A stretch of 35,928 bases of DNA from Campylobacterales bacterium (GTDB taxonomy: Bacteria; Campylobacterota; Campylobacteria; Campylobacterales; Sulfurospirillaceae). The notes beneath the pieces were generated by a model, which saw only the letters and a program-made list of their open reading frames with translations, searched no databases and was not told the DNA's origin. This document shows positions 1-35,928 of this stretch, in pieces (position 1 is the first letter of the stretch; every line of letters begins with the position of its first letter). Where the stretch lies: positions 1 to 35,928 of the forward strand of contig JAJRPV010000013.1 in the NCBI GenBank assembly GCA_024280575.1, read 5' to 3'. The translations under genes were made by a program, and so were the position numbers.

Positions 1-838
1 CTTGCATCCTAGAGATGATGCCGGAGCAAAAGTCCTTAGAAATCTTAGAGATGCCGGTTTAAATGAAGTAGCAATTTCTCTTAGCAAAACAGCAGAACAT
101 ATAGATAATTTTTTTGTATCTCTAAGAAAAGAGTTAGCATTTTATATGGGATGTCTAAATTTGGAAGAAAAACTAAGAGAGATAGAAGCTCCTACTGTTT
201 TTCCTAAAATATACCCTATGGACAAGAGGGTTTACTTTGCAAAAGATTTATATGATATCTCTTTAGCTCTGATTATGGAAAAAAATATCACAAGAAATAA
301 TGTAAAAGCAAATGGCAAAACACTATTTTTTATAACAGGAGCAAATCAAGGAGGTAAAACAACTTTTTTAAGAAGTATAGGCTTGGCACAGTTGATGTGT
401 CAATGCGGTATGTTTACTCCGGCACACTCTTTTGAGACAAATATATGCAGTGGCATTTTTACACACTTCAAAAAAGAAGAGGATAGAAGTATGAAAAGCG
501 GTAAATTTGATGAAGAACTAGCAAGAATGAATGATATCATTGACAGTATTTCACCAAATTCACTTGTTATATTTAATGAATCTTTTGCATCCACAAACGA
601 GATGGAAGGTTCGCAAATAGCTTCGCAAATCATAAAAGCACTTATAGAAAAAAATATAAAAGTCATTTTTGTAACTCATATGTTTGAATTAGTAAATTTC
701 TTCTATCAAGATGATTGCAAAAATGCTATTTATCTGCGAGCAAACAGAGAAGAAGATGGAAGTAGGGACTTTAAAATCATAGAAGCAAAACCACTTCATA
801 CAAGCTTTGCAAAAGATATATACGACTCTATTTTTTAA
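1..838 (+). CDS. MutS-like DNA mismatch-repair family ATPase, 3' part
   Basis: The C-terminal ATPase part of a MutS-family protein, cut by the left window edge; the frame is open to base 2, so no true start is visible and the first readable codon (TTG) should not be taken as one. The visible 278 residues hold a Walker A loop GANQGGKTTF near residue 114 and a Walker B-like LVIFNESFAS near residue 188, followed by the VTHMFEL switch segment. MutS proteins use this domain to couple ATP binding to clamp movement on DNA. The Walker A sequence differs from the GPNMGGKS usual in MutS1, so this is probably one of the MutS-like side families rather than the main mismatch-recognition MutS. Its substrate cannot be told from this fragment. 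It ends 37 bases before dnaE on the same strand. Confidence 0.8.
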   Translation, partial: LHPRDDAGAKVLRNLRDAGLNEVAISLSKTAEHIDNFFVSLRKELAFYMGCLNLEEKLREIEAPTVFPKIYPMDKRVYFAKDLYDISLALIMEKNITRNNVKANGKTLFFITGANQGGKTTFLRSIGLAQLMCQCGMFTPAHSFETNICSGIFTHFKKEEDRSMKSGKFDEELARMNDIIDSISPNSLVIFNESFASTNEMEGSQIASQIIKALIEKNIKVIFVTHMFELVNFFYQDDCKNAIYLRANREEDGSRDFKIIEAKPLHTSFAKDIYDSIF

Positions 839-875
839 GCACAATTTTTGTAAAATCAAATAAAAAAAGATAATT

Positions 876-3800
876 ATGGAATTTACACACTTACATTTAC
901 ACACGGAATATTCGCTTTTAGATGGTGCAAATAAGATTGGAAAATTAGCAGATGAGCTGAAAGCACAAGGTGTTAAGTCAGTGGCTATCACAGACCACGG
1001 CAATATGTTTGGGGCTATTGATTTTTATAAAACCATGCGTTCAGTCGGTATAAAGCCGATAATCGGAATGGAAGCATATATTCATAATCAGGATGATATC
1101 GGTGATAAAACCACAAAGCAAAGATTTCACCTTTGTCTTTTGGCTAAAAATGAGATAGGGTACAAAAATCTTATGTATCTCTCATCTCAGAGTTTTATAC
1201 ATGGTTTTTACTACTATCCTCGTATAAATAAAAAAATATTAAGAGAACATAGCGAAGGACTTATCTGTTCATCTGCTTGCTTACAGGGTGAAGTAAATTG
1301 GCATCTTAATACTCAAAATAAAAGAAATATTCAATTTGGTGCAAAAGGCTACGAGAGAGCAAAAGAGGTGGCTCTTGAGTATAAAGATATATTTGGTGAT
1401 GATTTTTATCTTGAATTAATGAGACATGGCATAGGTGACCAACTTTTCATAGATAACTCTACCATAAAAATTGCAAAAGAGACAGGTATTAAGATAATCG
1501 CTACAAATGACACTCACTACCTAAAACCTGACAATGCAGAGGCTCATGAAGCTTTTATGTGTATAGCCATGAATAAAGAGTTTGATGATCCAAATCGCTT
1601 GCGTCACTCTGTGCATGAATTTTATCTTAAATCTCCGCAAGAGATAACCGAACTTTATGCTGATATTCCCGAAGCCATAGAAAATACTCAGGAGATAGTT
1701 GAAAAATGCAATCTTGAGATAAAATTAGGCGATCCTACGCCTCCAAAATTTAAATTTACACAAGAATACGCCAAGGCTGAAGGATTGGATTATGACAATG
1801 ATGATGATTATTTTAGATATCAGTGTGAAGTTGGATTAAAAAAACGATTAGAGCTTGTTGATAAAGGCCTACATGTAGAGTATAAACAAAGGCTCGAACG
1901 AGAGATGGATATCATTTGTGGTATGAAATTTCCGGGATATATGCTTATCGTTTGGGATTTTATACGAGAAGCCAAAAAAAGAGGTGTACCAGTTGGTCCC
2001 GGACGAGGAAGTGCTGCCGGAAGTTTGGTTGCATTTTCGCTTTTCATCACTGATATCGACCCGATGAAATATAATTTGCTTTTTGAGAGATTTTTGAATC
2101 CTGAGCGAGTAAGTATGCCAGATATCGATATCGACTTTTGTCAAAGCAGAAGAGGGGAGATTATAGACTATGTGGTGCAAAAGTACGGAAGATACAATGT
2201 GGCACAAGTCATCACTTTTGGAAAACTTTTGGCAAAAGGAGTCATAAGAGATGTTGCTAGAGTTTTGGGCGTAGAATATGCCAAGGCTGACAAAATGGCA
2301 AAGCTTATACCGGATGAGTTAGGTATTACGCTAAACGGTAAAATGAAAAATGGAAAAAAAGTTGACGGAGCTTATCAAAAAGAAGAAAAACTGAGAAAAT
2401 GGATAGATGAAGATCCTCAAATCGCAAGAGTTTGGAAATTTGCACTCGCACTTGAAGGACTAAATCGAAACTCAGGTATGCATGCCGCCGGAGTTGTTAT
2501 CAGTGATGAAGAACTTTGGCATAAAACTCCACTATATAAGCCCTCAGGTGAAGATCAACAACTTGTGACCCAATACTCGCTAAATTATCTTGAAGATGTG
2601 GATTTGATAAAATTTGACTTTTTGGGTTTAAAAACTTTAACAGTTATTGACAATGCATTGAAACTTATAAAACGAAGATATGGAGAAGATATTGATTTTA
2701 ATACGATTGATACAAATAATCCTGAAATTTATGAATTGATACAAAGTGGACATACTATCGGATTGTTCCAGATAGAATCAAGCGGCATGCAGTCACTAAA
2801 TGAAAGGCTAAAACCCACAAATTTTGAAGATTTGGTTGCTGTTTTGGCACTGTATCGTCCAGGCCCTATGGAGTCTGGTATGCTTGATGATTTTATAGAT
2901 AGAAAGCATGGTGTAAAAGAGATTGATTATTTTTATGATGAATTTACCAAACCGCTTGAGCCGATACTAAAGCCAACTTACGGTGTTATTGTTTATCAAG
3001 AGCAGGTTATGCAAATCGTACAAACGATAGGTGGTTTTAGTCTTGGAAAAGCCGATGTTGTGCGTCGTGCTATGGGTAAAAAGAAAATAGATATCATGAA
3101 AAAATATAAAGAAGAGTTTGCAAATGGCGCAAAAAAACAGGGTTATAAATATGAGCATGCGATAGAGCTTTTTGAATTGATAGAAAAATTTGCAGGTTAT
3201 GGCTTTAATAAATCTCACTCTGCTGCGTATGCCATGATAACATTTCAAACTGCATACCTTAAGTGCTATTATCCTCAAGAATTTATGGCAGCACTTTTGA
3301 CAAGTGAAAAAGACAATACTGATAAAATAGTAAAATACATAGATGAAGTAAAAAGACTTGGCATAAAGCTTTCGCCTCCAAGTGTCAGAAAAAGTATGAT
3401 TGAATTTACTGCTATCAAAGATGAACAGGGAGTTGAGACTATCCTTTTTGGCTTAGGTGCATTAAAAGGCATGGGAGATTCGGCTATCACAAAGATACTT
3501 GAAGCCAGAAAAGATGGTGGTTTTAAAGATTTGGATGATTTTCTCTCAAAAATTGATACTTCAAAAGTAAATAAAAGAGTGATAGAGTCTTTGATAAAAT
3601 CAGGCAGTTTTGATGGTTTTTCATATACAAGACGAGCCTTGCTTGAAAATTTAGAAAAATTGGTAGAGACTGCCAGCGAGTGTGCAAGAGCTAAAAAAAT
3701 GGCAGAAAATTCCTTGTTCGGTGATGACAAGGAGTTGATAGCTCTACATGTAGATATAGACAATATTGCCGAATTTGATATGAAAAAAATACTAGAGTTT

Positions 3801-4409
3801 GAAAAAAATACCATGGGTTTTTATGTGTCGGGTCATCCACTTGACGAGTATAGGCAAGAAATAAGCGATATAAGCTATACCCTCTCAAGTGAAATAGAAA
3901 ATCTTGGAGATGGAAGTACAGCTCTTTTTATAGGCAAAGTAGAAGAAATAGTGGAGAAAATAAGTAAAAAAGGAAATAAATTTGCGATTTTAAATTTAAT
4001 GGATTTTCACGGAAATATAGAAATAACACTTTTTTCAAAACATTTGGACAAAATACAGAGTATGAACAAAGAGGAGCCAATCTGTCTCAAAGCCGCCATC
4101 TCAAGAGATGACAGGGGACTAAACAAGAGAGTTTTAAAGATTTTAAATCTAAAAGATGCCAAGAAAGAGGAGATAAAAACAAATGAGATAGAGATAATAG
4201 CAGACCCAAAAACTCTAATTATAGACTTTACAACTGACAGTACAATCCTAGAAGATGTTTACAGATTAGTCAGAGAAACTCCTGGGAATAGACCATTAAA
4301 ACTGATCATATCATCAAAACTTCAAGATATAGTCTTGGAGACTTATATAAAAGTTTCAGATGAAATTGATAAAAAGATAAAAGATATGAAACTAGTAAAA
4401 GTGGCTTAA
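876..4409 (+). CDS. dnaE: DNA polymerase III subunit alpha
   Basis: The replicative DNA polymerase catalytic subunit, complete at 1177 residues, close to the roughly 1160-1200 usual for proteobacterial DnaE. In order: an N-terminal PHP domain opening with HLHLHTEYSLLDG (residues about 5-17) and ITDHGNMFG; the polymerase palm with GPGRGSAAGS (about 374) and the catalytic aspartates in PDIDIDF (about 414-420); a third conserved acidic site in VDLIKFDFLGL (about 575); a helix-hairpin-helix segment around LGALKGMGDSAI; and an OB fold near residues 1010-1070. The chain is unbroken. Its stop lies one base before the stop of the convergent XRE-cupin regulator, with no hairpin terminator between them, so the two transcripts probably overlap at their 3' ends. 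Confidence 0.98.
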   Translation: MEFTHLHLHTEYSLLDGANKIGKLADELKAQGVKSVAITDHGNMFGAIDFYKTMRSVGIKPIIGMEAYIHNQDDIGDKTTKQRFHLCLLAKNEIGYKNLMYLSSQSFIHGFYYYPRINKKILREHSEGLICSSACLQGEVNWHLNTQNKRNIQFGAKGYERAKEVALEYKDIFGDDFYLELMRHGIGDQLFIDNSTIKIAKETGIKIIATNDTHYLKPDNAEAHEAFMCIAMNKEFDDPNRLRHSVHEFYLKSPQEITELYADIPEAIENTQEIVEKCNLEIKLGDPTPPKFKFTQEYAKAEGLDYDNDDDYFRYQCEVGLKKRLELVDKGLHVEYKQRLEREMDIICGMKFPGYMLIVWDFIREAKKRGVPVGPGRGSAAGSLVAFSLFITDIDPMKYNLLFERFLNPERVSMPDIDIDFCQSRRGEIIDYVVQKYGRYNVAQVITFGKLLAKGVIRDVARVLGVEYAKADKMAKLIPDELGITLNGKMKNGKKVDGAYQKEEKLRKWIDEDPQIARVWKFALALEGLNRNSGMHAAGVVISDEELWHKTPLYKPSGEDQQLVTQYSLNYLEDVDLIKFDFLGLKTLTVIDNALKLIKRRYGEDIDFNTIDTNNPEIYELIQSGHTIGLFQIESSGMQSLNERLKPTNFEDLVAVLALYRPGPMESGMLDDFIDRKHGVKEIDYFYDEFTKPLEPILKPTYGVIVYQEQVMQIVQTIGGFSLGKADVVRRAMGKKKIDIMKKYKEEFANGAKKQGYKYEHAIELFELIEKFAGYGFNKSHSAAYAMITFQTAYLKCYYPQEFMAALLTSEKDNTDKIVKYIDEVKRLGIKLSPPSVRKSMIEFTAIKDEQGVETILFGLGALKGMGDSAITKILEARKDGGFKDLDDFLSKIDTSKVNKRVIESLIKSGSFDGFSYTRRALLENLEKLVETASECARAKKMAENSLFGDDKELIALHVDIDNIAEFDMKKILEFEKNTMGFYVSGHPLDEYRQEISDISYTLSSEIENLGDGSTALFIGKVEEIVEKISKKGNKFAILNLMDFHGNIEITLFSKHLDKIQSMNKEEPICLKAAISRDDRGLNKRVLKILNLKDAKKEEIKTNEIEIIADPKTLIIDFTTDSTILEDVYRLVRETPGNRPLKLIISSKLQDIVLETYIKVSDEIDKKIKDMKLVKVA

Positions 4410-4410
4410 G

Positions 4411-4989
4411 TTAAAATGACGGAGGTGTTATCGCACTAATATATGATGCTTTTTTGTCACTTTTGTTTTCAATCTTGTGGGGGATTTCTGGATTAAATCT
4501 TATGCTATCCCCTTCTTTTAGGGTGTATTTTTTGCTTCCTATTTGGATTTCTATAATTCCGCTTAAGACAAAATCGCACTCTTCGCCACCTTTTGTGTGA
4601 GGCAGTTTGTCACCGGTGATTCTATTGGCTTCTAGCTCTACCAAAACAAACTCTATATCTCCTTGCAAATCCGGTGTTAACATCTCGCACTTATATAAAG
4701 GGTCAGGAAAAGAGATTTTTCTTCTATCTTTTTTTCTGACTACATGTAGAGCTTCATAATTTCTGTGTTTTTTTGTATCTTGTTTGCTTTCAAACAAAGA
4801 AGCCAAAGTGGTATCTAAAACTTTAGCTATTTTACGCAATGTTTCAACCGAACCACTCGTAGAACCTCTCTCTAGTTGAGAAATCATACCCGCTGATATA
4901 TTTGCTTTTTCGGCTAGCTCTTTTGTGCTCATTTTCTTGTTTTCTCTCAATTTTCTAACTTTTTTGCCTATATTGAAATTTTCATCCAC
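4411..4989 (-). CDS. XRE-family HTH regulator with cupin sensor domain
   Basis: A 192-residue transcription factor of the XRE-cupin type. Residues about 6-65 form a classical helix-turn-helix (KLRENKKMSTKELAEKANIS, then MISQLERGS). Residues about 105-190 form a cupin barrel (LPHTKGGEECDFVLSG, GDSIRFNPEIPHKIENK) that in this family binds a small ligand or metal. The start is GTG at 4987-4989, preceded at seven bases by AAGGA. The gene is divergent from alanine dehydrogenase, and a perfect 19-bp palindrome lies at the expected -35 position of its own TATAAT promoter. Autoregulation and control of the alanine dehydrogenase gene are therefore the simplest inference. XRE-cupin regulators often control amino-acid or polyamine catabolism; alanine or pyruvate as effector is a guess. 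Confidence 0.9.
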   Translation of the reverse strand: MDENFNIGKKVRKLRENKKMSTKELAEKANISAGMISQLERGSTSGSVETLRKIAKVLDTTLASLFESKQDTKKHRNYEALHVVRKKDRRKISFPDPLYKCEMLTPDLQGDIEFVLVELEANRITGDKLPHTKGGEECDFVLSGIIEIQIGSKKYTLKEGDSIRFNPEIPHKIENKSDKKASYISAITPPSF

Positions 4990-5015
4990 AGTTACATCCT
5001 TATAATTGAATTGTC

Positions 5016-5021
5016 ATTATA
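5016..5021 (-). promoter_or_regulatory. -10 element of the XRE-cupin gene
   Basis: On the minus strand this reads TATAAT, 27 bases upstream of the GTG start. A 17-base spacer would put the -35 region at about 5039-5044, inside the 19-bp palindrome at 5031-5049. Assigned by sequence match only. Confidence 0.5.
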
Positions 5022-5030
5022 GCAAAAAAA

Positions 5031-5049
5031 TATTTAATTAAATTAAATA
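5031..5049. promoter_or_regulatory. Palindrome 1, candidate operator of the XRE-cupin regulator
   Basis: The 19-bp sequence TATTTAATTAAATTAAATA is a perfect inverted repeat of nine bases around one central A. It covers the likely -35 region of the regulator's own promoter. The first 17 bases recur exactly 60 bp further on. The surroundings are AT-rich, which raises the chance of accidental palindromes, but an exact repeat of a palindrome in one divergent intergenic region is what a regulator operator pair looks like. Confidence 0.5.
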
Positions 5050-5090
5050 AATATTGCTTTTTTAGGATATTTTAGTTAATATTGTTAAAT

Positions 5091-5109
5091 TATTTAATTA
5101 AATTAAAGG
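5091..5109. promoter_or_regulatory. Palindrome 2, candidate operator overlapping the ald ribosome binding site
   Basis: Second copy of the palindrome: bases 5091-5107 are identical to 5031-5047, and the 15-bp core at 5093-5107 is perfectly palindromic. The last two bases differ because the site runs into AAAGGA, the Shine-Dalgarno sequence of alanine dehydrogenase. A protein bound here would sit on the start of the ald transcript. The centre-to-centre spacing of 60 bp is near six helical turns, which would allow looping between the two sites. Confidence 0.45.
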
Positions 5110-5115
5110 AATGTC

Positions 5116-6222
5116 ATGAATATAGGTCTTATCAAAGAGATAAAAGTTCACGAATATAGAGTTGGGCTTACACCAGATTGTGTAGCCTCTTATGTGTCAG
5201 CAGGACATAAAGTATTTGTAGAAAAATCAGCAGGACTAGGTGCTGGTTTTAGTGATGATGAATATTTGCAAAAAGGTGCAGTTATAATTGATGATAAGAA
5301 AAAAATCTTCGATGAATCTGATATGATTATAAAAGTGAAAGAGCCACTCCCGCAAGAATATGACTTTTTTAGAGAAGGGCAAATTCTTTTTACTTATTTG
5401 CACCTTGCAGCAGACAGAGTTCAGGCAGAAGCGCTTTTGAAGAAAAAAGTAAAAGCAGTGGCTTATGAGACTATCACAGATAACAATGGGCATTTGCCTT
5501 GCTTAACTCCGATGAGTGAGATTGCCGGTAGACTTGCAGCGCAAGAGGGAGCTAAATACTTGGAAAAACCTTTTGGTGGAAGAGGTGTTTTGCTAGGTGG
5601 AGTCCCTGGCGTAAAAAGAGGAAGTGTTGTGATAATCGGTGGTGGAATAGTGGGCATGAATGCATGTAAGATGGTAGTTGGACTAGGAGCAAATGTAACT
5701 ATTTTGGATATTTCAGCAGACAGACTTGCGTATTATGATGATATTTTTGGCTCTAAAGTTACAACACTTTATTCAAACAAGACAAATATATTAAATGCTA
5801 TAAAAGAGGCTGATTTGGTTATAGGAGCTGTTCTTATTCCAGGAGCTGCCGCACCAAAACTTGTCCTAAAAGATGATTTGAAGCTAATGAAAAAAGCTTC
5901 AGTTATCGTTGATGTTGCCATTGATCAAGGCGGATGTTTTGAAACTTCACATGCAACATATCATGATGCACCAACTTATGTTGTAAATGGCGTAGTTCAC
6001 TATTGCGTAGCAAATATGCCAGGAGCCGTTTCACTAACTTCAACACTAGCCCTGACATCAAATACTCTTAAATACGGACTAGCCATAGCAGACAAAGGAC
6101 TTGAAACTGCCCTGAGAGAAGATAAAAATCTAATGAATGGTTTAAATGTTTACGAGGGAAAATGTACAAACAAAGCAGTAGCAAAAAGTCTAGGAATTAA
6201 ATATAGCCAAATGAAATTTTAA
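5116..6222 (+). CDS. ald: Alanine dehydrogenase
   Basis: NAD-dependent alanine dehydrogenase, interconverting L-alanine with pyruvate and ammonium in the cytoplasm. The 368 residues match the usual 370. The N-terminal domain opens MNIGLIKEIKVHEYRVGLTP and carries the catalytic lysine segment IIKVKEP (about 73-79) and the catalytic histidine in YLHLAAD (about 95-101). The nucleotide-binding fold shows GGGIVGMNA (about 175) with an acidic residue in ILDIS after the second strand. The start ATG follows AAAGGA at five bases. The gene is divergent from an XRE-cupin regulator and ends in a double hairpin, so it is probably a single-gene transcript controlled by that regulator. Confidence 0.96.
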   Translation: MNIGLIKEIKVHEYRVGLTPDCVASYVSAGHKVFVEKSAGLGAGFSDDEYLQKGAVIIDDKKKIFDESDMIIKVKEPLPQEYDFFREGQILFTYLHLAADRVQAEALLKKKVKAVAYETITDNNGHLPCLTPMSEIAGRLAAQEGAKYLEKPFGGRGVLLGGVPGVKRGSVVIIGGGIVGMNACKMVVGLGANVTILDISADRLAYYDDIFGSKVTTLYSNKTNILNAIKEADLVIGAVLIPGAAAPKLVLKDDLKLMKKASVIVDVAIDQGGCFETSHATYHDAPTYVVNGVVHYCVANMPGAVSLTSTLALTSNTLKYGLAIADKGLETALREDKNLMNGLNVYEGKCTNKAVAKSLGIKYSQMKF

Positions 6223-6224
6223 TT

Positions 6225-6281
6225 AGATAATGAGACCACTGCACAGCGGTCTCATTATCTAGGGTTAAAAATTAACCCTAG
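6225..6281. terminator. Two adjoining hairpins between ald and the Wzz-like gene
   Basis: Two stem-loops sit between convergent genes. The first (6225-6260) pairs AGATAATGAGACC with GGTCTCATTATCT around a ten-base loop. The second (6259-6281) pairs CTAGGGTTAA with TTAACCCTAG around AAA. Neither is followed by a clear run of T on either strand, so intrinsic termination may be weak. Placement suggests a bidirectional terminator or a 3'-end stabilising structure. Confidence 0.6.
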
Positions 6282-6286
6282 ATTTA

Positions 6287-7414
6287 CTAGTTAACTGTCT
6301 CTTCTTCTTTTATATTTTTAATAAATTCCAAAAAGAAAACCATAAAAATAGCAAGTATAAAACCTGTTATAAAAGCCACTACAATTATAAGCTTTTTCTT
6401 CGGTTTTGCAGGATAATCATGGATTATGTATCTTCCAACTACTGTGCTGTTTTGCATATTTGAATCTGATATATTATACTTTAATTGTTTTATTTTTTCA
6501 TTAAGAGTGGATATCTTATTTGGCAATTCAACATTTAACTTATATAGTAATTTTCTGATAGCAACATTTTTTATATTTTCTTTTTCTCTTTCGAGATTTG
6601 GTATGGTCTCAGTTTTAATTTTTTCAATTTCTGTTTTTAAGTCTTCAATCTTATTTTGGGCATTGAGTATTAGGTTTTGATAATTTACCATCTGAATAGA
6701 TGATATTGTCAGCATTGATGCATTGTCGTTTTGTTTACTATATTGATAAATTTTTTTGATTGAATTTGTGTATTGTGCAAGTTTATCACTGTAAAATTTT
6801 ATTTTATTTTTTAAAGAACTTAATTTTATTTCATTTAAAAATTTTATTCTTTCTTTTATTTTTACAATTTTCTGAGTTTTCAATAACTCTATTTGTTGCT
6901 GTATATTGTTTTTTTCTAAATTCTCCTCTCGGCTAATATTTATAACGATTGTTCTTATTTTATTGTTAGTATCTAATATATATTGATCTATAATATTTTT
7001 ATATTTATTTTGGATATAAGATACGACCTCTTTATTCTTTGCCAATGCTTTTTTGTTTGAAATTGCTTCTGTTTTTACCTCAACAAAGTTTTTTATTTTT
7101 TTATTTATAGTTATGCTAGAAACTTTTGAGATAAAAGGTTTTTTTGTAGGTATTTTTTCTCCAACACCAAATACTAAATTTGCAGTTCTCACAAGTGTGT
7201 CAGGATTTGCTATAAGATTTTTACCTATAAAACCTATTTGTAAATTTGATTTTACCTCATATATTGGGGTTTTAACAAAGGCCCAAGTAGTAGCTATTAT
7301 TGTTATAACCAATGTAAATATTATTATAAAATTTTTGTGCTTTGTTACAGTACGCAATAGTTCTCTTAAATCTATCTCATCTTCTTCGCACTGGACAATA
7401 TTTGTCTCGTTCAT
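6287..7414 (-). CDS. Wzz/chain-length-determinant family membrane protein
   Basis: A 375-residue protein with the polysaccharide co-polymerase layout: a short cytoplasmic N-terminus, a membrane segment at about 33-52 (IIIFTLVITIIATTWAFV), a long periplasmic middle rich in Lys, Glu, Ile and Asn with coiled-coil character, a proline-containing approach (PAKPKKK) and a second membrane segment at about 343-365. Proteins of this class set the length of surface polysaccharide chains together with a Wzy polymerase. No glycosyltransferase, polymerase or flippase lies in the window, so the substrate is unknown. It is the last gene of the minus-strand run and faces ald. The membrane topology is clear; the exact subfamily (O-antigen, capsule or exopolysaccharide type) is not. 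Confidence 0.75.
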   Translation of the reverse strand: MNETNIVQCEEDEIDLRELLRTVTKHKNFIIIFTLVITIIATTWAFVKTPIYEVKSNLQIGFIGKNLIANPDTLVRTANLVFGVGEKIPTKKPFISKVSSITINKKIKNFVEVKTEAISNKKALAKNKEVVSYIQNKYKNIIDQYILDTNNKIRTIVINISREENLEKNNIQQQIELLKTQKIVKIKERIKFLNEIKLSSLKNKIKFYSDKLAQYTNSIKKIYQYSKQNDNASMLTISSIQMVNYQNLILNAQNKIEDLKTEIEKIKTETIPNLEREKENIKNVAIRKLLYKLNVELPNKISTLNEKIKQLKYNISDSNMQNSTVVGRYIIHDYPAKPKKKLIIVVAFITGFILAIFMVFFLEFIKNIKEEETVN

Positions 7415-7466
7415 ATCTTGGAATCCTCTATTAAAATATATTTCTTTGTTTTTTATATAAAATTGA

Positions 7467-7883
7467 CTAAAAGAATTTTCCTGCCATTTTCATAATTCCA
7501 TCTAAGCCACCAAGATTTGCTAGCATATCATCTCCATTTGGAGTTGCTTTGTCTACCATATTTGGTAAAACATCTTTTAGTGCATCCGCGGCAGTGTCAC
7601 TGTCAATTCCTAGTTTTTTTGCAAAAGTATTTATTTTCTCATCACCCAAAAGCTCTTTTACACCATTCGCGTCTATTGATGCATTTTCGCCGCTTCCTAT
7701 CCATGAACTTGCAATTGAGCCTAGATTCCCATTTTGTAAAGCTGATGTTATAGTAGAAAGATCCAGACCACCTTCCTTGTTTCTTAGGATGGAAGATAAC
7801 GCTTCACCCAATACACCCTCATTTTGTCCAAGTTTATTTTTCAATAAGCTTGCACCTATATTAAATAATTCGTTCATATCCAT
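7467..7883 (-). CDS. YidB/DUF937-family protein
   Basis: A small 138-residue soluble protein that resembles the YidB/DUF937 family, whose biochemical role is not established. Supporting signs are the glycine- and leucine-rich N-terminus, the segment NLGSIASSWIGSGEN (about 53-67), the ANGVKELLGDEKINTFAKKLGID block (about 72-94) and the DVLPNMVDKATPNG segment near 108-121, all of which have counterparts in Escherichia coli YidB. No signal peptide or membrane span is visible. It stands 60 bases after the CBS-domain gene and 52 bases before the Wzz-like gene, so co-transcription is likely but no functional link can be argued. Confidence 0.75.
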   Translation of the reverse strand: MDMNELFNIGASLLKNKLGQNEGVLGEALSSILRNKEGGLDLSTITSALQNGNLGSIASSWIGSGENASIDANGVKELLGDEKINTFAKKLGIDSDTAADALKDVLPNMVDKATPNGDDMLANLGGLDGIMKMAGKFF

Positions 7884-7943
7884 AGAAATTCTCCTTGTTT
7901 TTTTTAATTTATTATGATACCCATAATTTACTTATTATAATAT

Positions 7944-8333
7944 TTAATCCAAATTTTTAAGATAATTTTCCATTATATCAGTCATGGTTAAAATTCCTTT
8001 TATATCATTGTTGTCTATGACAAGAAGTCTTTTTACTTTACTTTTTACCATGAGTTCGACTGCATATTTGGAATCTAACTCTTGGGAAACTTGGTAGGCA
8101 GGTTTTGTGCATATATCATAGACTCTTAATAAATCAACATCCCCATCATTTGCTATGATTGAATAAAGAATATTTTTATATGTTAACAATCCATAAGCAT
8201 CACTAGGTCGTATCTTATCTACTATAAGAGATTTTACTTTTTTACTTTTCATGAGTCTTAGAGCATCTCGTACTGGTGCCATTGGTGAGGCAATTACTAA
8301 AATATTTTTGCTCATTATATCTTTTACTAACAT
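7944..8333 (-). CDS. Tandem CBS-domain protein
   Basis: A 129-residue protein consisting of almost nothing but two CBS domains: the first about residues 5-60 (VKDIMSKNILVIASPMAPV, KSLIVDK, YGLLTYKNIL), the second about 70-127 (YQVSQELDSKYAVELMVKSK, RLLVIDNNDIKGILTMTDI). Paired CBS domains form a Bateman module that binds adenosine nucleotides and usually controls an attached or partner protein. Here there is no fused effector. The gene starts ten bases after a PII-like gene that itself follows the DUF1538 membrane protein, so the natural inference is a separate nucleotide-sensing subunit for that membrane protein. Confidence 0.88.
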   Translation of the reverse strand: MLVKDIMSKNILVIASPMAPVRDALRLMKSKKVKSLIVDKIRPSDAYGLLTYKNILYSIIANDGDVDLLRVYDICTKPAYQVSQELDSKYAVELMVKSKVKRLLVIDNNDIKGILTMTDIMENYLKNLD

Positions 8334-8342
8334 TTTTTGTCC

Positions 8343-8696
8343 TTATAATTCATTTTTTACCTCTTCTTCAAAGAGTTCAATTTCATCAATATCCAATCCG
8401 GCTAGATGAGTTAACGGAAAAGTAAAAATAATACCATTTGAATGATTTTTATTGTCTAGTTTTAATTCATTCTTAAGTACTTTAAATATAGAAGTAGATA
8501 TTTTTTTAGGTAAAATAAACAGAAGAACAGAAACATTCTCTTCTAGAGTCAAACCAAAAAATACCTTTTTTTCTTCTAGACCGATATTTTTACCATGCAC
8601 TATTGTAACACTTCCTGCCCCTGCTTTTTTTGTCATTTCTATAACTTTTTCTTCTTGTGCATCTGGTATTATTGCACACAATACAACAAATTGCAT
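8343..8696 (-). CDS. PII-like (GlnB-superfamily) signalling protein
   Basis: A 117-residue protein with the ferredoxin-like PII pattern: an opening strand (QFVVLCAIIPD), a helix (EEKVIEMTKKAGA), then GAGSVTIVHGKNIG (about 26-39), the FFGLTLEENVSVLLFILP segment (about 47-64) and a closing GIIFTFPLTHLAGLD (about 87-101), which matches the PII C-terminal strand. The T-loop is very short or absent and lacks the uridylylation tyrosine of GlnB, so this is a PII-like protein rather than the nitrogen regulator itself. It starts two bases after the stop of the DUF1538 gene. I recall DUF1538 genes neighbouring PII-type genes in other bacteria, which supports a regulatory partnership at the membrane. 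Confidence 0.8.
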   Translation of the reverse strand: MQFVVLCAIIPDAQEEKVIEMTKKAGAGSVTIVHGKNIGLEEKKVFFGLTLEENVSVLLFILPKKISTSIFKVLKNELKLDNKNHSNGIIFTFPLTHLAGLDIDEIELFEEEVKNEL

Positions 8697-8697
8697 A

Positions 8698-10194
8698 TTA
8701 TTTTCTCCTTTTTGATATTTGTGTTGCTAAAATCCCATATCCCATAACGGTAATCATTGGAAACAATGATGCAAAAGCAATTAGGCCAAAACCATCTATA
8801 AGTGGGCTTCTTCCTTCTATGTTTCCTGCCAAGCCTAGACCCAAAGCTGCTACGAGTGGAACAGTAACAGTTGAAGTTGTCACTCCACCACTGTCATATG
8901 CTATGGGAATGATATATTTTGGTGCAAAATAAGTTATTATAATTACTAAAATATATCCAGCTATTATATAGTAATGAATCGGATCTCCATGTACTATTCT
9001 GTATGCTCCTAGCGATATGCCAAAAGCCACGCCAATTGCTACTGAAATTCTTAAAATTAAACTGTTTATATTGCCCTCGCTTATCTCATTGGCTTTTGAA
9101 GCAATGGCTATAAGAGCGGGTTCTGCCATAGTTGTAGAAAATCCTATTAGAAAACCAAATATGTATATAAGTTGAACATTTTTCATATTTGTTAAGGATA
9201 GGGCAATGTTTTCACCTATGGGAAATAAACCTAATTGTAAACCCAATATAAAGGCATATAAACCGATTGTTACTAGCAAAATCCCGCTGCTAACTTTTGG
9301 AAGATGCGGTATGGGTTTTTTGATGATTAAATATTGAAAAAAGCCTATAACCAGGAGTATTGGTATAATATCTTTTGCAACATATAAAAAATCTATCAGT
9401 ATTTTTAAAAAAGTAAATTGACTATCTTTTGTAACTGCTGCTATAACTTTTGTAGCTATTTTACCTGTAGTTTCTATATCAAAAAAATTATAAACTATTA
9501 TTCCATAAATTTGTACAAAAATCATAGGTGTCAAAGAAGCAAATGCTATAAGACCAAATCCATCAATAGCTGGATTTCTACCTTTGATACTTGATGCGAG
9601 CCCTATTCCAAGAGCGGCTACAAGAGGGACGGTAACAGTCGAAGTTGTCACTCCACCACTGTCATATGCAAGTCCGATTATTTGAATAGGGGCAAAAAAT
9701 GTAGTTATTACCACTATAATGTATCCAGTTATGATGTAATAGTGTAGAGGATGTCCTAATAGAATTCTAAAAACTCCCAAAGATATGGCAAAGCCAACAG
9801 AAAAAGCGACACTTAAACGCAGAAAAAAAGAATCTATTCTCCCTCCACTTATAATAGAAGCCTTATCAGCGATTGCGATGAGAGCAGGTTCGGCAATGGT
9901 TGTAGAAAAACCTATAAAAAATGCAAAAAGCAGCAACCAAAAGAGTGATCCTTTTTTTGCAAAATCATTAGCGAGATTTTCACCAACTGGAAAAATACCT
10001 ATTTCCAAACCTCGTATAAAAATTGCCAAACCAAATATAATAATACATATTCCAATGATTATAGAGATTAAGTTTTCTGGCATTTTACCAATTACAACAA
10101 TCTGGAAAAATGCAACTACCGCTATAATAGGAAGCATATCTTTTGTAGAATTTTTTATGTCTGATAAAAAGATATGGATACCATTTAAAAACAT
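8698..10194 (-). CDS. DUF1538-family integral membrane protein with internal duplication
   Basis: A 498-residue polytopic membrane protein of the DUF1538 family, whose transported substrate is not established. It is made of two homologous halves offset by 256 residues: GFSTTIAEPAL at 95-105 recurs as GFSTTMAEPAL at 351-361, and YDSGGVTTSTVTVPLVAALG at 177-196 recurs exactly at 433-452. The DGFGLIAFASL block is also repeated (211-221 and 467-477). Such two-fold repeats with glycine- and threonine-rich loops are typical of transporters or channels, where the repeated loops often line the pathway. The gene begins one base after the stop of the flgS-like kinase and is followed within two bases by the PII-like gene and then a CBS gene. 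Confidence 0.88.
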   Translation of the reverse strand: MFLNGIHIFLSDIKNSTKDMLPIIAVVAFFQIVVIGKMPENLISIIIGICIIIFGLAIFIRGLEIGIFPVGENLANDFAKKGSLFWLLLFAFFIGFSTTIAEPALIAIADKASIISGGRIDSFFLRLSVAFSVGFAISLGVFRILLGHPLHYYIITGYIIVVITTFFAPIQIIGLAYDSGGVTTSTVTVPLVAALGIGLASSIKGRNPAIDGFGLIAFASLTPMIFVQIYGIIVYNFFDIETTGKIATKVIAAVTKDSQFTFLKILIDFLYVAKDIIPILLVIGFFQYLIIKKPIPHLPKVSSGILLVTIGLYAFILGLQLGLFPIGENIALSLTNMKNVQLIYIFGFLIGFSTTMAEPALIAIASKANEISEGNINSLILRISVAIGVAFGISLGAYRIVHGDPIHYYIIAGYILVIIITYFAPKYIIPIAYDSGGVTTSTVTVPLVAALGLGLAGNIEGRSPLIDGFGLIAFASLFPMITVMGYGILATQISKRRK

Positions 10195-10195
10195 C

Positions 10196-11215
10196 TTATT
10201 TCTTAACTTTTATTTGGAATCTTTTAGGATTGTCTTTTATCTCAATAATACCATTGTGAGCTTTTATGATTTGCAAAGCTAGTGCCAAGCCTAAACCATT
10301 GCCTTTTGTTTTCGTTGTTTTAAATGGTTCAAAAAGTATGTTTTTATCTTCTATCTCTTTGCCATTGTCTATGATGTTAAATATATGATTTTTATCATCT
10401 ATTTTATAGTTTAGTTCTATTTTTCCTTCTTCTTGCTCGCTTTCTTCTATGGCGTCGATAGCATTAAATATTAGATTTTGAAATACTAAAGTAAGGAGTT
10501 CGAAATCACCACTTATTTCAATTTGTGGTAAATTAAAAATAAAATCTATATTTTTAGAATATGTATAAAAAGATATAGATTGTTCCATCTCTTGAGTTAA
10601 ATTCTCCAAAGAGAATAGATTTTTCTCTACATGTAGCCCTTTTGTAAAAAGAAGCGTAGCTTTGATTATTCTTTCAACTCTCCATATGGATTTTCTGATT
10701 TCCAAAACTATCGGTTTTGCACTGACATCAACTTTTTTAAAAAGAGTAGAGGCTAAAAGAGAGACTGATCCTATGGGGTTTCTTATCTCGTGAGAGAGAT
10801 GGGCAGCCACCTGACCCATAGATATAAGTCTTTCCTGTCTTTTTTCTTCTGTTATATCAGTAGCGCTGATTATTGTTTTTTGGGCTTGTTTGATAATTTT
10901 GACTATAAAAAACAGATCATTGTATTTTATCTCTTTTAAATTTGGATTTTTAAGTATTATCTCTTTTAACCCACTTATTTTTTTTGCTTCAGAGTTTTGT
11001 AGAAAAAGCTCATCATTTTCATCAATTACCCATATTGCATTTGGTTGAACTTCTATGATTTGAGTGATAAAATTTTGTAAGGAAGCGTAAGAAGCATTGA
11101 GTTGCTTGTACTCTTTTTCTATGATATAAGTCTGGTTTATTAAGTCATTCAGACCTTTTTTAAAAGTCTCTTTTTCGTCTGCGTTTAAAGAATTTAATAG
11201 ATTTTCATCAATCAT
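10196..11215 (-). CDS. flgS: Sensor histidine kinase, FlgS-like
   Basis: A soluble 339-residue histidine kinase with no membrane segment. An N-terminal helical stretch leads into a PAS-like domain at about 45-120 (VQPNAIWVIDENDELFLQNS). The phospho-acceptor box AAHLSHEIRNPIGSVSLLAS has the active histidine at 142. The ATP-binding domain shows LIFNAIDAIEE (about 253), FEPFKTTKTKGNG and GLGLALALQII (about 316). The lack of a transmembrane sensor, the length and the overall wording fit FlgS, the Campylobacterota kinase that activates FlgR and so sigma-54-dependent flagellar genes. No response regulator or flagellar gene is adjacent, so the FlgS assignment rests on remembered similarity. The ATG lies at the foot of a 9-bp hairpin. 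Confidence 0.75.
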   Translation of the reverse strand: MIDENLLNSLNADEKETFKKGLNDLINQTYIIEKEYKQLNASYASLQNFITQIIEVQPNAIWVIDENDELFLQNSEAKKISGLKEIILKNPNLKEIKYNDLFFIVKIIKQAQKTIISATDITEEKRQERLISMGQVAAHLSHEIRNPIGSVSLLASTLFKKVDVSAKPIVLEIRKSIWRVERIIKATLLFTKGLHVEKNLFSLENLTQEMEQSISFYTYSKNIDFIFNLPQIEISGDFELLTLVFQNLIFNAIDAIEESEQEEGKIELNYKIDDKNHIFNIIDNGKEIEDKNILFEPFKTTKTKGNGLGLALALQIIKAHNGIIEIKDNPKRFQIKVKK

Positions 11216-11240
11216 GTAGGCTAATCTTTTTTAGCCTACA
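11215..11240 (-). promoter_or_regulatory. Hairpin abutting the flgS start codon
   Basis: On the transcript TGTAGGCTA pairs with TAGCCTACA around an eight-base loop. The right arm ends with the first base of the ATG, and no clear Shine-Dalgarno sequence stands between the stem and the start. The structure could limit ribosome access or act as a short leader. It lacks a following U run and so is not an intrinsic terminator for sdhE. Confidence 0.45.
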
Positions 11241-11245
11241 TTATA
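11240..11245 (-). promoter_or_regulatory. -10 element upstream of flgS
   Basis: The minus strand reads GTGTATAATG with a perfect TATAAT 24 bases upstream of the kinase ATG, after a stretch of A residues. Transcription would begin just inside the hairpin arm. This would let the kinase and the genes after it be expressed apart from sdhABE. Sequence match only. Confidence 0.45.
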
Positions 11246-11259
11246 CACTTTTTTTGGTT

Positions 11260-12138
11260 TTAAGCAAAGGTAAATTTTGTGATATTGTGTTTAATTCCTA
11301 ATTTATCAGGATCTATTCCAAGGGCTAATCCTACCATTTGAGGCATATGAAGAATAGGAATCGATACATCCTCTCCCATCTCTTTACTTATATTTTTTTG
11401 CTGAACATCAAGTCTTAGATGACATAAAGGGCAGGGTGTTACCATCGTATCTGCTCGATTTTCTATGGCATCTAACATAGCACCACCGGAAATTTTATTT
11501 GCTGTTTTTGGAGCTTGGAGTTCTACATGAAAACCGCAACATTTATTTTTATGGCCATATTCTACACTGTTACCGCCAAGAGCAACTATAAGTCTATCTA
11601 GTGAAGTTGGTTTGTATGGATCTTCATTTCCATTTGATGCACCATGAACTTCTTTTGGCCTTATATTGTGGCACCCATAAAAAGGAGCAATATATAAATC
11701 TTTCAAAGGTTTTTTAACTCTTGAAGCGATAGCATCTATACCATAATCGTCAATCAAGGCATATAAAAAATGTTTAATTTGGGATGTTCCTTTATACTCC
11801 AAACCTACTTCATTTAGTTTGTCATTTACTCTCTTTTTTAGTTTTTCATCATGGTCGAGTCTATATTTTGCAGTTGCTAGGTTTAATTGGCATGTGTTAC
11901 AAACAGTTACGATAGTCAGGCCTCTTTTTTCTGCGTAACATATATTTCTAGCATTTAAAACCAGTGATAAAAAATCATCATAATCTTGCATATGCGAAGC
12001 TCCACAACATGTAGCTTCAACAAGTTCAACTAATTCAATACCAAATTCTTGAGCTATTGCAAGAGTTGACTGCATAAGTTCCGGAGTGCTTTGTTTTGGC
12101 GTACAACCTACAAAAAATGCATATTTTAAATTTTCCAT
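11260..12138 (-). CDS. sdhE: Succinate dehydrogenase/fumarate reductase subunit E, HdrB-like CCG protein
   Basis: A 292-residue protein with two cysteine-rich CCG repeats like the B subunit of heterodisulfide reductase. The first uses FVGCTPKQS, EATCCGASHM and TVCNTCQLNL; the second uses FYGCHNIRP, KNKCCGFHVE and TPCPLCHLRLD. In SdhABE-type enzymes this subunit replaces the usual haem membrane anchor and passes electrons between the iron-sulfur subunit and the quinone pool, with membrane contact through amphipathic helices. No transmembrane segment is seen, as expected. It follows sdhB by nine bases. In Campylobacter jejuni and Wolinella the corresponding subunit belongs to a methylmenaquinol:fumarate reductase (MfrE). 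Confidence 0.9.
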   Translation of the reverse strand: MENLKYAFFVGCTPKQSTPELMQSTLAIAQEFGIELVELVEATCCGASHMQDYDDFLSLVLNARNICYAEKRGLTIVTVCNTCQLNLATAKYRLDHDEKLKKRVNDKLNEVGLEYKGTSQIKHFLYALIDDYGIDAIASRVKKPLKDLYIAPFYGCHNIRPKEVHGASNGNEDPYKPTSLDRLIVALGGNSVEYGHKNKCCGFHVELQAPKTANKISGGAMLDAIENRADTMVTPCPLCHLRLDVQQKNISKEMGEDVSIPILHMPQMVGLALGIDPDKLGIKHNITKFTFA

Positions 12139-12147
12139 AAAGATTCC

Positions 12148-13128
12148 TTACTTAAATTTTACTGTTGAACAGCTCTTGATTAGTTTATCAACTTCATCAA
12201 GTTTTTGTGATTTTGGCATTTGCCAAGGCATTATCAATTTTCCATTTTTAAACATATGAATGGCTTCGGGTACATGTTTTAAAACTCCTATATTTCCCTC
12301 GGAGTATCTTACAAGTTCGCCTTCATCCAAAAATCCATGTTTTGCAATAGAATCTTTAAACCCGACAGCGTGCCTGGTAGCTACATTGTCTTTTGCCATG
12401 TTTTCTTCAAAGATTTGATTATGCAGTTTTGTAATCTTATCTATAGGTGAAAGGTCTTTTGGACAAGCTTCGGCACACTCATAGCATTTAACACAATCCC
12501 AAACCCCTGAACTTTCTTGATTGACAATGTCAAGTCTATCTCTTTTTGCATTATCTCTTACATCAACATTAAACCTAAAAGCCTTTAAAAGTGCGGCAGG
12601 TCCTATGTAATCTCCATTTACATCAACTGACGGACAAGCGAAAAAACAGTTCCCGCATTGTATGCAATAATCTGCCTCCTCCAACCTATCTGCCTCCTCC
12701 TGACTTATAATGTTTTTGGATTTTGGATGTGCTTCAATATTTGCCACTAAAAATGGTTTTACACTACTGTATTTTTGCCAAAATCTCTCTTTGTCAACCA
12801 CCATATCTTTGATAGCACTTTTCATATCTTGTGGTTCAAGTACTAACTCATATCCGAAAATCTCAATTAAATCAAAAACTCTTTCTTTGCAAGATAGTAC
12901 TGGTTTATTGTTTACTTTGATGGCACAACTGCCACAGATTCCATGACGACAACTTCTTCTATAGCTAAATGAACCATCCCTTTCCCATTTGATTTTATTT
13001 AATATGTCAAGAATAACTTCATCTTGAGCAACATCAAATGAAAAATTTTGATAATAAGGCATGCGGTCAGTATCTTTGTTGTATCTAAAAACTTTAAAAT
13101 TTACTTTTTTTGTATCATATATTTTCAT
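12148..13128 (-). CDS. sdhB: Succinate dehydrogenase/fumarate reductase iron-sulfur subunit
   Basis: The 326-residue iron-sulfur subunit. Cys60, Cys65, Cys68 and Cys80 (in SCRHGICGSC and LSCKE) form the plant-type [2Fe-2S] site. CIQCGNCFFACPS near residue 154 and CVKCYECAEACPKD near 213 provide the ligands of the other two clusters. It relays electrons between the flavoprotein and subunit E. At 326 residues it is longer than the roughly 240 of classical SdhB; the extra length is mainly C-terminal, as is usual in the E-type complexes. It lies eight bases after sdhA and nine before sdhE, in one operon. Confidence 0.93.
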   Translation of the reverse strand: MKIYDTKKVNFKVFRYNKDTDRMPYYQNFSFDVAQDEVILDILNKIKWERDGSFSYRRSCRHGICGSCAIKVNNKPVLSCKERVFDLIEIFGYELVLEPQDMKSAIKDMVVDKERFWQKYSSVKPFLVANIEAHPKSKNIISQEEADRLEEADYCIQCGNCFFACPSVDVNGDYIGPAALLKAFRFNVDVRDNAKRDRLDIVNQESSGVWDCVKCYECAEACPKDLSPIDKITKLHNQIFEENMAKDNVATRHAVGFKDSIAKHGFLDEGELVRYSEGNIGVLKHVPEAIHMFKNGKLIMPWQMPKSQKLDEVDKLIKSCSTVKFK

Positions 13129-13136
13129 CTCTACTC

Positions 13137-14867
13137 CTAATATGTTCGCGCAGTTGGCTTGTATTTGCCAATTGTCACTGGCTTATAATCTACTTTTATA
13201 CCGCCTCTTTTATCCATATATCCATAGGTGTGATTTAAAAAGTGCTCATCATCTCTTTTTGGAAAATCATCTCTGAAATGAGAACCTCTGCTTTCTTTTC
13301 TGAGGATTGCACCCTCTACTATAAACGCAGAAAAGTCAAGCATATGTCCAAGTTCGATAGCGTCTTGTAAATCGGTATTGAAAATTTTCGACCTATCATC
13401 GATACCTATATTTTTATATCTTTTTTTGAGTTTTTTTATGATTTCTTTTTGTTTTAAGAGTTTTTCTTCTGTCCTGAATACTCCGGCATTTTCGGTCATA
13501 CTGTTTTGTAACTCTTTTCTAAGAACGGGCACTCTCTCTTTCCCGCAAGATGATAGAAGTTTGTCTATCTCCTCTTCCATTTTCTTTGCATCATTGATAT
13601 CTGGATTTTTATGGGTTAAGAATTTATCTCTCTCTAAATCATCTATGATAGTTTGCCCTACATGTCGCCCATAAAAAATGGCTTCAAGCAAAGAATTGGC
13701 CCCTAGTCTATTTGCTCCATGTACACTTACACATGCACATTCTCCGGCAGCGTAGAAGCTTTTTACATTATTTTCTATATCATATCTGACTCTACCGTGA
13801 ACATCGGTTGGAATTCCACCCATGGAATAATGTGCAGTAGGAGATATTAAAATTGGCTCTTTTATCATATCAAGTCCAAGAAAAGTAAGAGCTAAATCTC
13901 TAAGTTCTGGTAGTCTTGACATTATTTTTTCTTTTCCCAAATGTGTTAAATCAAGATATACGGCATTTTTATCTTTTCCTACACCTTTACCGGCTAGTAT
14001 TTCTCTTGTGATTGATCTACTTACTAAATCACGAGGTCCGAGTTCTAATTTTTCAGGAGCATACTTTTCCATAAATCTTTCGCCTTCGGAGTTAAAGAGT
14101 TTTCCTCCTTCGCCTCGTGCAGCTTCACTGATAAGTATGCCGGTACCTGCAAGCCCTGTTGGATGAAATTGCACAAATTCCATATCTTTTAGAGGAATAC
14201 CATGTCTGGCAACAATAGAAAGTCCATCTCCCGTATTTGCATGTGCATTAGAATTTGTTGCATAACTTCTTGCATATCCACCGGTTGCAAACATAACCGC
14301 TTTTGCATAAAAGATGCCTTTTTGTCCTGTTTTGATATTGTACGCAACGACACCGCTTACTATTTTATCTTTGTTTCCGCTATATATAATATCTGCAACA
14401 TACCACTCATCCCAAAACTCAACCCCATCTCTGTGAGCCTGCTCAAAAAGTGTTTGCAAAAGGGTAAGCCCAGTTCTGTCTTTTGCATAGCATGTTCTAG
14501 GAAAAGATTGTCCGCCAAAAGGCCTTTGTGCGATTGTGCCATCCTCTTCTCTGCTAAAAGCTGCTCCCATATGCTCAACCCATCTGATTGTCTCCGGTGC
14601 GCTACTACACATAAGCTCAACTGCTTCTTGATTTGCTAGATAATCACTACCTTTTATCGTATCAAATATATGAGATTCAGTACTGTCATCCCCTTTTAAA
14701 GCTGCATTTATCCCGCCTTGTGCAGCTCCTGAATGACTTCTGAGTGGATGAAGTTTTGTTAAAACACAAACATGTTTACCACGACTTTCTAACTCTCTAG
14801 CCGCCGCCAAACCAGCCAAACCAGCACCAACTATAACAGCATCATAACGATGAAATGAAACACCCAT
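13137..14867 (-). CDS. sdhA: Succinate dehydrogenase/fumarate reductase flavoprotein subunit
   Basis: The 576-residue FAD subunit that converts succinate and fumarate. The dinucleotide fold opens at residue 9 with [34 protein letters not shown] (about 43-58) carries the histidine that binds FAD covalently in this family. Further signatures are [35 protein letters not shown] and [15 protein letters not shown]. The gene starts with ATG behind AAGGAAG, and the FAD fold begins almost at once, so there is no twin-arginine signal. The periplasmic MfrA of Campylobacter jejuni and Wolinella has one; this enzyme should therefore be cytoplasmic. It heads the operon, with a TATAAT box 29 bases upstream. 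Confidence 0.94.
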
Positions 14868-14895
14868 GTAGCTTCCTTATATTAATATTTTATTT

Positions 14896-14901
14896 ATTAT
14901 A
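14896..14901 (-). promoter_or_regulatory. -10 element upstream of sdhA
   Basis: A perfect TATAAT on the minus strand, 29 bases before the sdhA ATG, in an extremely AT-rich 89-bp gap. It is a plausible start point of the long sdhABE-flgS-DUF1538 run, but A/T-rich context makes chance matches likely. Confidence 0.35.
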
Positions 14902-14956
14902 TAATTTAATATATAAAAATAAGATTTAATAAAGCTATAAAATTAGATTATTTTGA

Positions 14957-15838
14957 TTATTTGTATAGCATTTTAAAGTCTGACAATTCATAAAGTTCAA
15001 AATTGTTTGATTTGTTTAGTATAAGTTCTTTGGAAAATCCACTTTTTGAAAAGAGGATGTATTTATCTATATTTAGATTTGCTTTTTTGCATTTGTTTTG
15101 TAGGGAGTTTAAGACATTTTTGCATATTTTACTGTTTCTCCACTTTACTTCTCCGGCAATTTTTTGTTTATTGGTTTCTATTAAAAGATCAATTTCTATA
15201 TTTTTATCCCAATAACTACCACTTGATAGTATTTTTTCATCTTTATATTTTTTTACGATGATAATGTTGGATAATTTTTCAAACTCTAAGCTAATATATT
15301 TTTCCAGATATGGCTCAATTGATGAGAAAGTTACTTCTTCCTTATTGCTTAGTAAGGGTGCTATAAAAGTGAACCAAAATCTTGTAAAATTATTGCTTAT
15401 ATGGATCTTGTCTTGTATTTTATATCTTCTTAATGATTTTTTTAAAAGTTGTTTTTTGTTGTTTTTTAGCGGTTTCTCTCTGCTTTCTTCTTTTTTGATT
15501 GTTTCACTTTGGTAAAGATGTCTAAATAGTTCTTTTCCTTTCCCTTGAGGTAGATTTTCTTTGATGTAAACACTATAATTTTTTCTATCTCCTCTAGATA
15601 ATCTTGTGAGTATTTTTTCTATTAGTTTTTGATTTTCTATATTTTCATCATATATAAAACACTCTTTTAGTACATGAATTTTATCTATAATTTCTTTTTT
15701 TATGATTGTTTGAAAATCAAGTGATAAATTAAGTTTGTTTGATAAGGGATAACCATCCAAAATAGAAAAATATTCTATAGTTTCTTGGATGTCTAAATAA
15801 GGAAATTTTTGATGGAAATTTTTAAAATTTTGAGTCAA
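14957..15838 (-). CDS. DUF234 / PD-(D/E)XK-like protein
   Basis: A 293-residue protein rich in Lys, Ile and Asn. The C-terminal half matches the DUF234 pattern: KIHISNNFTRFWFTFIAP (about 144-161), then GSYWDKNIEIDLLIE (about 208-222) and IAGEVKWRNSK (about 227-237). The spaced D, E and K residues in the last two segments resemble a PD-(D/E)XK nuclease core. DUF234 is usually fused to an archaeal-type ATPase; here no Walker motif is present, so the function is open. There is no ATG in the frame: the only plausible start is the TTG at 15836-15838 that directly follows the trkH stop codon in the same frame, preceded by GGAAAAAG inside trkH. Translational coupling or stop readthrough would explain this. 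Confidence 0.7.
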   Translation of the reverse strand: MTQNFKNFHQKFPYLDIQETIEYFSILDGYPLSNKLNLSLDFQTIIKKEIIDKIHVLKECFIYDENIENQKLIEKILTRLSRGDRKNYSVYIKENLPQGKGKELFRHLYQSETIKKEESREKPLKNNKKQLLKKSLRRYKIQDKIHISNNFTRFWFTFIAPLLSNKEEVTFSSIEPYLEKYISLEFEKLSNIIIVKKYKDEKILSSGSYWDKNIEIDLLIETNKQKIAGEVKWRNSKICKNVLNSLQNKCKKANLNIDKYILFSKSGFSKELILNKSNNFELYELSDFKMLYK

Positions 15839-17284
15839 TTAAAACTTTTTCCAAAAAGTTTTACTTAAAAGAATAAAAACAGTATAGCATTCCAATCTTC
15901 CTATAATCATAGCCGCAGAGAGTAGAAGTTTGTCATACCAAGAAAAAAATGTATAGTTTTCAGCAGGCCCAACAAGCGAAAAACCTGGTCCAACATTGCC
16001 AACAGTTGTCATGGCAGTGCTTATTGCTGTCATCTCGTCATAACCCCTGGCATATAAATATATCATCACAAAAAATATTGTCAAGATAAAGAGTGAGAAA
16101 AATCCAAAAATTGAATTAATAATATTGCTTTTTATAGGTTTTTCATCTATAAATAGAGACATTATAGAATCTGGCTTTAATGATCTTCTTATCTCTAGCG
16201 ATATATTTTTAAAATAAATGATATATCTTATGACTTTTGCACCTCCTGCGGTTGAGCCGGCATTTCCACCTATAATCATAGCTATTAACAAAAGAGCAAT
16301 TGAGAGATGACTCCATGAAGAGTAATCTATTGAAACAAAACCCGTTGTTGTCATGATGGAAACTACCGTAAAAGTAGAATGCATAAAATCCTTATATAGA
16401 GTTGAGAAACTATTTAGATTTGAGAGCGTAAGAAAGAGAGATAAAACGGCTAAAAGAATGATATACCACTTTACCTCTTCTATTTTATAGCCCTTTAAGT
16501 TTCCACTTAAAAATCTTATATGAGCCAAAAAGTTAATGCCAGAGATTACCATAAAAAATATCGTAGTCCACATAATTCCATCATTATTTGCCCAAAATCC
16601 TATAGATGTATTTTTAGTAGAAAAACCACCCGTAGAAACAGTTGCAAAAGCATGATTTATGGCGTCAAACCAGTTCATGCCAAAAAGTTTTAAACATAAA
16701 ATATTTAATATGGTAAAAAGTAGATACACACCCCATAATTTATTTGCCGTATCTTTTATTTTTGGTGTTATTTTATCAGTAGATATACCTGTAGATTCGG
16801 CTTTAAAAAGACTAAGTGAGCCACTTGGATTTATCAAAGGAAAGAGACCGACACCAAGCACTATAATTCCCATGCCTCCAATCCAGTGCATAAGACTCCT
16901 GTGCAGGAGTATATTTTTGGGTAAATCTTCGATATCACTAAATACTGTGGCTCCTGTTGTTGTAAATCCACTTATTGCTTCAAAAAAAGCACTTGAAAAA
17001 TCAATACCAGTTTGAAGATACAAGGGTATGGCTCCCCCAATGCCTAATAAAATCCAAACAAAATTGACTGAAACTATACTCTCTTTTATACCAAAAGACA
17101 TTTTATAATTTTTTAGTGCCATAAAGATGATAATATTTAGTGCAAATAAACTAAAAATGAAATAGAACGATGAATTTATATTTTCATTGTAGTAGTAGCC
17201 TAATCCAAGAGGAATAAGAAAAAGAAAAAATACAATAATGCCAACGGCAGAGGTAAATTTAAAAATACTTCTTATATTAACCAT
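15839..17284 (-). CDS. trkH: Trk potassium uptake protein, membrane subunit TrkH
   Basis: The potassium-translocating subunit, 481 residues, the usual length. The four pore-loop filters of the family are all visible: GFTTTGATVFSD, ATVSTGGFSTKNTS, IMTTTGFVSIDY and MTTVGNVGPGFS. Between them lie the expected membrane helix pairs. I take the ATG at 17282-17284, which overlaps the trkA stop as TAATG; a TTG six codons upstream is also open. The stop at 15839-15841 is followed directly and in the same frame by the DUF234 gene. TrkH needs the cytosolic gating ring TrkA, whose gene immediately upstream is interrupted. Confidence 0.95.
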   Translation of the reverse strand: MVNIRSIFKFTSAVGIIVFFLFLIPLGLGYYYNENINSSFYFIFSLFALNIIIFMALKNYKMSFGIKESIVSVNFVWILLGIGGAIPLYLQTGIDFSSAFFEAISGFTTTGATVFSDIEDLPKNILLHRSLMHWIGGMGIIVLGVGLFPLINPSGSLSLFKAESTGISTDKITPKIKDTANKLWGVYLLFTILNILCLKLFGMNWFDAINHAFATVSTGGFSTKNTSIGFWANNDGIMWTTIFFMVISGINFLAHIRFLSGNLKGYKIEEVKWYIILLAVLSLFLTLSNLNSFSTLYKDFMHSTFTVVSIMTTTGFVSIDYSSWSHLSIALLLIAMIIGGNAGSTAGGAKVIRYIIYFKNISLEIRRSLKPDSIMSLFIDEKPIKSNIINSIFGFFSLFILTIFFVMIYLYARGYDEMTAISTAMTTVGNVGPGFSLVGPAENYTFFSWYDKLLLSAAMIIGRLECYTVFILLSKTFWKKF

Positions 17285-18621
17285 TAAATTTGATGTATCC
17301 AATTTGACAAGATTTCTGAATTTTCATTTTTGCCAATAGCAACAATCAAATCATTTTCCATAAAACTTTCTATTGTGTTAAATGGTAGTATTTCTCTCTC
17401 TCTTTGTATAAAAAATATGCCCATATTTTCAATCTTTGAAGATATTTTTGGTGATGAATTAATTAAATCTGATGTAGCAAATATTTTTCTAAGCATTAAA
17501 ATTCCTTCTCCACCGCAAAATTGTCTTTTTATGACTATTTTAGAGGATTCTATTTTTTCCAATATGGAGTAGAATACATTTATCTTCTCGCCTCGTACAA
17601 CTTCTAGATTAAGGTTTCTCATAAGTTTTGAATATGCTATATCGTTATTTATTGTTATGACCTTATGTATGCCATGATCTCTAGCCTCCATGCATTTAGT
17701 GATATTGTATTCGTCATTTTCTGAGGCAACAATAAACAAATCAGGAGTTATGCCGTCACTTTCTAACATGTGGTCAGAATCATATGTGCTTTTAATGACT
17801 GTTACTTTATCTTGCAGGATTAGATTGGCTCTCTAGCATTTTTTCAAATCTTTATCCACAATTTGTATATTTAAATCTTTTTTAACTAGTACTTTTGCTA
17901 TTTCTAAGCCTAAATCATTAGCTCCGAATATTACACAATTTCTTATTTCATTTCTTGTGTCATCATCTTGATAAATACTGCTTTGCAACTCTTTGATGGC
18001 TTTTGGGTAGGCGTAAAAATATGTTAAATCACCAGGGTTAAGCATATCCTCTTCGGTTGGGATGTAAAATTCACCATCTCTTTCTATGCCAATAGTGATA
18101 ATTTTGCGATTTAATTGATTTGTAATTGAAGATATAATTTTTGCTTCAAAATCACTAGGAATTTTTATAGATACCAGAAGAGCTTTTGTATAATCAAATG
18201 ATTTAACATTTCTTGTTATCGGAAAATCTACAAGATATTTAAATGGTTGAGCGGCTTCAAAAGCTGGAATTACAAAATCATTGATTCCTAACCTCTCTTT
18301 TACTAAGTCATCTGCAAAAAAACTATTTTTTAATCTAATTATTTTTTTATCTACTTTGGTAATTTTGTCTATGATGAGGGACGCTACCATATTAACTTCA
18401 TCAGAGTCAGTAACTCCGATAAAAAGGTCTATTTCTGAATCGACAGATAAGTAAGTATGTGGGATTTCTATATCTCCACAAATCGCTAAAACATCCAAAT
18501 TCTCTTCTATCTTTTTTATGGCATCTTCGTTTTTATCAATAATTGTAACATCATTGTGAACCATAAGATGCTTAGCTATCATATAGCCAACTTTACCTGC
18601 TCCGGCAATAATTATTTTCAT
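17284..18621 (-). pseudogene. trkA: TrkA potassium-channel gating protein, interrupted by an in-frame amber codon
   Basis: The coding frame runs through 445 codons, normal for TrkA (458 in Escherichia coli), but codon 263 is TAG (17833-17835). Before it, 262 residues give the first RCK unit (GAGKVG at 7-12, nucleotide-contacting acidic TIIDKNED) and the start of the second (CVIFGANDLGLE, then IVDKDLKKC). After it, in the same frame, come 21 codons reading RANLILQDKVTVIKSTYDSDH and a 161-residue segment from an ATG at 17767-17769 that completes the second RCK unit. A single-base change such as GAG to TAG explains the break. If real, the cell makes a TrkA lacking most of its second RCK unit, possibly plus a reinitiated C-terminal piece. 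It has its own TATAAT box and AAGGAAT ribosome site. Confidence 0.88.
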
Positions 18622-18647
18622 TCAATAATTCCTTAAAGTAAAAAAAT

Positions 18648-18653
18648 ATTATA
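18648..18653 (-). promoter_or_regulatory. -10 element upstream of trkA
   Basis: The minus strand reads GATATAATAT, a perfect TATAAT 27 bases upstream of the trkA ATG, followed by AAGGAAT as ribosome binding site. It would drive the trkA-trkH-DUF234 group. Confidence 0.45.
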
Positions 18654-18716
18654 TCACAAGGACTCTCTTGTAATTCTTAAATGAAATTTTTGGAAAAAGT
18701 TTAAAATGAAGTAAAA

Positions 18717-18793
18717 TGGTGGGTTCTAAGTGACTCGAACACTTGACCGCCCGGTTATGAGCCGGGAGCTCTAACCAACTGAGCTAAGAACCC
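18717..18793 (-). tRNA. tRNA with CAU anticodon (elongator Met or Ile2), CCA encoded
   Basis: The minus strand folds as a 77-base tRNA with the 3' CCA encoded. The acceptor arm pairs GGGTTCT with AGAACCC. The D arm is GCTCAGTTGGTTAGAGC. The anticodon arm is CCCGG-CTCATAA-CCGGG, so the anticodon is CAU. The T arm contains GTTCGAGTC. The three G:C pairs next to the anticodon loop that mark initiator tRNA are absent, so it is either elongator tRNA-Met or the tRNA-Ile whose CAU is changed to lysidine by TilS. The CTCATAACCGG...CGGTC wording looks more like tRNA-Ile2 of other bacteria, but I cannot separate the two with certainty. Confidence 0.93.
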
Positions 18794-18853
18794 ACACTTT
18801 TAAGGCTGAAATTCTACTGTGTTGTTGATTAAAGTTTGATTAAATATGAAGAA

Positions 18854-19956
18854 TTATTTATATTTTACAGATTTATGTGTAGGATCAAACCTAAATGCAA
18901 GAGTATTTTCCAAAATTCCAAAGAAAATCATAAATGTTATGAAACTACTTCCTCCATAACTGAAAAATGGCAAAGGAACACCAACGACAGGAGCTAGGCC
19001 TATGGTCATAGCAATGTTAACACTAGAGTACACAAAAATCAAAAAACTGATGCCCGTTGTAATAACTCTAGCAAAATAATCATCTTTTAATTTGAAATTT
19101 AGCGTTATTAAATGTATAACTAAAAGAGCATAAGTAAATATCAAACTAAGTGCTCCCCAAAAACCAAATCTTTCTACAAAGTAAGCAAATATGAAATCAC
19201 TAGTTGAGATTGGTAAAAATTTGTAGCGTGTTTGAGTAGCTTCTTTGGAAGCTTTTCCACTAAGACCGCCTGATCCAATTGCTATTATTGACTGTTTAAC
19301 ATGATAACTAGGTTTTTCTGCCATAAAATCAGTAATTCTTTTCTTTTGATAATCATGTAAAGAATTAAATAAAAAAGGGCCACTTATACCAATAATTATA
19401 AAAAGTGTAATCCAAATTTTTTTATTTACCCCAATTATAAAAAGAGTACCGTATCCTACAAGAAGCAGCACCATGGCAGTTCCAAGATCAGGCTCTTTTG
19501 CGATAAGGACAAAAGGTAAAAGTATATATATATTAAGTTTAAAAAAATCTTTCCAACTGTATCCGTCTGCATCAGGCGGATTTTGTTTTATCAGATATGC
19601 TAACATTAAAATAAACATCGGCTTAAATATTTCAGAAGGCTGTATGGTAAAATGCACAAATGGAATGTCCAGCCATCTTTTGGCTCCAAGTCTTGATACA
19701 CCAAAAAAATCAACACTAAGAAGAAGAGTAACTGTTATCCAATAGAAAAAAGGAATCAGCCATTCAAATTTTTTAATGGGAATAAGGAAAAAAATAAAAA
19801 TGCAATGAATCCTATGCTAAAATATATAATCTGTTTTTCTGCGAGTGTTGTATTTACTTCTGAGATGAGATAATAAGACATAGCTATTACAGGTAAAATT
19901 AAAATAGGTATTAAAAAATCAAAATGAGTTAAAATTCTTCTGTCAATTTGTAACAA
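18854..19956 (-). pseudogene. rodA: Rod-shape peptidoglycan glycosyltransferase RodA (MrdB), frameshifted
   Basis: RodA is the SEDS glycosyltransferase that polymerises lipid II for cell elongation and is normally essential in rods. Two frames together give one normal RodA of about 367 residues. The first fragment (19956 to 19756) starts at TTG behind TAAGGG and ends LFPLKNLNG. The second frame continues KKFEWLIPFFYWITVTLLL, RLGAKRWLDIPFVHF, TIQPSEIFKP, AKEPDLGT, STSDFIFAYFVERFGF and FFSYGGSS. The switch lies at the run of six A (plus-strand T 19769-19774): seven A would restore PLKKFEWLIP. An ATG-started downstream piece exists only from 19657. The rest of the gene is intact, suggesting a recent indel, an assembly error or slippage. 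Confidence 0.9.
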
Positions 19957-19983
19957 ATATGCCCTTAGTAAAATGATAACTTA

Positions 19984-19989
19984 ATTATA
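19984..19989 (-). promoter_or_regulatory. -10 element upstream of rodA
   Basis: A perfect TATAAT on the minus strand (GGTATAATTAAG), 28 bases before the TTG start of rodA, in the 49-bp region shared with the divergent pseudouridine synthase. Confidence 0.4.
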
Positions 19990-20005
19990 CCAAAAAAGAG
20001 AAAAT

Positions 20006-20965
20006 ATGACCTTTACATGTAAAGATATTGGAAGAGTAGATTCTATTATGAGCAAAGAGTTGGAAGTATCAAGATCTCAAATTGGAAAATTTATAAAAAA
20101 TATTGGGATAAATATAAATGATAAAAAAATCAATAAGCCAGGTTTTAAAGTGCAAACAGGTGATAAAATAACCTATGAATTTCAAGAAATAACAGAAAAA
20201 AAAAGTGAGTATGAAGTAGATTTCAATGTTGATATTTTATACGAAGATGATGATTTGCTTGTAGTAAACAAGCCACCTTTTTTAACTGTGCATGGAGCCC
20301 CGAGCGTAAAAGAGGCAACGCTAGTAGATTGGCTTAAGAAAAAAGGTATTTTACTTTCCACTATAAGCGGAGAAGAAAGACATGGAATAGTTCATAGAAT
20401 TGACAAAGAAACAAGTGGAGCTCTTGTGGTTGCCAAAAATAATGAAGCACATATAAATCTCTCAAAACAATTGGAAGATAAAAGTATGGGAAGGTATTAT
20501 TTAGCACTTATAGATTTACCTTTAAAAAATAATGGAATAGTTGAAAAACCCATATATAGAAATCCAAAAAATAGGCTGAAAATGGCAGTAGTTGAGGGTG
20601 GAAAATATGCAAAAAGTACATTTGTGAAACTTGCACTCTCAAATGATGAAAAATATGAGCTAATCGCTGCAAAACTTCATACTGGCAGGACTCACCAGAT
20701 AAGAGTGCATTTAAATTCACTTTCTCGTCATATATTAGGCGATAGTTTATATGGTTTTAAGAGCCAAAAGGGTAAAATAAATAGAGTTATGTTACATGCA
20801 TATATATTGTATTTAAAACATCCAAAAAATGGCAAAATGATGCAAATTGAAGCACCATTTTTTGAAGATTTCAAAGATACGATATATAAATATTTTAATA
20901 AGGATAAAATCAATGAGATTATTTCGTCTAATCATGTTATCGATAGTTTCGATACTAATTTTTAG
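20006..20965 (+). CDS. RluA-family rRNA pseudouridine synthase
   Basis: A 319-residue pseudouridine synthase. An N-terminal S4-like RNA-binding domain (residues about 8-55, VSRSQIGKFIKNIGININ) precedes the catalytic domain. The family signature HGIVHRIDKETSGALVVAKN (about 128-147) contains the catalytic aspartate in HRID. The C-terminal LHTGRTHQIRVHLN motif (about 225-238) is also typical. The S4 domain puts it near RluD/RluC, which modify 23S rRNA, but the target base cannot be read from sequence. It is the first gene of a long plus-strand run whose order matches the Campylobacter jejuni Cj1280c-Cj1269c group. Its last 53 bases overlap the start of the FN3 lipoprotein gene. Confidence 0.93.
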   Translation: MTFTCKDIGRVDSIMSKELEVSRSQIGKFIKNIGININDKKINKPGFKVQTGDKITYEFQEITEKKSEYEVDFNVDILYEDDDLLVVNKPPFLTVHGAPSVKEATLVDWLKKKGILLSTISGEERHGIVHRIDKETSGALVVAKNNEAHINLSKQLEDKSMGRYYLALIDLPLKNNGIVEKPIYRNPKNRLKMAVVEGGKYAKSTFVKLALSNDEKYELIAAKLHTGRTHQIRVHLNSLSRHILGDSLYGFKSQKGKINRVMLHAYILYLKHPKNGKMMQIEAPFFEDFKDTIYKYFNKDKINEIISSNHVIDSFDTNF

Positions 20966-22148
20966 TGGCTGTCAAAATACTCCGGTACCTTCAAAAAAGC
21001 CCATTATAGATCCAAGTTTACCAACGGTTGTAGGATTAAAGGTTCTTTCAGATATAACAGAAGTTGGTTTTGAGTGGAGTCCAAAATATGATGAAAGAGT
21101 TGCAGGTTATTATGTATATAGATCAAATCCAAAAGAGCAAACAGGAAAACTTCATAGAGTTGCAACCATAAAGGATAGATACAGTTCGCATTTTGTAGAT
21201 ACTAATTTACTCCCACAAACCAAATATTATTATAGATTTTCTACTTTTTCAAAAGAAGGCAGAGAGTCAGTTCCGAGTGAAATGATCACTGTAACCACAA
21301 AAAGAATGATTCCTTCAGTTTCATATTTGAAGGCTATAGTGGGATTGCCAAATAGAGTAAAAATAATATGGAGACCACTAGAGTATCCAAGAGTTTCTTC
21401 ATATATTATAGAGAGAAATGATTTGAGTTCTGTTGAATGGAAAAAAATAGCCACTGTTAAAGGAAGATTGAGTGCAGAGTATATTGATGCCGGGCTAAAA
21501 AATAACTATTTGTATAAGTATAGAATTAGAGTAAAAACATTTGATGGTATTATTTCTAAACCAAGCCAAATCGTTGAAGCTTCAACGAAACCGTTGCCTG
21601 CTATAGTGGAAAATGTTAGAGCAACACATGACTTACCAAAAAAGATTGTTCTAAGTTGGAATAAATCCCCAAATCCCGATATTTCATATTATAAAGTTTA
21701 TAGAACAATAAATCCTATACTGTTTTATAGTTATTATGCAAAAACAAAAGATACAAAATTTGTAGATTTGATAAATCAAAATGGGAAGAGTTACTACTAT
21801 AAAGTAACCGCTGTTGATAAAGATGGACTAGAGTCATTGAGGCAATCTTCTGCGATAGTAGGCTCAACTCTTGCTATTCCAAATAGTGTGTCTATAACAT
21901 CAATCAAGCAAGGAAGCAATAGTGTTATGCTTACTTGGATGGGAAATGATGATAGAGCAGTGAGCTATAATATAAAAAAAGAATTTAGAGGTAAAGTGCA
22001 AAATCTTACTGGGATTAAATCATTTAGTTACCAAGATAGAGATGTATTTCCGGGGGTAGAATATAAATATAGTGTAGTAGCTTTGGATAAATATGGTTTG
22101 GCTTCAAAACCATCAGAACCAATAGTTATAACAATACCAAAAGAATAA
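20913..22148 (+). CDS. Fibronectin type III domain lipoprotein, FlpA-like
   Basis: A surface or periplasmic lipoprotein of 411 residues. The N-terminus MRLFRLIMLSIVSILIFSGC is a lipoprotein signal with the lipobox FSGC and Cys20 as acylation site; this fixes the start at 20913, behind AAGGAT, although the frame is open further upstream. The mature part is a string of FN3-like beta domains, four by my reading, beginning near LPTVVGLKVL (35), IPSVSYLKAIVGLP (127), LPAIVENVRATHDLP (227) and LAIPNSVSI (325). Each has a conserved Trp and a Tyr-containing YYVYR or YYKVYR strand. The Campylobacter counterpart in the same gene position is FlpA, a fibronectin-binding adhesin. Adhesion here is inference, because non-pathogenic relatives keep the gene. 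Confidence 0.87.
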   Translation: MRLFRLIMLSIVSILIFSGCQNTPVPSKKPIIDPSLPTVVGLKVLSDITEVGFEWSPKYDERVAGYYVYRSNPKEQTGKLHRVATIKDRYSSHFVDTNLLPQTKYYYRFSTFSKEGRESVPSEMITVTTKRMIPSVSYLKAIVGLPNRVKIIWRPLEYPRVSSYIIERNDLSSVEWKKIATVKGRLSAEYIDAGLKNNYLYKYRIRVKTFDGIISKPSQIVEASTKPLPAIVENVRATHDLPKKIVLSWNKSPNPDISYYKVYRTINPILFYSYYAKTKDTKFVDLINQNGKSYYYKVTAVDKDGLESLRQSSAIVGSTLAIPNSVSITSIKQGSNSVMLTWMGNDDRAVSYNIKKEFRGKVQNLTGIKSFSYQDRDVFPGVEYKYSVVALDKYGLASKPSEPIVITIPKE

Positions 22149-22157
22149 AAATAAAAA

Positions 22158-23333
22158 ATGCCAAATTTTAAAACCAAGGATATCACTATGCCAAATTTTC
22201 CCGTGAAGTTTGGCAATAGTGAATTTTTATATAAAGCAACTTGTGAAAGAGATGAATCACTTATAAAAGTTTCCCAAAGCAGTGAAGAATTTTTTATACA
22301 AATAAGAGAGAAAAAAGATGTGATTTTGGTTAAGGCAGATAAAATATCTCGCCCTTCACAAGTCGTTTTTGTGCAACAAGCATTAAGAGATTTTAGAGAT
22401 TTGTGCGAATGCAGTGTTGTTTTTTCAAACATAGAGTCACAAAAAATAAAAAATAAAAAAAAATTTGATGTTATAAAAGATATAGATTTTTTTGCAGATA
22501 AATTTAAAAATGAAAAAGAAATGTGGATAGAGGTTGGTTTTGGAAGCGGAAGACATCTTTTGTATCAAGCTAAAAAGCATAAAGATATACAGTTTGTAGG
22601 ATTAGAGATACACAAACCTTCAATCGAACAAGTGGCAAAACAGTGTGAAATACAATCTATTGACAATATTTCTATACTAGATTATGATGCAAGGATTTTT
22701 TTGGAATTTTTAAACTCTAACAGTGTTGGAAAAATATTTATCCATTTCCCGGTTCCTTGGGATAAAAAACCACATAGAAGAGTAATTTCTAGTGAATTTA
22801 TAGGTGAATCCATAAGGGTTTTAAAACCAAATGGTACTCTTGAGCTTCGAAGCGATAGTGAAAAATATTTTAATTATTCTATTGAAGAATTTTTTAAATT
22901 AAGTAAATTGAATATAAATATAAACAAGAACAAAGATTTAGATATAAGCAGTAAATATGAAGATAGATGGAAAAAACAAGCAAAAGATATCTATGATATA
23001 ACTTTAAAAAACGAAGAAATATCAAAAGAAAAACAGAAGATTGGTAAAATAGGATTTGATTCTAGATACGAATTTGTAAAAATAGTAAAAAATTTTCAAA
23101 AGGTAGTAAAAAATGAAAAGGATTTTTTTCTACATGTAGAGGATATTTTTATTATTAATGAAAATAAAGGGCTTATAAAGATATCCTTTGGAGCTAGTAC
23201 AAAAAATGAGAGAGTTTATGTAGAATTTACTAAAGATAGAGTATCTTATTTTCCGGACAATATCTTGGAAACAAAAGCAAATAAACAAGCACATAACCTC
23301 CTTTTAGAATGGCTTAAGGATACAATTAAATGA
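22158..23333 (+). CDS. trmB: tRNA (guanine-46-N7)-methyltransferase
   Basis: SAM-dependent methyltransferase making m7G46 in tRNA, in the 390-residue form typical of Campylobacterota, which has extra N- and C-terminal parts. The SAM-binding motif is IEVGFGSGRHLLYQAK (about 117-132), followed by VGLEIHKPSIEQV and the TrmB signature IFIHFPVPWDKKPHRR (about 193-208), then LKPNGTLELRSDSE. Two starts are possible: the ATG at 22158 (MPNFKTKDIT) and one at 22188 (MPNFPVKFGN). The second has the better ribosome site (AAGGA), but known family members start with a similar MPxF...K segment, so I keep the first. The 3' end overlaps ftsE as ATGA. Confidence 0.92.
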   Translation: MPNFKTKDITMPNFPVKFGNSEFLYKATCERDESLIKVSQSSEEFFIQIREKKDVILVKADKISRPSQVVFVQQALRDFRDLCECSVVFSNIESQKIKNKKKFDVIKDIDFFADKFKNEKEMWIEVGFGSGRHLLYQAKKHKDIQFVGLEIHKPSIEQVAKQCEIQSIDNISILDYDARIFLEFLNSNSVGKIFIHFPVPWDKKPHRRVISSEFIGESIRVLKPNGTLELRSDSEKYFNYSIEEFFKLSKLNININKNKDLDISSKYEDRWKKQAKDIYDITLKNEEISKEKQKIGKIGFDSRYEFVKIVKNFQKVVKNEKDFFLHVEDIFIINENKGLIKISFGASTKNERVYVEFTKDRVSYFPDNILETKANKQAHNLLLEWLKDTIK

Positions 23334-24001
23334 AATATGTAGTTCAATCAAAAAATTTATGCTTAGGATATGGTAAAGATGAGCCTGTTATAACTGGTAT
23401 TGATTTAAATGTAGATTCGCATGATTTTGTTTTTATCACAGGAAAAAGTGGAAGTGGAAAATCAACAATATTAAAATCTTTTTATGGTGAGTTGCCTCCA
23501 AAAAATGGCAATCTTAGAATATGTGGTGTTGATATTAATAATCTGAAAAACTCTAAGTTGAATCTTTTGAGAAGATATTTAGGTATCGTCTTTCAAGATT
23601 ATAAACTGATTGAAAGTTGGACAATAGAAAAAAATATTATGCTTCCTTTGATGATTGGAGGGTTTTCAAAATCTGTTTGTGAAGCGCAGGCGGAAAAACT
23701 TTTGCGACATGTAAAATTAACCCATAAAATAGGAAAATACCCACTCGAGCTTAGTGGAGGAGAGCAACAGAGAGTTGCTATCGCAAGAGCTTTGGCACAT
23801 AATCCGGTTTTAATATTGGCAGATGAACCAACAGGTAATCTAGATGATTACTCAAGTGAAGTGATATGGAGTCTTTTAAAAAATGCACGGGAACATCTCG
23901 GAACTACCGTTATTGTCGTAACTCATCACATACCAGCTACTATAGGTATTAATTATAAGCATTTTTTTATAGACAAAGGAGTTTTATATGAAGTCTCTTA
24001 A
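23330..24001 (+). CDS. ftsE: Cell-division ABC transporter ATP-binding protein FtsE
   Basis: A 223-residue ABC ATPase. Walker A is GKSGSGKST (about 38-46), the Q-loop follows in [11 protein letters not shown], the signature is LSGGEQQ (about 141-147), Walker B is [12 protein letters not shown] (about 163-174), and the switch histidine is in VVTHH. With FtsX it forms the divisome complex that uses ATP to activate peptidoglycan hydrolases through a periplasmic EnvC-type partner; both are encoded next. The gene overlaps trmB by four bases and ftsX by fourteen, indicating tight translational coupling. FtsE is distinguished from other ABC ATPases mainly by this neighbourhood and by its small size. 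Confidence 0.95.
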
Positions 24002-24797
24002 AAATCATATATCAGTTATTCTTTCATTGTTTATTTTGCTTTTTAGTGTACAGTTTAGCACTGTTATATATAAGATTATTCAAAACCAAAACCAAAAATT
24101 AATCAAAAATTATTCGATAGTATTAGTTTCTGACAGAAAACTTAATACAATAGATTTGCAAAAAATTGTTAAAGAAATAGATCTAGTCTCACCAATTAAT
24201 CCGAAAAAAATAATTGATAAATTGAAAAACAGCATGTCATCTGAAAACTTAACTATCCTTAAAATTGCCCTACCATATTTTTATTCTATAACTTTAAATA
24301 CATTGCCGGGTAAAGAGAGATTAAATAAAATAAAAAGTCAACTCTTGGCATTGAAGCAGGTAACGAGAGTAGAAATTTTTACAAAAACTTATGAAAATAT
24401 ATATCAAATATTACAAATATTACAACTAATTAGCTATGTTTTTACAGCTATTATAACTCTAATGTCGATACTACTTCTTTTCAAGCAAATAAGAATTTGG
24501 ATATTGGAGCATGAAGAAAAGATAAAAATAATGGGATATTTTGGTGCAAACTATTGGATAAAGAGTGCATTTTTATATAAGTTAGTTTTAATTGATTCAT
24601 TCATAAGCACATCTCTTGTGGTAGCTATTTTTATTTATTTACCAAAAAGTTTATTTATTAAAGAGAAATTAGATACCTTAGGCATAAAAATCCCAAATTT
24701 TAACATTACTTATGATGTTGGTATCTTGTTTGGCATATCGCTGTTATTATCGCTATTCATTGTTGCAATAGTTTCAAGACAGATGAGTAAAAAATAG
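23988..24797 (+). CDS. ftsX: Cell-division membrane protein FtsX
   Basis: A 269-residue membrane protein with FtsX layout: one membrane segment near the N-terminus (about 8-26), a periplasmic loop to about residue 140, then three more segments (about 145-165, 195-220 and 240-262) enclosing the cytoplasmic loop RIWILEHEEKIKIMGYFGAN, where FtsX-family proteins contact FtsE. The FtsX periplasmic loop recruits an EnvC-like coiled-coil LytM protein, and the next gene encodes one. It is eight bases from that gene. Sequence conservation of FtsX is low, so the call leans on topology and context as well as on the conserved MGYFGA segment. Confidence 0.9.
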   Translation: MKSLKNHISVILSLFILLFSVQFSTVIYKIIQNQNQKLIKNYSIVLVSDRKLNTIDLQKIVKEIDLVSPINPKKIIDKLKNSMSSENLTILKIALPYFYSITLNTLPGKERLNKIKSQLLALKQVTRVEIFTKTYENIYQILQILQLISYVFTAIITLMSILLLFKQIRIWILEHEEKIKIMGYFGANYWIKSAFLYKLVLIDSFISTSLVVAIFIYLPKSLFIKEKLDTLGIKIPNFNITYDVGILFGISLLLSLFIVAIVSRQMSKK

Positions 24798-24804
24798 ATT
24801 AGAT

Positions 24805-26019
24805 ATGAAAATATTTCTTTCTTTTGTTTTGCTAATATCTTTTTCTTTTTTACGAGCTGATATAGGAAGAAAAATAAAAGAACAAGCAGGTTATCTAAAC
24901 TCAAAAGGAAGAATAGAAAAAAAGATTACAAAAAAGTTAAATTATTTAGCATATGAAATCATAAAACAGACGAAAGATTTAAAACTATTGAAAAAAAATA
25001 TAGATGATTTGGATATTAGTGTTAAATCAAATGAAGCAAATATTGAAATCAAATACAAAGTATTAAATTCACTTTTAAATAATAATAAAAAATTATCAAA
25101 GCAGAAAAATAGTTTGGAGAAGAAAATTGTAGATATTATAGCAAAAGATTTTTCATATTATTTAATTAGTGATAAAAATTTTATTGAAACCAAAGATTCT
25201 ATACTTGCGGATAAAGTACTAGAAAAGATGAATATAATTTTAAAAAAAGAATTTATGAAATTATCTCAAAATTATGAAAAAGTAAATAGCACTATTTCAA
25301 TTCGTAAAAAAGAGATTAAAAATATAAAAAAAGAGATAGATGACTCTCAAATGCAGAAAAAAAAGCTACTTCTGTTGAAAAAGAAAAGAGAATTAGCTAT
25401 AAATAAATTAAATAGAGAGAAAAAAAATTATAGAAAAAGATTGGATAGAATAAGAAGAGAAAAGATAAGCATTAGAAAGACTTTAGAAAAACTAAAAATT
25501 TTAAAAAAATCAAAAAAAATTGTACTAAAAAAGAAAACCAGACAAAGGCAAAATGTAAAAAATGCAAGTGAATCAAAACTTGGTGTGCGTCAAATCGGAT
25601 CTTCTTACCAAAAAAGTAAAGTAAAAAGATATAGAGGTAAAAAAACGATAGCTCCTCTAGCAAGTTTTATAGTAAAAAGAAAATTTGGCAACTATATTGA
25701 TCCAATTTATCAAATAAAAATATTTAATGAATCAGTAGTGCTTTCATCAAAAATAAATAATGGAAAAGTCAGAAATATTTTAAATGGAAAAGTAGTTTTC
25801 GCAAAAGATACAGCGGTTTTAGATAAAGTAATTATTATAGAAAATAGTCACGGAATTCATACTATTTATGCACATCTTAGCAAAATAGCTCCAACTGTGA
25901 GAGTTAGAAAAAAGATTAGAAAAGGATATATTATAGGTAGAGTACATAATGATTTAACTTTTGAAGTCACACAAAAAAATTATCATATAAATCCATTAGA
26001 ACTAATAAGACTAAATTAG
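24805..26019 (+). CDS. EnvC-like coiled-coil protein with degenerate LytM (M23) domain
   Basis: A 404-residue exported protein: a signal peptide (MKIFLSFVLLISFSFLRA), a long Lys/Glu/Ile-rich coiled coil (about 25-240), a basic linker and a C-terminal LytM/M23 fold (about 280-404). The fold is recognisable from IAPLASFIVKRKFG, NGKVVFAKDTAVLDKVIIIE and HTIYAHLSKIAP. The zinc ligands of active M23 enzymes are missing: the first HxxxD site is replaced by the region around IKIFNESVVLSS, and the HLHFE motif reads DLTFEV. Only the YAHLS histidine remains. In Escherichia coli such an inactive LytM protein (EnvC) is recruited by FtsEX and activates amidases. ftsEX precedes this gene and an amidase gene follows downstream, so an activator role is a strong inference. 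Confidence 0.87.
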   Translation: MKIFLSFVLLISFSFLRADIGRKIKEQAGYLNSKGRIEKKITKKLNYLAYEIIKQTKDLKLLKKNIDDLDISVKSNEANIEIKYKVLNSLLNNNKKLSKQKNSLEKKIVDIIAKDFSYYLISDKNFIETKDSILADKVLEKMNIILKKEFMKLSQNYEKVNSTISIRKKEIKNIKKEIDDSQMQKKKLLLLKKKRELAINKLNREKKNYRKRLDRIRREKISIRKTLEKLKILKKSKKIVLKKKTRQRQNVKNASESKLGVRQIGSSYQKSKVKRYRGKKTIAPLASFIVKRKFGNYIDPIYQIKIFNESVVLSSKINNGKVRNILNGKVVFAKDTAVLDKVIIIENSHGIHTIYAHLSKIAPTVRVRKKIRKGYIIGRVHNDLTFEVTQKNYHINPLELIRLN

Positions 26020-26059
26020 TTTTTTAGTTATATTTTGATAGAATAACAAGTTTTTAAAT

Positions 26060-26164
26060 ATGAAGAGAGTTTGGTTGATTAATAAAAAATTGCTACTGAT
26101 TTTATGTAAAGGTAAAGAGGAATTTTTACTAGGCCTTTGCCTGGAAAACTACATAATTAAATAA
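26060..26164 (+). CDS. Possible 34-codon ORF in the pyrH leader
   Basis: A short open frame from ATG 26060 to TAA 26164. The peptide is basic and hydrophobic (MKRVWLINKKLLLILCKG at its start). No ribosome binding site precedes it, and its second half runs through leader repeat A, so it may be non-coding. Recorded because it is one of a chain of short frames before pyrH. Confidence 0.12.
   Translation: MKRVWLINKKLLLILCKGKEEFLLGLCLENYIIK
26114..26146 (+). repeat. pyrH-leader repeat, copy A (partial)
   Basis: Within the 305-bp gap 26020-26324. It has GAGGAATTTTTA followed by a stem-loop (26129-26144) pairing CTAGGC with GCCTGG, including one G:U pair. It lacks the GCTTTAGT box of the other copies. 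The bases before it (26020-26113) show no feature beyond a short unsupported ORF. Confidence 0.5.
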
Positions 26165-26177
26165 GACATTCTATGCA

Positions 26178-27050
<873 letters not shown>

Positions 27051-27065
27051 TATACGACCGTCAGG

Positions 27066-27113
27066 TTGTGCTTTAGTAGAGCGTGAATTGTTTGGGAGCT
27101 TTGCTCTCAAACA
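27066..27113 (+). repeat. pyrH-leader-type repeat, copy D, between pyrH and rpoZ
   Basis: Contains GCTTTAGT (27070-27077), a GTGAATT segment in place of GAGGAATT, and a 10-bp stem with a TTT loop (27090-27112) pairing GTTTGGGAGC with GCTCTCAAAC, again with a G:U pair at the same level as in copy C. The apical GGAGC-TTT-GCTCT is shared with copy C, while the lower stem differs on both sides so that pairing is kept. No T run follows, so it is not a standard terminator. Confidence 0.6.
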
Positions 27114-27149
27114 AGATGATAGTTAAGTAAAAACATACAAGGAAAAAAA

Positions 27150-27362
27150 ATGCAAAGAATAGAGCAAATTACAGCCAAGGCACTTAAAATGCTTGATAAT
27201 GATAAGTATTTATTATCTATAATAGTAGCAAAAAGAGCAGAACAATTAGCAAATGGTGCTTTGCCTTTAGTTAAAAACGATAGCAATAAAGAAAAATTTA
27301 CAGATATAGCTTTAAGAGAAATTGCTGAGGGCAAAGTAGGGCTGGACTCCATATCCGATTAA
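27150..27362 (+). CDS. rpoZ: RNA polymerase omega subunit
   Basis: The small omega subunit, 70 residues as in relatives. The conserved part is [33 protein letters not shown] and the later [12 protein letters not shown], which match the RpoZ helices that clamp the beta-prime C-terminus. AAGGA lies six bases before the ATG. It is followed after one base by spoT, an order that is common in bacteria (rpoZ-spoT) and relevant because omega contributes to ppGpp binding by RNA polymerase in proteobacteria. Confidence 0.93.
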
Positions 27363-27363
27363 A

Positions 27364-29527
27364 ATGATATTAGAGAACTTATTAGAAAAAATAGATAAAT
27401 CAAAAGATATAGAAACTTCGATATCTATTTTAAAAAGTTTTATTGAGATAACACCACTTGTCCAAAAAGCTATTGACTTTTCTGTTAAACAACACCACGG
27501 ACAATATAGAAAAAGCGGAGAAGAGTATGTGAATCATCCTATTCTTGTTGCTTCTCTTGTTGCTTTTTATGGTGGTGATGAGGCGATGGTCGTTGCTGGT
27601 TTACTTCATGATGTTGTTGAAGATACAAATTGTGATATAGAGACTATAGATAGAGATTTTAACAAAGAAATAGGTGGCTTAGTTGAAGGCTTGACAAAAA
27701 TTATGGAAATTCGTGATAGTGAGTTAATTCCTTCGTATTCCAATGAAAGAATTATCTCTTCAGCTTTAACATTTAGAAAAATGCTACTTGCTTCGATCAG
27801 TGATGTTCGAGTTTTGGTTATTAAGCTTTGTGATAGGCTTCATAATATGATGACACTTCGTAGTTTATCACCTTCAAAACAGAAAAGAATTAGCGAAGAA
27901 ACGGTGGTTGTCTATGCTCCAATAGCGCATAGACTTGGTATCTCATCAATTAAAAAATATCTTGAAGATAAAAGTTTTTTTTTACATAATGCCATTAGAA
28001 TATAAAAAAATAGATGATTATATCAATGAGCATAAGCAACAACTTCAGTTGAGATTAAACCATTTTGCAGCAAAAATAAGAACCATGATGTTGAAAGATG
28101 GATTTAACGAGGATGATTTTACTATTATAAAACGAATTAAGCACCACTATTCTATATACTTGAAGATGCAACGAAAGGGCATCTCTATAGAAGAAGTTTT
28201 GGATCTTTTAGCAATTAGGGTAATTGTTGAGAAAAGTATAAACTGCTATAAAGTGCTAGGATTAATACATCAGCAATTTAACCCGTTAATTGCTAGATTC
28301 AAAGACTATATTGCTATTCCTAAAGAAAACGGATATCAAACTATACACACTACTGTATTTGACAATAAATCAATCATTGAATCACAAATTAGAACTTACG
28401 ATATGGACAAAACTGCTGAATTTGGGTTGGCAGCTCACTGGAAATATAAAAGTGTCGGACTAAATCCAAAGTTAGATTGGCTAGATGAATTAAAGAATCA
28501 AAATGAAGAAATTGAAAATATTGAAGAATTTTACCAAATTGCGAAAGATAATTTATACAGCGAAGATATTGCTGTATTTTCACCAAAAGGTGATATTTTT
28601 TCTCTTCCAAGAGGAGCGACTGTTTTGGATTTTGCGTATGAAGTTCATACGGAAATTGGAATATTTGCAAAAGAAGGGTATGTTAACAAACAAAAAGTTC
28701 CTCTTTTAACAGAGCTCAAAAATGGAGATATTGTTAGAATTATCACTTCGGAAGAACCCAAGTATAGATGTAGCTGGATTAAAAGCGTTAAGACTGGCAA
28801 GGCGATAAATACAATTCGTACCAATTGTAGACAAAAAATTAGAGAGATAAATCAGAAAATTGCTATTAGTATATTAACAAGTACTTTTAATTCAAAAAAA
28901 TCAAATATACCATTGTGGCTAGAAAAAGAAAATTTAACAAAAAAAGTATTTAAGATTGCTACAGATTCTATTTATTTTAAAGATATTGTAAATGCTTTGA
29001 AGAAATACCCTAAAGCTGATAAATTAATATTTCCATTGTTGAATTTTGATCGATATAAAATAAAAAAACAAAAATTTGAAAATATAGTAGTATATTCAAA
29101 TCAAAATATTTCAAATGTATATTTTGATTTTTGTTGTCATCCAAAAAGAGGTGATGATATAATGGGTTTTAAAAAAGGAAGCGATGTTTTTGTGCATCAT
29201 AAACTATGCGATAGAGCCTATAATTTAATGGAAAAAAATGAAACTATGGTTTTTGTTAAATGGACGAAAGATGCACCTGAACGATATAAGTTAATTGTAA
29301 GTTTAGAAAATAAAAGAGGAGCTTTAGCAAAATTTTTGGCATATTTAGCTAAAATGCAGATAAACTTAGTAACAATTGAGCTTGGAAAATCGGAAGAGGG
29401 ACATATAGATTTTTTTGAAATGATATTGGAAATTCCAGATAAATCAGTAAAATCAATTAGAAATAATTTAAAATCAAAATATCGTATTATAGAATTTGTT
29501 TCTGCAAACGATGCTTATAAAAGTTAA
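27364..29527 (+). pseudogene. spoT: Bifunctional (p)ppGpp synthetase/hydrolase SpoT, frameshifted at a T9 run
   Basis: The two frames together make one normal RSH protein of about 720 residues. The first (27364-28005) holds the HD hydrolase: HHGQYRKSGEEYVNHP, GLLHDVVEDT and LCDRLHNMMTL. The second, open from 27935 to 29527, holds the synthetase (FKDYIAIPKENGYQTIHTTV), a TGS domain (FSPKGDIFSLPRGATVLDFA) and a C-terminal ACT domain. The break is at nine T residues, 27975-27983; eight would give YLEDKSFFYIMPLEYKK in one frame. If the sequence is right, translation yields a 213-residue hydrolase, and the synthetase part would need reinitiation (for example at ATG 27989) or slippage. Campylobacterota usually have this as their only long RSH enzyme. 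Confidence 0.92.
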
Positions 29528-29542
29528 ATGGGAGAAAATAGT

Positions 29543-30742
29543 ATGATAGATAGTGCTTTAAAAGAAATAAGGCGAGGAGTTAGTGAAATTATAGATGAAG
29601 AAAGAATAACCAAGCTTCTTAAGAATTATTTTGAAAACAAAGAAGGATACTTTGTAAAAGCAGGTTTTGATCCTACGGCTCCTGATTTGCACTTAGGGCA
29701 TACTGTTTTATTGCAGAAAATGGCGCTTTTCCAAAAATATGGAGCAACAGTCCAGTTTATCATAGGAGATTTTACCGGTATGATAGGAGATCCGACGGGT
29801 AAAAGTGAAACTAGAAAAAAACTAGATAGAGATACTGTCATAAAAAATGCAAAAAGCTATGAAGAGCAAGTTTTTAAGATTTTGGATCCAAAAAAGACTC
29901 AGATTTTGTTTAACTCTTCTTGGATAAATAAACTAGGATCAGCTGGCATGTTGGAGCTTACGACAACATTTAATGTAGCAAGAATGCTAGAGAGAGAAGA
30001 TTTTGAAAAAAGATATAAAGCAAATGCTCCAATTTCTATTAGTGAGTTTTTATATCCATTATTGCAAGGATATGATAGTGTTGCTATAAAATCTGATATA
30101 GAAATGGGTGGAACAGATCAGAAATTTAATCTTCTGATGGGGAGACACTTACAAAGAGCTTATAATGTCGGAAAAGAGCAAGCAGTAGTTATGATGCCAC
30201 TGTTAGAGGGTCTTGATGGTGTAAATAAGATGAGTAAATCTTTGGGGAATTACATAGGTGTAACAGATAACCCGAATGATATGTTTGGAAAAATTCTCAG
30301 TATCAGTGATGATTTAATGTGGAGATATTATGAACTGCTTAGCTCTTTGTCAATCGAACAAATAAGTTCATTGAAACAAAAAGTAAATGATGGAATTTTG
30401 CACCCAAAAATTGCAAAAGAAAATTTAGCTCTAGAGATAGTAGAAAGATTCCATAACAGGGATTTGGCTCAAGTTGCAAAAACAGAATTTGATAAAGTGC
30501 ACTCTAAAAACCAATTACCAACTGATATAGCGAAATACCAAGTAGAAAGTTCAATCTGGATAGCTCAGGCTTTGGTAGATTGCAAATTGGAGCCTTCAAC
30601 CTCACAAGCTAGAAGAGATATAAAACAAAATGCTGTTAGTATAAATCAAGTAAAAATTAAAGATGTGCAAATGCAACTAGAAGCCGGCGATTATATACTA
30701 CAAGTAGGAAAAAGAAAATTTGCAAAAATAAAGGTGATATGA
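29543..30742 (+). CDS. tyrS: Tyrosyl-tRNA synthetase
   Basis: Class I synthetase charging tRNA-Tyr. The catalytic fold shows [20 protein letters not shown] with the HIGH-type HLGH, then [15 protein letters not shown], the tyrosine-binding MGGTDQKFN segment and the KMSKS loop (NKMSKSLGN). An S4 RNA-binding domain closes the protein ([19 protein letters not shown] region). I place the start at 29543 because GGGAG lies eight bases upstream and the family start fits [12 protein letters not shown]; an ATG at 29528, directly after the spoT stop, would add five residues but has no ribosome site. The stop overlaps the next start as ATGA. About 399 residues, normal. Confidence 0.95.
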
Positions 30743-31839
30743 TGATATTTAAGCCTCTAAAAATAGGAAAATATACTATTAAACACCCGATAATTCAGGG
30801 TGGAATGGGTTTGGGAATTAGTTGGGATAATCTTGCCGGCAATGTTAGTTTAAATGGTGGCTTAGGTGTAATAAGTTCTGTTGGAACAGGTTATTACAAA
30901 AGCCAAAAATTTGTAAAAAAAGAGATAAATAATCGACCATTTGAAACAGCAAACTTTTATTCGAGAGATTCATTTAGGGCTATAATAAACAGTGCTAAAA
31001 AGATTGCAAAAGGCAAACCAATCGCTGCAAATGTATTATATGCTATAAATGATTATGGAAGAGTTGCTAGAGATGCCTGCGAGTTAGGAGTTGATATCAT
31101 CATTACGGGAGCGGGACTTCCTACAAATATGCCAGAATTTACAGAAGGTTATCCTGATGTTGCTCTTGTTCCTATAGTTTCTTCTGCAAAAGCTTTGAAA
31201 ATTATATGCAAAAGATGGAAACAGAGATATGATAGATTGCCTGATGCTGTCGTTGTGGAAGGTCCAAAAAGTGGTGGACATCAAGGATTTACTTATGATC
31301 AGTGTTTTAAAGAAGAGTTTCAGTTGGAAAATTTAATAAAACCTATCAAAGAAGAGATAAAAAAATGGGGTGATTTTCCTTTAATCGCAGCTGGGGGCAT
31401 CTGGGATCATGACGATATAGTAAAAGTTATGGAATTAGGAGCAGACGGCGTACAGATGGGTACTAGATTTATTGGAACGCATGAATGTGATGCTAGCGAA
31501 AATTTTAAACAAGTTATAATTGATTCTAAAGCAGAAGATATTAAACTTTTAAAATCTCCAGTTGGATACCCTGCTCGTGGGGTTAAAACAAATCTCATTA
31601 ATTTGGTAGATAAAAGAGAGGGTCCGAAAATAAAATGCATAAGTAACTGTGTGAGCCCTTGCCATAGGGGTCAAGAAGCCAAAGAGGTGGGATATTGTAT
31701 AGCTGATAGGCTTTCTGATGCTTACTTGGGAAAAATAGATACGGGCTTATTTTTCACTGGTTCCAATGGATATAAATTAAAAGAAATAATAAGTGTTAAA
31801 GAGCTCATGAATAAGTTGGTAAATGGAGAAAATGTTTAA
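30739..31839 (+). CDS. Nitronate monooxygenase / FabK-like FMN oxidoreductase
   Basis: A 366-residue TIM-barrel flavoprotein. [20 protein letters not shown] (about 15-34) is the FMN-binding opening; [21 protein letters not shown], the [13 protein letters not shown] segment with its conserved glycines and histidine, the [13 protein letters not shown] phosphate loop and [12 protein letters not shown] follow. The family covers 2-nitropropane dioxygenases and enoyl-ACP reductases of FabK type; which reaction this one performs cannot be decided here. The C-terminus carries cysteines in [12 protein letters not shown] and VGYCIADRL that could bind a metal. The order tyrS, this gene, amidase is that of Campylobacter jejuni. 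It overlaps tyrS by four bases and the amidase gene by seventeen. Confidence 0.88.
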
Positions 31840-33220
31840 AAAATTCTTTATTATTTTTTTTATCACTGTCTCTGTTTTTGCAAACTCTGTATATTTGAAT
31901 CAAGTTTATTCCTATGATAAGAAAATGAGTTTAGCAAATGATAGTGAAATGCTTAAAATATTTCATTCATTACAAAATATTTATATTAAATCTATCATAA
32001 ATAATGATAAAAAGTTAAAAATTGCTACGCTTAAAAGACTTATAAAGAGTTCTAAAATTTTAAATATTGATGGTAAAAATTATAAAAAAGAGCTTTCAAC
32101 ACTACTTAAGAAAGAAAAAAATCTATCTAAAAAATCTGTATATAAAACTAAGATACGACATGTAAATACAAAAAAAACTGTTTTAAGATTAAATTCAATT
32201 ATGACTAGTAAAGATAGTATTAAACTATTGTTTAATAAAACAGTTAAATCTAAAGATATAAAATCTTTTGCGTTGAAGAGCAGAAATTATTATAGAAGAG
32301 TTTATGATTTTAACACGATTTTAACAAGTAAATTAAAAATCAAGACGCCAAAGATATTAAATAAATTAAGAGTTGCACAATATGATAAAAGTACCACAAG
32401 GATAGTTCTAGAAAGCAAGAAAAGAAGGGATTATTATCTTCAAATAAACAACAAGCAGGTAGTGATTAGTTTTTATGCTCCCAAAAAAAATATAAAGAGA
32501 CATATTGTAAAGCCTTTAAATAAGAAAACAATTTTTATTCCAAGCCAAAAAACCATTGTTATAGATCCAGGGCATGGAGGAAAAGATTCAGGTGCTATTG
32601 GGTATCAAAGAAGATATGAGAAGAGGGCTGTTTTAAAAATAGCTCTTAAAGCAGCAAAAGAACTCAAGAAAAGAGGTTATAAAGTTTACCTAACTAGAAG
32701 TGGAGACTATTTTGTGACACTTAGAAATAGAACAAGGTTTGCAAATAGAAAAAAAGCTGATCTATTTATATCTATACATGCAAATGCAGCCCCAAAAAGA
32801 AATAAATATTTAACTTCCAAGGGTTTGGAAACATTTTTTCTTTCTCCTGATAGAAGCAAAAGAAGTGAACATGTAGCAGCCATGGAAAATAAAACTGCTA
32901 TGAGAGATATGGATTATTATAGTAAAAATATATTTTTAAGTGTAATGAATCGCGCTAAAATTATACAAGCAAATAAAATGGCACTAGATGTGCAACAAGG
33001 AATATTAAAGTCTTTGAGAAAGAAGTATAAGGTTATAGATGGCGGTGTAAGAGAAGCTCCATTTTGGGTTTTGGTTGGTGCTCAAATGCCGGCAATTTTG
33101 ATTGAAACAGGATATATAACAAACCCAACTGAGGGGGTAAGACTTTTTAATTTTCAGTATGAAAATCTTATAGCCAAAGGAATTGCCGATGGAGTTGATA
33201 ATTACTTTTTAAAGAATTGA
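31823..33220 (+). CDS. amiA: N-acetylmuramoyl-L-alanine amidase
   Basis: A zinc amidase (Amidase_3 family) that cuts the peptide from the glycan strand of peptidoglycan. 465 residues: a signal peptide ([19 protein letters not shown]), a long basic helical region, an AMIN-like beta segment near residues 185-225 (LRVAQYDKSTTRIVLES), then the catalytic domain from about 240. Ligands and catalytic residues are visible in VIDPGHGGKDSGA, the glutamate of RRYEKRAV, SIHANAAP and ILIETGYITNP. The start is ATG 31823, or ATG 31832 where the signal begins; neither has an ideal ribosome site. A degenerate LytM protein with ftsEX in the same gene block is its likely activator. Its stop is one base from the stop of the convergent CinA/MoaB-like gene. 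Confidence 0.94.
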   Translation: MEKMFKKFFIIFFITVSVFANSVYLNQVYSYDKKMSLANDSEMLKIFHSLQNIYIKSIINNDKKLKIATLKRLIKSSKILNIDGKNYKKELSTLLKKEKNLSKKSVYKTKIRHVNTKKTVLRLNSIMTSKDSIKLLFNKTVKSKDIKSFALKSRNYYRRVYDFNTILTSKLKIKTPKILNKLRVAQYDKSTTRIVLESKKRRDYYLQINNKQVVISFYAPKKNIKRHIVKPLNKKTIFIPSQKTIVIDPGHGGKDSGAIGYQRRYEKRAVLKIALKAAKELKKRGYKVYLTRSGDYFVTLRNRTRFANRKKADLFISIHANAAPKRNKYLTSKGLETFFLSPDRSKRSEHVAAMENKTAMRDMDYYSKNIFLSVMNRAKIIQANKMALDVQQGILKSLRKKYKVIDGGVREAPFWVLVGAQMPAILIETGYITNPTEGVRLFNFQYENLIAKGIADGVDNYFLKN

Positions 33221-33221
33221 A

Positions 33222-33968
33222 TTACTGATATTCGTTGAGATATCTTTTACCTAATTTATTCATCTCACTCTTAAAAAAATCATACCATTTCATTAGTTTT
33301 GCTTTATCATAACTTGCTAGATAAATATCCACAGTTTTTTTATCATTTTCTATTTTAGGCAAAGAAGAAAGTTCTATATCTTTTGGTAAAGCAGTCATGA
33401 TGTCTATCAAATCATTTTCGGAGCAATCAGCCTTGAATCCACATGTATATTTATCAGCTTTTTTATCAAATAGATTATCAAGTGCCCAAGTTACCATAGG
33501 GTGTGCCATGGATGGAAAGCCGGGAGTAAAAAAGAATCTATCATCTATATAGAAACCGGGGACTCTATTTACCACATTTTCCAAAAGCTTTGCATCTTCG
33601 GGAATATCAGCCATTTTTATTCTATGTGGATATGCCTCACTTCCAAACTCATCTTTGATTAGTTCCAAAGCTTCTTTATTTGTTTTTAAAACCCCACATG
33701 TAAATGCTCTAGCAGCCACTTCTCTAGTGTAGTCATCGGGAGTAGAGCCGATTCCTCCAAAACAAAACATTACGCTATTTGGATCAAGTGCTATCATCTT
33801 AAAGACTTTTTCCATCAAAGGAGGATTATCATTTATGACAAAATTACCCTCGTGCCTTAATCCCCTGGCTCTCAGGGCAGAATTAATAAAGTTAAAATGT
33901 TTATCTTCTCTTCTGCCATTTAATAATTCCGTACCAATAATAACACTATAAAAATTATATGTTTTCAT
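33222..33968 (-). CDS. CinA/MoaB-fold molybdopterin-binding-like protein
   Basis: A 248-residue protein whose N-terminal two thirds have the MoaB/MogA/CinA fold: [20 protein letters not shown] (about 6-25), [20 protein letters not shown] (about 68-87) and [25 protein letters not shown]. The GGIGSTPDD motif is the pterin-binding signature of the family. In true CinA the fold is followed by an amidohydrolase domain; here only a short C-terminal part remains, so a stand-alone regulator or enzyme with unknown substrate is likely. It overlaps the end of adk by fourteen bases and is probably co-transcribed with adk and aspS. Confidence 0.82.
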
Positions 33969-34533
33969 TTATTTTATTTTCCATCTCTTTTACAATCTGC
34001 TCTATCTCTCTCTCACCATTTATCTCTACCAATAAATTCTCGGCTTTGTAAAAATCCCTTATCATGTCAAGGGGTTTATTGTAAATTTTCATACGATTTG
34101 TAAAAACTTCTTTATTGTCATCATTTCCACGAGCTCGTCCAAGTACTCTTTCTTTTGCTGTTTTCTCACTTACTTGAACCTCAATAACCATAGATAACTT
34201 AATGTTTGGATTACCTAATAACTCTTTTTCCAGTTCCATCATTTGTTCTACTGATCTTGGAAAACCATCTACCAAGATAATCTTTTTTTTAGAACCATTT
34301 ATGGCTTTTATGATGGTTTCTACTGCTATATCAACCGGAACAAGATTACCTACACTTATCTTTTTGTCTATAATCCTTCCAAGGGTACTTCCTGATTTCA
34401 CTTCTTCTCTTAAGAGTTCACCTGTTGAAAAATGTGCCATAGTATCAGGATTATTTTTGGCAATAATCTTCGCATCAGTTGTTTTTCCGCTTCCCGGAGC
34501 CCCTATTATTAAAATTAGATATTTTGTATTCAT
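33955..34533 (-). CDS. adk: Adenylate kinase
   Basis: Interconverts ATP, ADP and AMP. 192 residues, the short form: the P-loop [13 protein letters not shown] (about 7-19), AMP-binding [12 protein letters not shown] (about 35-46), the VDGFPRS motif (about 89-95) and the [19 protein letters not shown] segment (about 133-151), where long adenylate kinases carry a LID domain with zinc ligands; here the lid is minimal. The ATG overlaps the stop codon of aspS (ATGA), so translation is coupled to the synthetase. Confidence 0.95.
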
Positions 34534-35928
34534 TTGTTTTTATTTAACTCTCTTAATCTTATCCCTAATTCTCTTAATTGCGCATTTTCTACAGGGCTTG
34601 GTGCATTTGTAAGAAGGCATTGAGCTCTCTGAGTCTTTGGAAATGCTATCACATCTCTTATGCTGCTCGAATTTGTCAAAAGCATTATAAGCCTATCTAG
34701 TCCTATGGCCAAACCACCATGCGGAGGAGCGCCAAATTTCAAAGCATCCAGTAAAAATTCAAATTTTTCATTTGCTTCTTCTTCGCTTATACCAAGTAGC
34801 TCAAATACTTTTTCTTGAATCTCTTTTTTGTGTATCCTCATACTTCCGCCTCCAAGTTCAACCCCGTTTAGTACGATATCATAAGCGATAGATTCCATCT
34901 CATCTACCGGAGCATTTAAGTTTCGTGGCATCGTAAAAGGATGGTGCAGGGCTTTAACTTCACCGTTTTCAACTTCAAACATATCAAAATCAACTACCCA
35001 GACAAATTCAAACACATCTTCAGGTATGATATCCATCAGTTCTGCCAAATAAATTCTAAATCTCCCCATATAGTCTAAGACTATCTTTTTATCTCCTGCG
35101 CCAAAGAAAATCGCATCACCGACTTTTAAGTTTGAAACTTTTATGATTTCATCCAAATCCTCTTGACTAAAAAATTTAGTAAGAGGACCTTTTAGCCCGT
35201 CTTCTTTCATTTGAAAATATCCAAGCCCAGCAGCTCCAAATTTTCTTACATAATCTTCAAAACCTTTCATCTGTCTTTTTGAAAAGATTTTATCCCCATT
35301 TGGAACTTTTAAAGCTTTAATTCGGTTGTGTTTTTTATCTTTTGCAATGGAGCTAAATATCTCATTTGTTGATTTTGCAAAAATATCTAAGACATCTATC
35401 AATGGTAAATCATATCTAAGATCAGGTTTGTCGCTACCATAGGTTTCCATAGCATCTTTGTATTTGATTCTATTAAAAGGCGTAGTTATTTCGTGTCCGC
35501 AGGCTTTAAATATATCTTTTAAAAGATCTTCAGTCACACTTATAACATCATCTTGCGTGCAAAAGCTCATCTCTAAGTCTATTTGTGTAAATTCAGGTTG
35601 TCTGTCGGCTCTTAAATCTTCATCTCTGAAGCATTTTGCTATTTGAAAATATCTATCAAATCCGGAACACATCAAAAGTTGTTTGAAAAGTTGAGGAGAT
35701 TGAGGAAGTGCAAAAAATTCACCATTGTGTACACGACTTGGAACTAGATAATCTCTTGCTCCCTCTGGAGTTGATTTTGTTAGAATCGGAGTTTCAACTT
35801 CCAAGAAATCAAGACTATCAAGTAAATTTCTAGCCGCAATTGTAGCTTTGCTTCTTAGTTTAAATATTTCATAAGATTTTTTGTTTCTTAAGTCAAGGTA
35901 TCTGTATTTTAATCTCACATCTTCGCCA
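34530..35928 (-). CDS. aspS: Aspartyl-tRNA synthetase, 5' end beyond the window
   Basis: Class II synthetase, truncated by the right edge: the frame is open to the last base and reads [14 protein letters not shown], well inside the family alignment, so the visible GTG is not the start. The anticodon-binding OB domain is missing from the window. Present are motif 2 ([28 protein letters not shown], in two parts), the bacterial GAD insertion in the middle, and motif 3 ([14 protein letters not shown]). In Campylobacterota that lack asparaginyl-tRNA synthetase this enzyme is non-discriminating and also charges tRNA-Asn for GatCAB; whether that holds here cannot be told from the fragment. Confidence 0.96.

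Follow-up and report, generated by a model that had tools for sequence, protein, structure and literature searches.

An in-frame TAG codon in trkA of a Campylobacterales draft genome is most likely an assembly error and not new biology

False gene breaks that stem from uncorrected assembly errors are a known general phenomenon. A natural division of a TrkA protein is documented as well: in TM1088A/B from Thermotoga maritima, each of the two proteins carries a complete PF02254 domain, and the stop and start codons of their genes overlap and are accompanied by an internal ribosome binding site (PMC4380455). Here, we compare with these systems a trkA gene whose frame contains a TAG codon. It lies in a window of 35,928 nucleotides (the whole stretch of DNA analysed), which is one entire contig (contig 14) of a draft genome with 86 contigs and 2.06 Mb. 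The original prediction had named a point mutation, a split two-part gating ring and suppression as possible readings. We consider it very probable that the TAG arose as a wrong base in a draft assembly rich in errors, and that the cell itself carries a normal trkA of full length.

The interrupted trkA frame

The trkA frame runs on the minus strand from 18621 to 17284 and comprises 445 codons, which are open apart from the TAG at 17835-17833. Beyond this codon, 182 sense codons follow in the same frame before a TAA is reached. The respective features are as follows.

17833 to 17835, minus strand: TAG in frame with trkA, as its codon 263, read from the sequence letters
17833 to 18621, minus strand: upstream trkA piece of 262 aa, first RCK unit and start of the second
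17284 to 17832, minus strand: downstream trkA piece, continuing the frame for 182 codons and TAA
15839 to 17302, minus strand: trkH in a single frame that overlaps with the trkA 3' end (PF02386, E 3.5e-60)

The TAG with its 182 following codons is thus present as originally described. The same holds for the statement that no indel is needed: TrkA homology is unbroken on either side of the TAG, with 81% identity to the nearest relative over residues 1-444. Within the upstream piece, Pfam matches are found for TrkA_N (3-119) and, slightly below the cut-off, for TrkA_C (158-214, E 1.1e-5). When the frame is read through, NAD_binding_7 matches residues 227-318 and a second TrkA_N match spans the stop position, such that the break at residue 263 is located inside the second nucleotide-binding fold. 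That fold starts around residue 227, which places the TAG ~35 residues into it; the prediction had given some 30 residues into the second RCK domain.

Also the ATG predicted 21 codons after the stop exists. It is found at 17769, i.e., 22 codons past the stop with 21 codons between, and opens an ORF of 161 aa that begins within the second RCK domain. Searched on its own, this ORF gives no Pfam hit at E <= 0.001, and no AGGAG-like stretch was seen when the 31 bases upstream of the ATG were inspected by eye. This bears on the proposed split gating ring, in which the upstream piece would assemble with a separately started downstream piece. We regard it as exceedingly improbable and do not uphold this part of the prediction: the in-frame ATG 22 codons beyond the stop and the natural two-subunit TrkA of T. 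maritima (PMC4380455) are set against a break within the second nucleotide-binding fold, the downstream ORF without Pfam match, the AGGAG-like stretch not seen and 0/26 split sequences among the aligned relatives. It is likewise very unlikely that the TAG is real and that TrkH in this strain operates with a TrkA that ends within the second RCK domain, to which the piece from the internal ATG might be added in trans.

Adjoining trkH, a 293-aa ORF with TTG start and a DUF234 domain (PF03008) occupies window positions 14957-15838 (minus strand). We take it to resemble the C-terminal part of DUF234 ATPases, and the genes beyond it, on the side away from trkH, presumably encode fumarate reductase subunits as judged from their translations. 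As to trkH, the same-genus relative G003 has a similar ORF next to its trkA.

Codon 263 in related genomes

We searched for trkA in 41 genomes (own and 40 relatives), which provided matches in 27 genomes with the own one counted in; within the genus, 7/9 relatives show a match. The alignment around codon 263 contains 26 sequences from 25 relative genomes (two from G017), where weak matches (among them L035, L037 and L038) have been left out. A search of plasmid proteins was set aside, as it returned distant TrkA only (61 records, every one below 60% identity).

The comparison with close relatives, which had been suggested as a check, gives a clear picture: all 26 aligned relative sequences have a sense codon in the respective column, none shows a stop and none is split. 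Codons are GAA (8), AAA (6), CGT (4), AAC (2) and one each of CGC, AAG, ATG, GAG, CAT and CTG. The column is variable outside the genus, while the seven same-genus sequences show GAA (6) and AAA (1). Since GAA, found in 6/7 same-genus relatives, is two changes away from TAG, an origin of the TAG by a single substitution requires GAG in the own lineage, which counts against a substitution error; GAG makes up 127/381 Glu codons in 13 window genes.

Among the 181 codons downstream of the stop, those that differ from the nearest relative comprise 39 amino-acid-changing and 68 synonymous ones. For comparison, two intact relatives differ from each other within the same stretch by 43 amino-acid-changing and 70 synonymous codons. 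That is, codon differences give no sign of decay, i.e., of relaxed constraint, in the trkA half after the stop. An established pseudogene was therefore rejected, given that the stop is absent from the aligned relatives and constraint after it is not relaxed.

The absent decay would fit a recent event, and a real recent nonsense mutation in the strain or in part of the population is the main rival to an assembly error. It would cut TrkA to its first RCK unit and leave TrkH without its normal nucleotide control. That the trkA lesion is a substitution and not an indel is in line with such a mutation, and trkA is not known as essential, which also counts for it. Nevertheless, we consider it unlikely given that the stop occurs in 0/26 aligned relative sequences, that the neighbouring trkH is found in one frame and that the ambient lesion rate of the assembly alone predicts two to three lesions for the window.

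Lesions across the assembly

This lesion rate was determined for a sample of the own assembly, comprising the window and 400 kb of the same genome. The reference set consisted of 978 ORFs (>=120 aa) from roughly half of G009, a complete genome of the same genus. The strict count keeps G009 ORFs that match at >=45% identity over 75% of their length, which results in 188 genes for the own assembly, 116 for G003 and 37 for G006. These thresholds were tightened after the looser count was known and applied equally to all three assemblies.

A strict frameshift or in-frame stop is observed for 19/188 conserved genes of the own assembly, compared to 0/116 in G003 and 0/37 in G006. That is, under the same test the lesion rate lies above that of the sister assemblies (Fisher's exact test against the pooled controls, 0/153: p = 1.1e-5; without the window, 17/167: p = 1.3e-5). 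The window (2/21 genes, namely trkA and spoT) does not differ from the remainder (17/167; p = 1). The aligned coding sequence totals 208.6 kb and contains 22 strict lesions, which corresponds to about one per 9.5 kb. For the 25.8 kb aligned within the window, two to three lesions are thus expected, and the strict count finds the two named. With looser criteria, 24/188 own genes are affected versus 1/85 in G003, such that this control is not entirely free of lesions. Its lone lesion falls in a stretch that runs antisense to an adjacent gene and that we regard as a falsely extended 5' end of the reference ORF. A first small count (10/50) included stops upstream of likely true starts, and an earlier looser listing (27 rows among 199 genes) contained double counts as well as some doubtful events.

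Beside trkA, two broken genes are located in the window:

18857 to 19956, minus strand: rodA, frameshifted with a net shift of -1; residues 1-79 of the G003 protein match in one frame and residues 56-367 in another
27364 to 29527, plus strand: spoT/relA, frameshifted; ORFs 27364-28005 and 27935-29527, break at or near a nine-T run

The rodA frame changes within the first 80 residues, with T6/T7 runs nearby. The gene is single-frame in G003, and the break is visible only with this relative as reference; the strict count misses it, such that rodA is a third window lesion outside that count. For spoT, the gene is whole in 5/6 same-genus relatives and was not found in G004, while G025 from the same order shows two partial matches on two contigs. 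Window positions 26116-26347 (plus strand) hold short direct repeats, one of 33 nt (91% identity; spacing 79) and one of 37 nt (73% identity; spacing 83). They precede an apparent pyrH and extend into its start; with so few copies they may be due to chance.

Of the 22 strict lesions, 10 are in-frame stops and 12 are frameshifts, 11 of the latter with a net loss and one with a net gain of one base. Some frameshifts lie beside runs of 6-9 equal bases and others have no run above 3-4 bases in their surroundings. This composition counts against an assembly error in trkA insofar as 11/22 strict lesions are deletions and only 10/22 are in-frame stops, three of which fall in two small multi-lesion genes that may be really decayed. 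At 4/10 strict in-frame stops the reference residue is Glu, where 14% would be expected from window codon usage. With numbers this small, it may at most hint at a G-to-T error bias.

The in-frame stops comprise TAA (5), TAG (3) and TGA (2) and are thus not restricted to TAG. A reading in which TAG only is decoded as an amino acid (amber suppression or reassignment) would not explain this mixture. It would account for the trkA frame being open and conserved past the TAG and for secD, which likewise shows an in-frame TAG; in contrast, prfA (release factor 1) is uninterrupted and above cut-off, and 7/33 window ORFs end in TAG, the trkA piece being one of them. The search for an amber suppressor tRNA, which had been proposed along with the suppression reading, revealed no CTA anticodon among the 33/33 typed tRNA matches and tRNA-Sec, a set that is incomplete, with tRNA-Ile(GAT) and tRNA-Ala(TGC) absent from the matches and the assembly 94.8% complete. 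Given the intact prfA and the three kinds of stops, we attach next to no probability to suppression. Pyrrolysine was rejected, since the search of the genome with a PylS model gave nothing above cut-off and no CTA anticodon was found. The tRNA-Sec (TCA anticodon) is located at G000:C3:14867-14959 (L075), and given its presence some in-frame TGA codons elsewhere in the genome may be real selenocysteine codons.

To see which conserved genes are broken, 20 lesion-bearing reference proteins (19 of the looser 24 as well as rodA) were searched against NCBIfam, 2/20 being without match. Genes with strict lesions identified this way are rpoB, a UvrD/PcrA-type helicase, feoB, secD, spoT and uvrC as well as a TrpE-type gene, glyA, a PBP1A-family gene and mannose-1-phosphate guanylyltransferase. 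The search of the genome yielded a single rpoB, which is divided over two frames and shows two net one-base deletions (L100, G000:C17:20001-39911, at about 10095-14223), one of which has no run above three equal bases around it. In 8/9 relatives rpoB is in one piece, and G005 has it on two contigs. The secD gene contains a TAG in the own genome and is without stop in 8/9 relatives, where G005 shows a short end only. Both rpoB and secD are genes that a living cell could hardly lack. Lesions are thus found in indispensable genes, namely the split rpoB and the secD with its TAG.

Because the lesion rate is high here and not in the two sister samples, and because the lesions hit indispensable genes, we favour an assembly error for trkA. 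Judged from the assembled letters and not from raw reads, it is most likely that the TAG base itself is among these errors; its TAG has the same standing as the rpoB and secD breaks. The original argument that the stop is not a homopolymer artefact is right in that a substitution within good TrkA sequence is seen. It does not make the TAG real, since the assembly has in-frame stops and run-free deletions in needed genes. Similarly, the proposed GAG-to-TAG point mutation is retained as a base substitution, while lesion rate and rpoB/secD breaks favour its origin in the assembly. By analogy with known TrkA behaviour, the cell would encode a full-length TrkA, built of two RCK units in tandem, that acts together with the product of the adjacent trkH. 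When a conserved gene of this assembly shows a lone stop or frameshift, an error is thus likelier than biology, and other broken genes from it should first be weighed against the genome-wide lesion rate.

Comparison with known systems

With TM1088A/B, the locus would share that two polypeptides come from one TrkA locus, if both pieces were made (PMC4380455). It differs in what characterizes that pair, i.e., complete PF02254 domains in each protein, a stop codon that overlaps the next start and an internal ribosome binding site (PMC4380455). Here, the fold is broken such that the trkA pieces do not both hold a complete PF02254, no ribosome binding site was seen, and the ATG is 22 codons past the stop instead of overlapping it.

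The likeness to false gene breaks by uncorrected assembly errors comprises scattered frameshifts and stops that affect conserved and essential genes and are not seen in sister assemblies. Their source may lie in technology, coverage or mixed strains. Finally, compared to TrkA of the same genus, i.e., a tandem two-RCK regulator of TrkH, the own protein reaches 81% identity across residues 1-444 and is likewise encoded beside trkH. The difference is the TAG at codon 263, where the aligned relatives have a sense codon, and this stop is most likely ordinary and not new biology.
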